The translations under genes and the position numbers were made by a program. Shown here piece by piece: positions 1 to 64,000 of a DNA stretch of 64,000 bases. The notes below the pieces were generated by a model. The model made no database searches and was not told the DNA's origin. It was given only the letters and a program-made list of their open reading frames with translations. Every line of letters starts with the position of its first letter. Within the stretch, counting starts at the first letter, position 1. This DNA comes from Epsilonproteobacteria bacterium tcs-49 (lineage in GTDB: Bacteria; Campylobacterota; Campylobacteria; Campylobacterales; Sulfurovaceae): the NCBI GenBank assembly GCA_002049495.1, contig LLYS01000005.1, positions 124,001 to 188,000 of the forward strand, read 5' to 3'.

Positions 1-133
1 ACCCACCACTTTTTCCACCCCTTTTCCCGTCGATTTTACCGCTTTACGTTACCTTTTTACACCGCATTTAAAAAAATTCATAAATTTCTCTATATACATT
101 AATTACACGCAAAGAAGGTTGTCGATTAATATT

Positions 134-152
134 GATAACGATGATCATTTTA
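134..152. promoter_or_regulatory. Predicted Fur box upstream of the imelysin operon
   Basis: GATAACGATGATCATTTTA matches the classical 19-bp Fur consensus GATAATGATAATCATTATC at 15 of 19 positions by eye. It lies about 75 bases before the first gene of a five-gene operon whose imelysin and di-haem members are typical iron-regulated envelope proteins. Inference: the operon is repressed by Fur-Fe(II) and induced on iron limitation. Confidence 0.7.
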
Positions 153-226
153 AACTTATCCAAAGAAAAGATATGGTTTAATTCTGTATTGATAATAAAT
201 TTCAAATTCAAAAAAAGGATCATCAC

Positions 227-1570
227 ATGACCAAGACTCGACTTTTGACGCTTTCGGCTTCCGTCGCGGCGGTACTGAGCCTATCGGGCTGCACCGCTTC
301 TTCACAATCGCATAATGTTGCCGCTTCGGCTTATGAAAAATCCCCCACGATTTTACAAACCTACGCCGATATCGCTCTGGCAAACTATACCGATGCCCTA
401 AACGATGCGAAGGAGTTGCAAAACGCGATCGCTTCCTTTGCCGCCGATCCTACGCAGCAAAATTTCGACAATGCCAAAGCCGCATGGCTGACTTCTCGGG
501 AATCCTACGGCCAAACGGAGATATTTAGACTCTCCAACGGCCCCATCGACGCCGAAGAGGGTTGGGTCGCCCAAACCTACGGAGCCCTGGAGGGGCAGAT
601 CAACGCGTGGCCTTTGGATGAAAATATGATCGATTACACCGTCGATGCCAGAGGCAACAAAACTTCAGGCAACATTATCGACACCAAAGGCGATTTCACC
701 CCCGTTGGAGAAGATGCGCAAACGGTCGATGTCAGCTCCATCGACGCCGCTGTACTGACAGCGCTCAATGAAAACGGCGGAGAAGCCAACGTCGCGACGG
801 GTTACCACGCCGTCGAGTTTCTGCTTTGGGGACAGGATCAGGATTACTCCAACTTTTTAAAAGATGAGATTACCCACGGAGCTCTCCAGGCGGGGCAGCG
901 CCCGCTGAGCGATTTTACGACCGACGCCGATGCGCAAAGACGGCTGCACTACCTCAAAGCCGCCGCCGACAAGATCGTCAACGACCTGCAAACGGTACAA
1001 AGCGCGTGGGTTAAAGATGTCGAGGGAAGCAAGGGCTTATACCGCGCCGCGCTGCTTGGTCAAGCCGGAGACAAAAGCCTTTCCAAAGAGCAGGCACTCA
1101 CGCAGATCTTTGCGGGGATGGGCGTCTTTGTCAAATCCGAACTGGCCAACGAGCGGATCGCCGTGGCGGTACTGACCCCCAGCGAAGAGGATGAACACTC
1201 CTGCTTTTCGGACAATACCCACCGCGATATCGTAACCAATTATCAAGGGTTTAAAAATATCCTCATGGGCACCTACAACGGCAGAAGTTTTGGAAAAGCC
1301 CCCTTTGACACCCTCTCGGCCAAACAGCAAAAGCGCCTTGTAGCGATGATGGATTCCATCGAGAAAAAGATCGCTTCGATCAACGCCACGGCCCAGACTT
1401 CGCGCCACTTTGATTACCAAATCAAACCAAACGACCCTCAGGCCCGCGTGATCAGAAACTTGAAAAACGAACTCCGACGCCTGGGCGATGAGATGATCGG
1501 CGTAGCCCAAGCCAACGGCATCGATCTCAACGTCAACGACGTTACCGACGCGGAGGAAACGAAAGTTTAA
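227..1570 (+). CDS. Imelysin-family (peptidase M75) lipoprotein
   Basis: A 447-residue envelope protein. The N-terminus is a lipoprotein signal with lipobox LSLSGC, so the mature protein should be anchored to a membrane through Cys22. The imelysin hallmark GYHAVEFLLWGQD (GxHxxE type) is near residues 190-202. The family contains iron-regulated proteins (IrpA, EfeO/EfeM relatives) thought to bind metal or haem-related ligands; protease activity is doubtful for most members. It is the first gene of an operon with a di-haem oxidoreductase starting 2 bases after its stop and a second imelysin. AAAAAAGGAT precedes the ATG as ribosome binding site. The upstream Fur box suggests induction by iron starvation. 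The family is clear; the ligand is not. Confidence 0.88.
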   Translation: MTKTRLLTLSASVAAVLSLSGCTASSQSHNVAASAYEKSPTILQTYADIALANYTDALNDAKELQNAIASFAADPTQQNFDNAKAAWLTSRESYGQTEIFRLSNGPIDAEEGWVAQTYGALEGQINAWPLDENMIDYTVDARGNKTSGNIIDTKGDFTPVGEDAQTVDVSSIDAAVLTALNENGGEANVATGYHAVEFLLWGQDQDYSNFLKDEITHGALQAGQRPLSDFTTDADAQRRLHYLKAAADKIVNDLQTVQSAWVKDVEGSKGLYRAALLGQAGDKSLSKEQALTQIFAGMGVFVKSELANERIAVAVLTPSEEDEHSCFSDNTHRDIVTNYQGFKNILMGTYNGRSFGKAPFDTLSAKQQKRLVAMMDSIEKKIASINATAQTSRHFDYQIKPNDPQARVIRNLKNELRRLGDEMIGVAQANGIDLNVNDVTDAEETKV

Positions 1571-1572
1571 CG

Positions 1573-2922
1573 ATGAAAACACACCTTTTTTCACTGATCC
1601 TGGCGGCGACCTTTGCCGCGGGGTCGGAGCTTTCCACAACACAATACCACGGTTTTTCAAAGGGCAGCGACGCCTTTTCGCAAAAGCGAGACGGCTTGAG
1701 CGATGAGCAGCTTGATCTGTTTATCCTGGGTAAAAGCTTTTTTCGTATCCCCTGGGTAGAAGCCCCGAGCGCAACGACGGCTAGAGACGGTCTCGGTCCG
1801 CTTTTTAACGCCAATACCTGTACCGGCTGCCACCCAGGAAACGGCCCGGCCGCTTTGCACAAGAGCGACGCTTCCCTTTCAAGAACCGCCGTACTACGAC
1901 TTTCACGCCCCTCCGACGGCTCGGATACACACAAAGCACTCCTTGCCAAAACGGGTTTTATTCCAGATCCCGTGTACGGAGACCAGCTCTCCTTTAGCGC
2001 GGTCTTTGGGATCGACCCGGAGGGGCGTGCCAAGGTGCATTATCAAAAAAGGATCGTCACCTTTCCCGACGGGGAGCAGGACACCCTCTACCGCCCTGTC
2101 GTAACGCTGCGGGATCTGCGCTACAAAGCGCCCGATCAAGATACCGTCGTCTCCCTTCGCAAATCCCCCGCTTTGGTGGGAATGGGACTGCTTGAAGCGA
2201 TAAGCGACGAAGCGATCGCGGCAAACGCCGATGAGCACGACCTCGACGGCGACGGCATCTCGGGAAGGATCAACCGCGTCTACTCCAAGCAGACGCAAAG
2301 CTACGAAACCGGTCGCTACACCTATAAAGCCTCCGTTGCGACCCTGAAACATCAGGTTGCCGGAGCGGCCAGAAACGATATGAGTTTGACTTCGCCGCTT
2401 TATCCAAATGAGAACTGCACCCCCGCGCAACAGCGGTGCAATGAAGCGCCACGGGGTATCCACGACTTTGACCTGCCCCAAAGCCGTATGGATGCGATCG
2501 CCTTTTATCTGGCAAATATGAAAGTACCGCAACCCACACTCAGCGAAGGGGGAAAAGAGGGTAAAAAACTTTTCACCCGTATCGGCTGTGTTTCGTGCCA
2601 CGTCGATCGCTTCGATACCCCTCTGGGCAGCGTCTCTCCCTACAGTGACCTGCTGCTGCATGATATGGGAGCGGGCTTAAGCGACGGCAGGCGGGAGTTT
2701 GACGCCACGGCAAGAGAGTGGCGCACCGCACCGCTTTGGGGGATCAGCCTCTATGAAGCGGTCACGGGCAACCCCCCGAGATACCTCCACGACGGCCGGG
2801 CGAAAACGCTGCAGGAAGCGATTTTGTGGCACGGGGGAGAGGCGACGCAGAGCAAAACAAACTATATGCATTTAGATAAAAAGCAGCGCCAAAAGTTGCT
2901 GCGGTTTTTAGGAGAGTTATAA
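1573..2922 (+). CDS. Di-haem oxidoreductase, DUF1111 family
   Basis: A 449-residue secreted protein with an N-terminal hydrophobic signal peptide (residues 1-16) and two c-type haem sites: CTGCH near residue 83 and CVSCH near residue 343. The spacing and the text around the haems fit the DHOR/DUF1111 'thiol oxidoreductase' family, di-haem periplasmic proteins related to MauG and cytochrome c peroxidase. It sits between two imelysins, the usual setting for this family, so it probably works with them in iron or haem handling at the cell envelope. Its stop overlaps the start of the next gene (TAATG), implying translational coupling. The substrate is unknown. Confidence 0.85.
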   Translation: MKTHLFSLILAATFAAGSELSTTQYHGFSKGSDAFSQKRDGLSDEQLDLFILGKSFFRIPWVEAPSATTARDGLGPLFNANTCTGCHPGNGPAALHKSDASLSRTAVLRLSRPSDGSDTHKALLAKTGFIPDPVYGDQLSFSAVFGIDPEGRAKVHYQKRIVTFPDGEQDTLYRPVVTLRDLRYKAPDQDTVVSLRKSPALVGMGLLEAISDEAIAANADEHDLDGDGISGRINRVYSKQTQSYETGRYTYKASVATLKHQVAGAARNDMSLTSPLYPNENCTPAQQRCNEAPRGIHDFDLPQSRMDAIAFYLANMKVPQPTLSEGGKEGKKLFTRIGCVSCHVDRFDTPLGSVSPYSDLLLHDMGAGLSDGRREFDATAREWRTAPLWGISLYEAVTGNPPRYLHDGRAKTLQEAILWHGGEATQSKTNYMHLDKKQRQKLLRFLGEL

Positions 2923-3899
2923 TGAAAAAATCCTGTCTTTTACTGATCTTACTCCTTACCACTTCCCTGTGGGCGGAGGTTACGAACAAAGAGGCGTTGC
3001 GGCATACCTATGAAAGGGTCGTACTGCACAATATCGATACAAGCGTCACCGCCTTGCACGGGCTGGAAGAAGCGATCAGGGCCAAACAAGCCGCCGACGC
3101 CAAAGCGCGCTTTGGCGACTTGGTCACGGCGTGGAAAAAGGTGCGCGCGCTTTACTTTCTAGGGGAACTCGATCCCGCTTACCTGGACACGCCCCGGCTG
3201 ATCGACACCTTCCACCACGGCAACGAAGACCTCGCCGACCAGCTTGATCTGATCCTTGAAAGCGACGATCCTTTGGAGATCGCGCTGTTTAAAAACTCCC
3301 ACAAATCGATCAACGCTTTGGAGTACCTGCTCTTTACCAAAAAGGTCTCCGATCCCAGGGTAAACGCCGCTATGCTTCGCATCTGCGGGGCGGTTAAAAC
3401 GCATCTGTTTGATATCCAGAAAGGGTATCTGCAAAACAAACCCCTCTTTTTACAAGATACCAACCGCGCCAACGCCTTATTGATCAACGCCCTTTCGGAA
3501 AGTTCCTACAAACTCAAAGAGTGGCGCATCGCAGACGTAGCCGGAATTTCGGACAAATATGAGGGCGACCCGGACCTGCGCAGGGGCGAATATCCCCACA
3601 GCGGCAACTCTTTACAAGCGGTAAAAGCGATTGTCTCGATGTATATCCAAGTCCTGGATTCTCCTCAAGAGGGGGACTTTGGCGATTATCTGGAATCGAT
3701 CCTTGCAGCAAAGAACCTTCAGCGGATCAAAACGCCCCTGCAACAATCACATACACTGCTCGCACAGATGCAGGAGCGGGATCTGCTAACGTCGCGAAAA
3801 CTTTATGAACAGCTGCACACGCTGCATCTGGGAATCTACGTCTACCTCATCGACGCGCTTAAGATGCAAGCTAAAATCCTGGACGCGGACGGAGACTAA
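2922..3899 (+). CDS. Second imelysin-family protein
   Basis: A 325-residue protein with a short secretion signal (hydrophobic residues 5-17, then WAEV) and an imelysin-like fold. The motif INALEYLLF near residues 128-136 corresponds to the GxHAxEFLLW region of the first imelysin but lacks the GxH part. Operons with one canonical and one divergent imelysin around a di-haem oxidoreductase are known; the pair may form a complex. Start overlaps the previous stop by one base. It has no lipobox, so it is probably soluble in the periplasm. Function within the family is inferred only. Confidence 0.8.
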   Translation: MKKSCLLLILLLTTSLWAEVTNKEALRHTYERVVLHNIDTSVTALHGLEEAIRAKQAADAKARFGDLVTAWKKVRALYFLGELDPAYLDTPRLIDTFHHGNEDLADQLDLILESDDPLEIALFKNSHKSINALEYLLFTKKVSDPRVNAAMLRICGAVKTHLFDIQKGYLQNKPLFLQDTNRANALLINALSESSYKLKEWRIADVAGISDKYEGDPDLRRGEYPHSGNSLQAVKAIVSMYIQVLDSPQEGDFGDYLESILAAKNLQRIKTPLQQSHTLLAQMQERDLLTSRKLYEQLHTLHLGIYVYLIDALKMQAKILDADGD

Positions 3900-3900
3900 A

Positions 3901-4791
3901 ATGGAACAGCTCCCCCTGACCGAGTATTTCATCGATCCCAACAGGCGGCTGTTTTGGCTCTATCTGCTCAGCAGCTTCGCCATCTCCGTACTCTACCTTG
4001 CTCTTGCCCCCAAACAGCGGCGCCGTAACGCCACGAGCAAACTGTGGCTCCACCCCAGCGCGATTTTGGATTATAAATACTTTTTTGTCTCCGTCTTTAT
4101 CAAAACCTTTATGCTGCTGCCCCTGCTGCTTTCGGCGCAGCAGGTCTCTTTGTATAGCTATGAACTGCTCAGTTCCCAATTTGGCTATATGCGCCTGCGC
4201 CTGCCCCGAGAGATCGTTATCGGACTCTATACCGCCGCACTTTTCATCGTCAGTGATTTTACCCGCTACTGGCTCCACCGGTTGCTGCATACGGTTCCCG
4301 TTTTATGGCGCTTTCACAAGGTTCACCACAGCGCGAAGGTGCTTACGCCCTTTACCTTTTACCGTGTCCACCCCGTGGAAAACCTCCTCTTTGGCTTCCG
4401 TTACGCTTTGAGTATCGGCACCGTAACGGGTGTGTTTCTCTTTCTGTTCGGGGCGATGATCGATATCCATACGGTATTGGGGGTTAACATCTTTATCTTT
4501 ATTTTTTCCCTGCTTGGATCCAACCTGCGCCACTCCCATATCCCCCTGCGCTATCCGGGCTTTTTGGAATATCTGTTCATCTCCCCCAGACAGCACCAGA
4601 TCCACCACTCCAGCAGCCATTTTGACAAGAACTACGGCGGATACCTGGCGATATGGGATCTGATCTTTGGCTCCTTACAGCGCTCTTTGGATACAAAAAT
4701 CCTGCGCTTTGGCCTGCATAAAACGCAGATGCGCAGCTACACCACCCTGCGGCAACTGCTCTTAACCCCTTTTACAAGGAGAACCCCATGA
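3901..4791 (+). CDS. Sterol desaturase / fatty acid hydroxylase family membrane protein
   Basis: A 296-residue integral membrane protein. Histidine clusters typical of the family bind a di-iron centre: HRLLH, HKVHH, HSH and HQIHH in the second half. Several hydrophobic segments lie at residues 15-30, 58-80, 103-120 and 160-205. The ATG at 3901, one base after the preceding stop, is preferred over an upstream in-frame codon inside the imelysin gene. Members oxidise lipids using O2 and di-iron. Its place inside an iron-responsive operon is unusual; it may modify a membrane lipid or act as an iron-dependent sensor of the envelope. Substrate unknown. Confidence 0.82.
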   Translation: MEQLPLTEYFIDPNRRLFWLYLLSSFAISVLYLALAPKQRRRNATSKLWLHPSAILDYKYFFVSVFIKTFMLLPLLLSAQQVSLYSYELLSSQFGYMRLRLPREIVIGLYTAALFIVSDFTRYWLHRLLHTVPVLWRFHKVHHSAKVLTPFTFYRVHPVENLLFGFRYALSIGTVTGVFLFLFGAMIDIHTVLGVNIFIFIFSLLGSNLRHSHIPLRYPGFLEYLFISPRQHQIHHSSSHFDKNYGGYLAIWDLIFGSLQRSLDTKILRFGLHKTQMRSYTTLRQLLLTPFTRRTP

Positions 4792-5933
4792 AACGAACGC
4801 TACTACTAAGCACCCTGGGCGTTTTATTGCTGCAAGGCTGCTTCTCCCCCGATCCGCAGCAGCTGCAAAAGCGCCAAAAGCAAAAGGAGCTTCTGGGTAA
4901 AACCCTCTTTTTCGACAAAAGCCTTTCTCAAAATCAAACCCAAAGCTGTGCCACCTGCCACGATCCGCAACACGCCTTTATCGACCCCAGGGACACAGAA
5001 GCTTCGGGAATGGTTTCTTTGGGAGACGACGGGCATAGCTTCGGCACCAGAAACGCTCCCACGGCGACCTATGCCATGTTCAGCCCCGCTTTTCACTTCG
5101 ATGAACAGAAGCAGCACTACCTCGGAGGACAGTTTTACGACGGGCGCGCGGCGACCCTCGCAGACCAGGCGGGAGGACCGCCGCTAAACCCCGTGGAGAT
5201 GGGGATGGGTTCTACAACCGAGCTTATCGAGCGCCTCAAAAACAACCCCTACTACCGCAGCGAACTGACCGCACTTTACGGCGATAGCATCTGGGAAAAC
5301 GGGAAGAAAGCGTACGCGGCGCTCACCGGCGCAATCGCCGCCTTTGAGAAAACGGAAACCTTCGCCCCCTTTGATTCAAAATATGACCGCTACCTGCGCG
5401 GGGAGTATGAGTTAAGCGCCCTGGAGGATCTGGGTAAAGCGCTGTTTTTCAGTAACGACAACACCAACTGCTCCACCTGCCATATGCGCAAAGGGGAGGA
5501 TAGAGCGTATGAAACCTTTACCAATTACGAATACCACAATATCGGCACCCCTGCCAACACCCTCGCGGCCAAACTGGCAAAGCAAACGGGCAAGGATCGG
5601 GGATTGTTGGAAAACCCCGCCGTTACGGACAAGGCCCACGCGGGCAAGATAAAGGTCCCTACCCTGCGCAACGTCGCCGTAACCGCTCCCTATATGCACA
5701 ACGGCGTGTTTAAGGAGCTTGAAACGGTGATCCGTTTTTACGATCACTACAACAACCCAGAAGCCGCCGTCAATCCCGAAACGGGCAAAAAGTGGAAAGA
5801 ACCGATTTTTGCGGCTACTATAAGCAAGGAGGAACTCAAAGCCAGAAAACTGACCGATAGAAAGATCAAAGCCCTGGTCGCTTTTTTAAAACTGCTCACC
5901 GACAGGAGGTATGAACACCTGCTTGAACGCTAA
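4788..5933 (+). CDS. Di-haem cytochrome c peroxidase-family lipoprotein
   Basis: A 381-residue protein of the CcpA/MauG family. It has a lipoprotein signal (lipobox LLQGC) and two c-type haem sites: CATCH near residue 56 and CSTCH near residue 228. APYMHNGVF near residue 303 matches the conserved distal segment of bacterial di-haem peroxidases. It probably reduces peroxide in the periplasm or performs a MauG-like oxidation. It overlaps the preceding gene by ATGA and ends the operon. Two di-haem proteins in one iron-responsive operon is notable. Confidence 0.85.
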   Translation: MKRTLLLSTLGVLLLQGCFSPDPQQLQKRQKQKELLGKTLFFDKSLSQNQTQSCATCHDPQHAFIDPRDTEASGMVSLGDDGHSFGTRNAPTATYAMFSPAFHFDEQKQHYLGGQFYDGRAATLADQAGGPPLNPVEMGMGSTTELIERLKNNPYYRSELTALYGDSIWENGKKAYAALTGAIAAFEKTETFAPFDSKYDRYLRGEYELSALEDLGKALFFSNDNTNCSTCHMRKGEDRAYETFTNYEYHNIGTPANTLAAKLAKQTGKDRGLLENPAVTDKAHAGKIKVPTLRNVAVTAPYMHNGVFKELETVIRFYDHYNNPEAAVNPETGKKWKEPIFAATISKEELKARKLTDRKIKALVAFLKLLTDRRYEHLLER

Positions 5934-5945
5934 AAATCTCTGATT

Positions 5946-5975
5946 TTGATAATTTTGCGACTTTTACGATATAAT
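5946..5975 (+). promoter_or_regulatory. Sigma-70-like promoter for the receiver-PilZ gene
   Basis: TTGATA (5946-5951), an 18-base spacer, and a perfect TATAAT (5970-5975) lie 30 bases before the next start codon. The close match to housekeeping consensus suggests the signalling pair downstream is transcribed separately from the Fur-linked operon. Confidence 0.55.
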
Positions 5976-6004
5976 ACCCCATCTTAATATTAAGGGGGAA
6001 GGTT

Positions 6005-7474
6005 ATGCCGAAGTTAAAAGATTTAGCAAAGCTTGCCTCCTCCTATACGGTCCTCATCGTCGAAGACAATAAAACGCTTTTGACAAAGCTGCAGCAGTTT
6101 TTACAAAAATTCTTCCATACCGTACTGAGTGCCCGCGACGGCCGGGAGGGGCTGCACCTCTATCGGCAGCATAAACCCCAGATCGTTATCACCGATATAA
6201 AGATGCCCGAAATGGACGGTATCACCTTTATCAAAAAGCTGCGTTTCAACGACCCGGAAGTAAAGATCCTCATCCTCTCCGCATTTGACGACAAGGAGTA
6301 CCTCTACACCGCTATCGAACTGGGCGTATTTCGCTTTTTGAAAAAGCCGCTTGTTTTAGAGGAGTTTACCCAAACCCTGATCAAGCTGCTGGAGCTGATG
6401 CAGCACGAAGCGCGAATACAGCTGCTCAAAAGTTACGAAGGCAGCGACAATATGGTCGTCGTTTGCGAAAACAAAACCCCCGTTTTGGCCAGTGACCGCT
6501 TCCTGGATTTTTTCGCTCTGAACGATATCGAAGAGTTTAACGAAAAATACGGGGACCTGGAGGATCTTTTTTTAAAACAGGAGGGGTTTTTATACAGTGA
6601 TTCAATCTCCTGGAAAGAGAAACTTTTAGCCAATATGCAGCAAAGCCACCAGGCGATGATCAAAGACAGCAAGGGCAAGATACGCCACCTGATGCTCAAA
6701 GCCTACCCCCTGCAGATGCCCCAGCTCAGCCGCGAGGATTCGGCGGTGGTGCTGTCCATGGTCGATATCACTGGGTTGGAGCTTTTGCCCCACCAAGAGA
6801 AAGAGATCTCTGCCCAAAAGCAGCAGGAGGCGACGGTCAAAGTGCTCAACTACCTCAAAGAAAACGGCTCAGAGGTACATCTGCACAACTTTTACCGGGG
6901 CTTGACCATCACCGACAAGGGCAAGATCGCCTTTGTGAGCAAAGACCGTATCGCTTTGAAAACGCGGGCCAATCAGCAAAAGGCGATCAAAAAACAAAAC
7001 TGGGTCGTCATCCACTCCCCCCTGCTGCCCAAGGATGTGATCTGCGAAGAGGTGGAGAAGCTGGATGAGGAGAAACATATCACCACAATGAAAAGATACC
7101 ATCTCATCGATTCCTCCCCCAGTAAAAGGCGCACCATTCGCGTAGAACCCAAAGAGGATATGCGCATGCAGCTGTGTTTCAACGAGCACTGTTTTGAAGC
7201 CGAACAGATCGAAGATATCAGTATCAACTCCGTACGATGTACCCTTTTTGCCCTGCCCGCGGGGTTGGAAAAGGGTTCAAAAGTCATGATCACATTGCAG
7301 CAAGAGGGGGGATTAACCCTGGAGTTTGAAGCGGCGATCTTTAAGATCTGGATGCAGGAGATGCACTATGAAGTGGTGGCAAACTACAACCTCGACGCGG
7401 AAAAGGAGCAGCCGCTGGTGCACTATATCTCCAGGCGGCAGATGGAGCTGATACGCGAATTCAAACATTTGTAA
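6005..7474 (+). CDS. Response regulator with C-terminal PilZ-like domain
   Basis: A 489-residue protein. Residues 16-130 are a receiver domain: VLIVEDN acidic pocket, TDIKMPEMDG containing the phosphorylatable Asp, and conserved Lys in FLKKP. The middle (about 140-270) resembles a PAS-type sensor. The C-terminus begins with RRTIRVEPKEDMRM near residue 372, the charged entry of a PilZ domain, although the canonical RxxxR and D/NxSxxG motifs are modified (EDISINSVRC). PilZ domains bind cyclic di-GMP. Likely role: phosphorylation- and perhaps c-di-GMP-controlled output. The next gene starts 13 bases downstream, so the two are probably co-transcribed. Confidence 0.75.
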   Translation: MPKLKDLAKLASSYTVLIVEDNKTLLTKLQQFLQKFFHTVLSARDGREGLHLYRQHKPQIVITDIKMPEMDGITFIKKLRFNDPEVKILILSAFDDKEYLYTAIELGVFRFLKKPLVLEEFTQTLIKLLELMQHEARIQLLKSYEGSDNMVVVCENKTPVLASDRFLDFFALNDIEEFNEKYGDLEDLFLKQEGFLYSDSISWKEKLLANMQQSHQAMIKDSKGKIRHLMLKAYPLQMPQLSREDSAVVLSMVDITGLELLPHQEKEISAQKQQEATVKVLNYLKENGSEVHLHNFYRGLTITDKGKIAFVSKDRIALKTRANQQKAIKKQNWVVIHSPLLPKDVICEEVEKLDEEKHITTMKRYHLIDSSPSKRRTIRVEPKEDMRMQLCFNEHCFEAEQIEDISINSVRCTLFALPAGLEKGSKVMITLQQEGGLTLEFEAAIFKIWMQEMHYEVVANYNLDAEKEQPLVHYISRRQMELIREFKHL

Positions 7475-7487
7475 TGAAAGGTTTATT

Positions 7488-8237
7488 ATGGGTAAAGAGC
7501 AGATTCTCTATGACGACGGAACGCACAAATGTATCATGTTTTCCCTGGACGACGAGGAGGTGGAGGATTTTTTCCTCTCGGTCAACCAATTCCTGATTAT
7601 CCAGAACAACAGCGCCGTTTTGATCGATCCGGGCAGTGAAGCGGTCTATGAGGAGTTGCGCGAAGCGGTCTCGAAACATATCTCTTTAGATCGTATCAAA
7701 TATATCTTCTTTTCCCATCAAGACCCCGACGTCGCCGCTTCTATCACCCACTGGAGTATTGCCACCCAAGCGGAGTTTATCATCTCCAAACTCTGGATAC
7801 GCTTTTTAAGCCACTACGGTTTTATGGAGATGTCGCGTCTTCTTCCCCTGGAAGACGGCGGTGCCAAGATCGGCTTCGGACAGGAGTACCTGCGCTTTGT
7901 CCCCGCGCACTTTCTGCACTCTCCGGGGAACTTTTCCCTCTATGACAGCCGTTCGCAGATTCTGTTTTCGGGAGATATCGGGGCGGCGATCGTCCCCAAC
8001 GATACTTTGAACAACGAAGCAAAAAGTTTTCATAACCGCCTGGAGTACCTGGAACCTTTTCACAAACGCTACATGGCGGGCAACCGGGCGTGCCGCAAAT
8101 GGAGTTCGGAGGTGAGAAAGCTGCCGCTGAAAGCGATCGCGCCCCAGCACGGCGCTCCTTTCGACACGGCCGAAGATATTTCGGCGTTTCTGGAGTGGTT
8201 TGAAGGGCTTCAGTGCGGTATGGACCTGGAGGATTGA
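7488..8237 (+). CDS. MBL-fold protein of the diiron (ODP/FprA-like) type
   Basis: A 249-residue metallo-beta-lactamase-fold protein without a flavodoxin domain. SHQDPDVAAS near residue 76 takes the place of the HxExDH motif of flavodiiron proteins, HSPGN gives a further His, FSGDIG the bridging Asp and PQHG the last His. This pattern fits the stand-alone diiron oxygen-binding proteins (ODP) known in spirochaete and other chemotaxis systems, which act as O2 sensors. Paired with a receiver-PilZ protein, it is likely an O2 or redox sensor rather than a hydrolase. Its 3' end overlaps the convergent kinase gene by 28 bases. Confidence 0.72.
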   Translation: MGKEQILYDDGTHKCIMFSLDDEEVEDFFLSVNQFLIIQNNSAVLIDPGSEAVYEELREAVSKHISLDRIKYIFFSHQDPDVAASITHWSIATQAEFIISKLWIRFLSHYGFMEMSRLLPLEDGGAKIGFGQEYLRFVPAHFLHSPGNFSLYDSRSQILFSGDIGAAIVPNDTLNNEAKSFHNRLEYLEPFHKRYMAGNRACRKWSSEVRKLPLKAIAPQHGAPFDTAEDISAFLEWFEGLQCGMDLED

Positions 8238-10678
8238 TCCGCGGGCAGGATCAGCTCAAAGCAGGCTCCCTCATCGAGATTATAGGTTTCGATACTGCCT
8301 TTTAAGTGTTTCTCGACGATGGAGCGGCTCATATAAAGCCCCAGCCCCGTTCCTATATTCTCATCCTTTGTGGTGAAATAGGGATCATATATCTGCTCCC
8401 TGATCGCCGGGTCGATCCCCCCGCCGTTATCGCAGATCACGATATGCAGCTGCCCGGAGCGAATATAGGCCCGCAATCTGATTTGCCGATTTGCTTTGCG
8501 GTTTTGCAAAAGCGCTTCTTTGGCGTTTTTGACGATATTGATCAAAACCTGCAACAGCTCCCTGGAATAGGTGGTGATAAGCAGTCCCTTTTCCAGCTGA
8601 AGCCGCAGCGTGACGTCGCTGTGTTCCAAAGATTTTCCCATGATCGAATACAGCTCCTTGCACAGCTGTTTAAACTCCATCGTTTCTATCTGTTTTTTGG
8701 GTTTGAAAAAATCCCTGAAGTCATCAATCGTTTGGGAAAGATACTGGGTCTGTCTCAAAATATCGCGCATCATCTGCGCGAGCTGTTCCGGATCCAAACT
8801 TTCCAGTTCGATATCGGCCAAAACGTTGTTTGCCCCCATGCCGATCACGCTTAAAGGCTGTCGCCACTGGTGGGCGATCATGCTGATCATCTCCCCCATC
8901 GCCGCATGGCGCGACTGGGCGATAAGCATCTCGTCCTTTTGGTGCAGCTGCTTTTCAAAACGGAAGCGATCCAGTGCGTTTGCGATGATTTCGGCCGCCA
9001 CTTTCAAAAACTCCTCTCCCTGTATCAGCCAACGCTCATCATCCATCCGGAAATTGTCGAAACCGATAAACCCTATCAAGTGGGCTTTGCTGTACAGGGG
9101 GTATGCCAAACAGGAAGATATCTTCTGCTGCCGTAAAATCCTTTTTTCACTTTCCGCTTCGGCGGGAAGCGCTTCAACGCGGGGGATAAAGATGGTGCGG
9201 TTTTTCTCTAAATGCTCCAGCCACCAGGGAAAATCGTGCACCGAAAGGTTTTGCAACTGCTGCTTTTGCGACGGGACCCCGTGCGCACACCACTCATGGG
9301 TATTGTACATCTCACCCCGCCTGGCGTCGATCAAAAACATATAAGCCCGGTCCGAACGGGTCAGGTGCCCCAGTTTTCCCAACGTTTCCTCGATCCGCTC
9401 ATCCAGGTCGTATACCCCTACGAACTTCGAAGAGATCGAGGAGATGATCTCCTCATACTCCAACCGCAGCTGCAAAAACCGGTCGCTTCGCTTTTTATGC
9501 AGCAGGCGGTAGGCGGTATTGGCGATAAGCTGCAGGGTTTCAACGTCAAATTCATCATACTCTTCCGCCTTGTTTCCCGCGCACAGCAGCATTACCACCT
9601 CATCTTGCTGCAATACGGGAACGGTAGCGAAGCGCTCAAACTCCGTATCCGTACACTGCTGGTTGCACACAACGGCTTTGCCGGTCTCAACCGCTTTGGC
9701 ACACAGGGAGTTGCCCGCCGGAGGACGGTAGCCTTTGTGGAAGGGATCATGCAGCAGGTGCAGCGCCCCGTAGGAGCTTTTGGTCAACTCCGTCGCCAAC
9801 GTTTTACAGCGCTTTAAAAAGGCTTTTTCATCCTGCAATCCAGAATCCTGCTCCAACCCTAAAAGCGCTTCGGCCCGCCATGTCTGCAAACGGTTTAACT
9901 CCTGGGCCCTGTGCTGCTGCGTTATATCCACTACCGAACCCAGAAAGTAGGAGGGCTTCCCCTGGGCATCGCGGATCAGATTCGCATCCAAAATGCCGTA
10001 GACGGTATCCCCGTTTTTATGCAAAAAGCGCTTTTGCAGGCGAAAGTGCTCCCGATCTCCCCGGGCGAGGTTTTCCTGCAAAGTTTTGTTTTTACGCAGA
10101 ACCTGTTTATCGGTAATTTCCCACAAAGAAACGCCCCGAAGCTCCCCCGGTTCGTACCCCAACATCCTGTGATACGCGTCATTGGCTTCCATAATCGTAA
10201 AATCCAAAGAAACCTGCGCAAGCCCCACGGAGAGATTTTCGTAAATCTTGCGGAACATCTCTTCGCTGAGTTTTAAGCGCTGCTCCATCTCCTTGCGATC
10301 GGTGATATCCAAAACCACCCCTTCATACCGCTCCACCTTTTTGTCGGCGCCGCGGATGATACGGGTCATATCCTGAATCCATCTGACGTTGCCGAAACGG
10401 TCCCGGATGCGATAGGGTTCGTGGAAAAAACTCTCCACGGAGGGATCGGCGGAGTTTTGCCGTACTTCGTTTTCCACGCGTTTGCGATCCTCGGGGTGAA
10501 GCAGCTGCTCATACGCCACCTCCCCCTCTACAAACTCCCGGGCTTCATAGCCCAGATACTGGGAAACATTCTCCGTCACCAACAAAACGGGCCAGCCGGG
10601 CTTATTGTCCCAAACAAAGACCATCACGGGGCTGTGGTTGAGGATTTCAAAAATTTTTTGATTGCGGGGCGAAGTCAT
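8210..10678 (-). CDS. Multi-PAS/GAF sensor histidine kinase
   Basis: An 822-residue soluble kinase with no obvious transmembrane segment. In order: two PAS/PAC modules (about 8-130 and 140-255, each ending in a PAC-type DIT segment), two GAF-like domains (about 270-395 and 405-570), a dimerisation region with phosphoacceptor MIAHQWRQPLSV near residue 605, and an ATPase domain with N-box NIVKNAKEAL and G-boxes CDNGGGI and GTGLGLYMS. The HQWRQPL form is common in Campylobacterota kinases. A good ribosome binding site (AAAGGAAAGCG) precedes the ATG. No partner regulator lies directly next to it; the receiver-PilZ protein is the nearest candidate. The ligand is unknown. Confidence 0.85.
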   Translation of the reverse strand: MTSPRNQKIFEILNHSPVMVFVWDNKPGWPVLLVTENVSQYLGYEAREFVEGEVAYEQLLHPEDRKRVENEVRQNSADPSVESFFHEPYRIRDRFGNVRWIQDMTRIIRGADKKVERYEGVVLDITDRKEMEQRLKLSEEMFRKIYENLSVGLAQVSLDFTIMEANDAYHRMLGYEPGELRGVSLWEITDKQVLRKNKTLQENLARGDREHFRLQKRFLHKNGDTVYGILDANLIRDAQGKPSYFLGSVVDITQQHRAQELNRLQTWRAEALLGLEQDSGLQDEKAFLKRCKTLATELTKSSYGALHLLHDPFHKGYRPPAGNSLCAKAVETGKAVVCNQQCTDTEFERFATVPVLQQDEVVMLLCAGNKAEEYDEFDVETLQLIANTAYRLLHKKRSDRFLQLRLEYEEIISSISSKFVGVYDLDERIEETLGKLGHLTRSDRAYMFLIDARRGEMYNTHEWCAHGVPSQKQQLQNLSVHDFPWWLEHLEKNRTIFIPRVEALPAEAESEKRILRQQKISSCLAYPLYSKAHLIGFIGFDNFRMDDERWLIQGEEFLKVAAEIIANALDRFRFEKQLHQKDEMLIAQSRHAAMGEMISMIAHQWRQPLSVIGMGANNVLADIELESLDPEQLAQMMRDILRQTQYLSQTIDDFRDFFKPKKQIETMEFKQLCKELYSIMGKSLEHSDVTLRLQLEKGLLITTYSRELLQVLINIVKNAKEALLQNRKANRQIRLRAYIRSGQLHIVICDNGGGIDPAIREQIYDPYFTTKDENIGTGLGLYMSRSIVEKHLKGSIETYNLDEGACFELILPADQSSRSIPH

Positions 10679-10736
10679 CGCTTTCCTTTAAAGGAGTGAT
10701 GAAACTATTATACTCTTTTCCCGCTTCGGGGGCAAA

Positions 10737-11945
10737 TCAGTTGATTTGTAAAAGGGATTGGTCCGCTTCCCCCTCATATACCCTGTCGATATAGGCTTTT
10801 GTGATTATACAGCGATCCACATCCTCCCTGGAGGGCAGTTCGTACTGTAGCGGCAGCATGATCTTTTCGATGATGGAGCGAAGCCCACGGGCTCCTACCT
10901 TGGTCTCCTTTGCGATAGCCGCGATCTCTTTGAGGGCTTCTTGTTCAAACTCCAGCTCGATACCGTCAAGTTGGAAAAGGGCCTGATACTGCTTGATAAT
11001 AGCGTTTTTGGGCTCTTGCAGCACCCGCAGCAGATCGTCAATATCCAGCTCATTTAGCGTCGCGATCACGGGGATGCGGCCGATAAACTCAGGGATCAAA
11101 CCGAAACCGATCAAATCCTTGGCTTCGATGGAGCTCTTTTCCGCACGGTTTTCATCTTTGATAAAGCCCATCGTCGAACCGTCTTTATCTTTCGTATCTT
11201 TATGCGAAAGACTCACAAACGCCCCGCCGCAGATAAAAAGAACGTGTTTGGTATCAAACAGCGCCGTTTCCGCGGTGGAGTTTTTGCGGCTGCCCTTGAT
11301 CGGTACGTACACCTCCGCACCTTCAAGAATCTTTAAAAGCCCCTGCTGCACCCCTTCGCCAGAAACGTCCCGCCCGACGGTGGCGCTTTCGCTTTTATTG
11401 GCGATCTTGTCGATCTCGTCGATGTAGATGATCCCCTTTTGCGCCCGGTCCATATCAAAATCCGCCGCCGCGAGCAGTCTGGAGAGGATCGATTCCACAT
11501 CCTCGCCCACGTAGCCCGCTTCGGTCAGTGCCGTGGCGTCGGCGACGGCGAAGGGAACATCCATCACTTTGGCCAGAGATTTGGCCAGCAGGGTTTTCCC
11601 GCTGCCGCTGGGACCGACCATTAAGATGTTGCTTTTTTCCAGCTCCACATCCTGCATCACCGGTTTGTCGATCCGCTTGTAGTGGTTATACAGCGCTACG
11701 GAGAGGACCTGTTTGGCATCCTCCTGGCCGATAACGTAACTATCCAGGTGCTCCTTGATCTTTTCGGGAACGCTGAGTCCTTGCTGAAACTGCTGCTTCT
11801 GCTCCTTGAGGCTCTCCTTGTGCGCTATGGAGGAGCACAGTTCACAGCAGTTGTCGCATATGTGCGCATCTTCGGCGCTGAACATCTTCTTGACCCCATC
11901 GATCGGTTTGCCGCAGAAGCTGCACTTGATATCTTGCTGTTTCAT
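10737..11945 (-). CDS. clpX: ClpX-type unfoldase linked to the nif operon (ClpX2-like)
   Basis: A 402-residue AAA+ unfoldase. N-terminal zinc finger CSFCGK...CDNCCELC; Walker A GPSGSGKT; Walker B IIYIDEID; pore-1 loop GYVG; sensor-2 GARG. The usual ClpP-docking IGF is MGF here, and the RKH pore loop reads RKN. It begins 2 bases after the SIR2-like stop, at the end of a tightly packed nifA operon, so it is probably made with NifA. In Azotobacter vinelandii a second, nif-linked ClpX (ClpX2) controls NifB and NifEN levels; by analogy this copy may turn over nitrogenase-assembly proteins. Whether another clpX exists outside the window cannot be seen. ATG 11945 is preferred; an in-frame GTG sits one codon earlier. 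Confidence 0.85.
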   Translation of the reverse strand: MKQQDIKCSFCGKPIDGVKKMFSAEDAHICDNCCELCSSIAHKESLKEQKQQFQQGLSVPEKIKEHLDSYVIGQEDAKQVLSVALYNHYKRIDKPVMQDVELEKSNILMVGPSGSGKTLLAKSLAKVMDVPFAVADATALTEAGYVGEDVESILSRLLAAADFDMDRAQKGIIYIDEIDKIANKSESATVGRDVSGEGVQQGLLKILEGAEVYVPIKGSRKNSTAETALFDTKHVLFICGGAFVSLSHKDTKDKDGSTMGFIKDENRAEKSSIEAKDLIGFGLIPEFIGRIPVIATLNELDIDDLLRVLQEPKNAIIKQYQALFQLDGIELEFEQEALKEIAAIAKETKVGARGLRSIIEKIMLPLQYELPSREDVDRCIITKAYIDRVYEGEADQSLLQIN

Positions 11946-11947
11946 CA

Positions 11948-12763
11948 CTATAACTTTATATACTCGTTCACGGACTCTACGTGAGGCGTAAAACCGTGCT
12001 TGTCAAAAAAGCGCTGCTGCTTTTTGGTAAACTCGCTTTGGTCGGTTACGACCGCACCGCCCGCGCTGTCCATCGTCAACTCGTTAGCGACCATACGGAA
12101 GGTGTCTTTGCTAAAATCCACTCCCAGAAACAGATACTCTTTGCCCTTGCGGTAACTTTTCAAAAACTCCGGCATCCCGTACCCCGCCATCGCTTCGGTG
12201 AGCCAATCCACGAAATCCGCGTCGCTGACGATCAGGTTGTTTTGCGGCGTGACCGAGCCCATGGGTTGGAACAGAATCGGAAAGGAATCGTTCAGACTCT
12301 GCTTGTCGATCTCGTTGTATTTTTGCGCCTTGACATCGTAAAGGTAAACGACAAAGCGGTCATGCTCCGCCCCGATACGCGAAATCCCCGTGATCAAAAA
12401 GTGGGTCTGGTCGCTGTAGACGCGCTGCAGCGAACTGTCGACGTTGGTATCGATCACATATTTTGGTTTGTATTTTTGCAGCGCCTTGTAGATGGGGGCG
12501 AGCTCATACTCCTTGGAGTAGATATGTTTTACCATCTGCTCCAGATACTCCCGTCCCCGTCTTTGCTCTATACTCATCGCCGCACGGCTGTACTCATACA
12601 TCAGCCTGGGCGACATGGCGCGGCCGTTGTTGAGCGTAATGATAAAAGAATCCCCGTCAAAGGGCATCTCACCGCCGTCGCTGAAGCGGCATCCTTCAAA
12701 TACGCCCATTCCGATAAAGGGCACATACTCCCTGTTTTGTAGCAACTGCTCTAAACTATCCAT
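11948..12763 (-). CDS. SIR2-like protein in the nifA operon
   Basis: A 271-residue protein resembling the SIR2-like NAD-binding families: PFIGMGVF near the N-terminus, KYVIDTNVD (the 'I/V-T-N-x-D' step), QPMGSVT in place of the usual HG motif, DADFVDWL, and a late LFLGVDFSKD. The catalytic His of true sirtuins is not evident, so it may bind rather than hydrolyse NAD. Start MDSLEQ at 12763 overlaps the preceding gene by 8 bases and replaces a longer upstream reading. It lies between a redoxin-like gene and clpX in the nifA operon, pointing to a role in nitrogen-fixation control. Substrate unknown. Confidence 0.6.
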   Translation of the reverse strand: MDSLEQLLQNREYVPFIGMGVFEGCRFSDGGEMPFDGDSFIITLNNGRAMSPRLMYEYSRAAMSIEQRRGREYLEQMVKHIYSKEYELAPIYKALQKYKPKYVIDTNVDSSLQRVYSDQTHFLITGISRIGAEHDRFVVYLYDVKAQKYNEIDKQSLNDSFPILFQPMGSVTPQNNLIVSDADFVDWLTEAMAGYGMPEFLKSYRKGKEYLFLGVDFSKDTFRMVANELTMDSAGGAVVTDQSEFTKKQQRFFDKHGFTPHVESVNEYIKL

Positions 12764-13271
12764 GACATCCCGTTCCGTTATAGGTTGTATACGCCTTGTT
12801 CGACTCAATCCGCAGCTTTTGCAGATCAAAAGGGGTATTGAGCGAAGCAGGCATATCGATATGATACACCGCGCCGTCTTTACTGATAAGAAACAGCGCT
12901 TTTGTCAATGCATCCTTATAGGGACCGCTTACAATTTTTGTTCCGTAAAGTTCCCCAAACTCCCCTTCACAATCCAGAAGTGTTTCAAAGGTCGTAAACT
13001 TCTCAGCTACGCTTTGCGCCCCCTCACACCCCCTGGCAAACAGCAGATAGCAGCGCATATCCACCTGCACGTCGCTTAGCAGTTCATCTAGGATTTTGAT
13101 CTCTTTGAGAAAACGATCCTCCAGTGAGGGCAGGGAGACAAACAGCTGCATCATGGGGGGCTTGACCTGTTTGATAATCGTTTTCGCCTCCCCTTCGGGG
13201 GAACAGACCTCAAAATCTTCGGCCATATACCCCACGTCTATATAATCATCTACCAACTCTACGGTTTCCAT
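12756..13271 (-). CDS. Redoxin (Tpx-like) fold protein without peroxidatic cysteine
   Basis: A 171-residue protein with a thiol-peroxidase-like thioredoxin fold: GYMAEDFEV near residue 13, FVSLPSLEDRF near 44 (Tpx proteins have xxFPSxDTxVC here) and ALFLISKDGAVYHI near 134. The position of the peroxidatic Cys is Leu, so normal peroxidase chemistry is unlikely; it may be a redox-dependent binding protein. METVEL at 13271 is chosen because AAGGAG precedes it by 7 bases. It is the second gene of the nifA operon, 17 bases after nifA, and overlaps the SIR2-like gene. Confidence 0.6.
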   Translation of the reverse strand: METVELVDDYIDVGYMAEDFEVCSPEGEAKTIIKQVKPPMMQLFVSLPSLEDRFLKEIKILDELLSDVQVDMRCYLLFARGCEGAQSVAEKFTTFETLLDCEGEFGELYGTKIVSGPYKDALTKALFLISKDGAVYHIDMPASLNTPFDLQKLRIESNKAYTTYNGTGCHG

Positions 13272-13288
13272 TGTTTGCTCCTTATGCA

Positions 13289-14815
13289 CTATTTGATCTC
13301 GTACTTTTGCATTTTGTAACGGATCTGTCGCTGGCTGAGACCGAGTTTTTGGGCAGCCTCGGCCACGCTGTTGTCACAGTTTTGCAACGTCGCTTCGATC
13401 GCTTCTTTTTCGATCTGTTCCAGGGTTTTATCCCCGATCTGTCGGGATTGGTAATTTTGCGAAAGCTTTTGGTCGTTGAGCGCAGGCAGCATCAGCAGCA
13501 TATCCTTGGCGCTCACTCCCTCTTCGCTGCCGATCAACACGATACGCTCAATCGTGTTTTCCAACTCCCGGATATTGCCCGGCCACGGATAGCTGCACAA
13601 CTGCTCCATCGCGTCTTCGGTGAGGGTGACGCGTTTTTTATGGTTTTTCATGGAGCGCTCCAAAAAGAAATTGACCAGCAGCCTGATATCATCCCCCCGT
13701 TCGCGCAGCGGCGGCAGATCGATAGGGATAACATTAAGACGGTAGTACAGATCTTCCCGAAACTCCCCGTCTTTTACCATCTGTTCCAAATTTCTGTTCG
13801 TCGCGGCGATGAGGCGGACATTGACCTTGATCGTTTTGCCCCCGCCCACGCGTTCAAATTCGCGCTCTTGCAGTACCCGCAGCAGTTTCACCTGCGCCGA
13901 AGCGGAGATATCGCCGATCTCATCAAGAAACAGCGTCCCGCCGTCAGCCAGCTCAAACCGCCCCTTGCGCATCTCCTTCGCATCGGTAAACGCCCCCTTT
14001 TCGTGCCCGAAAAGTTCACTTTCGATCAGGGTGTCGGTGATAGCGGCACAGTTGAGCTTGACAAAGGGTTCCTCTTTTCGGCGGCTGCGTTTGTGTATGG
14101 CCGAAGCCACAAGCTCCTTGCCCGTCCCCGTTTCACCGCGTACCAAGACGGTAACGTTGCTATCGGCGATCTGTTCGATCACTTTGAAAACACTCTCCAT
14201 CTTTTCGCACTGGCCGATAATGTCGCCGAAGTTGTGCACTTTGGAATCCCACTCCATCTTATAGTACTGCTGCAGATCATTGAGCCGCTCCTTCTCCTTT
14301 TTGTTGAGCTGATAGGAGTGGATCGCCTGTCCGAAGATGGAGCTGATAATGCTGAGGATACGGATCGTTTCATCAAAATCGATCTCGGTAGTTTTGGTCA
14401 GCGTCGCACTGAGCACTCCCACCACATCCTTGTCCACCTGCATCGGCACGGCGACGTAGGAGATGGTCTGGTTGTTTCTGATCCCCGATTTGTTGAGAAA
14501 TAAAATATCGTTGTGCACGTTTTCCACGACCACCGGTTCCTTGCTCTGTGCGGCTAACCCGGTCGCTCCCTCGCCCAGACGAAAGGAGGAGAGGATCTGC
14601 TGCTGTTTGGTAAAATCCTGTGAAGCGAACATATTGAGCCTGTCATCTTCGAGCAGGTGGATGGCACAGTTTTCCAGGTAAAGATTGTTTTTCAATATTT
14701 GCAGCGATTTCGCCAGAGAAGTTTCGATATCGTAGGTTTTTGATATAAGCATAGCTATCTCGTGAAGAACGGACAGCTCTTTGTTGGTGAGGCATACTTC
14801 ACATTTTTCTTCCAT
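13289..14815 (-). CDS. nifA: NifA, sigma-54-dependent activator of nif genes
   Basis: A 508-residue enhancer-binding protein. N-terminal GAF domain (about 15-170); central AAA+ domain with Walker A GETGTGKE, a sigma-54 contact loop reading GAFTDA instead of the usual GAFTGA, and Walker B GGTLFLDEIGD; C-terminal Fis-type helix-turn-helix AAQKLGLSQRQIRYKM. There is no Cys-rich interdomain linker, so it is not the O2-sensitive rhizobial type, yet no nifL is present. Start MEEKCEV at 14815 has AAAGAG upstream and replaces a start 9 codons earlier. It heads an operon with a redoxin, a SIR2-like protein and ClpX. It should drive the sigma-54 promoters listed below. Confidence 0.92.
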   Translation of the reverse strand: MEEKCEVCLTNKELSVLHEIAMLISKTYDIETSLAKSLQILKNNLYLENCAIHLLEDDRLNMFASQDFTKQQQILSSFRLGEGATGLAAQSKEPVVVENVHNDILFLNKSGIRNNQTISYVAVPMQVDKDVVGVLSATLTKTTEIDFDETIRILSIISSIFGQAIHSYQLNKKEKERLNDLQQYYKMEWDSKVHNFGDIIGQCEKMESVFKVIEQIADSNVTVLVRGETGTGKELVASAIHKRSRRKEEPFVKLNCAAITDTLIESELFGHEKGAFTDAKEMRKGRFELADGGTLFLDEIGDISASAQVKLLRVLQEREFERVGGGKTIKVNVRLIAATNRNLEQMVKDGEFREDLYYRLNVIPIDLPPLRERGDDIRLLVNFFLERSMKNHKKRVTLTEDAMEQLCSYPWPGNIRELENTIERIVLIGSEEGVSAKDMLLMLPALNDQKLSQNYQSRQIGDKTLEQIEKEAIEATLQNCDNSVAEAAQKLGLSQRQIRYKMQKYEIK

Positions 14816-14942
14816 AGTGTACTCTTTATACTTGATTTTCACGGTAAAAGCCGGGCCCTTTCACACAAGAACCCCGCACTTCATATCAATAATTGTACCG
14901 ACTATGGAAAAAAAAAGAACAATTTTGTTGTTTAAAAAAGTA

Positions 14943-15152
14943 TCAATCCGCAATTTTCTTGCAGACTTCCTCCTTGGGCAGGTTTTTCGGACCGGGTTTG
15001 ATCCACCATGTTTCCCCGTTTGTCAGCGTCACTTCGCCGCCCCAGTTGTCTTCGGAATCAAACTCGATCTCTTCGATAATCTCCTCCATATCCTTCTTTG
15101 CGACGTAGAAGTAGATCTCTCCCTCATTTTCACGTAACATTACTTTTGCCAT
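14943..15152 (-). CDS. nifT: NifT/FixU family protein
   Basis: A 69-residue protein matching NifT: MAKVMLRENEG at the start, a YVAKKDMEEIIEEIE segment, then WGGEVTLTNGETWWI and a Pro-rich end. NifT is a small conserved nif protein; loss has little effect in organisms tested and its role is unknown. It follows the flavoprotein gene by 21 bases and is the last gene of the AKR-flavoprotein-nifT unit. GGAGAGACA precedes the ATG. Confidence 0.85.
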   Translation of the reverse strand: MAKVMLRENEGEIYFYVAKKDMEEIIEEIEFDSEDNWGGEVTLTNGETWWIKPGPKNLPKEEVCKKIAD

Positions 15153-15173
15153 TGTCTCTCCTTTTATGCAAGT

Positions 15174-16808
15174 TTAATTGGTCATGAACCTGCGCAGCCT
15201 GTGCAGCAAGCCCTTTTGCTCAAATCCGATCTTGAAGTATCTGTCTTTCTCTTCAAGCAGCAGGGATTTGGCGTAGTTTTGATCCGTTTCGGGATAATCG
15301 CTGCGGTAGTGCGCCCCCCTGCTTTCCCGGCGCTTCATCGCGCTAAGCACCACGGCTTCGGCTACCTCCAGCGCGTTGCGCAGCTCTAAAATGCCGATCA
15401 GTTCCACATTGTTGTTTCTGCCCTTGTCCATGCAGTGCAGCGTACCCGATTCCCTGCGCAGATAGCGCATATAGTCAAACGCGCTTTCAAGGCTTTTTTG
15501 ATCTCTGATGATCCCCGCTTTTTCAAACAGTACACGGCCCATGGAGATGCGCATGGCGTTGAAGTTTTTGGTTGTTTCCCCCTGAAAGACCCGATCGATC
15601 AGGGCGATATCTTTGACTACGTCGTTGTAATCCACGCTCAAAAAATCCCGTCCCGTGCTGTAGCGCAGCGCCTTGCGCCCCGCCATTTCGCCGAAAACGC
15701 AGCCTTCAAGCAAAGAGTTGCCCCCCAGCCTGTTCGCACCGTGTACGCCGTTGGCTCCCGCTTCGCCGCACACATAGACCCCTTTGATCTTCACTTCGCA
15801 CATCTCGTTGGCGATCCCGCCCATACTGTAGTGTGCTACGGGTTTGATCGGCAGCAGCTCCGTAGCGATATCCACGCCCGCTTGCATCATCGCGGCTTTG
15901 TAGAGGCTGGGCAGCCTGGATTCCAGCAGCTCCTTATCCAGGTGGCGCAGATCGATAAACACCTCTTCGCCGCTGTTAATTTGGCTTAGAATCGCTCTGG
16001 CGACCACGTCTCTGGTATCGAGTTCGTTGACGAAGCGCTCCCCTTTTGAGTTGACCAGGTAGCCGCCCTCTCCCCTCGCCGCTTCGCTGACGAGGTAGTT
16101 GGTTTTGGTAAACCCGGTGGGGTGAAACTGTACGAACTCCATATCCTTGAGCTCAAGCCCCGCCCGCAGCGCAAGGGCCAGGATATCCCCGGTATAATCC
16201 GCGGCGTTGGTACTGTATCCGCGGTAAATCCCCGCGTAACCGCCGCCGGAAAGGACGACGGGTTTCGCCGGATATACCACCACCGACGAATCCATCTTTC
16301 TCAGTGCCACCACGCCGCTGACATCTTTTTTGTTGCGCGCCAGATTGAGCGCGTAGGTATTGACAAGAAATTCAACCCCCACGCTTTTGGCCTTTTTGAT
16401 CAGTGCCGCCGTGATCGCCGAGCCGGTCTTGTCGCCGACGTAGCAGGTACGTTTGGCGCTGCCCCCGCCGAAACTGCGCTGGGCGATTTCGCCCTTTTCA
16501 TTCCGGTCAAACTCCACGCCGTAGTAGGTGAGCTTGTCGATAATGCGCCCGGCGTTTTCGCACATATAGCGGATCGTTTTCTCATCGCCTAAGCCCTTGG
16601 AACCTTTGAGGGTGTCTTGCACATGCTTTTGCACCCCTTCGCTATCCTCGCCCAAAACGGCGTTGATCCCGCCGCTTGCCATGGAGCTGTTGGATTTGAA
16701 AATGTTCCCCTTGGTCAGGATCGCGACTTTATTATCGTTGGTTTTGGCTTCAATCGCCGCCATCAGCCCAGCGACGCCGCCGCCGATCACTATTACGTCA
16801 TAAATCAT
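15174..16808 (-). CDS. FAD-dependent oxidoreductase, SdhA/FrdA/NadB family
   Basis: A 544-residue soluble flavoprotein. FAD-binding GGGVAGLMAA at residues 9-18, SNSSMASGGI near 41, substrate-side HPTGF and RGEGGYLVN, NELDTRDVVARAI, MGGI, and ESRGAHYRSDYPE near the C-terminus. These place it in the fumarate reductase/succinate dehydrogenase/L-aspartate oxidase flavoprotein family. No iron-sulfur or membrane subunit accompanies it, which favours an L-aspartate-oxidase-like or independent enzyme. It lies 2 bases after an aldo/keto reductase and before nifT, behind a nif-type sigma-54 promoter, so it may supply reductant or a metabolite for nitrogen fixation. Exact substrate unresolved. Confidence 0.75.
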   Translation of the reverse strand: MIYDVIVIGGGVAGLMAAIEAKTNDNKVAILTKGNIFKSNSSMASGGINAVLGEDSEGVQKHVQDTLKGSKGLGDEKTIRYMCENAGRIIDKLTYYGVEFDRNEKGEIAQRSFGGGSAKRTCYVGDKTGSAITAALIKKAKSVGVEFLVNTYALNLARNKKDVSGVVALRKMDSSVVVYPAKPVVLSGGGYAGIYRGYSTNAADYTGDILALALRAGLELKDMEFVQFHPTGFTKTNYLVSEAARGEGGYLVNSKGERFVNELDTRDVVARAILSQINSGEEVFIDLRHLDKELLESRLPSLYKAAMMQAGVDIATELLPIKPVAHYSMGGIANEMCEVKIKGVYVCGEAGANGVHGANRLGGNSLLEGCVFGEMAGRKALRYSTGRDFLSVDYNDVVKDIALIDRVFQGETTKNFNAMRISMGRVLFEKAGIIRDQKSLESAFDYMRYLRRESGTLHCMDKGRNNNVELIGILELRNALEVAEAVVLSAMKRRESRGAHYRSDYPETDQNYAKSLLLEEKDRYFKIGFEQKGLLHRLRRFMTN

Positions 16809-16810
16809 CG

Positions 16811-17929
16811 CTACACCTTGTAAAGCAGTTCATACATCTTGGGCGGAACCGCTTTGATCTTGGAAATTTCCACGTTGGCTTTGATATGTTCGGGCTCTTT
16901 GGAGGCAAACAGCGACGTGACGATCCCCTTGGTTGAGCGCACAAACTGCAATGCCAGCTGGATATCGCTGCTGAGCTTCATCTCCTTGTCCAGCAGGTAA
17001 GACAGCTCGGGTTTGAAAGATTTTTTAAACAGGTTCATCTGCAGCAGCGAACAGCTGCTGATTACGCCCAGCCCCAAAGAGTGCGCCGCTTGAAGCAGGC
17101 TGCAGGAGCTGCCGTCGTCAAGCTTCTGGGTGGCGCTGGTTTGCATCCCCGTCTTTGCCAGATTAAAAGGTGCCTGGATATAGCGGAAACGGTGGTTTTT
17201 GCCCCCGACGTTTTCGGCGATGGCGACCAGATCGGCGAGATTGATATACTCGGGGTTGTCTTCACTGTAGGTAAAGCCGTTCCACACCGCCACGCCGTAG
17301 CTTTGAAACAGCCCCTCGTCCGCAAGCTTCTCAAAACGTTCGAAAATTCTTTCGACCTTTTGCAAAAACTTGTCGTATCCCAGTTTCATCAGCTGCATCT
17401 CGGGATTGTGCAAAAAGTAGATATCCAAACTCTCCACGCCGAGATTTTGCAGCGATTGGCGGCAGGAGTGTTCGATAAAATCCACCCCCATACAGTGCTG
17501 GTCCAGCTCGATCTCCTCTTTTGTGGCCAGATTCTTTTCAAGAATATTCTCCTCGATCCAGTGGTAGGGATTGTCGGGGAAGGGATACTGCAGGGGGATA
17601 AACCCGCCCTTTGAAGTGATGATCAGATTCTGTCTTTGCACTTCGCCGTTTTCCATCAGCTCACCCAGGGCTTTGCCGATATCCTTTTCACTCTCCTGGT
17701 AGCGGTAGTTACTCGCCGTATCAAGGAAGTTGATCCCGCTTCGCACCGATTCTTTGACCGCCTCGACGTAATCAAACTCGTAGTTCTCCTCTTTATAGGG
17801 TTCGCGGTTAAACGTCCCCAGCCCCAGCTTGGAAAATACCAGGTCGTTATGGAGTATATAAAAGTCTTTGTAGTGGGAAAATTGCTTTGCAAATTCGTAC
17901 GTTCCCTCTTTTGTTGCTGTTGTTGCCAT
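16811..17929 (-). CDS. Aldo/keto reductase
   Basis: A 372-residue NAD(P)H-dependent oxidoreductase of the AKR fold. SGINFLDTASNYRYQESEKD near residue 65 carries the catalytic Asp and Tyr; the Lys is in ITSKGGF; LDIYFLHNPEMQL near 170 carries the conserved His. It is longer than most AKRs because of inserts at residues 100-160. It is the first gene after the sigma-54 element at 17969-17985, so it is a likely nif regulon member, followed 2 bases later by the flavoprotein and then nifT. Substrate unknown. Confidence 0.85.
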   Translation of the reverse strand: MATTATKEGTYEFAKQFSHYKDFYILHNDLVFSKLGLGTFNREPYKEENYEFDYVEAVKESVRSGINFLDTASNYRYQESEKDIGKALGELMENGEVQRQNLIITSKGGFIPLQYPFPDNPYHWIEENILEKNLATKEEIELDQHCMGVDFIEHSCRQSLQNLGVESLDIYFLHNPEMQLMKLGYDKFLQKVERIFERFEKLADEGLFQSYGVAVWNGFTYSEDNPEYINLADLVAIAENVGGKNHRFRYIQAPFNLAKTGMQTSATQKLDDGSSCSLLQAAHSLGLGVISSCSLLQMNLFKKSFKPELSYLLDKEMKLSSDIQLALQFVRSTKGIVTSLFASKEPEHIKANVEISKIKAVPPKMYELLYKV

Positions 17930-17968
17930 AATATCTTTCCGTAATGCATAGATTGTATAGTTTCTAAG

Positions 17969-17985
17969 TTACAAAAAGTGTTCCC
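17969..17985 (-). promoter_or_regulatory. Sigma-54 (-24/-12) promoter of AKR-flavoprotein-nifT
   Basis: On the minus strand GGGAACACTTTTTGTAA reads as a -24 box GGGAACA, four bases, and a -12 box TTGTA; GG and GT are separated by exactly 10 bases. It sits about 40 bases before the aldo/keto reductase start. The same pattern precedes nifH, nifE, nifX, nifB and two other units in this window. Confidence 0.75.
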
Positions 17986-18146
17986 TGGAGAAGTTGGTGT
18001 ATAAAATCAATACTACTCCCTCACTTTTCAAGATAGCGGCACCGGGTCAAAACGGCGGGGTATACGATTATTTTATAACCAAACGGTATTGGAGAAATGG
18101 AAACTTTAAAAACGGAGTCGGGGGATTTAAAATCCGGTTTGAGGAT

Positions 18147-18170
18147 CCACAGGGGTGGCAGCCCCCGTGG
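18147..18170 (-). other. Hairpin downstream of nifK
   Basis: CCACAGGGG (18147-18155) pairs with CCCCCGTGG (18162-18170) with one mismatch and a 6-base loop, starting 34 bases after the nifK stop. No T-run follows on the minus strand, so it is more likely an mRNA 3'-end stabiliser or processing site than an intrinsic terminator. Confidence 0.4.
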
Positions 18171-18203
18171 AAAATGGCATATAAAAACGGCAGCCTCGGC
18201 AGG

Positions 18204-19751
18204 TTATCTGACGCTGTCGAAGAAGTAGTCTGTTTCTGCGATACCTTTGGTCTCCTCATCAAGCTGATCAAGAACACCGTTGGTAATCCAGGTAAGAAGG
18301 TTCAACGCACCTTCATATCCACTCATAGAGTATCTATGCAAGTGGTGACGGTCAAAGATCGGGAAACCGATTCTGATCAAAGGAATACCCGTATCTCTGT
18401 AAAGCTCTTTTCCGTATACGTTACCGATCATAAAGTCAACCGGCTCCGTGAAAAGAAGACTTCTTAGGTGCCAAAGGTCCTTACTTGGCCAGATTTGACA
18501 CTCATCTTTGCTTGGAGATTTCTCAAGCACGGCTTCCATATCCTCTTTCCAACCTTTTCTAGGCGCGTTGTTACACACGATGTGAGCGGGAACTGAACCC
18601 ATCTCGACAAGAAAAGATACAAGACCGAGCAAGAAATCCGGATCGCCCCATACCGCAAAGCTTTTTCCGTGCATATAGGGGTAGGAGTCCTGCATAGCGT
18701 CAACGAGTCTCGCTATTTGCGCTTTCAACTCTTCGGGAACCTCTTTACCGGTAAGCTCGCTGAGCATCATAACAAACTCGTCCGTACCGCTTAGACCGAT
18801 AGGATTAGCTGTTTTGTACTCCTGCTTCCATTTGTTTTTAATCAGTTTGGAAGTGGTAACGGTGCTGTACTTTTGCAAGCTGATCGTCGCTTTTGCGTTG
18901 ATCGCCGTTTTCGTATCTTCCAAACTTGTACCGCCTGCGTAGAGTTTGTACTCACCCGCACCGGTATCCCACTGCTCCTGGTGGTCGCCGATCATGACGA
19001 CTTTGTCACCGAACATTTTGGAAATGTTTTTGATCTCTTTGAGTGATCCGAGATACGGTTCAAACCCGGGAATGATATTGATTCTTTCCTCATCCACAAC
19101 CTTTTCAGCTTTTGTGGGGTTGGTTTGCTCAAGGATCGCTCTGATCATATTGTCGTAACCGGTAATGTGGCTTCCGACAAATGAAGGCGTATGGGCACTT
19201 GGGATAAGTGTATCATCCATTTCGCCCTCGGCTTCCTCTTTTGCACTTGCGGTAAAGGCTTTGAGGTCGTCCCCGATAACTTCGGCCATACATGTCGTAC
19301 TTACCGCGATCATATCGGGCTTATACAGCGCGTTGGCATTTCTCAAACCGTCTTTCATATTTGCAAGACCGCCGAATACCGCCGCACTCTCACTCATGGA
19401 GTCACTGACACATGGGGTCGGTTCTTTGAAGTGTCTTGTAAAGTAACTTCTAAAGTACGCGACACACCCGTGAGAACCGTGAACGTAAGGCATAGTATTC
19501 TCAAACCCTAAAGCCGCCATAACCGCACCGAGGGGTTGGCAAGCTTTTGAGGGGTTGATCGTAATCGCTTCACGAGCCAGGTTTTTCTCTCTGTACTCCC
19601 AAGACTTCGTCCAGTCCGCGATCTCTTTTACTTTTTCGGGGTTCGTAGCGCCGGCGTGGCCCTCAAACTCCTTCTTGTTTTCCAAAACTTCCTGGTATTC
19701 AGGCTTTTGAAAAAGTTTCTGTCCATTTACAATATTTTCAACGTTTTGCAT
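18204..19751 (-). CDS. nifK: Nitrogenase molybdenum-iron protein beta chain (NifK)
   Basis: A 515-residue beta subunit of dinitrogenase. P-cluster ligands are visible: Cys in PSKACQPLG, Cys in VHGSHGCVAY and Cys in STTCMAEVIGDD, with the conserved Ser in PSFVGSHITGY. YFTRHFKEP and FDRHHLHRYS are typical of NifK. Start MQNVEN at 19751 has GGGAGA just upstream and lies 10 bases after the nifD stop; an in-frame ATG 7 codons earlier overlaps nifD and is less likely. Co-transcribed with nifH, orf118 and nifD. Confidence 0.97.
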   Translation of the reverse strand: MQNVENIVNGQKLFQKPEYQEVLENKKEFEGHAGATNPEKVKEIADWTKSWEYREKNLAREAITINPSKACQPLGAVMAALGFENTMPYVHGSHGCVAYFRSYFTRHFKEPTPCVSDSMSESAAVFGGLANMKDGLRNANALYKPDMIAVSTTCMAEVIGDDLKAFTASAKEEAEGEMDDTLIPSAHTPSFVGSHITGYDNMIRAILEQTNPTKAEKVVDEERINIIPGFEPYLGSLKEIKNISKMFGDKVVMIGDHQEQWDTGAGEYKLYAGGTSLEDTKTAINAKATISLQKYSTVTTSKLIKNKWKQEYKTANPIGLSGTDEFVMMLSELTGKEVPEELKAQIARLVDAMQDSYPYMHGKSFAVWGDPDFLLGLVSFLVEMGSVPAHIVCNNAPRKGWKEDMEAVLEKSPSKDECQIWPSKDLWHLRSLLFTEPVDFMIGNVYGKELYRDTGIPLIRIGFPIFDRHHLHRYSMSGYEGALNLLTWITNGVLDQLDEETKGIAETDYFFDSVR

Positions 19752-19761
19752 ACTATCTCCC

Positions 19762-21216
19762 TTACTTTTCATCCCACGGAGCCGTATTATGATCCCACAC
19801 AGGTGAGTTCATAGCCAGGTCCATATCTTTTGCGAAGATCGCAAAAGCATCGTAGCCGTGGTACGGTCCGCTGTAATCCCATGAGTGCATCTGTCTAAAC
19901 GGAAGCCCCATTTTTTGGAATACGTACTTCTCTTTTACCCCGGCAGCCACTAAGTCGGGCCGAAGTTTTTCAACAAATTTCTCAAGCTCGTACTCACTGA
20001 CATCATCATAGATCAGCGTACTTCGCTCAAGGTCCTCTTTGGTACGTTTGTAATCGTCACCGTGTGCAAATTCGTATCCGGTACCGATAATCTCCATACC
20101 GAGATCCTCGTAAGCGCCGATAACGTGACGTGGTCTCAAACCGCCAACGTAAAGCATCACTTTTTTACCTTCGAGTCTAGGCTTATACTTCGCGATCACC
20201 TCATCGGTCATCTTCGTGTATTTCGCGATCACCTCTTCGGTTTTCTTCTGGATCTTTTCATCAAAGAATGATGCGATCTTTCTCAAACTTTCGGTTGTTT
20301 TGCTTGGACCGAAGAAGTTATACTCCATCCAGGGGATACCGAACTCTTGCTCCATGTGTCTACTGATGTAGTTCATAGAACGGTAGCAGTGCAGCAGGTT
20401 CAGTTTCGCTTTTGGAGCGATCGCCATCTCTTTATAGGTAGCGTCACCGGACCATTGAGCGATAACTCTCAGACCCATCTCCTCAAGCAAAATTCTACTA
20501 CTCCATGCGTCACCGCCGATGTTGTAATCCCCGATGATGGCAACATCATACTCGGTGGATTCAAAATCTTTCTTGTGTGACGTATCGGGCATGATTTCAT
20601 CACGGATCATATCGTTGGCGATGTGGTGACCAAGAGATTGTGAAACCCCTCTAAACCCTTCACAAGATACGGCTACGGTAGGTTTACCGCTCTCTTTCTT
20701 GTGTGTTTTCGATACCGCCTGGATATCATCCCCGATCAAACCGATAGGACACTCAGACTGTACGGAGATCCCGTTGTTGAGCGGGAAAAGGTCATCGATC
20801 TCTTCAAGGGCTTTTTTCAACTTTTTATCCCCGCCGAATACGATATCTTTTTCCGTAAAGTCGGTACTGAAGTTCATGGTTACGAATGTATCCACACCAG
20901 TTGTACCGATATAGTAGTTTCTTCTACCGCCACGGCTGTACTGACCACATCCGATAGGTCCGTGAGAGATATGGATCATATCTTTGATCGGTCCCCACAC
21001 AACCCCTTTTGATCCGGCGTATGCACACCCACGCTGACTCATTACGCCAGGAACGGTTTGTTTGTTACTTTTTGTTTTATCACAAGCGCCTTTGACACCT
21101 TCGGGGCTATCAACACCAAGGTGCTTGGCTCTTTTTTTCTTTGCTTTTTCAGGATACGCCTCAAGAACTTCGTCAATGGCGCTCTTTTGCAAACTTTCCA
21201 ATGTTTCAGGTCCCAT
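19762..21216 (-). CDS. nifD: Nitrogenase molybdenum-iron protein alpha chain (NifD)
   Basis: A 484-residue alpha subunit. P-cluster Cys residues are in SQRGCAYAG and GPIGCGQYS; FeMo-cofactor ligands are the Cys in [11 protein letters not shown] and the His in [17 protein letters not shown]; Gln and His of [10 protein letters not shown] flank the cofactor. This is the Mo-type enzyme, not VnfD or AnfD, judging by length, residue context and absence of a delta subunit. It follows orf118 by 88 bases and precedes nifK by 10. AAAGGA lies before the ATG. Confidence 0.98.
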
Positions 21217-21304
21217 TATAATTCCTTTATAAATTCTTCCCGGCCTTCGGGCGGCTGCCCGGAACCGGTTATCTCACTATGACAAATTTGTTTTTTTGCT
21301 TGAC

Positions 21305-21661
21305 TTACGCTACTTTTACTCTATGTAGGTTCATATCATCAAGAATTTTACAAACATCTTTTGTTTTGTCTCCGTCAACCTCTTTTGAGATTTCACTGAT
21401 CTGGTATTTGTTGGTATAAAAAACCATTTTATACTCATCCTCGATCTCGGATTTTTCATAGTAATCTACAAGCGCCTTATGGATGAATGTTCCCGCATCG
21501 ATCGCGATCTCTTCCAAAACTCTTCCGTCTTTGTCTTCGACTTTCAAAGTCACGCTCTTACCTGAAACGTCACCTACAGCCGCATCGATCTTTTCAATCA
21601 CTTTGTCAAAAGCTACGTCGTTACCTTCCTCAGCTGGGAAGTGGTATCCACAAATAAACAT
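21305..21661 (-). CDS. Uncharacterised 118-residue protein between nifH and nifD
   Basis: I do not recognise this protein. It is small, acidic and soluble, with no signal or membrane segment and two Cys (residues 4 and about 104). The N-terminal CGYHFPAEEGND and a central stretch rich in Lys/Glu/Asp are its main features. It has a ribosome binding site (AAGGAGAGAAAG) identical to that of nifH, implying strong translation. Its position inside nifHDK, normally uninterrupted or holding only nitrogenase-regulating proteins, suggests it acts on nitrogenase itself: protection, Fe-protein interaction or activity control. Real-gene status is supported by position, RBS and codon use like its neighbours. 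Confidence 0.75.
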   Translation of the reverse strand: MFICGYHFPAEEGNDVAFDKVIEKIDAAVGDVSGKSVTLKVEDKDGRVLEEIAIDAGTFIHKALVDYYEKSEIEDEYKMVFYTNKYQISEISKEVDGDKTKDVCKILDDMNLHRVKVA

Positions 21662-21713
21662 CTTTCTCTCCTTAGTTATGAATTATTACTTTATGTTTCA
21701 TTAATCTGTTTTC

Positions 21714-21740
21714 CCGTTCCCCGGCAGAGCCGGAAAACGG
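21714..21740 (-). other. GC-rich hairpin between nifH and orf118
   Basis: CCGTTCCCCGGC (21714-21725) pairs fully, allowing two G-U pairs, with GCCGGAAAACGG (21729-21740) around an AGA loop. On the minus strand it lies 87-113 bases after the nifH stop. Its core nearly repeats the terminator at 32851-32873. It probably ends or slows part of the nifH transcript or protects the nifH mRNA 3' end, helping make more NifH than NifDK. Confidence 0.5.
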
Positions 21741-21768
21741 TTCATTGCACTCAAGCCTCGGCTTGTCC

Positions 21769-21789
21769 AGAAGCGGCCAAGCCGCTTCT
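21769..21789 (-). other. Perfect 9-bp hairpin after nifH
   Basis: AGAAGCGGC (21769-21777) and GCCGCTTCT (21781-21789) form a perfect 9-bp stem with a CAA loop, 38 bases after the nifH stop on the minus strand. A smaller 6-bp hairpin (CAAGCC/GGCTTG, 21752-21765) stands next to it. Together with the hairpin at 21714 this makes a run of three structures in the nifH-orf118 spacer. Confidence 0.45.
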
Positions 21790-21826
21790 ACCCTCCGTGC
21801 CGGAGTTGTTCATGAAGTCCTCGGAC

Positions 21827-22840
<1,014 letters not shown>

Positions 22841-22963
22841 TTAACTTCACAAACCCCTGTTCTAAGGGATTCAAAGAGTATAAAAAAATTTTAGGATTTT
22901 TTTGCGCCACGGAGAACAGCGCTTATCTCAAGCAACGGATTTGCAAAAAGCAGAGCGCAAAAA

Positions 22964-22978
22964 TGTACGAGGGGTACA
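22964..22978. promoter_or_regulatory. Palindrome TGTAC-N5-GTACA upstream of nifH
   Basis: TGTACGAGGGGTACA is a perfect inverted repeat with a 5-base centre. It resembles the NifA upstream activator TGT-N10-ACA but has 9 rather than 10 bases between TGT and ACA. It lies about 165 bases upstream of the nifH -24 box and just before the convergent end of the flavodiiron gene. It could be a variant NifA site or the operator of another regulator. Confidence 0.35.
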
Positions 22979-22996
22979 AAAAGAAACAAGGAGTGC

Positions 22997-24220
22997 TTAG
23001 AGAGTGATCTCGACCATTTTGCCGTTGACGATATCGCCAAACTCGATACCAAAATTGTAACAATCCAGCAATTCGCTTTTTTCGGGGATAAGCTGTACCT
23101 TCAGAGGCTCCAGGGGTGTACGCAGTTTCAAATCCCGCAGACGGCTGTGTACCATCATGGGCGCTTCCCCGCTCCAGCCGTAGCTGCCAAACACCGCCGC
23201 ACTCTTGCCGCGCTTTTGCAAAAGCATCATGCAGCTTAGCAGATCCCAGATCGGTTTGGGCGCGTCGCCGTTGATCGTGGGCGTTCCGACAAGGATGCCG
23301 CTGCTCTCTTCGAGGATGTTGAGCATGTTGGCTTCCTCCAATGCCGTCGCATCGTAAATGTTGGCGATGATCTCCTCTTTCGTTTCCAGCGCGTCATAGA
23401 TCGCCTCGGCCATCTTTTTCGTATTTTTGTAACTGGTGACGTAAAAGATGGAAACGATCCGCTTGCCCAGATGCTTGGGCTCTTTGGTGCTCCATCTCCG
23501 GTAGCGCTCTATATAAGCAGAAGCGTCTTTTCGCAAAATGGGACCGTGCAGCGGCGCGATCTTTTGAATCTGGAGTTGATCATACAGCGCCAGCGCTTTG
23601 AGCACGTCATCTTTAAAGGGGCGCATGATATGGTCGTAGTAGTACTTAAAAGCGTAGTCAAAATCCCCTACCAGATCGTTAAATACCCGCGCATCAAGGT
23701 AGTGGGAGCCGAAAACATCCCCGCTGAAAAGCACTTTGTGCTCCACAAGGTAACTGCTCATGGTCTCGGGCCAGTGCAGATTGGGCGTGCTTAAAAAGCG
23801 CAGGGTGTAGTCTCCAAGAATAAGTTCTTTGTTCGTCCACACCGTTTCAAACTCCATCCCTTCGGTGTTGGTAATCGCTTTGAGCATGGGCTGGGCCATG
23901 GGCGAAATCAAAATTTTCGCTTCGGGAGCGCGTTTGACCAGCTCGGGCAGCGCGCCTCCGTGGTCGGGTTCTAAGTGATGCATGACGATATATTTGATCT
24001 GGTCGTAGCGGCAGAGGGATTCGAGCTTTTCAAAAAAGATATCCTGGAACTCCTCTTTGACCGTATCGAGGATGATCACGCCCTCTTTTGTTTTGAGTAG
24101 ATATGCGTTATAAGTCGTTCCGTTTGCGGTTTTCATGATGATATCAAAGGTTCGGATATCCTCGTCGAAAGCCCCTATATAGTAGAGATCTTTTTCGATA
24201 CGCAAAGCTTGCTGCATCAA
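22997..24220 (-). CDS. Flavodiiron protein (FprA-type O2/NO reductase)
   Basis: A 407-residue A-type flavoprotein. The N-terminal metallo-beta-lactamase domain holds the diiron ligands: HHLEPDHGG (HxExDH) near residue 82, HWPE near 149, SGDVFGSH near 167 and PLHGP near 229. The C-terminal flavodoxin domain starts at about 255 (VSIFYVTSYKNTKKMAEAIYDAL binds FMN phosphate). Such enzymes reduce O2 to water, or NO to N2O, with electrons from rubredoxin or similar. As last gene of the NifX-ferredoxin-NifU-NifX-NifQ unit it probably protects nitrogenase from O2. It begins 5 bases after the nifQ stop. Confidence 0.92.
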   Translation of the reverse strand: MMQQALRIEKDLYYIGAFDEDIRTFDIIMKTANGTTYNAYLLKTKEGVIILDTVKEEFQDIFFEKLESLCRYDQIKYIVMHHLEPDHGGALPELVKRAPEAKILISPMAQPMLKAITNTEGMEFETVWTNKELILGDYTLRFLSTPNLHWPETMSSYLVEHKVLFSGDVFGSHYLDARVFNDLVGDFDYAFKYYYDHIMRPFKDDVLKALALYDQLQIQKIAPLHGPILRKDASAYIERYRRWSTKEPKHLGKRIVSIFYVTSYKNTKKMAEAIYDALETKEEIIANIYDATALEEANMLNILEESSGILVGTPTINGDAPKPIWDLLSCMMLLQKRGKSAAVFGSYGWSGEAPMMVHSRLRDLKLRTPLEPLKVQLIPEKSELLDCYNFGIEFGDIVNGKMVEITL

Positions 24221-24225
24221 AACTC

Positions 24226-24564
24226 CTAGGAGACTTTACACGCGAAGCAGTTGACGCTGTCGCTGCAAAAGGCGCATGCGGGAGCTACCTCACCGACCAG
24301 ATCGTAAATATATTTTTTCCACAACTTGTCTTTGGGTTTGTTTGCCGCCAGACGGGGAAAGTGCAGTTTCATAAACTTTCCCATCTGGATACGGTTTTTA
24401 AACCCCAGATCCTCGTAAAGGTGGTTGGCAAGCAAAGATTTTTTCGCCACAAGCGGCGCGATATAATCTCTGGAGTAGGTGTTGATCGTATAGACGCTCA
24501 ACAGCTCCGTCACCTTTTGCTCCATCCGCTCGATATCGTGATAGTCATACTCATGGGGTATCAT
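24226..24564 (-). CDS. nifQ: Short NifQ-like molybdenum donor protein
   Basis: A 112-residue protein matching the C-terminal two thirds of NifQ: ANHLYEDLGFKNRIQMGKFM, HFPRLAANKPKDKLWKKYIY, then a Cys cluster CAFCSDSVNCFAC. Usual NifQ proteins have about 170-200 residues and CxxxxCxxCxxxxxC; here spacing is CxxCxxxxxCxxC, and the N-terminal helical part is missing. NifQ carries a Mo-Fe-S cluster and gives Mo to NifEN/NifH for FeMo-co. Flanked by a NifX-like gene and the flavodiiron gene in one operon. Confidence 0.75.
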   Translation of the reverse strand: MIPHEYDYHDIERMEQKVTELLSVYTINTYSRDYIAPLVAKKSLLANHLYEDLGFKNRIQMGKFMKLHFPRLAANKPKDKLWKKYIYDLVGEVAPACAFCSDSVNCFACKVS

Positions 24565-24574
24565 CTTCTTTTCC

Positions 24575-24940
24575 TTACTTTTGCATAATTTGACGCAGCC
24601 ACAGCGGGGGCATTTCGCTTTGCATGAGGTTTTGCAGCTTTTGCAGCACCCCTTCTATGCTCTCCCCCTCGCCGCTGACTTTCATGGGGAAAATCCCTTC
24701 GGATTTTACCAGCGTCGAAGCCTTGGGACCGATCTGGGTTACGCACACCATATCCGCACCCTGCAGGCATTCGATCTTGTAGCTTAGCTTATCCATCTCA
24801 TTTTCCTTTTGCTGCGACGCGTCGCTTTGCTTGAGAAAGGCGTATCCCTCCGGCGCACACTCGTACAGATAAAAGGTTTGGCACCAGCCGAAGTGTTCAT
24901 CGACGTTTTTTCCGTCTTTGGAAGCGAAAGCGACAATCAT
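24575..24940 (-). CDS. NifX/NafY-family FeMo-cofactor-binding protein
   Basis: A 121-residue protein of the dinitrogenase Fe-Mo cofactor family. MIVAFASKDGKNVDEHFGWC contains the family HFG motif, and VTQIGPKAS the second conserved segment. Relatives (NifX, NafY, NifB C-terminus) bind FeMo-co or its precursor NifB-co and pass it between scaffold and enzyme. It overlaps the Sel1-NifU gene by 4 bases and sits 10 bases before nifQ. One of four such domains in this window. Confidence 0.85.
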   Translation of the reverse strand: MIVAFASKDGKNVDEHFGWCQTFYLYECAPEGYAFLKQSDASQQKENEMDKLSYKIECLQGADMVCVTQIGPKASTLVKSEGIFPMKVSGEGESIEGVLQKLQNLMQSEMPPLWLRQIMQK

Positions 24941-25692
24941 ATGATATACACCCGAAGCGCGCCGTCGACTTTTTTATGCAGCGCGTCTTTGATCATGGCG
25001 AAGGTCGTAGTCGCGCCGAAGCTGCACCCTTCGCAGTTACCGCTGTAGCACAGCCGCACCTCCAGCACCCCCTTTTCGGGTTCGACGATATCGACCAGGA
25101 CGATATTGCCGCCGTCTTTGTGCAAAATGGGGCGGATATAATCATCAAGTACGTACTCCACGTACAGCAGCTGCTCATTGTGCGGTTTTGCCAAAAACTC
25201 TTCATTGGTGCAGGGTTCGTGGTTTTTCTGGTTATCCACGTAACCGCTAAGCTGGATCTTGGCCATCATATGCCCCAGGTTCGCTGCTTGAATCATATGC
25301 TCAAACCCCTTTTTAAGGGTCTCTTTATCGGTCTTATCCTTCAAATTTTGCAGTGCGAGCTTGAAATTGGCTCCGTCATGACCCAGCTGCGCTGCTTTGT
25401 GCAGATACTCCTGCGCCTTTTGCTCATCTTTTTGCGCCGCGATGTCGTTGTCATACATCAACCCCAGGTTATACAGCGCGGAGGGGTTTTCAAACTCCGC
25501 GGCTTTTTCAAACCACCTCTTGGCTTCGGCCGCGTCTTTTTTAACCCCTTCGCCGCGCAGATACATCAACCCGATGTTGACCATCGCCTGCGCATTTTGC
25601 TCCTTGGCTTCAGCTTCCCAGATCGCGAACGCTTTTTCATATTCGCCTTTTTTGTGCAGCAAAAGCGCGCTTTGGTGTTGTGATGTGGCCAT
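24937..25692 (-). CDS. Sel1-repeat protein fused to a NifU C-terminal domain
   Basis: A 251-residue fusion. Residues 5-145 are Sel1/TPR-like repeats (KGEYEKAFAIWEAEA, MVNIGLMYLRGEGVKKD, ALYNLGLMYDNDIAAQKD and so on). Residues about 170-251 are a NifU-type Fe-S scaffold domain with HKDGGNIVLVDI and the cluster pair NCEGCSFGA (Cys220, Cys223). The N-terminal IscU-like and ferredoxin domains of full NifU are absent. Inference: it carries an Fe-S cluster to a client recognised by the Sel1 repeats, probably the nearby ferredoxin or cofactor proteins. Confidence 0.82.
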   Translation of the reverse strand: MATSQHQSALLLHKKGEYEKAFAIWEAEAKEQNAQAMVNIGLMYLRGEGVKKDAAEAKRWFEKAAEFENPSALYNLGLMYDNDIAAQKDEQKAQEYLHKAAQLGHDGANFKLALQNLKDKTDKETLKKGFEHMIQAANLGHMMAKIQLSGYVDNQKNHEPCTNEEFLAKPHNEQLLYVEYVLDDYIRPILHKDGGNIVLVDIVEPEKGVLEVRLCYSGNCEGCSFGATTTFAMIKDALHKKVDGALRVYII

Positions 25693-25702
25693 ATTATACT
25701 CC

Positions 25703-26080
25703 TTAAATCTCTACGGGTTCGTGTGCCTCTCTTGCATCCATAGGGATGGATTCTCGGAAAGGCTTTGGTTTTTTCTCCGGGGAAAAGATCCCCTGCTTTT
25801 TGTGAACGCGGATGGCGTAGATCCCCTCTTCGTTGCGCCCGAGGTAGTAATCATTAAACTCCGCGGTATAGGGCATATCCCACACGATCGCGCCTTCGGT
25901 GGGGCATACGTCCACGCACTTGGGCACGGTCGAATCCACGCACTCGATACACTTTTCGGGTTTGACGTAGGTAAACTCCGTCTCCAGCGGCGCGTCATCG
26001 ACGCTTACGATCGCCGTCGCCGGACACTCGTCGATACAAGCGTCGCAATTGATACACAGATCGGTTATCATCACAGCCAT
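25703..26080 (-). CDS. 2[4Fe-4S] ferredoxin, nif-linked
   Basis: A 125-residue ferredoxin. Cluster motifs CINCDACIDECPATAI near residue 9 and CIECVDSTVPKCVDVCPTEG near residue 41; the second has the extended spacing seen in FdxN/FdxB and Allochromatium-type ferredoxins. A C-terminal extension of about 60 residues ends the protein. Such ferredoxins donate electrons to NifB or nitrogenase. A paralogue with the same plan is at 33814-34200. A purine-rich AGGGGGTG lies before the ATG. Confidence 0.88.
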   Translation of the reverse strand: MAVMITDLCINCDACIDECPATAIVSVDDAPLETEFTYVKPEKCIECVDSTVPKCVDVCPTEGAIVWDMPYTAEFNDYYLGRNEEGIYAIRVHKKQGIFSPEKKPKPFRESIPMDAREAHEPVEI

Positions 26081-26090
26081 AACGCACCCC

Positions 26091-26474
26091 CTACTCGCAG
26101 CCGCATTTACAGCTGCCGCTCTCGCCCGGATCGAGCAGCGTATCGGCGTTTTTCGCCGTCACCAACGCAAACTCGTCTTTACCGAGTCCCAGATAGATTT
26201 CATCCAGACTTTTACTCTCTTTTCCCACGCAAAAGACTTGCATATCCTCGCTGTCAAAAGCTTGGAACACCCCCTCGCCCATATGCAGGTAGATGGTGCT
26301 GCTCACACCCAGCGGTTTTAAAAAAGAGGCGATCTTGGGTCCCTTGCCCAGCTCGTCGTTTTCCACGACCCGGAAATCTCCGCTTTGGGTATCCATCAGG
26401 GCAAAAAACGGCGCCTTGCCGTAAAGTTTTGAAATTTCGGTACTTGTTTCACTATCTAAGGGTATCGCTAACAT
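26091..26474 (-). CDS. NifX/NafY-family protein with Cys-rich tail
   Basis: A 127-residue protein of the dinitrogenase cofactor-binding family. It starts MLAIPLDSET and follows the family fold (SKLYGKAPFFALMD, STIYLHMGEGVFQAF). The usual HFG is YGKAPFF here, and the tail CKCGC could bind metal. Start 26474 is chosen because AAAGGA lies 6 bases before it; the ATG two codons earlier abuts the RBS. First gene of the six-gene unit driven by the leftward promoter at 26558-26573. Confidence 0.78.
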   Translation of the reverse strand: MLAIPLDSETSTEISKLYGKAPFFALMDTQSGDFRVVENDELGKGPKIASFLKPLGVSSTIYLHMGEGVFQAFDSEDMQVFCVGKESKSLDEIYLGLGKDEFALVTAKNADTLLDPGESGSCKCGCE

Positions 26475-26557
26475 TTTCATTCCTTTAATTAATAGATGGT
26501 GCAATGCGCCTTTGCGGCGCGCTTTTGCAACTGTTTGTTTTCACTACTATCTCTATA

Positions 26558-26573
26558 TACATCTTATGTTCCC
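26558..26573 (-). promoter_or_regulatory. Sigma-54 promoter of the NifX-like/NifQ/flavodiiron unit
   Basis: Minus strand GGGAACATAAGATGTA: -24 GGGAACA, TAAG, -12 ATGTA, with the 10-base GG-GT spacing. It is back to back with the nifE promoter; the two -24 boxes are only 5 bases apart and form the inverted repeat GTTCCC-TTGCG-GGGAAC. The leader to the first gene is about 70 bases. Confidence 0.7.
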
Positions 26574-26578
26574 TTGCG

Positions 26579-26594
26579 GGGAACGCTAAATGCA
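26579..26594 (+). promoter_or_regulatory. Sigma-54 promoter of nifEN
   Basis: GGGAACGCTAAATGCA: -24 GGGAACG, CTAA, -12 ATGCA, GG to GC 10 bases. It is almost identical to the nifH element. Predicted start near 26605, 35 bases before the nifE ATG. Confidence 0.75.
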
Positions 26595-26639
26595 AGCAAG
26601 TCAATAAAATATACAACTTTTATGATAAATGGATCTATC

Positions 26640-27983
26640 ATGGTAAATAAAAAACTCATTCATGAACTGCTGCATGAAAACAACTGCTCCCACTCGGACA
26701 AAAAAAAGAGCAGCTGCGACAAGCCCAAACCCGGAGCCACCAGCGGCGGGTGCGCCTTTGAAGGCGCCCAAATCGCCCTTTTCCCCTACGCCGACGCGGT
26801 GCATCTGGTACACGCTCCGGCAACCTGCATCGGGGCATCGTGGGAAACCAGAGAGACCCCCACCTCTTTTAAGGGGTTTAACAACACCAAAACGGGATAC
26901 TGCACCCAGGTGGTGGCAAACGATATCATCTTCGGCGGTACGCAAAAGCTTGAAGACGCGATCGCCTATCTGCTTGAACATAAAGATCCCCAGGCGGTTT
27001 TTGTGTATGAAACCTGCGTCACGGCGATGATCGGCGATGATATGGACAATGTATGCGCCAGGATGCAAAAGCGCAGCGGCGTCCCCGTCGTCCCGGTTCA
27101 CGCCCCGGGCTTTGTGGGCAGCAAAAACCTGGGCTCGCGCCTGGCCGGGGAAACGGTGCTGGAGTATCTGATCGGCACAAAAGAACCCGAGCAGATCCAC
27201 CCCTACGGAATCAACCTCATCGGTGAATATAACGTCACCGGCGATATGTGGCAATACACCCCGCTGCTTGAAGAGATCGGGATCAAAGTGGTCTCTACGC
27301 TCGCGGGCGACGGGCGTATCGAAAATATCCGCCAAGCCCACCGCGCCAAGCTCAACGTCATCGTCTGCGCCAAATCCCTGGAATCGCTGACAAGAAAGAT
27401 GCAGGAGCGCTACGGCATCCCCTATATCAGCATCTCCTTTTACGGGATGCGCGATACCACAAACGCGATCATGAGCATCGTCAACGCCTTTGGGGATGAA
27501 AAACTCATCGCCAAGGCCAAAGAGGTCACGGCCAGGGAGGAGAAGCTACTGCAAAAGCGGCTGCAACCCTACCGTAAAGTGCTGCAGGGTAAAAAAGCGA
27601 TCCTCAACACCGGCGGCAACAAATCCTGGTCTATCGCCTCGGCACTGCAGGATATCGGCATGGAGGTTGTGGCCACCTCCATACGAAAAGCCACCCTTGA
27701 AGATATAGAGATCGCCAAACAGTACGTACCGGTTTTGATGAAGGTCCCCGCAAACGAACAGGCAAAACTGATCGATGAACACGGCGTCGATATCCTCTTA
27801 GCCGGCGGCCGCAGCCTCTATACCGCGATCAAGAAAAAGATCGCCTTTGTGGATGTGAACCAGGAGAAAGAGATCAGCTACGGCGCGTACGAGGGTCTGG
27901 TCAATTTGGCTAAAGATGTCTGCGACGCGGTCAACAACAAAGTATTTCAAACCGTCGGAAAGGATGCCCCATGGAGCGAATAG
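26640..27983 (+). CDS. nifE: NifE, FeMo-cofactor scaffold alpha subunit
   Basis: A 447-residue NifD paralogue. SGGCAFEGAQIALFPYADAV, HAPATCIGASWETRETPTS, ETCVTAMIGDD and the late LLAGGRSLYTAIKKKIAFVD segment are typical of NifE. NifEN accepts NifB-co and matures it to FeMo-co with Mo and homocitrate. The reading frame is open further upstream, but ATG 26640 lies downstream of the promoter and gives the expected N-terminus; an ATG at 26621 is also possible and the RBS is weak. It overlaps nifN by 13 bases. Confidence 0.96.
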   Translation: MVNKKLIHELLHENNCSHSDKKKSSCDKPKPGATSGGCAFEGAQIALFPYADAVHLVHAPATCIGASWETRETPTSFKGFNNTKTGYCTQVVANDIIFGGTQKLEDAIAYLLEHKDPQAVFVYETCVTAMIGDDMDNVCARMQKRSGVPVVPVHAPGFVGSKNLGSRLAGETVLEYLIGTKEPEQIHPYGINLIGEYNVTGDMWQYTPLLEEIGIKVVSTLAGDGRIENIRQAHRAKLNVIVCAKSLESLTRKMQERYGIPYISISFYGMRDTTNAIMSIVNAFGDEKLIAKAKEVTAREEKLLQKRLQPYRKVLQGKKAILNTGGNKSWSIASALQDIGMEVVATSIRKATLEDIEIAKQYVPVLMKVPANEQAKLIDEHGVDILLAGGRSLYTAIKKKIAFVDVNQEKEISYGAYEGLVNLAKDVCDAVNNKVFQTVGKDAPWSE

Positions 27984-29245
27984 AAAAACCCCTTACGTTA
28001 AACCCGATCAAACTATCCCAGCCTATGGGGGCGATGCTGGCGTTTTTGGGAGTGAAAAACTGTATGCCGCTGATGCACGGAGCCCAGGGATGCGCCTCCT
28101 TTTCCAAAGTGTTTTTTACCAGACACTTTTGCGATCCCATCGCCGTGCAAACCACCGCGGTGAATGATATCACCGCGGTTATCGATGGCGGAGAGCGCTC
28201 CATCAGCGAAGCGATAGAAAATATCACCAAAAAGGTCACGCCGGATCTGGTGGGTCTGTTTACCACGGGGATGACCGAGACTAAAGGTGACGATATCAAA
28301 GGTGCGACCTATCTGCTGCGGGATAAACAGAAAATTGCATATGTGCATACCCCCGATTTTGAGGGCAGTTTTGAAAGCGGCTGGGCGGCGGTGCAGCAGG
28401 CACTCATCAAGCAGCTCGTGCACCAAAGCAAGTATTCGGATAAAAGCAAGGTCGCACTTTTACCAAATGTGAGTATGACCCCCTATGAAGTTGAGTGCGT
28501 CAAAAACGCTTTGGCACAGCTGGGGCTGGAGTGTTTCGCCCTGCCCGATCTAAGCACCTCCCTGGACGGGCATCTGGGGTTAAAACAGGGAGCGCTTAGC
28601 AGCGACGGGATCAGTACCCAAGAGATCGAGAAGCTGGGCGAATGCGGCCTGGTACTCACCGTAGGCGCCAGCGTCAAAAGCGGCGGCGAGCTGTTGCGTA
28701 AAAAGTGTACAAAAATGCAACACCTGCACTTTGACTCACTGAGCGGACTGGAAGCCAGTGATCTATTTTATAAACAGCTGCTTGATTACACAGGGCACAA
28801 AAAACCGCCAAGAAGCGTGATCCATTGGAGAAAACGGCTCCAGGACGCGATGCTTGATACCCATTTTGTTTTGGGAAGTACAAAATTGGCACTCTCGTTG
28901 GAACCGGATCAAAGCTACGCTTTGGCCGGGGCTTTGCAAGAAGCCGGGGGGAATATCGAAACCATCGTTTTGGGACAAAAGGGGGAGTACGATTTTGATG
29001 CTTTGAGCAAAAACGTACGTATCGGGGATTTTGAAGATATCGAAGCGCTGCTTCCAAAAGCCGATGCCTTTATCGGCAATTACCACGGCCACAGACTCTG
29101 CAAGAACGCGGGCAAAGTCCATATCCTGCGGGGCTTTCCCAACTATGAAGAGGTAGGCAACCAGCTCAAAAGCGACATTTTGTACGAAGGCAGCGCAAGG
29201 TTGCTGTTTGAAGTAGCCAACTCGGTCAAACTCGCCGCCCACTAA
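27971..29245 (+). CDS. nifN: NifN, FeMo-cofactor scaffold beta subunit
   Basis: A 424-residue NifK paralogue. NPIKLSQPMGAMLAFLGV, HGAQGCASFSKVFFTRHF, GERSISEAIENI and TGMTETKGDD match NifN. It forms the NifEN heterotetramer. The start overlaps nifE by 13 bases, so translation is coupled. The following 155 bases hold a new sigma-54 promoter for nifX. Confidence 0.95.
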   Translation: MERIEKPLTLNPIKLSQPMGAMLAFLGVKNCMPLMHGAQGCASFSKVFFTRHFCDPIAVQTTAVNDITAVIDGGERSISEAIENITKKVTPDLVGLFTTGMTETKGDDIKGATYLLRDKQKIAYVHTPDFEGSFESGWAAVQQALIKQLVHQSKYSDKSKVALLPNVSMTPYEVECVKNALAQLGLECFALPDLSTSLDGHLGLKQGALSSDGISTQEIEKLGECGLVLTVGASVKSGGELLRKKCTKMQHLHFDSLSGLEASDLFYKQLLDYTGHKKPPRSVIHWRKRLQDAMLDTHFVLGSTKLALSLEPDQSYALAGALQEAGGNIETIVLGQKGEYDFDALSKNVRIGDFEDIEALLPKADAFIGNYHGHRLCKNAGKVHILRGFPNYEEVGNQLKSDILYEGSARLLFEVANSVKLAAH

Positions 29246-29349
29246 AACTGTATAAAAAAGATACCGTGCATCTTTACGATTTTTGTAACAGATGCACATT
29301 TTTGTATATTTCCTCCCTCCCTTGAAAATTTTTCCTCCAAACCTTCCAA

Positions 29350-29365
29350 AGGAACACTACATGTA
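29350..29365 (+). promoter_or_regulatory. Sigma-54 promoter of the nifX-flavodoxin-PII-nifWZ unit
   Basis: AGGAACACTACATGTA: -24 AGGAACA, CTAC, -12 ATGTA, GG-GT spacing 10. The predicted transcript begins near 29376, downstream of an in-frame ATG at 29371, which supports the later ATG at 29401 as the nifX start. A TGT-N9-ACA sequence at 29284-29298, about 55 bases upstream, might be a variant activator site. Confidence 0.7.
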
Positions 29366-29400
29366 ACTGTATGGGTAAGTTTACAAATGAAGGATTAGCG

Positions 29401-29796
29401 ATGAGCCAATCAATTACCGTCACTACCAACGGTGACAGCAAGCCCGTTTTGAAAGTCGCCTTCGCGACGACCAACATGGAAGATATCGATGCGCACTTTG
29501 GCAGTACCAAGCAGTTTGCCGTTTACGACGTATCGGCAAACGAGTCGGTTTTGAGCAAAGTGATCCGCACCGAGGATAAAGACACCGATGCGGCAGTAGC
29601 GTCGCTAAAGGGGATCGACATCGTCTATTTCGTCAATATCGGCCCCACGGCCGCGGCGAAGGTGATCAATTCACAAATCTTTCCTATTAAATATAAAGAG
29701 GTGGTCGCTATCGAGGATGAGCTGGTCAAGCTTTCACGCATGATCGACGAAAATCCGCCGCCGTTTATCAAAAAGATTTTAGAAAGGAGCGTATAG
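29401..29796 (+). CDS. nifX: NifX, FeMo-cofactor carrier
   Basis: A 131-residue member of the NifX/NafY family. LKVAFATTNMEDIDAHFGST contains the HFG motif; FVNIGPTAAAKVI is the second conserved block; a C-terminal PPPFIKKIL segment is typical of NifX. It holds NifB-co or a later precursor in transit to NifEN. Start 29401 is preceded by AAGGA. The stop overlaps the next gene's possible GTG start. Confidence 0.9.
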   Translation: MSQSITVTTNGDSKPVLKVAFATTNMEDIDAHFGSTKQFAVYDVSANESVLSKVIRTEDKDTDAAVASLKGIDIVYFVNIGPTAAAKVINSQIFPIKYKEVVAIEDELVKLSRMIDENPPPFIKKILERSV

Positions 29797-29798
29797 TG

Positions 29799-30236
29799 AT
29801 GGAGGAGTATCAAAAACTGTTTATGGAAACCCTCATCGGTCAGGTACGCGCCCTGGATCAATTCGGATCGTGGGCGAGCAAAAGCGACGAGGAGTTGTTG
29901 CAAGAAAAGTACGTCAAAACCAAGGAGGATCTCAAAAATATCCCCGTAATCGCGGATATCGACGAGATGCAGGTGAAAGATATCCGCTTGATTTATCAGG
30001 CGCTGGCACTGGCCTTTGAAAAGAAAACGGGCGTTATGTGCAGCGTCGTCATGGAGATGAGCCACGAAGGTTTCGGCCGTGTGGTCGTCGTCGCGGGCAA
30101 GATCGTAATCGCGGAAAAATTCTTTAAAGATGCGCACCGTTTCAGCTTCCGCTCTATGGAAAAACTCGAAACCGAGGGCGGCAAAATGCTGGACAAAGCG
30201 ATCAACATCTATAACGAATATAAAAAGTGCGCGTAA
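29799..30236 (+). CDS. NifX-associated nitrogen fixation protein (DUF269)
   Basis: A 145-residue soluble protein of the DUF269 family, nearly always next to nifX. Recognisable pieces are LIGQVRALDQFGSWASKSDE near residue 12, KEDLKNIPVIADI, and GFGRVVVVAGKIVIAEKFFKDAHRF near residue 85. The biochemical role is unknown; proximity suggests a part in cofactor handling. GAAAGGAGC serves as RBS; GTG 29796 one codon earlier is an alternative start. Confidence 0.88.
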   Translation: MEEYQKLFMETLIGQVRALDQFGSWASKSDEELLQEKYVKTKEDLKNIPVIADIDEMQVKDIRLIYQALALAFEKKTGVMCSVVMEMSHEGFGRVVVVAGKIVIAEKFFKDAHRFSFRSMEKLETEGGKMLDKAINIYNEYKKCA

Positions 30237-30272
30237 CCGCAAAATAGAAAAATCACTATTCAAGGAGACACT

Positions 30273-30788
30273 ATGGGGAAAATGGGAATTTTTTACGCCA
30301 GCGCCGGCGGCAATACAACGGCAATCGCGGAAGCGATCGCGGAAAAGTTTGAGATCGACGAAGAGGACATGATCTTTATGGAGGAAGATTTTGATGATAT
30401 CGATCAGTTTGAAGAGTATGATGTTTTATTTATCGGCTCCTCCACTTGGGGACAGGGCGATCCGCACTTTGAGTGGGTCGATCCCCTTTTGGAACTGGAC
30501 GAAGAGACCCCCGATCTCGATGGCAAGAAAGTCGCCTTTTTCGGCGCCGGAGACAGCGATAAGCACGGCGAGCACTTTTGCAGTGCTTTGGGAAAACTTT
30601 ATAACACTTTTACAAAGTGCGGTGCCGTACCCGTGGGCTTCATGCCCAAAGAGGAGTACTCCTACGAGTTTTCTCTGGCCGAGATCGACGGGAAACTCTG
30701 CGGACTTTGCGTTGACAACCACAACGAAGAGGATAAAACGCCAAAACGGATTGAACAGTGGCTCGATATCGTCGAAAAGGCCCTGTAG
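30273..30788 (+). CDS. nifF: Flavodoxin (NifF-type electron donor)
   Basis: A 171-residue long-chain flavodoxin. FMN phosphate loop YASAGGNTTAIAEAIAEKF near residue 8, then SSTWGQGDPHFEW and FGAGDSDKHGEHFC for the isoalloxazine-binding loops. In nitrogen fixers such flavodoxins reduce NifH. It lies in the nifX operon, 36 bases after the DUF269 gene. AAGGAGACACT precedes the ATG. Confidence 0.92.
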   Translation: MGKMGIFYASAGGNTTAIAEAIAEKFEIDEEDMIFMEEDFDDIDQFEEYDVLFIGSSTWGQGDPHFEWVDPLLELDEETPDLDGKKVAFFGAGDSDKHGEHFCSALGKLYNTFTKCGAVPVGFMPKEEYSYEFSLAEIDGKLCGLCVDNHNEEDKTPKRIEQWLDIVEKAL

Positions 30789-30812
30789 ATCCCCAGCAGT
30801 AAAGGATAAACA

Positions 30813-31214
30813 ATGTTTATGTTAATCGCAGTATTTAACAAATACGATCTTCAAAACGTACTTGAAGATCTCTACGCGGACGGAATCGAAGGGGTCACCG
30901 TGACAAACGTCGTGGGAAAAGGCTCCTTCGGTTTCAAAGACGGAGACGGGGATATCGCCGACCTGTATGAAAAGATCAAACTCGAAATCGTCGTTTCGGA
31001 TAATGAAAACCTGGACAAGGCGATGGAGTGCATCCGCGCCAACTGTCAAGACCTTGGCAAAGGTGCCGGCAAGATGTGGTGGGTCAGCGTCGGCGGCGTC
31101 GAGCGCATACGGACCGGGGAGAAAGATGCCCTGGCACTCAGTGCGCACAAAGATACCTCTACCGATAAAACGGAGGGGATGAAAACCACCAACGAAGATA
31201 CCCCCTGCAGCTAA
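30813..31214 (+). CDS. PII-family signal protein with a shortened T-loop
   Basis: A 133-residue protein of the GlnB/GlnK fold: DLYADGIEGVTVTNVVGKG, then KLEIVVSDNENLDKAMECI and VGGVERIRTGEKDALA, which match the B- and C-loop regions. The T-loop is about 10 residues shorter than normal and lacks the uridylylated Tyr51 (FGFKDGDGDIADLYEK instead). A Ser/Thr-rich tail of about 30 residues ends in PCS. PII proteins sense 2-oxoglutarate and ATP/ADP. Placed between flavodoxin and nifW, this one likely regulates nitrogenase activity or a nif protein rather than glutamine synthetase. Confidence 0.8.
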   Translation: MFMLIAVFNKYDLQNVLEDLYADGIEGVTVTNVVGKGSFGFKDGDGDIADLYEKIKLEIVVSDNENLDKAMECIRANCQDLGKGAGKMWWVSVGGVERIRTGEKDALALSAHKDTSTDKTEGMKTTNEDTPCS

Positions 31215-31252
31215 GCACGGAGGTATCCACAAGCCCAAATAAAGGATAGAAA

Positions 31253-31588
31253 ATGAACACAACGCAAACTCTGGAAAATTTTTACGCGCTTACCGACGCG
31301 GAGGATTACTTTGAATTTTTTGAGATCGATTACGACAAAACCCTTGTCAACGTCAAACGGTTTCATATCCTCAAAGAGTACAGCAAGCTGGTCAAACAGG
31401 GATTTGAAAAGTACGAGGGACAAGAGGACGCCCTTATGGACTTTTTGAAATTTTCCCTGCTGCGGGTATACGGCAGTTTTAAAAACGGCTACAGCCCCAG
31501 CGCGGCGGACGTGTTTGACATGTTTAGTAAAAACGGCGGCGGATGCCTAAGCTGCATCCCCCAGGAAGGAAACAGTTGTGGTTGTTGA
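31253..31588 (+). CDS. nifW: NifW, nitrogenase-stabilising protein
   Basis: A 111-residue protein matching NifW: LTDAEDYFEFFEIDYDKTLV, VKRFHILKEYSKLV, then a YGSFKNGYSPSAADVFDMF segment. NifW associates with MoFe protein and helps protect it from O2 or assists maturation. A Cys-rich tail (CLSCIPQEGNSCGC) is unusual and may bind metal. The end overlaps nifZ by 11 bases. Confidence 0.88.
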   Translation: MNTTQTLENFYALTDAEDYFEFFEIDYDKTLVNVKRFHILKEYSKLVKQGFEKYEGQEDALMDFLKFSLLRVYGSFKNGYSPSAADVFDMFSKNGGGCLSCIPQEGNSCGC

Positions 31589-31955
31589 TCCAAATACGAA
31601 ACTCTATGACAGCGTAACGGCGGAGCGTTCCAAAAACGACGCTCCCGAGCCCAAGTTCAGCGTCGGCCAAAAGGTCAAGCTGCTCAGCGATATCAGTAAC
31701 GACGGAACCTATCCCCACGCTCCCGTGGGTGCGACTATGATCAAAAAGGGCGCGGTGGGATATATCAAAGAGATCGGTGAATTTCTGCAGGTGGTTCGCG
31801 TCTATGAAGTCCACTTTTTCGGCGCCGAAGATGCGCTGGTAGAGATCATCGGGTGCCGTGAAAACGAGTTGGAAGCCCTGGAACCTTACAAAAGTGAAAT
31901 GCAGGAGGAGCGCGAACTGCTCGAAGCCCATCGAAAAAGGATGCAGAAAAAGTAG
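31578..31955 (+). CDS. nifZ: NifZ, P-cluster maturation factor
   Basis: A 125-residue protein with the NifZ core: FSVGQKVKLLSDISNDGTYP, GAVGYIKEIGEFLQVV, and VHFFGAEDALVEIIGCRENEL. NifZ acts in formation of the second P-cluster of MoFe protein. Starts with GTG at 31578 after AGGAAGGA, overlapping nifW. Last gene of the nifX unit before a long hairpin. Confidence 0.9.
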   Translation: MVVDPNTKLYDSVTAERSKNDAPEPKFSVGQKVKLLSDISNDGTYPHAPVGATMIKKGAVGYIKEIGEFLQVVRVYEVHFFGAEDALVEIIGCRENELEALEPYKSEMQEERELLEAHRKRMQKK

Positions 31956-31987
31956 CAACCTCCCTCCCGGGACCCCTGCAGGCGGGA

Positions 31988-32089
31988 ATAGAGGGTAAAC
32001 TCGGGGTAATTTTCACCGCAGCGTTTTTGTGACTATGGGCTTGGGTCACAGGGGCGTGTGTTGAAGCTTACCCCGACTTTACCTTCTAT
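31988..32089. repeat. Long imperfect inverted repeat after nifZ
   Basis: Positions 31988-32009 pair with 32068-32089 over 22 positions with one mismatch and one G-U pair; the core arms are GGTAAACTCGGGGTAA and TTACCCCGACTTTACC. Inside the loop TGTGAC (32028-32033) pairs with GTCACA (32045-32050). No T-run follows, so it is not a plain terminator. It could be a transcript-processing site, a small structured RNA, a leader element of the ferredoxin genes, or a remnant palindromic insertion. Confidence 0.6.
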
Positions 32090-32144
32090 GATCCATGCAG
32101 ATAGGTTCTTGGAGGTGCCTGAAACACATACAAAGGAGAATGTA

Positions 32145-32486
32145 ATGGCAAAAGTGATTTTTATGCATTTCGATGAGTCCACCGACGGCATCTACGATGC
32201 GAAGATCGGAGAACCGCTCATCCGTGTAGCGAAAGAGCGCAACATCCCGATCCCCGAATGTGACGAGAGCAGTTACGCAAACTGCCTGGTTTCCGTCGAG
32301 CACATTTCTGACGAGGAGCCAACGAGCTATATGGAGGATGAGGAGCTTGATAAGCTGGTCAGTCTCGGTGCCATCACCGAACAGGACGCGCAGCACTGCC
32401 AGCAGTTTACCATCAGTCCCAAGATCAGAATCGCACCGATGATGCTGATCAAAGGTGATGTACTTATCAAACCTTTTAAGAAATAG
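32145..32486 (+). CDS. 2Fe-2S ferredoxin-like protein lacking one cluster ligand
   Basis: A 113-residue protein with the plant-type ferredoxin fold. The ligand loop reads CDESSYANC, where standard proteins have CxxxxCxxC: the second Cys is Tyr. The third Cys is kept, and QHCQQF fits the fourth. With three of four ligands it may hold an unusual cluster or none. Start MAKVIF at 32145 is well supported by AAAGGAG; the longer upstream reading runs through the hairpin. It is paired with a canonical ferredoxin 47 bases downstream, beside nif genes, so a nitrogenase-binding or protective role (as for Shethna-type proteins) is possible. Confidence 0.7.
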   Translation: MAKVIFMHFDESTDGIYDAKIGEPLIRVAKERNIPIPECDESSYANCLVSVEHISDEEPTSYMEDEELDKLVSLGAITEQDAQHCQQFTISPKIRIAPMMLIKGDVLIKPFKK

Positions 32487-32533
32487 TCTGTGCGTCAAGC
32501 ACCCGTTTTTATATCAAGATAAAGGATTTTTTC

Positions 32534-32830
32534 ATGACAACACGAGTAGAAATTGTAAACGATTTTCTGGCGATCAACGTAAAGCCCGGAAGCACCATTC
32601 AAGACGTAGTAGAAGCCAGCGGTAGTGCCCTGCCCTTCGGCTGTAGAGACGGTGAATGCGGAACGTGCGTCGTTGAGATCGAACAGGGGATGGAATTTTT
32701 GACCGATAAAACGGACAAAGAGGTCAAAGTCCTCAAAGAGGTATGTTCCGGGACGTGTACGCCCAACTCCAGACTTGCCTGCCAAATGAAGATCGACAAA
32801 CCAAACGGGGTTATCCGTATCAAATACTAA
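32534..32830 (+). CDS. [2Fe-2S] ferredoxin
   Basis: A 98-residue plant-type ferredoxin with all four ligands: CRDGECGTC near residue 37 and the late Cys in SRLACQMKI. Two further Cys lie in EVCSGTCTPN. It follows the degenerate ferredoxin-like gene and ends before an intrinsic terminator. Likely electron carrier to nitrogenase assembly or to nitrogenase itself. Confidence 0.9.
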   Translation: MTTRVEIVNDFLAINVKPGSTIQDVVEASGSALPFGCRDGECGTCVVEIEQGMEFLTDKTDKEVKVLKEVCSGTCTPNSRLACQMKIDKPNGVIRIKY

Positions 32831-32850
32831 GAACACTTCGTTACCTGCCA

Positions 32851-32878
32851 AGTTTCCGGCTCTGCCGGGAACTTTTTA
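32851..32878 (+). terminator. Intrinsic terminator after the ferredoxin pair
   Basis: AGTTTCCGGC (32851-32860) and GCCGGGAACT (32864-32873) form a 10-bp stem with one G-U pair and a TCT loop, followed by TTTTT. This stem core is almost the same as that of the hairpin at 21714-21740. Confidence 0.8.
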
Positions 32879-32970
32879 CCCACTGCTATACAAGATAAAG
32901 TTTTCAACCAGGATATTTTTTATACATAGATTTTTACTGTAAATGTTTATATTTTGTTATCATTTTTATT

Positions 32971-33798
32971 ATGAACAGTTTACAACTAAGCCCAAAACAG
33001 AAACAATCCTTTAATCTGTCCCTACGCTTGTGGCTGCCTTTGCTGCAATCCCCGCTCCAGGAGCTGGGAAGCGTTTTTCAAAACTACAGCTATGAAAACC
33101 CCTTTTTGGAGTATGACGCCGGACGCTACGAGTCGAGCTACTCCGCAGGCGGCGGCGCTGAAGCGCTGAGTCCAAAGCAGCGGGCTTTCATCCCGATCGC
33201 CGCCTTTACGGCCGCCGGGGAGATGGAAAAGCTCGAAGACGCGCTCGTTGCCGGCCTTGAAACGGGGCTTAGCATCAATGAAATAAAAGAATCGATCGTG
33301 CATCTTTACGCCTATACGGGCTTTCCCAGAAGCTTAAACGCACTCAACCTGTTTATGGAGGTCGTTGAAAGCAGAAAGCAAGTGGGCATCGAGGATACGG
33401 TAGGCAAAGAGGCGTCGCCGCTGCCTGAGGATTTTGACAAAAATGCCTACGGGGCCAAGGTTCGCGCGAAGCTGGCCGGACGGGAAAAAGATATCTCGGG
33501 TGCGCCCTGGCAAGAGTTTTCACCCGCTATCGACACGTTTTTGAAAGAGCATCTTTTTGCTGATATTTTTGCGCGGGACGTGATTTCACATAAAACGCGG
33601 GAGTTGGTGACTATCTCGGCTTTGGCGGCGCTTCCCGGAACCCAAGGGCAGCTGCGTTTTCACTATAAAGCGTCGATGAACGTCGGCTTGACGCAAAAGC
33701 AGCTGCAGGATTTCATAACCACGCTGCGAAAGCGGGTGGATACAAAACGGGCGACGGTTGCCGGGGATGTTTTGGAAGAGGTACTCAAAGCCCCGTAA
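32971..33798 (+). CDS. Sigma-54 region I fused to a carboxymuconolactone-decarboxylase fold
   Basis: A 275-residue protein of unusual design. Residues 3-48 align without gaps to RpoN region I, the activator-interacting domain: LQL at 4-6, LPLLQ at 22-26, LQEL at 29-32 and ENPFLEY at 42-48 correspond to LQL, RLLQ, LEL and NPLLE of sigma-54. The RNAP-binding core, HTH and RpoN box are absent. Residues about 62-130 (SPKQRAFIPIAAFTAA, HLYAYTGFPRSLNAL) and 200-265 (LVTISALAALPG, HYKASMNVGLTQKQL) are two carboxymuconolactone-decarboxylase/AhpD-type repeats without a CxxC redox pair. It stands alone between nif ferredoxin genes; no clear Shine-Dalgarno sequence is seen. Inference: it may mimic sigma-54 and bind NifA or RNA polymerase under a metabolic or redox signal. 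Confidence 0.8.
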   Translation: MNSLQLSPKQKQSFNLSLRLWLPLLQSPLQELGSVFQNYSYENPFLEYDAGRYESSYSAGGGAEALSPKQRAFIPIAAFTAAGEMEKLEDALVAGLETGLSINEIKESIVHLYAYTGFPRSLNALNLFMEVVESRKQVGIEDTVGKEASPLPEDFDKNAYGAKVRAKLAGREKDISGAPWQEFSPAIDTFLKEHLFADIFARDVISHKTRELVTISALAALPGTQGQLRFHYKASMNVGLTQKQLQDFITTLRKRVDTKRATVAGDVLEEVLKAP

Positions 33799-33811
33799 AA
33801 ACAGGGCTTTT
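33787..33811. terminator. Bidirectional terminator between convergent genes
   Basis: AAAGCCC (33787-33793) pairs with GGGCTTT (33804-33810) around a 10-base A-rich loop, followed by T. It overlaps the last codons of the sigma-54-like/CMD gene and precedes the 3' end of the convergent ferredoxin gene. Confidence 0.55.
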
Positions 33812-33813
33812 GG

Positions 33814-34200
33814 TTAAAAATCTCCTACGTTTTCGTGAGCTTCTCTGGCTTCCATGGAGATATCTTCCAAAAACGGCTGGGATTTTACCGAGGGCAGCAT
33901 CATCCCCTTTTTCTTATGGACGCGGATAGCGTAGCGCCCCTCGTCGTTCCCGCTGGAAAAGTACTCCTCGTACTCGGGCTGGTAGGGCATATCCCATACG
34001 ATCGCACCCTCGGTGGGACAGGCTTCCGCGCATCGGGGTTCATCGGCGTGCCCTACGCACTCCACACAGCTTTCGGGTTTGACGTAGTAGCGGTCGTCAA
34101 AGGGGTTTTTGGGATTATCCTCTCCCAAAATTGCCGCGACCGGACACTCCGACTCGCAAGCTTCACAGTTGATACACTCTTCGGTGATAAGTACTGACAT
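33814..34200 (-). CDS. 2[4Fe-4S] ferredoxin, FdxB/FdxN-like
   Basis: A 128-residue ferredoxin with motifs CINCEACESECPVAAI near residue 8 and CVECVGHADEPRCAEACPTEG near residue 46, and a C-terminal extension ending in AREAHENV, much like the paralogue at 25703-26080. The extended second motif is typical of nitrogenase-linked ferredoxins. Start MSVLITE at 34200 follows AAAGGA. It lies 101 bases after the LRR gene and may be the last gene of that unit. Confidence 0.87.
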   Translation of the reverse strand: MSVLITEECINCEACESECPVAAILGEDNPKNPFDDRYYVKPESCVECVGHADEPRCAEACPTEGAIVWDMPYQPEYEEYFSSGNDEGRYAIRVHKKKGMMLPSVKSQPFLEDISMEAREAHENVGDF

Positions 34201-34301
34201 AGTTGATCCTTTATAAATACTTCTTTCAAACTCTATCTTAGAGGGCAAATCCTCACTTCGTTCTGAGCCTCACGATACAGCTTTGAAAAAAGTATATTCA
34301 T

Positions 34302-35303
34302 TTACCGTTCCAGATCGCAAAACTCCAACCCGGGCATTTGCGGGATCTGCTCTACTTCGTTGCCCCCGATATAAAGCGTTTGGAGCTTGCTCAGCGTCTC
34401 AAACCCCTTTGGCAGCTCGGCGATGGCGTTATCCTCCACGTCCAGCTCCTCCAGCGCCCGCATCTGCGAAATGCAGCCAGGCAGCGCTTTGAGGCGGTTG
34501 TGCGCGGCGTTTATGGTGTTGAGCTTTTCAAGTTTGCAAATCCCCCGGGGCAGTTGATAGAGTTTGTTGTTTTCGATGGAAAATACCTCCAGATCCTCCA
34601 GGTAGGAAAAATCCGCCTCAATATGCTCGATCAGGTTTTCGTTGAGATTGAGATTGCGCAGCGAGTGCATCCGCTCCAGCGGCGGCAGCTCGGTGATGCC
34701 GTTGTGCTCCATCAAAAGCATCTCCAAAAAACTCAGGCGGTACACCGACGCCGGGATGGTTTCAAGCCTGTTGTACGACAGGTTCATAAAGTACAGATTC
34801 TCCATCTTTTCAAACAGGTTGGGCAGGTGGGTCAAATCGTTGCTGTCCAGGTCCAGATAGAGCAGTTTGTGCAGCTGCTCAAAACTCTCCGGCAGCGTTT
34901 GCAGCCCGTTATACCCCGCCATGACGCGAGTGAGGTTGCGCAGCTTGCCCATGTCACCCGGCAGCGCTTGCAGGTGGTTGCCCCCGCAGTTTAAAATGAT
35001 CAGCGACTCCAGACGCGTTAAGCTGCGCGGCAGCGCCTTGAGGCGGTTGTGGTCACACTGCAGGTTTTTGAGCTTGCGCAGGTCGCCTATGGATTCGGGC
35101 AGTTTGGAGAGATAGTTAAAGGACAGCTTCAGCACGCTCAGATTTTCCAGCGCGCCGATGGATTCGGGCAGATGGCGCAGGTGGCGCTTGCTCAGATCAA
35201 GCACGCTCAGGGTTTTGAGCTGTTCAATATCAGTCGGGATTTTGTCGTCGTAGCCGCGGGATTTGACCCAGTCGGCGAAATTTTTTAAGGTTATATCTGA
35301 CAT
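34302..35303 (-). CDS. Leucine-rich repeat protein
   Basis: A 333-residue protein made almost wholly of about 12 leucine-rich repeats of 22-24 residues, with pattern LxxLxxLxLxxNxLxxLPxx (for example LSVLKLSFNYLSKLPESI). No signal peptide, membrane segment or enzymatic domain is seen, so it is a cytoplasmic binding scaffold. It overlaps the BFD-like gene by 13 bases in a unit with CCE_0567 and ferredoxin genes, behind a nif-type promoter. Partner unknown. Confidence 0.85.
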   Translation of the reverse strand: MSDITLKNFADWVKSRGYDDKIPTDIEQLKTLSVLDLSKRHLRHLPESIGALENLSVLKLSFNYLSKLPESIGDLRKLKNLQCDHNRLKALPRSLTRLESLIILNCGGNHLQALPGDMGKLRNLTRVMAGYNGLQTLPESFEQLHKLLYLDLDSNDLTHLPNLFEKMENLYFMNLSYNRLETIPASVYRLSFLEMLLMEHNGITELPPLERMHSLRNLNLNENLIEHIEADFSYLEDLEVFSIENNKLYQLPRGICKLEKLNTINAAHNRLKALPGCISQMRALEELDVEDNAIAELPKGFETLSKLQTLYIGGNEVEQIPQMPGLEFCDLER

Positions 35304-35530
35304 GCTTGCCTCTGCTCAATCAAAAATGCGATCTCTTCAAAATCGATCTGGCCGAATTCCACCATATCAAAAAGCCTGCGCAGGGGTTTTCTGCAGCAGG
35401 TTTTTGAGCACTTTGTGACCAGTTTTTTCGCCTTTTTATAGGGCAGATCGGTGTTTTCAAAGTGCGTGATCGCCTCCTCTACGGTCGCTTCTCCGCACTC
35501 GCAGATGATGAGGCTTTTGGCGGGGCTCAT
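35291..35530 (-). CDS. Small BFD-like Cys protein
   Basis: A 79-residue protein with ICECGEATVEEA near residue 9 and CSKTCCRKPLRRL near residue 41. The CxC...CxxxCC layout with helices between resembles the bacterioferritin-associated ferredoxin (BFD)-like [2Fe-2S] domain, which has CxC and CxxC. Identification is tentative. It overlaps CCE_0567 by 4 bases and the LRR gene by 13. Confidence 0.55.
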   Translation of the reverse strand: MSPAKSLIICECGEATVEEAITHFENTDLPYKKAKKLVTKCSKTCCRKPLRRLFDMVEFGQIDFEEIAFLIEQRQACQI

Positions 35531-35733
35531 TTCAAAAAGTCGTGCTTCGCTTTAAAATCAAGATACTCGCCCATCGCTTTTTGGACATCTTGACTGAGGC
35601 CCGGTAATTTGTCGTAATCGCTCCAGATGGTGTCTTCGACGATATCGTGGATCACACCCGCGATCTCGGTGACTTTTCTTTTATATTTGGCTGCTTCTTT
35701 TTTGATAGCTTTTTGTTCATCGGTAAGTGGCAT
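35527..35733 (-). CDS. CCE_0567/DUF683-family small nif protein
   Basis: A 68-residue helical protein: DEQKAIKKEAAKYKRKVTEI then IHDIVEDTIWSDYDKLPGL, matching the antiparallel helix pair of the CCE_0567 family that commonly sits beside nifX. Its role is unknown but nif-restricted. Start MPLTDEQ at 35733 is 7 bases after AAAGGA; an adjacent ATG one codon upstream is possible. First gene of the LRR unit. Confidence 0.78.
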   Translation of the reverse strand: MPLTDEQKAIKKEAAKYKRKVTEIAGVIHDIVEDTIWSDYDKLPGLSQDVQKAMGEYLDFKAKHDFLK

Positions 35734-35773
35734 CATCTTTCCTTTGCACATGAAATTTCATTTAGAGATTTCT

Positions 35774-35790
35774 ATGCATTTGCCGTACCG
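35774..35790 (-). promoter_or_regulatory. Sigma-54 promoter of the CCE_0567-BFD-LRR unit
   Basis: Minus strand CGGTACGGCAAATGCAT: -24 CGGTACG, GCAA, -12 ATGCA, GG-GC spacing 10. From the spacer onward it equals the nifH element (GCAAATGCA). The leader to the first gene would be about 30 bases. Confidence 0.65.
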
Positions 35791-35791
35791 C

Positions 35792-35807
35792 TGTAGAACT
35801 TACGACA
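35792..35807. promoter_or_regulatory. Candidate NifA upstream activator sequence
   Basis: TGT-AGAACTTACG-ACA fits the NifA site TGT-N10-ACA exactly. It is only 2 bases upstream of the -24 box, much closer than the usual 80-150 bases, so it may be a chance match or a different control mode. Confidence 0.35.
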
Positions 35808-35859
35808 GTTTTTAGTTTGATTTGATACTATAGTACACAAATAAAAACAAAGGGTAAAA

Positions 35860-36321
35860 ATGGCACTTCTTAATAGCGGTGAGCTTGTTGATCTGATCCA
35901 GTTGGCGGTGGCTCCCGTATTTTTGCTGGCGGGGGTGGCCGGGCTTTTGAATGTATTTATCGGCAGGTTAACAAGGATTATCGATAAATTGGAGCGGATG
36001 GACAGCGCTTTGCTTGCGAAAAAAAGAAAGGACCGATCCTATAAAGAGGATGTCAGAACGTTACAAAGACGGCAGTTTTTAGTGATGCGTATGCAAAATA
36101 CAAACAGAGCGATCTTTTTCGCGACGGCTACGGGACTGATGGTGGCACTTGTTATTTTATCGGTGTTTGCGACGACGCTGTTTTCTTTCCACTTTGAGCT
36201 TTTAATCTCTATCTTTTTTATTTTGGCGATGGTGTTTTTAATCATCGCCTTTGTGCTTTTCTTGCGCGAAATCCATTTTACGACCTCTTTTATCCAGCTG
36301 AAAAAAGATCATTTGGATTGA
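35860..36321 (+). CDS. DUF2721 membrane protein
   Basis: A 153-residue inner-membrane protein with hydrophobic segments at about 10-32, 85-107 and 112-135, separated by a basic cytoplasmic loop (RLTRIIDKLERMD, RRQFLVMRMQNTNRAI). The pattern fits DUF2721, widespread and of unknown function. It converges with the antiporter gene and overlaps it by 13 bases. TATAGT at 35829-35834 may be its -10 box. Confidence 0.8.
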   Translation: MALLNSGELVDLIQLAVAPVFLLAGVAGLLNVFIGRLTRIIDKLERMDSALLAKKRKDRSYKEDVRTLQRRQFLVMRMQNTNRAIFFATATGLMVALVILSVFATTLFSFHFELLISIFFILAMVFLIIAFVLFLREIHFTTSFIQLKKDHLD

Positions 36322-37928
36322 GGGTGTTTATACCGGAAGGAAGCTTCATCCACTAAAAGCTTCCCCACCTCTATATCCGAATCGATAAAGGATTTTATCC
36401 CTATATCCTTAAGCTCTTTTCTCTCCTCCGTGGTATCGAGTTTGACAATGATATTTGCATCTTTGTTGTACGCAAGGACCGCTTCGCTTATGAGCCTTTT
36501 TCTGTGCAGCTTGTGCGTGGTGATGATAACACTGGATGCATCTTCGACTTTCAATGACTCCAGAACCGGCTTTTTGTCCAGATGCCCGAAATACCCCTGA
36601 AACCCCAAACGGCGGGCCAGTTTGACATGTGGTAAATTGTCCGAAATGATCACAAAGGGTATATTTTTCTCGTGCAGCTGCTTGGCCACCACGCGCCCGA
36701 GGGTGTTAAACCCCACGATCACGGTGTGGTTGGCTGCTTGGATGGGGGTAATGACATCGGATTCGTAAAACTCCTTTGCGAAAAAGGAGGAGAGTTTATA
36801 GATGTTGTTGACGATAAACGGCGTTAGGATCATCGAGATCACCGTGATCAAAATCAAAACGCTTGCCATCTCCTGTGAGATGAGCCTGTTTGCAAGGGCA
36901 AGGGCGAAGATAGCGAAGGAAAATTCCCCTACACTCCCAAGGGCAAGGGCCGTTTTGACCGCGCTGTTTGTATCGGAGCTGCGTTTTAAGATCAGGTAAA
37001 TCACCGCCGCTTTAAACACAAATACCAGCACAAAGATGGCGGTGATGGTATGGAGGTGGGTCAAAAAGTACAGGGCGTCTATCTTGGTGCCCACACTAAA
37101 GAAAAACGCGCCCAGCAGGAGGTCTTTGTAGCTGGCGATATCGGATTCGACCTTGACGTTATACCCCGTATCGGCGATGATAACCCCGGCGATAAAGGCT
37201 CCCAGTGAGTAGGTAAACCCAAGATCGTGGGCCAGCAAAGAGGCTCCGATCACGATAGAAAACACCGCCCCTAAAAACAGCTCTTCCAGCCCGGTTTTGG
37301 CAGAATACTCCAAAAGCTTTTTGACCATAACCTTTCCTATCGTAAACATAAAAAGCACGATAACAAGCGCCGAGAGAAGGGTCTGCGCGACAACCTCGGT
37401 GATGGAGAGGGTATCGTTGGTCAAAAAGGTGATCAACAGCAAAATAGGGATCACCGCCAAATCCTGAAAGATCAAGATACCCAGGGACTTTTTGCCGTAG
37501 GGGGTGTGGATATCTTTTGATTCTTTCAGATAGGTCAGTACGATAGCGGTGGAGGAGAGGGAAAAAGCAAGGGCTACGATCAGGGAGGTGTTAAAGGTGA
37601 TATCAAAAATATAAAACGCGATCCCAAAGATCACGACCGTACTCAAAAGCACCTGCATGAGCCCGTTTGCGAGAAGTTCGTGTTTCATCTTTTTGATCTT
37701 GGAAAAGTTGAGCTCAAGCCCTATGGTAAACATCAAAAACACGATGCCAAATTCGCCGATGAGCTCCAGGGAGCGGATGTCGATGCCGTTGAAGTTAAAA
37801 GCGTAGCTGACCACCGTCCCCGAGAGGATATACCCGATAATGTGCGAGATCCCGTATCGTTTGAAAACGATGTTAAATAGCGTGGCTAGAAATATGGCTA
37901 AAAAAATAGCTAGAAGTATCTGTTCCAT
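36309..37928 (-). CDS. CPA2-family monovalent cation:proton antiporter with TrkA-N domain
   Basis: A 539-residue protein. Residues 1-375 hold about 12 membrane segments of the Kef/CPA2 exchanger fold (FGIVFLMFTIGLELNFSKIK, FQDLAVIPILLLI, ALGSVGEFSFAIFAL). Residues about 400-520 are a RCK/TrkA-N Rossmann domain (HTVIVGFNTLGRVVAKQL) that binds nucleotides. Likely K+/H+ or Na+/H+ exchange. A single gene between the nif region and the AT-rich island. Confidence 0.9.
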   Translation of the reverse strand: MEQILLAIFLAIFLATLFNIVFKRYGISHIIGYILSGTVVSYAFNFNGIDIRSLELIGEFGIVFLMFTIGLELNFSKIKKMKHELLANGLMQVLLSTVVIFGIAFYIFDITFNTSLIVALAFSLSSTAIVLTYLKESKDIHTPYGKKSLGILIFQDLAVIPILLLITFLTNDTLSITEVVAQTLLSALVIVLFMFTIGKVMVKKLLEYSAKTGLEELFLGAVFSIVIGASLLAHDLGFTYSLGAFIAGVIIADTGYNVKVESDIASYKDLLLGAFFFSVGTKIDALYFLTHLHTITAIFVLVFVFKAAVIYLILKRSSDTNSAVKTALALGSVGEFSFAIFALALANRLISQEMASVLILITVISMILTPFIVNNIYKLSSFFAKEFYESDVITPIQAANHTVIVGFNTLGRVVAKQLHEKNIPFVIISDNLPHVKLARRLGFQGYFGHLDKKPVLESLKVEDASSVIITTHKLHRKRLISEAVLAYNKDANIIVKLDTTEERKELKDIGIKSFIDSDIEVGKLLVDEASFRYKHPQSK

Positions 37929-38000
37929 AAGCGGTATTATAGCAAAGGTGGGATGTGGTTGGATCAGGTTAATGTATAAAAATTATCAAAGAGGTTTTTC

Positions 38001-38157
38001 TTAATCTTCAAGCTCCTGGATCTTATAAAGGGTATAGCCTTCATAGTAGTAACTCGCGTCAATCCCCCGCATAAACACATCCGCATTATTGATCTCATTA
38101 CTCAGGGGGTTTTGCTTTTCAAAAAAAGACAGCTCTTTTTTGTTAATAGCTAGCAAT
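38001..38157 (-). pseudogene. 3' remnant of an interrupted gene at the island edge
   Basis: The minus strand is open from about 38157 to a TAA at 38001-38003 (about 51 codons) and reads like real protein: MRGIDASYYYEGYTLYKIQE. Codon use matches the GC-richer backbone, unlike the AT-rich DNA that begins beyond about 38150. No start codon with RBS is visible. It is probably the C-terminus of a gene cut by the island's arrival; I cannot name the parent. It accounts for most of the otherwise gene-free stretch 37929-38256. Confidence 0.4.
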
Positions 38158-38256
38158 TAATAGACCTAACGCCCATTCAATGAAATGATGTGTTTTTCAA
38201 TAATTTTTTATTGTTTTAGTATAATTTAACAATAGCTCTAAATGAAAGGAAACTTA

Positions 38257-40177
38257 ATGAATACGAAAAAGGCAATTACTTATAGTTTATTAGCACATGT
38301 AAGAAATACTGAAAGCCTTATCAAAGGACCTCTAGATATTTTTGTTCCTTTAATAAAAAGAGCACTCTCAAAGATGAATAATGACAAAATCTTTGGTGGT
38401 AAAGATCTTACTGAAATCAATAACTATGCTAAAAATCTTTATGATATTGATTTTCCAATACCAGTTTTAAGAAATATATTGGAAACCATCGCATTAGATG
38501 TTAATGAAAACAAAAAGGGTGGTTTTATTCTCCATGATGACAATTCATTCGCTATTGCTAACTACACATTTACTGAATTTGATGAAAATGTGAGAAAACG
38601 AAAACAAGAAGTAGAAAAACTTGAACAATTATTTCAAGATTTTTGTGGTAAATCTGAGTTGGCCGTTGAAGACAGTTCTTCTATATTTTCATTTTTAGAA
38701 AAAAACAAACTCTCACTAGCAAAATATTTATCTCATACCGAAGAGTTAAATGGACAGGATTATTTAATTGAAGTTAAATTTGTCAATTACTTTAGAAATA
38801 TTCCTCACGTATATGAACTATTAAAGAGCCTTTATTTAGGATCAATTTTAGCTGAGTATATAGAATTTAAACCAGTCGATACACATATAAATGTAGAGCT
38901 ATTATTTGATACAAACTTCATTATAAGTTTACTTGATTTAAATACTCCAGAATCAACACATACATGTCGCACACTTTTAGATATAACTAAACAACTAGGT
39001 TATAAATTAACAATATTAGAAGAAACAATAGAGGAAATTAAATTTTTATTAAAGAAAAAAGCTGATGGGTTAAATAAATCATTTTTAGTTAAACAAGTAT
39101 ATATAGAAGATATATATAATGCTTGTGAAAGAAGGAATCTAACAAAAGCTGATTTAGAAAAAATTATTGATAATTTAGACTCACAGATATCTGATTATGG
39201 TATCAATAAGGTATTTTTGGATAAAAAAACTAAAGAAGCTGCTCTTTTAAGTCCTGACTACGCCTCATATAAACAAAAAAGACAAACAGATATATCTGCT
39301 AAACATGATACTTTTGCATTATATTACGTAAAGAAAAAGCGTAATTATAAAAATATTACAGACTTTACTGATGTAACATGCTGGTTTGTCAATAATGCTA
39401 TTTCAAGAGGCTTCAAACAGCAGTATGATAAAGTGTATCAGCCTGAGATAATTAAAGCAGATGATTTACTGAGTATTTTATGGCTGAGTAACCCACAAGT
39501 TAATACTCAAGTCTCTGGTGATGAAATGGCAGATATTGGTTTATCTTCTCTCGTTTCATTAACATTTACGAAGTCATTGCCACAAACAGCAATCATAAAA
39601 GAATTTGAAGATAATATTCAAAAGTATGCAGAAGATGAAATAAAGACACAAGATGTCATTAGAATTGCTACAAGGATAGCTGATAAACAACTAACTGATA
39701 TAGATGAACTAAATAAGTTAGCATACAATGATGATAAAGAGGAGTTTGTTAAACGCTTAGAAGAGGAAGCAAAAAAACAGAAACAAATTGAAAAACAAAG
39801 CGCAGAATCCCTTTCAAAAATTGTAGAAAAATTCAAACGTGAGATGGAGAAAGTTGAAGCGACTCAACAAAGAAGGGATGCCGACAAGCAATTTCTTCAA
39901 GATGTATCTAAAGAAAAAGAAAATGTTCAATCCGAGCTAGAAAAAACAAAACAAGATCTTATCAAAAATAAAATTGATAATTGGAAAAAAGATTCTAGAC
40001 TTATATTTATTTATTGGATTTGTTGGATTTGGTGCTATTTATTTAGTAGTCGCCGTATATATTCTAAGCTATCACCCTTCATTGTTAAAAAAAGATTGGG
40101 TGACGTTAATTGCAGGTATATTCTCAGCGCTATGGTGGTTTCCTTCAAAAATGATTTATGACAGACATTGTAAATAA
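38257..40177 (+). pseudogene. PIN-like domain protein with C-terminal coiled coil and membrane tail, frameshifted
   Basis: The main frame runs from ATG 38257 (after AAAGGAA) to 40161. Residues about 220-400 look PIN-like: VELLFDTNFIISLLDL, ILEETIEEI and AKHDTFALYYVKKK supply spaced acidic residues of a metal-dependent RNase. A long Lys/Glu coiled coil follows (about 500-585). At an A6 run (39985-39990) the meaningful frame shifts by +1: frame 39974-40177 encodes two hydrophobic segments (FIGFVGFGAIYLVVAVYIL, and one around AGIFSALWWF), while the original frame turns into low-quality sequence. One extra base would explain it. The DNA is AT-rich and foreign-looking. Possible defence or toxin-like function; weakly assigned. 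Confidence 0.5.
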
Positions 40178-40240
40178 TACTAGGGGTCAGAGCTTTACTT
40201 TTAACTAAAATTAGCTATAATTACACAAAAAGGTTTTTAC

Positions 40241-41284
40241 ATGCCTCGCAAACCTAGAATAGAAAAAGCGGGATTTTACCATATCGTCAATCGTGGTGTA
40301 GCAAGAGCAAATATCTACCTGTGCGATGATGATTTTTTGAAGTTTTTAGAGATAGTACAAGATGTAAGCCAAGAGTATAGTTTTGAAGTTTACTCCTTTG
40401 CTCTTATGACCAATCATTATCATCTGCTTGTTCGCATGAAAAAACCCAACCTTTCTTTAGCGTTTCAAAAAATAAACTCCAGATACAGCATATATTTTAA
40501 TAAAAAGTACAAAAGAGTAGGTCCGCTTTGGCAAGGGAGATTCAAGTCTTCGTATGTGTATGATCAGAGCTATTTGCAGGTATTGGTCAAATACATTGAG
40601 TTTAATCCCGTAAAAGCCAATATAGCACAAAAGATAGGTGAGTACAAATGGGCTATGAGCTCAAATAACATTCAATATTCAATGTTGAATTTTGAATTGA
40701 TAAAGAGTACCAATTTTGATAAAGACTTAGATGAAAAAGAGCTTGAAAAAATAGATAAGCTTTATAAAACCAAACTTGAGATCAATAATGATACATTAAC
40801 CCAAAAAGCACCAAAAAACCTAACAGAGTATTTTGAAAAATTACCCAAAGAACAAGCCGTGTATAACGCTGTAGTAGATGGCTATACCCAAAAAGAGGTC
40901 GGGAACTACTTGGGCGTTTCACATGTTGCTATCTCTAAAAAGATGAAAATCTACAAGCAAAAAGTCAAGCTTTTTAACAAGCTGCGGGACAAAGGAGTGT
41001 TTTGGAGCTATAAAAAAGATATATCTTACGATGAGGCAGGCGCAAAGCTTTTTGTGGAGTATCTTTTAAAGTACGGTGATTTTGATGATATCAAGCTAGG
41101 TTTTGAGCTTTTTGGCAAAAGGTACATAAAAGGGGTTTGGGACAAAAGGCTCAAATCCGATAAAAGCTTCATAAAAACAAACCTTATGCTAGCAAGGGTG
41201 TTTTTTGGGATGGATGTAGAAAGTGACTATTTTAAGGAGGCAAAAAATGAAAGATTTGAAAAACTTAAAATGTTTGCTTCCTAA
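40241..41284 (+). CDS. REP-associated tyrosine transposase (RAYT) with an extra C-terminal domain
   Basis: A 347-residue protein. Residues 1-150 are a Y1/HUH-type transposase domain: MPRKPRIEKAGFYHIVNRGV, the HUH motif in TNHYHLLVRM, LWQGRFKSSYV, and VLVKYIEFNPVKA. A helix-turn-helix follows (YTQKEVGNYLGVSHVAISKK, about 208-227). Residues about 265-340 (EYLLKYGDFDDIKLGFELFG, SFIKTNLMLARVFFGMD) resemble the small partner proteins often encoded before AbiEii-type toxins. GGGGTCAGAGC at 40184-40194, a sequence often seen near such transposases, precedes the gene; TATAAT at 40216-40221 may be the -10 box. Its end overlaps the toxin gene by 38 bases. Confidence 0.82.
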   Translation: MPRKPRIEKAGFYHIVNRGVARANIYLCDDDFLKFLEIVQDVSQEYSFEVYSFALMTNHYHLLVRMKKPNLSLAFQKINSRYSIYFNKKYKRVGPLWQGRFKSSYVYDQSYLQVLVKYIEFNPVKANIAQKIGEYKWAMSSNNIQYSMLNFELIKSTNFDKDLDEKELEKIDKLYKTKLEINNDTLTQKAPKNLTEYFEKLPKEQAVYNAVVDGYTQKEVGNYLGVSHVAISKKMKIYKQKVKLFNKLRDKGVFWSYKKDISYDEAGAKLFVEYLLKYGDFDDIKLGFELFGKRYIKGVWDKRLKSDKSFIKTNLMLARVFFGMDVESDYFKEAKNERFEKLKMFAS

Positions 41285-41870
41285 GACAAAAGAACTACTG
41301 CTTTATATGATAGATGATTGTAGCTTTTTGCACAAGTATGTTTTAGTAGGTGGAAGTGCGTTGACATTGCACATCTGCCACCGTAAAAGTGAAGATTTAG
41401 ACTTTTTTACATACGATGATAGTTTTGACAAAAAAGAGATTCTGGAGTTTATAAAAAGTTTTGAGACCAAAGAGATCATCAATCAGACTGATGAACAGAT
41501 AGATTTACTGCTTGATGGTGTAAAAGTAACTTTTTTTAATGCAAACTGGGGTTTTTTAAAGCCAAATAAAATAGAACAGTTTAATTTAGCTTCCATCGAA
41601 CAAATAGCAGCTATGAAAGTCAATGTGCTTTTTTTAAGAGCGAAATTTAGAGACTATTATGATCTTTATTTTTTGGCAAAAAAATGTATGAGCTTAAGAG
41701 ATATTTTTAAGTCAAGCCAGCCTATCGTAGAAGGAGTTACTTTTAAACTGTTTGCCGTTGCTTTGATTTATATAGATGATATCGAAGATGATGATATAAG
41801 CTATCTACAGCCAAAAGAACAAGTAAAAAAAGAAGAGATAAGAGACTTTTTTCAACAAAGATTAAATTGA
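41247..41870 (+). CDS. AbiEii/AbiGii-type nucleotidyltransferase toxin
   Basis: A 207-residue nucleotidyltransferase-fold protein. VGGSALTLHICHRKSEDLDF near residue 31 holds the GGS...DxD active site; KVTFFNANWGF and AAMKVNVLFLRAKFRDYYDL follow, typical of the family. Such toxins modify nucleotides or tRNA and block growth or phage propagation, held in check by a cognate antitoxin. Start 41247 has an excellent GGAGG; it overlaps the transposase gene by 38 bases, whose C-terminal domain may be the antitoxin. Confidence 0.82.
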   Translation: MKDLKNLKCLLPKTKELLLYMIDDCSFLHKYVLVGGSALTLHICHRKSEDLDFFTYDDSFDKKEILEFIKSFETKEIINQTDEQIDLLLDGVKVTFFNANWGFLKPNKIEQFNLASIEQIAAMKVNVLFLRAKFRDYYDLYFLAKKCMSLRDIFKSSQPIVEGVTFKLFAVALIYIDDIEDDDISYLQPKEQVKKEEIRDFFQQRLN

Positions 41871-41886
41871 ATTTTTGGATTGTTTA

Positions 41887-42693
41887 TCAAAACGCATACA
41901 ACCCCTCCAGTACGATCCGGGGCTTGTCCCCCAGATAGAGCAGTTCGCAGCTTTGCTGCTTTTCAAAGGCGTATTTGTCGTACAGCTCCTCGATCTCGCC
42001 CACGCCTTTGGGGCTGAAAGCCACGATCTTTTTGAGCCCCCGGTAGTGCAGCAGCCCCCTTAGCAGCCGCTCGGCGTCCATGAAGCTGTCCTGGTACATC
42101 ACCCACGGCCCCAGCCGAATCCCCCCGCCGATAGCGCAGGAGTGCTGATAGCCCAGATCGGTGGAAAGATACAGCGACGTATTGCGCTCAAGCACCTCTT
42201 GCAAAAACTCGTTTCTGTGCGAACCGAAGATGGAGCGATCCAGATTTTGCAGAATCTGGCGGTAGTTTTCATTGTTGATACTTTTCTCATGGGCGGGGGT
42301 GAAGTTAAAAGCGATCGCTTTGCCCTTGTAAAAGCGCTTGTCAAAGGCCGCGTAGCTTGCAAACCCCTGCGCCTCAAAGATCGCTTTCTCCTTCCCCTGC
42401 GCCATAAACAGCACCGGCTTATCTGAGGGCAGCAGGTTTGTCAGCAGCAGCTGCAAAAGGCGCCCGGGGGTATCTTCATCACCGCTTGGGAAGACGAAGG
42501 TGTGGATCAGGACGTAGCGCTGCATCGTCGTCGCGGCGATGACGCCTTTGAGCGCGGACTCCCCGTCGTACGCCCCGTAGCAAAGGTCGGGCTCGTATTC
42601 TCTGGAGTGCAGCAGCATCTGCGTATCCACGCCGCTGTTTTCCCACCCTTTGACCTGCTGCTCAAAGCCGTCTCGTATCCAGCCTACGAACAT
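41887..42693 (-). CDS. GNAT-like acetyltransferase in the nifBV operon
   Basis: A 268-residue protein with two GNAT-type halves: residues 1-135 (YGAYDGESALKGVIAATTMQ, FMAQGKEKAIFEAQGF) and 140-268 (AIGGGIRLGPWVMYQDSFMD, IEELYDKYAFEKQQSC). The second half resembles the YitI/YitJ-type acetyltransferase domain. Its start overlaps the nifV stop by 10 bases, so it is translated together with nifV. Substrate unknown; position implies service to nitrogen fixation or homocitrate-related metabolism. Confidence 0.65.
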   Translation of the reverse strand: MFVGWIRDGFEQQVKGWENSGVDTQMLLHSREYEPDLCYGAYDGESALKGVIAATTMQRYVLIHTFVFPSGDEDTPGRLLQLLLTNLLPSDKPVLFMAQGKEKAIFEAQGFASYAAFDKRFYKGKAIAFNFTPAHEKSINNENYRQILQNLDRSIFGSHRNEFLQEVLERNTSLYLSTDLGYQHSCAIGGGIRLGPWVMYQDSFMDAERLLRGLLHYRGLKKIVAFSPKGVGEIEELYDKYAFEKQQSCELLYLGDKPRIVLEGLYAF

Positions 42694-43772
42694 TTGTACA
42701 ACTCTTCCAACTCCATGGGCTGCAGGACCCGTTTGCGGTTGGTCACGATATCGCGTATCTTTGGCAGCAGCGCTTTGAGCTTTTTAGCCGTGGGGGTGAT
42801 CCCCAGCGTTTGCAGGTGGTACTGCAGGGTCGAAGACCCCGAGTGCTTGCCGATGGGGAAAAACCGCTCCAACCCCACCTCTTCGGGTTCAAACGCTTCA
42901 TAGGCACTCCTGTCTTTGACCAGCCCGTTGACGTGGATACCCGATTCGTGGTAAAAGATATGCTTGCCCACGATGGTGTAGTTCGCCGCCGCGGCGACCG
43001 TGCCCACAAGATGCCGTATCTTTTTGGCGTCAACTTTTCGGCTGTCATCACTGAGATGCGTCAGCGCCATGAGAATCTGCTCAAAGCTGGCGTTCCCCGC
43101 GCGCTCGCCCAGCCCCACGACGGTGGTGTTGACGCTTTTTGCCCCCGCTTCGATACCCGCCACGGCGTTTGCGGTGGCCATACCGAAGTCGTTGTGGGTG
43201 TGCATCTCGATATCCAGCGTAGCGCTTTGGACCAGTTCACCGACAATGGCGTGGGTTTTCATCGGCGTCAGTATCCCCACCGTGTCGCAGTAGCGAAAGC
43301 GCTGCGCGCCACACTCCGTGCCCAAAGCCGTCACCTCTTTCAAAAACTGCGTATCGGCCCGGCTGGCGTCCTCGCCGCCAATGCACACGTACAGCCCTTC
43401 GCGCTTGGCCGCACAAACCACCTCCTCAAGCGTGCTTAGCATCCTTGCTTTGTCGCCGCCGAATTTCACTCCCAGCAAAATATCCGATACCGGTACGGAG
43501 AGGTCTACCGCCTGTACGCCGCATTTTAGCGAACTTTCCAAATCCTTCATCGTCGCGCGGTTCCACGTCATCACCCTGGCGCTTAGTCCCAGAGACAGGA
43601 TCTCTTTGATATCGGCTCGCTCCTTTTTGCCCATAGCGGGGATCCCCACCTCAAGCTCATCGGCGCCCGCGTCGCAAAGCGCTTTGGCGATTTCGATCTT
43701 TTCTTTGGTGTTAAACGCTACAAACGGGGCTTGTTCTCCGTCTCGAAGCGTTGTATCGTTTATACAAACCAT
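42684..43772 (-). CDS. nifV: Homocitrate synthase NifV
   Basis: A 362-residue enzyme of the DRE-TIM metallolyase family. INDTTLRDGEQAP near residue 4 carries the metal and catalytic residues; EMHTHNDFGMATANAVAGI near 190 gives the metal-binding HxH; GAKSVNTTVVGLGERAGNA near 212 the signature loop; FYHESGIHVNGL the late His. It makes homocitrate from acetyl-CoA and 2-oxoglutarate for FeMo-co. It starts 4 bases after the nifB stop. Confidence 0.93.
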   Translation of the reverse strand: MVCINDTTLRDGEQAPFVAFNTKEKIEIAKALCDAGADELEVGIPAMGKKERADIKEILSLGLSARVMTWNRATMKDLESSLKCGVQAVDLSVPVSDILLGVKFGGDKARMLSTLEEVVCAAKREGLYVCIGGEDASRADTQFLKEVTALGTECGAQRFRYCDTVGILTPMKTHAIVGELVQSATLDIEMHTHNDFGMATANAVAGIEAGAKSVNTTVVGLGERAGNASFEQILMALTHLSDDSRKVDAKKIRHLVGTVAAAANYTIVGKHIFYHESGIHVNGLVKDRSAYEAFEPEEVGLERFFPIGKHSGSSTLQYHLQTLGITPTAKKLKALLPKIRDIVTNRKRVLQPMELEELYKCS

Positions 43773-43776
43773 GATG

Positions 43777-45180
43777 TTACCCTATAGCTACTTTCTTGCC
43801 GAAATGTTTTTTGACCGCTTCGAAAACGCTCGTTTCGATGGGCTGTTGGGCATAGCTTTCATCGCACAGCAGATCGATCTGGCTAAGCTCCTCCATGGGG
43901 CAGTCGCCGATCTTTTCCGTTAACAGCAGATCGCAATCTTTGAGTGTTTGCTTGATATGTTCGATGGGATTGCTGCCGTCGCAATTCTCCTCGCCGCTGC
44001 AGTAGGGGTCTTCGATCTTGCGGTGCATCACAAATTCGATGCCGCTGTCGTTGGCGCGGTAGATCAAAAACTCCGTGGCGCTGCCAAAGTGGGTGTTGAT
44101 CAGCCCGCCGCCCGCGGTGGTCACCGCTACGAACCTGCTTTGCCCCTCCTGTATCGCGCTTACGCGCTCGTTGGCTTTGGCCAAGGCTTCTTGCCACTGC
44201 TGGATATTGGCGTGGGTTTGCTGCCGCCCTTTCAGGTCGTATATGGTTTCAAGCTCATCAAAGCTAAGCGGTGCGAAGCGCTCTTTGGTAAATTCGTCGC
44301 TTCTGTCCTCGCCCAGCAGCCCCACGGCATCAGCCCGGCACTGGCGGCAGTGTTTCATCAGGTTCATATCCATACCGCACGCTTCCTGCGCGGCCATCAC
44401 GTCCTCGTCGCTGGCACTGGGGACACCCTCAAGCCCGAACTTCGTCCCGTGAGAAGGATCGCTGATAAGGGGCATGATGTTGTGCAAAAACACGTTCATT
44501 TCTTTAAGTTTTTTGGAAACCTTTGCGAGGTGGTGTTCATTGACCCCTGGAATCAGTACGCTGTTTGCTTTAACGAGAATCCCGTTTTCTACGAGGAGTT
44601 TGATCCCCTCCAGCTGCTTTTGCAGCAAGATCTTGGCACCCTCTTTGCCCTTGACCTTTTTATGGTTGTAGTGTACCCACGGATAGATTTTTGATCCGAT
44701 CTCTCCGGTTTCGTCCACGCTGTTGATGGTGACGGTGACGTGATCGATGTTGTATTTTTTGATCTTGTCGATATGTTCGGCGATTTTTAAGCCGTTGGTC
44801 GAAAGACACAGCTTCAAATCCGGCGCGTATTTTTGCAGCATGGCAAAGGTATCAAAGGTCTTTTTGGGATTTGCCAGCGCGTCCCCCGGACCCGCGATGC
44901 CCACGACGCTGAGCTGCTTGATCTCGCCGCCGACGTAGAGGACCTTTTTGACCGCCTCTTCGGGGCTGAGTTTGGTGCTGGTCACGCCCGGACGGCTTTC
45001 GTTGGAGCAGTCGTATTTTCTGTTACAGTAGTTACACTGTATGTTACACGCGGGCGCTACGGCCACGTGTATACGGGCATAGTGCTGGTGCGCCTGCTGG
45101 CTGTAGCAGGGGTGGTTGTTGATTTTATCCATTACCGATTGTTCTAAATCGTTTGTTTGCGGTGTACATGAACAAGACAT
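43777..45180 (-). CDS. nifB: NifB, radical SAM FeMo-cofactor core synthase
   Basis: A 467-residue enzyme. The radical SAM cluster motif is CNIQCNYCNRKYDC near residue 39; GIAGPGDALANP, CLSTNGLKI and HCRQCRADAVGLLGED near 280 are typical. The C-terminal 110 residues form a NifX-like domain (TTAGGGLINTHFGSATEF) ending with a Cys-containing segment. NifB makes NifB-co, the 8Fe-9S-C core of the cofactor. AAGGAAA precedes the ATG, behind a sigma-54 promoter. First gene of nifB-nifV-GNAT. Confidence 0.97.
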   Translation of the reverse strand: MSCSCTPQTNDLEQSVMDKINNHPCYSQQAHQHYARIHVAVAPACNIQCNYCNRKYDCSNESRPGVTSTKLSPEEAVKKVLYVGGEIKQLSVVGIAGPGDALANPKKTFDTFAMLQKYAPDLKLCLSTNGLKIAEHIDKIKKYNIDHVTVTINSVDETGEIGSKIYPWVHYNHKKVKGKEGAKILLQKQLEGIKLLVENGILVKANSVLIPGVNEHHLAKVSKKLKEMNVFLHNIMPLISDPSHGTKFGLEGVPSASDEDVMAAQEACGMDMNLMKHCRQCRADAVGLLGEDRSDEFTKERFAPLSFDELETIYDLKGRQQTHANIQQWQEALAKANERVSAIQEGQSRFVAVTTAGGGLINTHFGSATEFLIYRANDSGIEFVMHRKIEDPYCSGEENCDGSNPIEHIKQTLKDCDLLLTEKIGDCPMEELSQIDLLCDESYAQQPIETSVFEAVKKHFGKKVAIG

Positions 45181-45213
45181 AATGTTTCCTTCATTTTTAT
45201 CTTGTTCACTACT

Positions 45214-45230
45214 TTACAGATAGTGTTCCT
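45214..45230 (-). promoter_or_regulatory. Sigma-54 promoter of nifB
   Basis: Minus strand AGGAACACTATCTGTAA: -24 AGGAACA, CTAT, -12 CTGTA, GG-GT spacing 10. Predicted transcript start is near 45204, giving a leader of about 25 bases to nifB. It almost copies the nifX promoter (AGGAACACTACATGTAA). Confidence 0.72.
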
Positions 45231-45244
45231 TTGCCTTGAGGGGG

Positions 45245-46027
45245 TTATTTGATCACGTAGCCCAGCGCCTTGTCGCCGCAGTTTTCCACGCACTTGCCGC
45301 ACAGGGTGCAATCGCCGCTTTTCAAAACGCCACTTTCTTTGGCGACGGGGCTGAGGCTGTGGGGTTCGGGGCAGACGCTTTTGCACTCCATACATTCGCT
45401 ACATTTTTGTTTGTCGTAAAAGATACGTACGTAATTGTACTTCCCGATCAGAGAATACAGCGCCCCCAGCGGGCAGAGGTGGCCGCACCAGCCGTTTTTG
45501 ACAAAAAAGGTATCGAGCACGAAGATCGCGGCGACGATCGCCAACGCAAACCCGGCGCCAAAGACCACCGAGCGGGTCAAAACGGCGATGGGGCTGATCA
45601 GTTCAAAAGCGGTGGTCGCGGTGACGAAGGAGAGCAGCAACGCCAAAGCCAGCATGCCAAAACGGCTCTTTTTGGAAATCCGTATATCCCATGTGCGGTT
45701 TTTAAACACCCGTCTGCGCACAAAAAGCGCGGCTTCGCTGACCATATTCATGGGACAGACCCAGCTGCAAAACGCCCTGCCCCCGGCAAAAAAATAAAAA
45801 AAGAAAACCAGCATCGCCCCCACGGCCAGATCGGCCGCCACGACGATCCCGGCAAAAAACATCTGCGCCACCGCCAGCGGGTCGGCAAGGGGGATAACGC
45901 CGAAAACTTTGGAACTGCTCAAGGTCCCGCTAAGCACTTCCCAGCCCCAGGCGTTGGCTCCGAAATACAGCAGCAAGATTCCCAGTTGGACACCTCTTCG
46001 CAGCAGCAGGATTCTGTATTTAGCCAA
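45245..46027 (-). CDS. napH: NapH-type membrane ferredoxin (quinol dehydrogenase subunit)
   Basis: A 260-residue protein with four membrane segments (about 8-24, 58-80, 122-142, 152-172), Cys motifs CSWVCP and CGHLCPLG facing the membrane edge, and two C-terminal [4Fe-4S] motifs CSECMECKSVCPE and CTLCGKCVENCG. NapGH passes electrons from the quinol pool to periplasmic reductases. Here no napA or napB is nearby; the pair sits directly upstream of nifB. Overlaps napG by 8 bases. Confidence 0.85.
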   Translation of the reverse strand: MAKYRILLLRRGVQLGILLLYFGANAWGWEVLSGTLSSSKVFGVIPLADPLAVAQMFFAGIVVAADLAVGAMLVFFFYFFAGGRAFCSWVCPMNMVSEAALFVRRRVFKNRTWDIRISKKSRFGMLALALLLSFVTATTAFELISPIAVLTRSVVFGAGFALAIVAAIFVLDTFFVKNGWCGHLCPLGALYSLIGKYNYVRIFYDKQKCSECMECKSVCPEPHSLSPVAKESGVLKSGDCTLCGKCVENCGDKALGYVIK

Positions 46028-46649
46028 ACATCACCTCTTGAAACAGGGATTTGGTTTTTTCGGGTCTGTTGGAAGCGGGATAAAGCGTGATCGCCTCAAT
46101 CTCGCCGCAGGCGTGCACACATACCCCGCAGCCGGTGCAGATATCGTGATCCACGGCCGGACGCATCTGCGCTTTGTCTTCGCGCAGTACCACCGCCCCG
46201 TCTACGGGACACATCTCAAAACAGGTGCTGCAGTGGGTCAGACACTTGGCGTAATCCACCTCCACGCGCCCCATTTTGGCTTTGAAGATATCGATCCCCT
46301 CCTCTGTTCGCAGCTGCGCCATATCCAGCGCCCCCGAGGGACACGCAGCGGTACAAAACGCCTCAGGGCACATGTAGCAAGGCTGTTTTTTCGCATCGAT
46401 ATAGGGCGTGCCCAAAAGCTTTTGCTCGGCGATATCGGCAAGGGCGATGGAGTCGTAGGGGCACGCTTCGACGCAGTGGCCGCACTTGATGCACGTGGCG
46501 GCAAACTGCTCCTCGCTGATCGCTCCGGGAGGTCGCAATACGGGAGGATTGGCACGGGCACTTTCTAGGTAGATGCCCCACCCGCTGCCAAAAGCCGCGA
46601 CAATGAAAAAGGATTTTACGGACTTTGTCAGGAATTGACGTCGTTTCAC
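46020..46649 (-). CDS. napG: NapG-type periplasmic ferredoxin
   Basis: A 209-residue protein with a Tat-like signal (MKRRQFLTKSVKSFF) and four [4Fe-4S] motifs: CIKCGHCVEACP, CYMCPEAFCTAACP, CLTHCSTCFEMCP and CTGCGVCVHACG. It is the periplasmic partner of NapH. The pair may work with nitrate reductase genes elsewhere or in another quinol-linked route. Confidence 0.87.
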   Translation of the reverse strand: MKRRQFLTKSVKSFFIVAAFGSGWGIYLESARANPPVLRPPGAISEEQFAATCIKCGHCVEACPYDSIALADIAEQKLLGTPYIDAKKQPCYMCPEAFCTAACPSGALDMAQLRTEEGIDIFKAKMGRVEVDYAKCLTHCSTCFEMCPVDGAVVLREDKAQMRPAVDHDICTGCGVCVHACGEIEAITLYPASNRPEKTKSLFQEVMFG

Positions 46650-46705
46650 CCCGCCCCTTTGATAAAGAAGTCTAATAGCTCAATCATACCAATAAAGGGA
46701 TTAAG

Positions 46706-47401
46706 ATGGGAAAAAATATTTTGATTACAGGTGTGAGTTCAGGTTTGGGTGAAGCTTTGGTGCGCCACTACCTTGACAAGGGCTTTTGCGTCTACGGTAC
46801 CGGCCGGCACAAACCCCAAATCGAAGATGCAAATTTCCACTTTCACCCCTGTGACTTAAGCGATACCAAACAGATACAAACGACCCTTACCCCCTTTTTG
46901 CTGGGGGTTGAAAGCCTGCACACGGTTATTTTAAACGCAGGTATGCTCGGGGAGGTGGTTGCGCCTTTTCAGATGCCCCTTGCCGAATTTAAAGCGGTGT
47001 TTGAACTCAACGTGTGGGCAAACAAGGAGATCCTTGATCTGCTGCACGCGCAAAACTTTGCTCCCTACACCCTTTTAGCCATCTCTTCGGGCGCGGCGAA
47101 AAACGGTTCCAAAGGCTGGGCGGCGTACTCCGTGTCAAAAGCGGGGTTGAATATGCTTGTCAAAAGCTACGCCCACTACTTTCCCGGGACAAAAATGATC
47201 GCTCTGGCTCCGGGGGTGATCAAAACCCCGATGGTGGAGTATATCATCAACGACGTCGATGAGCAAAGCTTCCCCTCCGCTGCGCGGCTGAAGGAGGGGT
47301 ATATCCAATCCCCCAAAGAGGCGGCGAAAAATATTTACAACTTTACGCTTGAAGCGGACGCTTTTGAAAGCGGCAGTTTCGTCGATATCCGGCAGTTGTA
47401 A
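46706..47401 (+). CDS. Short-chain dehydrogenase/reductase
   Basis: A 231-residue SDR. NAD(P)-binding ITGVSSGLGEAL at residues 7-18, NAG in VILNAGMLGE, catalytic Ser in AISSGAAKNGS and YSVSK near residue 143. Small classic SDR, substrate unknown. It converges with the histidine kinase gene, leaving 2 bases between stops. RBS AAAGGGA. Confidence 0.88.
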   Translation: MGKNILITGVSSGLGEALVRHYLDKGFCVYGTGRHKPQIEDANFHFHPCDLSDTKQIQTTLTPFLLGVESLHTVILNAGMLGEVVAPFQMPLAEFKAVFELNVWANKEILDLLHAQNFAPYTLLAISSGAAKNGSKGWAAYSVSKAGLNMLVKSYAHYFPGTKMIALAPGVIKTPMVEYIINDVDEQSFPSAARLKEGYIQSPKEAAKNIYNFTLEADAFESGSFVDIRQL

Positions 47402-47403
47402 TT

Positions 47404-49389
47404 TCAGGGTCTGTGGCGCTTGAGCTTGATCTCAAAATGCGCGCCGCCGTCGTTGTAAGCGTTGATCGAACCGTTTTGCTGCTCGATGATCTGCTTGGCG
47501 ACGTTGAGCCCGATCCCCATCCCCTTGTTCTCCTTGTTACTCTCAAAGGGTTCGAAAATCTTATCCATGATACTTTCATCAATCCCGCCCGCGTTATCGC
47601 TGATACGGACGTAGACGTTGAGTTCATCCTGGTCGATGTTGACTTCCAGACGCCGCTTTTCATAGGGTTCGACCTGTACGAGCTCATCTAAAGCGTTGTT
47701 TAAGATGATCACCCACACCTGCTCCAGCCGCTGGGGCTGGGCATAGGAGAAGAAACTGTACTCCTCCCTGTCCATGCCGATCGCAAACTCTTTACCGTTG
47801 ATATAGGTTCTGGCGATATGCTTGGAGCGGTTGTGCAGCATGGTCAGCGACGTAATCATCGTCGCGTAGATATTGGTAACGACCTTCTCCTCCTTGGTTT
47901 TTTGCGACATTTCGCGCATATTGTCGATGATGTTGGAGATGCGCTCAATCCCCTCCTTGATCGGGCCCAGCTGCTCATGTACCGTCTCTTTCAGCGACGG
48001 ATCCTCGATATCGTCCAGATCCAGTTCGAGCAGTTCAAAGTTACCCTTAATATAGGTAAGCGGGGTATTGATCTCGTGGGTGATCCCCGCGGCAAGCTGG
48101 CCGATGGCGGTAAATTTGGCGTTTCGCACCTGCTCCTCCTGGTGATAGCGCTCTTTTTGCGTATTTTTCGCCACCTCTTTGGCCACCTGCTCCTTGAGGT
48201 TTTCGTTCAGGTAGGTCAACTGCTCGTTTTGGCGTTCGATGAGCTGCTTGGATTTGATCTTATTGGTGATATCGCGCACGCTCCAGAAGATGTTTTCGTT
48301 TTTGAGCCGCTCGTGGTCGGCAAACTTTGAAGCGGTCACCTCCGCCCAAAACTCCTCTCCGTCTTTTTTATTCATGGCAAATACGGCGGTAAACTCCCTT
48401 TTTTTCGCAAGCTTCTCCTTTACTCTGTCGCAAAAGTTTTCATATTTTTCCCGCGAATCAAACAAAACCCTGATATTTTGATTTTTCAACTCTCTCTTCT
48501 CATACCCCATAATAGCCCGCAGCTTGGGGTTGGCTTTCAAGATCCTGTTTTCCCGGTCGGTGATGAAAAAACCGATCGCCGCTTTTTTAAAGTAGGTTTG
48601 GGATTTTTTCAGCGAATTTTTGAGTTTGAGTTTATCTTTGATGAAGTTGATCACCACCACCACGTTCTGGCCGTCGGGGAGCAGGTTCAGATGCAGCTCC
48701 ACGGGGATGGTTCTTCTGCTTTGTCTGTTTCGGCACGATTGCAGGAAATCCAACCGTTTAAAGTACAGATAACCTTCCCGGTGCAACGCGCTCATCCGCT
48801 CCTCAAAGAAGCCCCGCTCCTCCCGCAGCAGCAGATCCTGGATCTTGAGGGTATTGACATCCTTATCCTCCAAACAGGAAAAGCGTTTTTTAAAATACTG
48901 ATTAACGCTTTTAAAGTAGCCGTTGATATGGATCGTAGCGATGGCGGAGTTGGAGTTGTCCAAAATGGCGCTGACGGTATTGACCTGCTCATACAGATCA
49001 CGGTTGCTTTGATCAAGCAGCTTTTTATCGGTGATATCTTCCCGTACGCCGAAGTATCCCTTGATTTTGCCGCTTTGCTCCTCATAGACCGGTTCGATGC
49101 GCGCGTGGACCCAGTAGGTGGCTCCGCTTTTTTTGCGGTTTTGCACCTCCCCTTCCCATACTTTGCCGCTTCTGATGGTTTTCCACATCTGCTTAAAAGC
49201 GTCTTTGGGCATCTCGGGGTGACGAACAATACTGTGGGGCGCTCCGATCAGCTCCTCTTTGCTGTATCCGGAAATTTTACTAAAAGCGTAGCTTGCTTCG
49301 GTGATAATCCCCCTGGTGTCCGTAGCGGAGTAGATGACATATTTATCTAAAAGTTCGCTTTGGCGAAGCTCTGTAGCCTTATCTTTCAT
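47404..49389 (-). CDS. PAS-domain sensor histidine kinase
   Basis: A 661-residue cytoplasmic kinase. An N-terminal PAS (about 20-125, Aer-like: RGIITEASYAFSKISGYSKE), two more PAS-like domains (about 135-260 and 265-390), a coiled coil (about 390-430), phosphoacceptor GITHEINTPLTYIKGN near residue 437, and ATPase motifs VIILNNALDEL, ISDNAGGI and GMGIGLNVAKQI. Aer-type PAS domains often carry FAD and sense redox state. The frameshifted response regulator starts just upstream and is the likely partner. Confidence 0.87.
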   Translation of the reverse strand: MKDKATELRQSELLDKYVIYSATDTRGIITEASYAFSKISGYSKEELIGAPHSIVRHPEMPKDAFKQMWKTIRSGKVWEGEVQNRKKSGATYWVHARIEPVYEEQSGKIKGYFGVREDITDKKLLDQSNRDLYEQVNTVSAILDNSNSAIATIHINGYFKSVNQYFKKRFSCLEDKDVNTLKIQDLLLREERGFFEERMSALHREGYLYFKRLDFLQSCRNRQSRRTIPVELHLNLLPDGQNVVVVINFIKDKLKLKNSLKKSQTYFKKAAIGFFITDRENRILKANPKLRAIMGYEKRELKNQNIRVLFDSREKYENFCDRVKEKLAKKREFTAVFAMNKKDGEEFWAEVTASKFADHERLKNENIFWSVRDITNKIKSKQLIERQNEQLTYLNENLKEQVAKEVAKNTQKERYHQEEQVRNAKFTAIGQLAAGITHEINTPLTYIKGNFELLELDLDDIEDPSLKETVHEQLGPIKEGIERISNIIDNMREMSQKTKEEKVVTNIYATMITSLTMLHNRSKHIARTYINGKEFAIGMDREEYSFFSYAQPQRLEQVWVIILNNALDELVQVEPYEKRRLEVNIDQDELNVYVRISDNAGGIDESIMDKIFEPFESNKENKGMGIGLNVAKQIIEQQNGSINAYNDGGAHFEIKLKRHRP

Positions 49390-49399
49390 TGGACCGATT

Positions 49400-49767
49400 C
49401 TATTTACTCATGACTTCCTGGATCTTTTGCTCAACCTCCTGCAGGGATTTAAAGGGTTTCATAATATAGTATTTCGCCCCTTCCCTGTGGGAATCAAGGA
49501 CTTTATCCAGCGTAGAGTACGCCGTCATCATGATCACTTTCGTATCCTTGTTGCGCTCGTTTAAAATCTTGAGCAGATCCAGCCCGCTCATCTGCGGCAT
49601 CATAATATCCAGCAGTACCGTATCGTAGCTGCTATCGATTGATCTTTCGCCACGACCGGATTGGAGAAGGTGCGCACGCTGTGGCCCTGCTTTTTTAAAA
49701 ACTTTTCCAAAATGTTCAAAATCTCATTTTCATCGTCTACGATCGCTATCTTTAAATTTTTTGCCAT
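49400..49767 (-). pseudogene. CheY-like response regulator with a one-base frameshift
   Basis: ATG at 49767 (after AAAGGAAC) opens a receiver domain: MAKNLKIAIVDDENEILNIL and RTFSNPVVAKD. Near 49640-49650 the frame breaks; the other frame continues with SYDTVLLDIMMPQMSGLDLL (phosphorylatable Asp), IMMTAYST and YYIMKPF, ending at 49400. The full length would be about 122 residues if one missing base were restored. All key residues are present, so a sequencing error or a very recent mutation is likely. It lies 10 bases before the kinase gene. Confidence 0.75.
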
Positions 49768-49816
49768 CTTTGTTCCTTTATAAAGTTTATTCTTCCATGA
49801 AGGGGTTACAACGGGG

Positions 49817-51166
49817 TTACGCTTTGCCCGTCAACTTGTTTTTCGTCCGCGTATCGAACAGATCCTTTGCCGCTTTTTTCATCATATCTTCCGATTTCTC
49901 CTCGACCATCGCATCAAGCAGTTTAAAGACCTCTTTACTCGCTTCTTCGATATCCCTTACCATATCCTCTACCATCTGTTTTGAACAGATCGCTTCGTTG
50001 CCCCCGCACTCATCAGCCAGCTTGTTTGCCGTCGTGTGCACCGTCGCGTGGGGTGCTTCGAGTTTGGGATAGGATTTGGTTTTGCTAAATTCGCTCTTGC
50101 CGATGCCGTTGTAGTACCAATCGCCTAGGCGGCATTTGGTGTGGTCCACCTGCTTAAAGTCATCGGTTTCCCCGTATAGCAGGGAGTAGAGATTGTTTTT
50201 GTAGATAACGTGGTCGATTTTAGCCAGCGAAGCAAAAATCTTGTCGCTGATATGTTCCACCTCAAAGACCGAGCGGGAAGAGTTTTTCTCAAACTTCGTA
50301 ATTTGATCAAAGAGTTTGTCGATGCTGGTTTTTGTATGCTCAACGATTTCACCCACTTGCCTTGTTTTCTCTTCGGTTTCGGTGGTGTCTTGCTGCATCG
50401 CTTTGACCACGAGCGAAATCTCCTTGGTGGCTTTTTGCGTTCTCTCGGCCAGTTGGCGCACCTCATCGGCGACGACGGCGAATCCGCGCCCGTGCTCCCC
50501 GGCCCTGGCGGCTTCGATCGCGGCGTTGAGTGCCAAAAGATTGGTCTGATCGGCGATATCTTCGATCAGCGTGACCGTATCGGAGATCTCTCCGCTTCTG
50601 TGCAGCAGCGACCCGGAGCGCTCCTGGGCCTCATGCATATGCTGATTGAGCGTATCCATCTCGTGCGAGGTATCGGTAATCAGCGTCAACCCCTCCCTGG
50701 AATCCCCGGCGATATCGGCGGATTCCTTTTTCATCATCTTAAGCTCCTCAAGCATCTCCGCAAAGGTCTTTTGCGTCGTACTCAGCGCATGTCGGATCGA
50801 AGCTTGGTGAATACTCATGACATTGCTGTCTTTTGCGTTTCGGACGTCGGTTTTAATGATCGAGTAGATCGTATTGCCGTTGGATAACTTTTTATGGCGC
50901 ACCGAACCGCTGCAATCTTCGACCGTGATCGTATCTTCGTTTTTCATCAACTCCTGTACGAGCGCACTTTCATCCTGGACCATAGTCCGGGCCATGGAGT
51001 TCATAAACTCAACCGATCCCGAAGGGGAAAGGATCAAAACGATCTCCTCCTGGGAAAAGCTCAACGCTTCCTCGTAGCTTTCCAGCTTCGATTCCAGCTC
51101 TTCTACCCGTTTTTGCAGTTTTGCTTCCTGCTCAGCGCTTTTGTTGTTGTTATTTGAAAAAAACAT
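49817..51166 (-). CDS. Cytoplasmic chemoreceptor with CZB zinc-binding domain
   Basis: A 449-residue methyl-accepting protein with no transmembrane segment. Coiled coil at 10-40, a PAS-like part at 42-115, MCP signalling tip [40 protein letters not shown] near residues 210-250 (two overlapping conserved blocks), then a CZB domain at about 320-400 ([31 protein letters not shown]). CZB domains bind zinc and sense hypochlorous acid or metal. It is next to the PAS kinase/response regulator pair; the three may form one signalling unit. Confidence 0.88.
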
Positions 51167-51421
51167 CGAAACACCCTTTATACAGCCGTTATAAGCTGTA
51201 CTTATTTTGAAATTGCATTATTTTAACATAACTGTTCCTTAATCTAGCAACTTATATTCCAAAACCGCTTTACAATTTGCAATTGTCTACACTTTTTCCG
51301 CCGCCTCGGGGGTTTATACATCTTTCTTAAATAAATTTGAACACCAAACATAGCGTGGGCGTAGGATGCTGGGGTGGACTTAATTGCATTTTGGGTAAAA
51401 TGCTTTCACTATATTCACAAT

Positions 51422-52852
51422 ATGGGGAGGCTTTTTTTGGTCTGGTTCGAACTGGTTTCACACATTCTGTTTATCTTCGCTTTGGGGTTTTATCTCATCA
51501 CGAACCTGCAGCTTTACAGTTATAAGATAAAGCGGGTCATCTGGCACCACAGCAAACCCTTTTGGCACTTTACCTACTTTTTGATACCTCTTTTTGCCTA
51601 CTATATCGCCGATATCTACTTTTGGATCTATTTTTATTTCGGGCTGCTGCCCGTGCTGTTTCTTTGGCATAAACGGCTGGATAAGAAGCTGGTTTTCACC
51701 TCCCGGGTCAAACGCTTCTTTGCCCTGCTCGCACTCTTGACTCTGTTTCAGGATCTGCTGTGCCTGGCGTCGCAGGAGTGTATGGTCATGGGGGTTATCA
51801 TGCCGCTGTTTATAGCGTATCTGGGTTCCAACGCTATCGAGTGGATGCTTTTTACCGGCTACAAAACCCGTGCCAAGCGCAAACTCCAAGAGCGCCACGA
51901 CAAGATGATCGTTATCGGTATTACCGCCAGCTACGGCAAAACCAGTATCAAAAACTTTCTTTACACCCTGCTAAAGGATGATTTCAACGTATACAAAACC
52001 CCCAGAAGCGTCAACACCCTGGGCGGGATCGTCAAAGATATCAACGAAGACCTCCCCGAAAATACGCAAATCTATATCGCCGAGATGGGAGCGCGCGAAC
52101 CCGGAGATATCGCGCAAATTACGGAGCTGATCGAACCGCATTACGTTATCGTCGGGCGCATCGGACCGGCACATATCGAGTATTTCAAATCCCTGGAAAA
52201 TATTCGTGACACTAAGCTTGAAAGTATCTATTCGCCGCGCCTGAAAAAAGCTTTCGTCCATGCAAGCGCCCATATCCGCCCCACGGATAAAGTGGTCTCG
52301 TTTGAGGAGGATCTGCAGGTACAAAGCTCGCTGGAGGGAATCGAATTTACCATGGGAGGCACCCGCTACCTCGCTCCGCTGCTTGGGGGATTCAATGCGC
52401 AAAATATCGCCCTGGCGCTTCTGGTTGCCAAGGAGTTAAAGATCAACGGCCTTCTTGACAAAGTCGCGGCATTGCAAAGCGTCGAACACCGCCTGCAAAA
52501 GATCGAGGCGGGGGGCAAACTGATCATCGACGACAGTTACAACGGCAATATCGACGGCATGATCGATTCTTACGAACTGGTATCGCAATATGCGGGGCGC
52601 AAAGTACTCGTCACCCCGGGACTGGTGGAAGCGGATCCGGAATTAAACAAAGAGGTCGCGCACAAGGCGGAGGAGATTTTTGATCTTGTTATCGTCACGT
52701 CGGATTTGAATTATCCACAGTTTTGTGATATCATAAATAAAGACAAACTGATCCGTTTACGGGATAAAACCCGGCTTCAAGACCTGCTTGCGGAAAAGAC
52801 GGCCCCCGGAGATTTGATCCTCTTTTCCAACGATGCTCCCAACTTTATCTGA
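51422..52852 (+). CDS. murF: MurF-type Mur ligase with N-terminal membrane segment
   Basis: A 476-residue protein. Residues 1-150 contain about five hydrophobic helices, as found in Campylobacterota MurF. Then ATP-binding VIGITASYGKTSIKNFLYTL near residue 165, IAEMGAREPGDI, and the C-terminal ligase domain with DDSYNGNIDGMI. It adds D-Ala-D-Ala to UDP-MurNAc-tripeptide. Start is uncertain: ATG 51422 is given; GTG 51374 in the same frame adds 16 residues, and neither has a strong RBS. Confidence 0.85.
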   Translation: MGRLFLVWFELVSHILFIFALGFYLITNLQLYSYKIKRVIWHHSKPFWHFTYFLIPLFAYYIADIYFWIYFYFGLLPVLFLWHKRLDKKLVFTSRVKRFFALLALLTLFQDLLCLASQECMVMGVIMPLFIAYLGSNAIEWMLFTGYKTRAKRKLQERHDKMIVIGITASYGKTSIKNFLYTLLKDDFNVYKTPRSVNTLGGIVKDINEDLPENTQIYIAEMGAREPGDIAQITELIEPHYVIVGRIGPAHIEYFKSLENIRDTKLESIYSPRLKKAFVHASAHIRPTDKVVSFEEDLQVQSSLEGIEFTMGGTRYLAPLLGGFNAQNIALALLVAKELKINGLLDKVAALQSVEHRLQKIEAGGKLIIDDSYNGNIDGMIDSYELVSQYAGRKVLVTPGLVEADPELNKEVAHKAEEIFDLVIVTSDLNYPQFCDIINKDKLIRLRDKTRLQDLLAEKTAPGDLILFSNDAPNFI

Positions 52853-52869
52853 CCATCAAGGAGATTTTC

Positions 52870-53415
52870 ATGGATGCAACGCTCTTGCTGCAACTGGCAC
52901 GCGAAGCGATCAAAAGCCGGCTTGACAACGCCCCCCTCGACCTTGAGTCCCTCCTGCAGCAACAACCCCAACTGCGCAACGACGGAGCCACTTTCGTCAC
53001 CCTGAACCTCAACGGTGAACTGCGCGGCTGCATCGGTTCGCTCATCGCGACCCGGCCGCTTTATGAGGATCTTGTCGCCAACGCCCGCGCCGCGGCTTTC
53101 AACGACCCCAGATTTCCGCCGCTCAGTGCCCAGGAGTTTGATCGCATCAGCGTTGAGGTCTCCCTGCTTTCCGAACCCAAAGAGATCGTTTACGAAAACG
53201 AAAGCGACCTGCGGCTGCAGGTTACCCCCTTTCAAGACGGGATCATTTTGCAAAGCGGCGCTGCGCAGGCGACCTTTCTGCCTCAGGTGTGGGAACAGCT
53301 TCCCGATTTTGACGAATTTTTCGCCCACCTGTGCCACAAAGCGGGTTTACAACGGCAGTGTTTGGAACAGCACCCCAGGATATACCGATACGGAGTGGAA
53401 AAGTTCAGCGAATAA
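52870..53415 (+). CDS. AmmeMemoRadiSam system protein A (AMMECR1)
   Basis: A 181-residue AMMECR1-fold protein: ATFVTLNLNGELRGCIGSLI near residue 41 with the conserved LRGCIG, then AAFNDPRFPPL and VEVSLLSEPKEI. Together with the two following genes it forms the AmmeMemoRadiSam set, conserved across bacteria and archaea but without a settled function. Starts 17 bases after murF; AAGGAGATTTTC precedes the ATG. Confidence 0.92.
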   Translation: MDATLLLQLAREAIKSRLDNAPLDLESLLQQQPQLRNDGATFVTLNLNGELRGCIGSLIATRPLYEDLVANARAAAFNDPRFPPLSAQEFDRISVEVSLLSEPKEIVYENESDLRLQVTPFQDGIILQSGAAQATFLPQVWEQLPDFDEFFAHLCHKAGLQRQCLEQHPRIYRYGVEKFSE

Positions 53416-53424
53416 GGAGACCCC

Positions 53425-54411
53425 ATGGAGTTTTACACGCGCAACGAAAACAGTGCCACCTGTCTGCTTTGTCGCCATTACTGCAAAATAAAACCGGACC
53501 ACACGGGGATTTGCGGCGTCAATAAAAACATCGGCGACAAGATCGAGTGTCTGGTTTACGGCAGACCCGCGGCGATCAACGTCGACCCCGTGGAGAAAAA
53601 GCCCCTTTACCACTTCCTCCCCGGAACAAAGACCTTTTCGCTGGGGACGGTGGGGTGCAATTTCAAATGCCCCTTTTGCCAAAACTGGCAGATTTCCCAA
53701 AGCCATGATATCAATATGCAGCGCTTCGTTTCCCCCAAAGAGGTGGTCGAAAGTGCGCTGTTTCATGAATGCGACTCCATCGCCTATACCTACAACGAAC
53801 CCACCATCTTCTACCCCTACGCCAAAGATATCGCCGTTTTGGGACAAAAAAGAGGTTTGAAAAGCATCTTTGTAACCAACGGATTTGAAAGTATCGAAGT
53901 GATCGATGATATGCAAGGTGTCATCGACGCGCTGAATGTGGATTTGAAATCCTTTAACCGCGATTATTATAAAAAGGTGCTCAAAGGGGGCTTGCACGCG
54001 ATTTTGAACAACCTCGTAGCGATGAAGGAGCGCAATCTCTGGCTGGAGATCACCACGCTCATCGTCCCCGAACAGAATGATTCCAAAAAGGAGTTGGCAC
54101 AGATCGCGAAATTTATCGCCGACAACCTGGGAAGCGAAACCCCCTGGCACATCAGCGCCTTTCACCCCGATTACAAACAGCAAGACCTTCCTCCCACATC
54201 GATCAAAGCCCTTGAAAAAGCGCAAAAGATCGGTTATGATGCGGGCTTGCGGCATATCTATCTGGGTAATATCGGCAAAGAAAATCCCACCCAGTGCACT
54301 AAGTGCGGCAAAAAGCTGATCAAACGCAGCGGCTTCGGCGTCGAAAAAAACTTTTTGGAAAAGGGGCGCTGTCCCAAGTGCGGCACCCCCTTGGCAGGAG
54401 TATTCACATGA
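53425..54411 (+). CDS. amrS: AmmeMemoRadiSam system radical SAM enzyme (AmrS)
   Basis: A 328-residue radical SAM protein. The cluster motif is CNFKCPFCQNWQIS near residue 74 (CxxxCxxC). An N-terminal CLLCRHYCKIKPDHTGICGV and a C-terminal CTKCGKKLIKR...CPKCG look like extra metal sites. Similar to pyruvate-formate-lyase activating enzymes. It overlaps the Memo gene by ATGA. Confidence 0.92.
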   Translation: MEFYTRNENSATCLLCRHYCKIKPDHTGICGVNKNIGDKIECLVYGRPAAINVDPVEKKPLYHFLPGTKTFSLGTVGCNFKCPFCQNWQISQSHDINMQRFVSPKEVVESALFHECDSIAYTYNEPTIFYPYAKDIAVLGQKRGLKSIFVTNGFESIEVIDDMQGVIDALNVDLKSFNRDYYKKVLKGGLHAILNNLVAMKERNLWLEITTLIVPEQNDSKKELAQIAKFIADNLGSETPWHISAFHPDYKQQDLPPTSIKALEKAQKIGYDAGLRHIYLGNIGKENPTQCTKCGKKLIKRSGFGVEKNFLEKGRCPKCGTPLAGVFT

Positions 54412-55208
54412 GTATCAGACCGGCAAGCGTCACGGGACAGTTTTATCCCGACGATCCAAACGAGATAGAGGCGATGATCAAGCAGTTTAACACCCTGCTT
54501 GAAAGCAGCGGCTTTACCGCCCCGGCCATCATCCCAAAAGCGCTCATCTGCCCCCACGCGGGTTATATCTTCAGCGGCTTTACCGCCAACGCCGCGTACC
54601 GGCTCCTTCCCGAAGATACGCAAAGGGTCGTCGTTTTGGGCCCAAGCCACCGGGTTTACCTGCCCGGAGCGTCCGTGGCGCTGTATGACAGCTACGAAAC
54701 CCCCTTTGGGGATATAGAGATCGACAAGGAGCTCTCCATGCAGCTGCAGCAGCGCTTTGCGTTTGTCTCCTTCTACGACGAAGCGCACCGGGAGCACTCC
54801 ACCGAAACCCAGATGCCCTTTATCAAACACTACTTTCCCCGGGCAAAAGTGGTAGAACTCGTCTACGGCGACATCACCTTTTCGCAGCTGCAAGAGGTGA
54901 TTGCGCAGGTCGGTTCCCTGTCAAAAACCGCCGTCGTCATCAGTAGCGATCTGAGCCACTTTTACGACAAGGAGCAGGCGCAAAAACTGGATCATATCTG
55001 TATGCGGGGGATAGAAAACCTCGATACCTCCATGGATGCGCAAGGGTGCGAAGCGTGCGGCATCAAAGGGATACAAGCCCTGCTGGCCCATGCCGGGGCA
55101 CAGGGCTGGCAAGCCCGGGTGCTTGATTATCGAACCAGTGCGGATATGACCCGTGATGAATCCAGCGTGGTGGGGTATACCTCCGCGGTGGTGGGAGAAA
55201 AGGAGTAA
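54408..55208 (+). CDS. AmmeMemoRadiSam system protein B (Memo)
   Basis: A 266-residue Memo-fold protein, related to extradiol dioxygenases. Metal-site-like histidines lie in ICPHAGYIFSG near residue 44, LGPSHRVY near 78, HREHSTETQMPF near 124 and SSDLSHFY near 178. ATG 54408 overlaps the preceding stop (ATGA); the longer upstream frame runs through amrS and is rejected. Confidence 0.92.
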   Translation: MSIRPASVTGQFYPDDPNEIEAMIKQFNTLLESSGFTAPAIIPKALICPHAGYIFSGFTANAAYRLLPEDTQRVVVLGPSHRVYLPGASVALYDSYETPFGDIEIDKELSMQLQQRFAFVSFYDEAHREHSTETQMPFIKHYFPRAKVVELVYGDITFSQLQEVIAQVGSLSKTAVVISSDLSHFYDKEQAQKLDHICMRGIENLDTSMDAQGCEACGIKGIQALLAHAGAQGWQARVLDYRTSADMTRDESSVVGYTSAVVGEKE

Positions 55209-55209
55209 T

Positions 55210-55701
55210 ATGCAGTATCTTTATGCCCCCTGGCGGGATGAATATATCAAGGACAAATCCCCCAAAGGGTGCGTGTTTTGTCACATCGCAAAAAACCCGC
55301 AGCTGGACGCAGAACACCACGTACTTTTTCGTGCCGAAACGTTTTTTATCGTCATGAACCGCTATCCCTATACCCCGGGGCACTTTATGGTGATCCCCAA
55401 TATGCACACCGACAAGCTCGAAGCGCTTGATCCGCAGGTATGGACGCAGATGAATCATGCGGTACAAAAGTGCGTAGAGGTACTCAAGACAACCCTCAAC
55501 GCCCGGGGGGTGAACCTGGGGATGAACCTCGGTGCCGCCGCCGGAGCGGGTATAGCGGAGCATATCCACTACCACCTGGTGCCGCGCTGGGAGCGCGATA
55601 CCAACTTTATCACCGCCGTGGGCGATTCCCGGGTCTACTCCACCGATTTTGAAAATATTTACTACAAATTGAAAGATGCCGTTGCAACTGCTCTGCACTA
55701 G
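55210..55701 (+). CDS. HIT-family protein
   Basis: A 163-residue histidine-triad protein: CVFCHIAKNP near residue 22, FMVIPNMHTDKLEAL, and the triad AEHIHYHLVPRW near residue 118. HIT enzymes hydrolyse nucleoside phosphoramidates or dinucleoside polyphosphates; this form resembles Ap4A phosphorylases of the HIT group. AGGAGTAAT immediately precedes ATG 55210, one base after the Memo stop. It overlaps the kinase-like gene by 26 bases. Confidence 0.88.
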   Translation: MQYLYAPWRDEYIKDKSPKGCVFCHIAKNPQLDAEHHVLFRAETFFIVMNRYPYTPGHFMVIPNMHTDKLEALDPQVWTQMNHAVQKCVEVLKTTLNARGVNLGMNLGAAAGAGIAEHIHYHLVPRWERDTNFITAVGDSRVYSTDFENIYYKLKDAVATALH

Positions 55702-56440
55702 CCATATCGGAGAGGTCTATAAAAAGCGAGACCGGGTTTACAAATACTCCGACAAACACCAGCACCTGCGCACCGAAAAGATGATGCTGGAGTTTTTGCA
55801 AACCCACTCCAACCTTCCCGTAGCCCCCGTAGAAAGCTACACCCCGGGCTGCCTGGAGCTGCGCTTTATCGAGCATGATAACAGCAGTGCCGATGAAGAT
55901 GCGGCGTATCATCTGGCACGGCTGCACTCGGTGGACCACGGCTACTTCGGGTTTGCATGCGATACCACCATCGGTCCCTTTGCGCAGCCAAACCGCAAAT
56001 GCGGCGACTGGACGGCGTTTTACCGGGAGCAGCGGCTGGAGTATATGGCAGGGATCTGTTTTGAACTGGGGGTACTGGAGCGCTCCATAGTGCGGCAGAT
56101 AGAAAAACTCGACCTGGCCCCCTACCTGGACGAGCCTTCGCCCTCACTGATTCACGGCGATATCTGGGGAGGAAACGTTTTAACCAGACACGGCAAAATC
56201 GCCGCATTTATCGACCCTGCCATCTACTTTGCCCACAGGGAGGTGGAGTTGGCTTTCATTACCATGTTTCACACGTTTTCACAAAGGTTCTTTCGCGCCT
56301 ACGATGCGATCAATCCGATAGAGGAAGGGTTTTGGGAGATACGGAAAGATATCTATCTTCTTTATCCGCTGCTGGTACACCAAGCTATCTACAAAGGGGG
56401 GTATGAGAGCGGGATCAAACGGATTTTACGCCGGCTTTGA
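55676..56440 (+). CDS. Fructosamine kinase-family protein
   Basis: A 254-residue phosphotransferase. SLIHGDIWGGNVL near residue 161 holds the catalytic Asp and Asn, AAFIDPAIYFAHREVELAF the metal-binding Asp, and CLELRFIEH an early conserved segment. The family phosphorylates glycated amines so that the adduct falls off. It overlaps the HIT gene by 26 bases and the convergent acpS by 15. Confidence 0.85.
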   Translation: MPLQLLCTSHIGEVYKKRDRVYKYSDKHQHLRTEKMMLEFLQTHSNLPVAPVESYTPGCLELRFIEHDNSSADEDAAYHLARLHSVDHGYFGFACDTTIGPFAQPNRKCGDWTAFYREQRLEYMAGICFELGVLERSIVRQIEKLDLAPYLDEPSPSLIHGDIWGGNVLTRHGKIAAFIDPAIYFAHREVELAFITMFHTFSQRFFRAYDAINPIEEGFWEIRKDIYLLYPLLVHQAIYKGGYESGIKRILRRL

Positions 56441-56785
56441 CGTCTCAATTGCCGCTACGGCTACGGCAAAGCCGCCGTCGTGGGAGATGGAGAGGGAGGT
56501 ATCACGGATACCGTAACGCTCGATAATCCGCTTCGGAAGCTGAAAATGCGGTGCGCCTCGCGCATCCTTGTAAATCTCTATATCGTGAAAGCCCAGTTCG
56601 GACCCTATGCCGCATCCCAGCGCCTTTGCCACCGCTTCCTTGGCGGCCCAGAACCCCGCTGCACGGGTAGGTTTTTTGATCTGTGCCATCTCGTTCTCAT
56701 TCAGGTATCGCTGTAAAAAGCGTTCCCTGTTCTTTGCAAAGATACGTTCGATGCGCGCAATGGCAACGATATCTACACCGATCAT
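56426..56785 (-). CDS. acpS: Holo-[acyl-carrier-protein] synthase
   Basis: A 119-residue AcpS. MIGVDIVAIARIERIF at the start carries the metal-binding Asp; WAAKEAVAKALG near residue 46 the catalytic Glu/Lys; SISHDGGFAVAVAA near residue 97 closes the domain. It transfers the phosphopantetheine arm from CoA to ACP. It starts 3 bases after fliL and is probably co-transcribed. Confidence 0.95.
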   Translation of the reverse strand: MIGVDIVAIARIERIFAKNRERFLQRYLNENEMAQIKKPTRAAGFWAAKEAVAKALGCGIGSELGFHDIEIYKDARGAPHFQLPKRIIERYGIRDTSLSISHDGGFAVAVAAIETSKPA

Positions 56786-56788
56786 CGC

Positions 56789-57325
56789 TTACTGGATGAC
56801 AAACTTCATGAAATAGACCCGCTTGACACGTCCATCTTCCAAGCGCATATTGAGCTGTTCGACAATCTGTTCTTTGAGCTTTTGCTTCCCTTTTCGGGTA
56901 CTGATCTCTTCAACGGTCTTTGAGGTTAAAACGCTGATAATCACGTCTCTGACCACCGGTAGTTTCGTATCCAGCTCCGCCTGCAGCTCGCCGCTTTCCA
57001 TCTCCAGGTTGATCTCCGCTTTCAAGTAGCGCCTACCGTTTTCGCTCAACAGGTTGACCGTAAACTCTTCAACGGGGTACATCGGTCCCACCTCCAGGTC
57101 ATCACTGTATGAGCCTGTCGCTGCGGGTCTATTTTTGATCTGCTGTGCCTGAGACTGTTGGGGTTGCGCCTGGGGCTCCTCATCGTCTGAAAGCAGTAAA
57201 AACGCCACTATACCGCCGATTACCAGCATCAATACCAGCAATACGACGATTATGATCAGAACAAGGTTGCCGCCCTTTTTCTTCTCCTCATTCTGTTCCT
57301 TCTCTTTTTTTTCTTCCTCTGCCAT
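56789..57325 (-). CDS. fliL: Flagellar basal-body protein FliL
   Basis: A 178-residue protein: charged cytoplasmic N-terminus, one membrane helix (LVLIIIVVLLVLMLVIGGIV at residues 21-40), a Gln-rich linker, and a periplasmic FliL domain with VEEFTVNLLSENGRRYLKAE. FliL sits around the stator and supports torque. No other flagellar gene is adjacent; in Campylobacterota it is commonly next to acpS. Confidence 0.92.
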   Translation of the reverse strand: MAEEEKKEKEQNEEKKKGGNLVLIIIVVLLVLMLVIGGIVAFLLLSDDEEPQAQPQQSQAQQIKNRPAATGSYSDDLEVGPMYPVEEFTVNLLSENGRRYLKAEINLEMESGELQAELDTKLPVVRDVIISVLTSKTVEEISTRKGKQKLKEQIVEQLNMRLEDGRVKRVYFMKFVIQ

Positions 57326-57516
57326 CGCAGCTCTCCCTTCCTGCTAATCTCTATGGTAAAATTTCGATATTGTATTTCGGTTTTGTTAAAAGAGAGTTTA
57401 AAACCCCTCCTTTGGACAATTATCTTTTATAATATCGGTCAATCGGCGTTTGCGTGAAGTCTTCAAGTCTATTTTCAGCGTAGCGGTGGTATGATTCAGT
57501 GATATAAGGAGTTGTT

Positions 57517-57813
57517 ATGGATTTTACCGTTACACAAAATGACGGATCCCTTGAAATCACTATCGAAACCAATATGATGAACTATGCCAAAGTGGAGAAT
57601 CTGCGCGATACGATCAAGTCCAGCGATGCGCAGACGGTGGTTTTAAACTTCACCGACCAGATGGCCGTTCTTCCCTCCAGCCTGATCGGTACTTTGCTGA
57701 AACTGATCCATGTGGATAGTAAAAAAATCATTATCAACACGACCAATGAAGATTTCATCGAAATGCTCAAAGCCTTTCACCTGGATTCGATCATCACCGT
57801 CAACAAAATTTAA
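57517..57813 (+). CDS. STAS-like small protein
   Basis: A 98-residue protein with a STAS/anti-anti-sigma-like pattern: a beta strand pair, LRDTIKSSDAQTVVLNFTDQ near residue 29, PSSLIGTLLKLIHVDSKKII and a final helix-strand. The usual phospho-Ser in DSxG may be replaced by PSSLIG. Possible regulator in a partner-switch system. TAAGGAG precedes the ATG. It is convergent with the SDR-DUF2867 gene. Confidence 0.65.
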   Translation: MDFTVTQNDGSLEITIETNMMNYAKVENLRDTIKSSDAQTVVLNFTDQMAVLPSSLIGTLLKLIHVDSKKIIINTTNEDFIEMLKAFHLDSIITVNKI

Positions 57814-57818
57814 AGAGC

Positions 57819-59236
57819 TTAGTGCGCGCGTTCGACGATCCGGTCGATCATATTGTTGAAAATAAAGTAATGAAAGGGCAGCATCGCATACCAGTACAGT
57901 CGCCCCCACACCCCCTTTGGATAAAAATAGGCACTTTGTAAAAGCTTCCCATCTTTGATCTTAAACTCCAGCCACGCCTGCCCGGGCAGCTTCATCTGCG
58001 CATAGAGCAACAATCGCTCTCCCGGCTGTAACTCCACCACTTTCCAAAAATCCAGACAATCCCCTACCCGCAGATCGCACTCGCTGCGCCTTCCTCGCTT
58101 GAGTCCGACCCCGCCGATAAGCTTGTCAAAGATGCCGCGCAACTCCCACAGCCAGTCGTAATCAAACCACCCCTTCTCTCCGCCCAGGGATGTGAAAGAT
58201 TCGTAGACTTTCTTGTTATCGAGGTAACTGATATCGCGCTCCTGACGATCCACGAAAACCGCGTCGGCGATCTCCCTGTCGTGGTCGCGCTCCCACACTT
58301 TGCCGCCCACGTCGTTCCAGCGGCTGATCACTTGATCCTGTTCAATCTGCTCGATCGCTTTTTGCACGCTTTGTTTGTAACTCAGCGGCGTAATTTCCGG
58401 AAAATAGCGTTCGGCGTTATCGTTTTGGATCACCACTTCCGATTTCAACCCCTCAATCAGCGCTTTTGCTACGGTAAAGGGAACGGGGGTAAAGAGGTTG
58501 AGCCAGTAGGAGAGACGTTGATCGAGAGCATGGGGACGGGAAGCAGTACGCGTTTTAAACCCAATACTTCGGCGCAGCCAAGCATCATTTGCCGATAACT
58601 GAGCTGCTCGGCGCCGATATCGACGATCAGATTTTTACGTTCACGCAGATCTTTGGCGGCATCCAGGTAAGCGATCACGTCATCGACGCCGATGGGCTGG
58701 GCTTTGGTATCGACCCACTTTGGCGTAGTCATCACCGGCAGCTTCTCTACGAGGTTGCGGATGATTTCAAAGCTGGTACTGCCCGAACCGATGATCACCC
58801 CCGCGCGTACCCAGATAGTCTGTACCTCATCGGGACGGGAGGAAAGCACCTCTCCCGTCTCCAATCGGCTGAGCAGATGGGTACTGGTATTTTCGTTTTT
58901 GACCCCCAGCCCACCCAGATAGATCACCCGCTTTACACCGCACTCGGCAGCGCAATCGATGAAGTTCTGTGCCGAGATACGGTCTTTGTTTTTATAATCT
59001 TTGCTGCTTAGAGAATGGATCAGATAATACGCCGTGTCCACGCCCCGCATCGCCCGCTTGAGGCTTTCTTCATCAAAAGTGTCGCCCTCATAGACTGCGA
59101 CCCTGTCGTGCAGTTTTTTATCCAGTGTAGCGCTGTTGCGCACGAAGAGATTGAGCTTTACCCCTTCATCTTCGAGGAGTTTGCGCTTTAATCGTCTGCC
59201 GATATAACCCGTCGCGCCGGTAAGGAGGACTCTCAT
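57819..59236 (-). pseudogene. SDR-DUF2867 fusion protein with a one-base frameshift
   Basis: From ATG 59236: LLTGATGYIGRRLKRKLLED (Rossmann NAD(P) site), YYLIHSLSSKDY, VIYLGGLG and GVDDVIAYLDAAKDL form an atypical SDR domain. At about 58516-58524 (after VPMLSIN) the frame breaks and the sequence turns into Pro-rich nonsense. The alternative frame reads RLSYWLNLFTPVPF and continues through a DUF2867 domain (residues of GGKVWERDHDRE, CDLRVGDCLDFW, YPKGVWGRLYW) to 57819. One missing base explains it; domain order and length (about 470 residues) then match the family. Sequencing error or young pseudogene. Confidence 0.78.
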
Positions 59237-59412
59237 TCTGGCTCCTTGCGGAAATTGTTTGATGAACTATTGTAGCATAGATATGTGTGGGGTTATAGAG
59301 TAAGCATGGGATTGTGCGGAATCTTCTTTACGAATCTCCCCGGCCTTCGCGGCTGCAAGTGTGTCCCTAAAGGGATTTCCTCCGGTCACGGACCGCTGCG
59401 GTTTCGAAGCTA

Positions 59413-59436
59413 AAAAGGCAAAGAAATTTGCCTTTT
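59413..59436 (-). terminator. Terminator after radA
   Basis: AAAAGGCAAA (59413-59422) and TTTGCCTTTT (59427-59436) form a perfect 10-bp stem with a GAAA loop; on the minus strand the stem ends in TTTTT. It lies just beyond the radA stop. The spacer 59237-59412 beyond it also contains smaller GC-rich hairpins but no gene I can support. Confidence 0.75.
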
Positions 59437-59447
59437 CTTTACGCTTC

Positions 59448-60782
59448 TCACATCCAATCGACGATTTTTTCTACCTCTTCTACGATGAAGGTTTTGAGTT
59501 TTGTCTCGATTTTTGAAGGGATGATCGCATTGGCAAAGCCCTGTGCCGCGGCTTCGTTGAGGCGGATATCCAGACTTGAAACGCTGCGCACATCTCCGGT
59601 GAGGCTCACCTCTCCGATAAACAGACTCTCCTTGCTCAGCGCACGGTCTCTGAAACTGCTCAAAATCGCCGCGATGATCGCCAAATCTGCCGCCGTTTCC
59701 CCGATCTTAATCCCCCCTGCGATATTGATAAACACGTCATACTGATTAAAGGGCAGGTCCAGTTTCTTCTCCAGCAGCGCCAGCAGCATGGTCAAACGGT
59801 TGGAATCAAAGCCGTTGGAGCTTCGCTTGGGATTGCCGTACGCGTCGCTGACCAGCGCCTGTACCTCTACGGTGATGGGGCGGCTGCCCTCCATCACCAC
59901 CGTCAACGCCGAACCGGACTGGGGCTTTTTATTGCTGAAAAACTGCAGATTTTTGCTGCTTTGCAGCCCCTCTTTAGTCATTTCAAAGATCCCGATCTCG
60001 CTGGTGTTGCCAAAGCGGTTTTTAAACCCGCGCAAAAGGCGTATCTCCTTGGTCGCGTCCCCGTCAAAGTACAGCACCGTATCGACCATATGTTCCAGCA
60101 CGCGCGGCCCGGCGATGGAACCCTCTTTGGTGATGTGGCCGATAATGAAGATGGGGATCATCTTCTCCTTTGCGATGCGCATCAGTTCAAAGGTGATGGC
60201 GCGCACCTGCGTCACGCTTCCGGGCGCGCTGGTGATCTCTGAAGAGTACACCGTCTGTATAGAATCGATCACGATAAGTGAATAGGGTTTGGAGTTGATC
60301 TCGTCAACGATGCTTTCAAGCTTGATCTCGGGGAGCAGAAACAGTTTATCGCTGTTTGACTTGAGACGGTTGGCGCGGATCTTGATCTGTCCCAGCGACT
60401 CTTCACCGCTGACATAAAGGACGTTTTGCTCATGCTGGGCCAGATTGCCCGCCACCTTCAAAAGCAGCGTGGATTTGCCGATGCCGGGGCTGCCGCCGAT
60501 AAGCACCAGCGAACCGGGGACGATCCCGCCGCCAAGGACCAGGTCAAATTCACTGTCATAGGAGCTGAAGCGCTCTATATCATCCTCTTTAATCTCGTTG
60601 ATACTGATCGCCTGACTGGATTTGGATACGGCGGATGCGGTTTGTTTGAGCACTTCCTGCTGCTGCTCGTTGAGTTCTACAAAGCTTTCCCACGCACCGC
60701 AGTTGGAGCATTTGCCCAGCCACTTGGGACTTTGGAAACCGCAGTGCTGGCACTCAAACAGGGTTTTTTTCTTTTTTGCCAT
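59448..60782 (-). CDS. radA: DNA repair protein RadA
   Basis: A 444-residue RecA-like protein. N-terminal zinc finger CQHCGFQSPKWLGKCSNCGAW, Walker A GGSPGIGKSTLL, Walker B YSLIVIDSIQ, the RadA KNRFG motif, and a C-terminal Lon-like domain (VFINIAGGIKIGETAADLAI). It promotes branch migration in recombination repair. Downstream of ftsY by 56 bases. Confidence 0.96.
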   Translation of the reverse strand: MAKKKKTLFECQHCGFQSPKWLGKCSNCGAWESFVELNEQQQEVLKQTASAVSKSSQAISINEIKEDDIERFSSYDSEFDLVLGGGIVPGSLVLIGGSPGIGKSTLLLKVAGNLAQHEQNVLYVSGEESLGQIKIRANRLKSNSDKLFLLPEIKLESIVDEINSKPYSLIVIDSIQTVYSSEITSAPGSVTQVRAITFELMRIAKEKMIPIFIIGHITKEGSIAGPRVLEHMVDTVLYFDGDATKEIRLLRGFKNRFGNTSEIGIFEMTKEGLQSSKNLQFFSNKKPQSGSALTVVMEGSRPITVEVQALVSDAYGNPKRSSNGFDSNRLTMLLALLEKKLDLPFNQYDVFINIAGGIKIGETAADLAIIAAILSSFRDRALSKESLFIGEVSLTGDVRSVSSLDIRLNEAAAQGFANAIIPSKIETKLKTFIVEEVEKIVDWM

Positions 60783-60838
60783 TTTTTATCTCTCCTTTGG
60801 CCCCGCTTCGCTTCGTTCCGTTTGCCGCCTCTTTGCGT

Positions 60839-61708
60839 TTATTCAAACACTTCGTCAAGGATCGTATTGACAAACTCTTTGGGGTTAAAGGGCACCAGAT
60901 CTTCGGGTTTTTCCCCCACGCCCACGTAGTAGATGGGCAGCTTCAACTCGCTGGCGATAGTAAAGAGCGAGCCGCCTTTGGCCGTACCGTCGAGTTTGGT
61001 GATGATGATCCCATCGATCCCCACCATCTCGTCAAACTGTTTTGCCTGGTTGATGCTTGAACTTCCCTGCGTCCCGTCCAGGATCAAAAGGGTTCTATGC
61101 GGCGCGCCCTCCATCGCTTTGTCGCTGACGCGCACCATCTTTTTCAACTCTTCGGAAAGATTGGCGTAGTTGTGCAGCCGCCCCGCCGTGTCGATAATAA
61201 CGCGGTCCATATCCTTTGATTTGGCCGAAAGGATCGTATCATACACCACCGCGGAAGGATCATGGCCGTGCTTTGTCGCCACAATCGGCACGTCGATAAT
61301 CTCCGCCCATTTGCTCAGCTGCTCAATCGCCGCGGCGCGGAAGGTATCGCCGGCTCCGAGCATCACCCTTTGCCCCTCGTTTTTATAGCGCGCCGCCAAC
61401 TTGGCAATAGTAGTGGTTTTACCCGCGCCGTTGACGCCGATGATCATCTCCACAAAGGGTTTGGACCCCTCATCTATGGATTGTCTGGGTTCGTAGATGA
61501 ACAAAGCGATCAAGGAGTTAAACAGCTGGGTGCGGTTAACCGTATCGGGCAGACCGTTGACGACCGTTTCAACGATTTCGTAACTCATATCCGCTTCAAG
61601 CAAAAGATCCTCTACCGTATCGCGATCAAGTTTTTTTCTTTTTTCGGGAACGACCTCTTTAATCGCTTCGTTGGTCTTTTTCAAGCCCCTTTTAAAAAAA
61701 CTAAACAC
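60839..61708 (-). CDS. ftsY: Signal recognition particle receptor FtsY
   Basis: A 289-residue SRP GTPase. G1 GVNGAGKTTTIAKLA, DTFRAAAIEQL, G3 DTAGRLHNY, G4 TKLDGTAKGG, and GVGEKPEDLVPF near the end. The acidic A-domain is nearly absent, as in other short bacterial FtsY. It brings ribosome-SRP complexes to SecYEG. It starts 2 bases after the thioredoxin-like gene stop. Confidence 0.96.
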   Translation of the reverse strand: MFSFFKRGLKKTNEAIKEVVPEKRKKLDRDTVEDLLLEADMSYEIVETVVNGLPDTVNRTQLFNSLIALFIYEPRQSIDEGSKPFVEMIIGVNGAGKTTTIAKLAARYKNEGQRVMLGAGDTFRAAAIEQLSKWAEIIDVPIVATKHGHDPSAVVYDTILSAKSKDMDRVIIDTAGRLHNYANLSEELKKMVRVSDKAMEGAPHRTLLILDGTQGSSSINQAKQFDEMVGIDGIIITKLDGTAKGGSLFTIASELKLPIYYVGVGEKPEDLVPFNPKEFVNTILDEVFE

Positions 61709-61710
61709 CG

Positions 61711-62268
61711 CTACTGCCCCTGTTCCGGTTTTTCGATCTTGGCCGTAATCATCTCTTCGGGTACCGGTCCGATCCAGTGGCTGACATACTCCCCGTTTTT
61801 AAACAGTGCCGCGGTGGGAATCGTTTTGATATCGGCAAGCCCCAGTTTGGTCGCGACCATTTTGCTGAAGGCGTACTCGTCGGCACCGTTGGAGACGAAG
61901 TAGTTCATCTTATAATCTTTCATAAATGCGCTCAATTCGCTGTTGGGTTTATTTTGTTCCACCAAACTGGCGACGACTTTAAGGTTTTGCTCATACTCGT
62001 TTTGGATATTGATCAGATGCGGTATCTCCGCGCGGCACGGTGCGCACCAGGTCGCCCAGAACACCACCAGCGTATACTCTTTGTCGTGCCCGAAATCGAT
62101 CGTGCCGCTCTCTTTGACCTGCAGCTTCTCCCCCCGTGGGTCGGCCAGGTTATACACTACCTCTTTCGGCGCTTCTTTGGTAATCTTGCTGAGTTCCTCC
62201 TTATCGTCGCAGCCCGTCAATAGAAAAACGGCGGCGGCCATAGCGGTTAAAACGGTGAGTTTTTTCAT
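61711..62268 (-). CDS. TlpA-like thioredoxin-fold lipoprotein
   Basis: A 185-residue protein with a lipobox (FLLTGC) and a TlpA/ResA thioredoxin domain: YTLVVFWATWCAPCRAEIPH with CxxC active site near residue 73 and the cis-Pro in IKTIPTAALF. It should act as periplasmic disulfide reductant, for instance in cytochrome c maturation. Start MKKLTV at 62268 follows GAGGA; a longer upstream reading lacks a signal peptide context. Confidence 0.9.
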   Translation of the reverse strand: MKKLTVLTAMAAAVFLLTGCDDKEELSKITKEAPKEVVYNLADPRGEKLQVKESGTIDFGHDKEYTLVVFWATWCAPCRAEIPHLINIQNEYEQNLKVVASLVEQNKPNSELSAFMKDYKMNYFVSNGADEYAFSKMVATKLGLADIKTIPTAALFKNGEYVSHWIGPVPEEMITAKIEKPEQGQ

Positions 62269-62407
62269 ACGGTTGTCCTCTTTCATCATAGCTTTTGGTA
62301 TAATTGATTCTATCCGCATCTGCGGGATCGGCTGGCATCAGCCCCCCGGCGGATCAGTGCGTAATTATACCAAATCACGCACAAGAAACGTTAATGAAAG
62401 AGTAACA

Positions 62408-63010
62408 GTGGAGCAAAAAACACAATTTCGGCGACGGTCGATCTCCCGGTTGAAAAAGGTCCGTTACAAAAAGGGGTGCAGTTACAAACTGCGGCAAAAA
62501 ATTTGGCGAATTATTCGCGAAAAAAGAGCAAGACGGATACTTTTCTACCTGCCTTTATCCTTTGAACCGGACTTTCGGCCGCTCATGTGTAAAATACGCA
62601 AAAACAGGGAAGTTTTGGTACCTTTTATGGAAGGTGTTAGTTTTAAAACGGTACAATATAGATTACCGTTACGAAAAAGTAATTTCGGCATTTACGAACC
62701 GGGAAATTCACACAAACATAATACGAAAATAGACTTAGCGATCGTCCCGGTCGTCGGAGTGGATGGAGACTTTAAAAGAGTAGGCTTTGGCAAGGGGATG
62801 TATGATCGCTTTTTTGCGAAGCTAACGTACAAACCCTACACGATATTCGTACAAAACACAACCTGTATAACAAAAAAACATATTACCGATTACCACGATA
62901 TCAAAGCCGATCTCTATCTCACTCCCCAAAAAACATATTTCCAAGGATTTAAAAGTGTTTATAGAGATAGCAGCGGTAGGGGCGACTGCGGGCATAAGCG
63001 CCGCGGTTAG
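62408..63010 (+). CDS. 5-formyltetrahydrofolate cyclo-ligase
   Basis: A 200-residue protein of the FTHF ligase family. An Arg/Lys-rich N-terminus, ILFYLPLSFEPDFRPLM, LVPFMEG and the family signature VGFGKGMYDRFF near residue 122. It converts 5-formyl-THF to 5,10-methenyl-THF with ATP. It starts with GTG at 62408 after GAAAGAG; the much longer open frame upstream is antisense to the TlpA-like gene. The end overlaps the RNase Y start by 56 bases. Confidence 0.87.
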   Translation: MEQKTQFRRRSISRLKKVRYKKGCSYKLRQKIWRIIREKRARRILFYLPLSFEPDFRPLMCKIRKNREVLVPFMEGVSFKTVQYRLPLRKSNFGIYEPGNSHKHNTKIDLAIVPVVGVDGDFKRVGFGKGMYDRFFAKLTYKPYTIFVQNTTCITKKHITDYHDIKADLYLTPQKTYFQGFKSVYRDSSGRGDCGHKRRG

Positions 63011-64000
63011 CCACCTCATAACCAAAAACCAGGAACGTTCAAAGCACGATATCTACGAAGCCAACGCCAAGGCAAAAGCGAAAGTGATCGAGCATGAAGC
63101 CACCCTTTTGCTCAAAGACGCCAAATACCAGCTCAAAGAAAAAGAGGTAGAACTCAAAGAGCACTACGACCGCGAACTGCTCAAGCTCAAAGAGGAGTTT
63201 AGCCGCAAACGCTCCCGTCTGGACAAGGAAAAAAACGCCATCGAGCAGCGCTTGCAAGATGCTCAGGATGAAAAAAGCACGACGCAAAAAGAAGCCAAAC
63301 GGATGAAAGCGCTGACTTCGGAGCTTGAGGAGCTCAAAAAACGCTATGGGCAGAAGCTGCAAGAGTGTATCGATACTCTCCAGCGCCACACCAGCCTCAC
63401 CCAAAACGAGATAGAGGAAACCCTGCGCAACCGGGTGGAGGAGAACTACAAAGGCGAAATTGCCAAGATGGTGCGCAAATACGAGAAAAAAGCGATGGAG
63501 GATGCGAAGAAAAACGCCAACTTTATCCTCGCACAGGCTACTTCGCGATACGCCGGCGAATTTGCCGCGGAGCGGCTGATCAATGTGGTCAACCTCCCAA
63601 GCGACGAACTCAAAGGACGCATCATCGGCAAGGAGGGGCGCAACATTAAAACCCTGGAGATGCTTCTGGGTGTGGATATCATCATCGACGATACCCCCGG
63701 AGTGGTGATTCTGAGCAGCTTTAACCTCTACCGCCGCGCGGTGGCTACGAAAACCCTGCAGGACCTGCTTGAAGATGGGCGCATTCAGCCCGCGCGCATC
63801 GAGGAGATCCACAAAAAGGTGCAGCGTGAATTTGAGGAAAAGATTTACCAAGAGGGGGAGGAGATCATCCTGGATCTGGGCATCGGGTCCATGCATAAGG
63901 AGCTTATCAAACTCATCGGTAAACTCAAATACCGCGCAAGCTACGGACAAAACGCCCTGGGGCACTCCCTGGAAGTAGCGCACCTTGCCGGCATCATGGC
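62955..64000 (+). CDS. rny: Ribonuclease Y (5' part; continues past the window)
   Basis: At least 348 residues are present. A short N-terminal hydrophobic segment (FIEIAAVGATAGISAAVSHL) anchors it; residues 25-190 are a long coiled coil rich in Lys/Glu; the KH domain contains LKGRIIGKEGRNIKTLEMLL; the last residues (LGHSLEVAHLAGIM) open the HD nuclease domain. RNase Y is a membrane-bound mRNA endonuclease. GTG 62955 is 8 bases after AGGA and overlaps the previous gene by 56 bases. Confidence 0.93.
   Translation, partial: MFIEIAAVGATAGISAAVSHLITKNQERSKHDIYEANAKAKAKVIEHEATLLLKDAKYQLKEKEVELKEHYDRELLKLKEEFSRKRSRLDKEKNAIEQRLQDAQDEKSTTQKEAKRMKALTSELEELKKRYGQKLQECIDTLQRHTSLTQNEIEETLRNRVEENYKGEIAKMVRKYEKKAMEDAKKNANFILAQATSRYAGEFAAERLINVVNLPSDELKGRIIGKEGRNIKTLEMLLGVDIIIDDTPGVVILSSFNLYRRAVATKTLQDLLEDGRIQPARIEEIHKKVQREFEEKIYQEGEEIILDLGIGSMHKELIKLIGKLKYRASYGQNALGHSLEVAHLAGIM

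Follow-up and report, generated by a model that had tools for sequence, protein, structure and literature searches.

Organization of the nif locus and position of the fusion gene

The window, i.e. the whole 64,000-nucleotide stretch of DNA analysed here, harbours nifH, nifD, nifK, nifA, nifE, nifN, nifX and nifZ, together with a NifX-associated gene, a flavodoxin gene and several ferredoxin genes, as well as a nifB-like radical-SAM gene and a homocitrate-synthase-like gene. Located in this cluster, as the preliminary description had it, is a gene whose product combines the sigma-54 activator-interacting domain (AID) with a protein of the carboxymuconolactone decarboxylase (CMD) family. The gene, its parts and its immediate neighbours are as follows:

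32971..33798, + strand: AID-CMD fusion gene, ATG start, 275 amino acids plus stop codon
32977..33111, + strand: sigma-54 activator-interacting domain, residues 3-47 (Pfam PF00309)
33112..33162, + strand: linker, residues 48-64, with the junction within; resemblance to RpoN2 up to about residue 61
33163..33795, + strand: two-repeat CMD part, residues 65-275 (PF02627); no CxxC, no signal peptide
32534..32830, + strand: [2Fe-2S] ferredoxin gene directly 5' of the fusion; its ortholog precedes rpoN2 in relatives
33814..35751, - strand: genes for a 4Fe-4S ferredoxin, an LRR protein and two small proteins on the far side of the fusion

In 19 of the 22 rpoN loci of relatives that were read, the orthologous ferredoxin gene is directly followed, on the same strand, by a full-length nif-linked rpoN (termed rpoN2 here), the open frames of which span about 408-457 codons. 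The order of the nif genes around rpoN2 in the relatives is that of the window, and at one locus (L147) the LRR gene and two small conserved genes located after rpoN2 match the far side of the fusion. Since the ferredoxin-rpoN2 synteny, the nif gene order and these far-side genes agree, the fusion is assigned to the orthologous rpoN2 slot, in which it keeps the first ∼61 codons of rpoN2. Two further genes of the window's nif region, coding for a ClpX-type ATPase (10737-11948, - strand) and the LRR protein (34302-35303, - strand), also have orthologs in the nif clusters of relatives.

Domain composition of the fusion protein

The Pfam search of the whole protein placed Sigma54_AID (PF00309) on residues 3-47 with an E-value of 2.1e-8, and residues 1-61 alone gave an E-value of 6.5e-10 (39.1 bits; cut-off 23.8). 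Against a profile built from the RpoN proteins of 24 relatives, from which the fusion protein was excluded, the latter scored 82.8 bits, that is, higher than the complete RpoN of its own genome (54.8 bits), while the best of 20,000 shuffled versions of residues 1-62 reached 13.1 bits. CMD (PF02627) matched the fusion protein in two stretches (E-value 1.1e-18), and NCBIfam likewise assigned RpoN models to the N-terminus and CMD models to the remainder. That this two-repeat CMD protein carries a sigma-54 region I is thus borne out, as is the distinctness of the segment from shuffled sequence. The RpoN-like segment had been delimited at residue 48, which proved too short: similarity to RpoN extends to about residue 61 (YESSYSAGGG), and that to CMD proteins starts at about residue 64. 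The linker reads YESSYSAGG in the fusion and FESSYSSGS in the RpoN2 of a relative.

The fusion protein, including its CMD half, contains no CxxC, as described previously, so the redox motif of AhpD is missing. It is not designated PcaC either, because its score with the PcaC equivalog model TIGR02425 (70.7 bits) lies below the cut-off of 155.7. No in-frame ATG ahead of the CMD core occurs before residue 85; hence the CMD part is normally made with the AID attached. In an AF2 model obtained with CMD relatives, the CMD part is confident and residues 11-62 have a pLDDT below 50. The third-position GC content is 0.62 in both halves of the fusion, like that of the host.

The core-binding domain (Sigma54_CBD, PF04963) and the DNA-binding domain with the RpoN box (Sigma54_DBD, PF04552) each have a single match in the genome, both of them in the RpoN encoded on another contig (C1). 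The sigma body is therefore absent from the fusion, in agreement with the original claim that the parts which make a sigma factor have been replaced, and the chimera, having neither domain, cannot act as a sigma factor. Neither a remnant of the rpoN2 body nor a separate copy of the CMD gene was found elsewhere in the genome.

Sigma-54 genes in the family and search for other fusions

The presence of sigma-54 tracks nitrogen fixation in this Campylobacterales family: RpoN2 was found in 18 of the 19 other genomes with nifD versus 2 of the 130 without it, and 154 of the 175 family genomes gave no RpoN match in this search. Each RpoN-bearing relative shows a single RpoN, and almost all of these are nif-linked. 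One genome (G071) has nifD and no RpoN match, and two (G080, G148) have RpoN and no nifD match.

The RpoN of the window genome, 429 codons long, adjoins an lptB-like gene. No other genome of the family has an lptB-linked RpoN; two further genomes, from elsewhere in the order, show the same arrangement. According to published work, RpoN regulates flagella in Campylobacterota, and the Sulfurovum/Nitratifractor lineage has lost them (PMC9321776); we guess this lineage to be the family studied here. The window genome encodes flagellar FlhA, which together with the lptB-linked RpoN fits this published view. The N-terminus of the fusion resembles the nif-linked type, as its AID (residues 6-48) shares up to 70% identity with RpoN2 versus 30% with the genome's own RpoN; residues 1-62 share at most 59% with any RpoN2. 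Because the window genome, alone in the family, has this other RpoN, rpoN2 appears expendable, and the nif genes would now be served by the lptB-linked RpoN.

The fusion had been presented as a protein of undescribed design, and no second one was found in whole-genome searches of the 175 genomes of the family and of 299 genomes representing part of the order, among the 80 top-scoring hits in contigs of GTDB genomes, among the 20 plasmid hits listed, or in IMG/VR. Five short-frame AID hits were considered and rejected. Two of them (G411, G261) continue as RpoN until the contig stops, one (G347) ends at the contig end and two (G269, G200) start at theirs; since the frames run to contig ends, all five are cut genes and not fusions.

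Origin and nature of the CMD part

In the phylogenetic tree, the CMD half falls into a clade with 100/99 support together with five CMD proteins of Desulfobulbaceae, Desulfosarcinaceae and Desulfobacteraceae, other CMD proteins of Campylobacterota being placed elsewhere. This grouping with Desulfobacterota, apart from the other Campylobacterota, indicates that the CMD half was horizontally acquired, and sulfate reducers of the Desulfobacterota are its well-supported putative donors. The Desulfobacterota relatives have hydrophobic N-termini that, judged by eye, read as signal peptides, and CMD relatives in general bear a signal peptide or a short leader at the position where the fusion carries the AID. 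As the AID stands in the place of the signal peptide, the enzyme should be cytosolic. Of the conserved CMD columns, 63 out of 64 are retained, and the branch of the CMD half measures 0.72, compared with 0.17-0.31 in its own clade. The best PDB match, both by sequence and by fold, is 4g9q. In two relatives the CMD gene is surrounded by genes for alcohol dehydrogenases, an aldo/keto reductase, a cupin and another oxidoreductase; a role in small-molecule metabolism is suggested at this general level rather than at that of an exact substrate.

Two other CMD genes deserve mention. A Campylobacterota CMD (locus L153 of G296, 7013-7681, + strand) has no signal peptide when judged by eye, which means that signal-peptide loss is not unique to the fusion, and at locus L159 of G412 (3826-5355, - strand, 510 codons) the N-terminal half of a CMD runs in frame into an apparent MFS transporter.

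Conservation of the activator-interacting domain

The fusion keeps 14 of the 15 columns conserved in RpoN2, the miss being residue 50, which lies outside the AID, so that all 14 RpoN2-invariant positions inside the AID are intact. The branch of the AID (0.51) is the longest among RpoN2 AIDs (next 0.33), and the intact nif proteins of the lineage (NifN, NifE, NifF and the NifX-associated protein) have branches that are long in similar proportion. Hence, there is no sign of AID decay. A rough estimate takes intact nif proteins to change about ten times more slowly than neutral sequence. On this assumption, a fully unconstrained AID would probably have lost at least one of the 14 invariants unless the fusion took place in the last few percent of the branch, which favours a young fusion or, alternatively, an AID still under selection. 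If the CMD gene arrived with the fusion, its long branch points rather to an older event. The chimera retains both the N-terminal peptide and the helix of sigma-54 region I. To judge from the sequence, NifA could possibly grip this peptide, the holoenzyme context that presents it being missing.

NifA, promoters and the hairpin preceding the fusion gene

The regulatory features of the window comprise:

13289..14842, - strand: nifA (GAF, AAA+ and HTH domains), with the sigma-54 contact motif variant GAFTDA
32850..32874, + strand: GC-rich hairpin followed by T residues, between the ferredoxin gene and the fusion; fold -16 kcal/mol, z -2.8
22785..22800, - strand: -24/-12 type promoter upstream of nifH, GGGAACGGCAAATGCA; same form in relatives
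26579..26594, + strand: -24/-12 type promoter upstream of nifE, GGGAACGCTAAATGCA; similar sites in relatives

NifA has GAFTDA in place of the canonical GAFTGA, and so does the NifA of another genome (G004, locus L135). In NorR the equivalent change, G266D, escapes repression by the GAF domain (PMC2941729). The idea that GAFTDA compensates for the loss of RpoN2 was ruled out, because the variant is also present in G004, where RpoN2 is intact.

The nifH and nifE promoters share the form GGGAACG-N4-AATGCA. No -24/-12 promoter was found in front of the fusion, and the hairpin located there, which a consensus scan missed, is a probable terminator or attenuator. Since the hairpin precedes the gene and no -24/-12 site does, expression of the fusion may be separate from that of the nif operon. 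By eye, a hairpin, not always with a T-run, can be recognised in the ferredoxin-rpoN2 gap of several relatives (L129, L130, L132, L142, L143 and others); it could set the expression of rpoN2 relative to the nif operon.

Interpretation of the fusion

The data are best explained by an in-place replacement of rpoN2 through a fusion that is fairly young, with the AID largely a passenger in it, maybe with weak NifA contact; we give this reading, whose passenger part is inferred, a probability of roughly 0.6. There is good support for the fusion itself, for where it lies and for how it arose; any mechanism is tentative. Synteny, phylogeny and the absence of the sigma body support an event in which a CMD-type gene from the Desulfobacterota, stripped of its signal peptide, was fused in frame with the first ∼61 rpoN2 codons and the remainder of rpoN2 was lost. 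The loss would have been tolerable if, as we infer, the lptB-linked RpoN can substitute at the nif -24/-12 promoters; more generally, a second RpoN may make a nif-linked one dispensable. The product of the fusion gene, translated from the original start of rpoN2, would be a CMD-family enzyme located in the cytosol, and its N-terminal leader, the sequence-intact AID taken over from RpoN2, may touch NifA weakly. The earlier picture of a region I grafted onto a CMD protein holds insofar as the joining is genuine, but its direction has to be revised: the body of the sigma gene disappeared and a CMD gene from outside took its place, instead of region I being added to a resident CMD gene.

Several points weigh against regarding the AID as a passenger. 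It shows no decay, which is expected of a passenger only if the fusion is recent, the long CMD branch hints at an older arrival, and the whole explanation rests on one genome and one assembly. Given the same origin, selection might instead have kept the AID because it binds in trans to NifA, or to a different sigma-54 activator. The AAA+ ring would then grip the peptide of the chimera and not that of the holoenzyme, so that the chimera titrates or times nif activation or recruits the CMD enzyme to the activator. This would be consistent with an AID that evolves at the pace of intact nif proteins, with a NifA bearing its sigma-54 contact loop in the same cluster and with a CMD part that is normally made with the AID attached; moreover, functions of region I in trans are the subject of a paper of 1999, cited in PMC4551910. 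The decoy, antagonist or adaptor role envisaged in the preliminary description gains some support from the intact AID as well. Yet the chimera lacks the holoenzyme and the promoter fork by which region I is presented, the fusion occurs in no second genome of the sets searched, a recent fusion accounts for the conservation of the AID too, and both the hairpin and the missing -24/-12 site point to a gene not necessarily expressed together with nif. We therefore lean towards the passenger interpretation and consider a selected NifA ligand a credible but less probable outcome; that a detached region I serves as a selected handle on a metabolic enzyme, with the NifA ring acting on or titrated by a non-sigma protein, is somewhat less probable still. 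If true, nif transcription would be tied to a CMD enzyme by a naturally occurring AID that acts in trans.

An assembly chimera or sequencing artefact uniting the start of rpoN2 with an unrelated CMD gene might be suspected, as there is a single assembly, in 17 contigs, and no other genome in the genus. The in-frame junction, however, lies exactly where the RpoN2 linker ends and the mature CMD starts, conserved nif genes flank the fusion on both sides, the two halves agree in third-position GC with each other and with the host, the rpoN2 body and a separate CMD copy are found nowhere else, and the genome is 99.9% complete with 0.6% contamination, all of which makes an artefact very improbable. 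As for the short, leucine-rich and helical nature of the segment, it could in principle reflect an ordinary extension of a CMD subfamily that merely resembles RpoN region I. The profile score set against the shuffles, the position in the rpoN2 slot and the signal peptides or short leaders of the CMD relatives refute this, leaving it a negligible probability.

The replacement of rpoN2 is a clear-cut example from nature in which a specialised sigma factor was dismantled in place, its activator handle surviving on a foreign enzyme, and the chimera makes it possible to ask directly whether a sigma-54 AID freed from its sigma factor can control an AAA+ activator inside a cell.

Comparison with known systems

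The closest counterpart of the fusion on its N-terminal side is the nif-linked RpoN of related Campylobacterales, with which it shares the locus and the first ∼61 residues (the AID and the beginning of the linker), but in which the core-binding and DNA-binding domains stand where the fusion has a CMD protein. On the C-terminal side, the exported two-repeat CMD proteins of Desulfobulbaceae and Desulfobacteraceae, members of the same clade, exhibit 63-65% identity over residues ∼64-273 and have a signal peptide instead of the AID. AhpD and the 4-carboxymuconolactone decarboxylase PcaC have the CMD fold in common with the fusion, which differs from the former in missing the CxxC and from the latter in falling below the TIGR02425 cut-off. 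Finally, the fusion differs from the truncated RpoN proteins of Neisseria in that an intact enzyme domain of foreign origin, joined in frame, has taken the place of the lost part.
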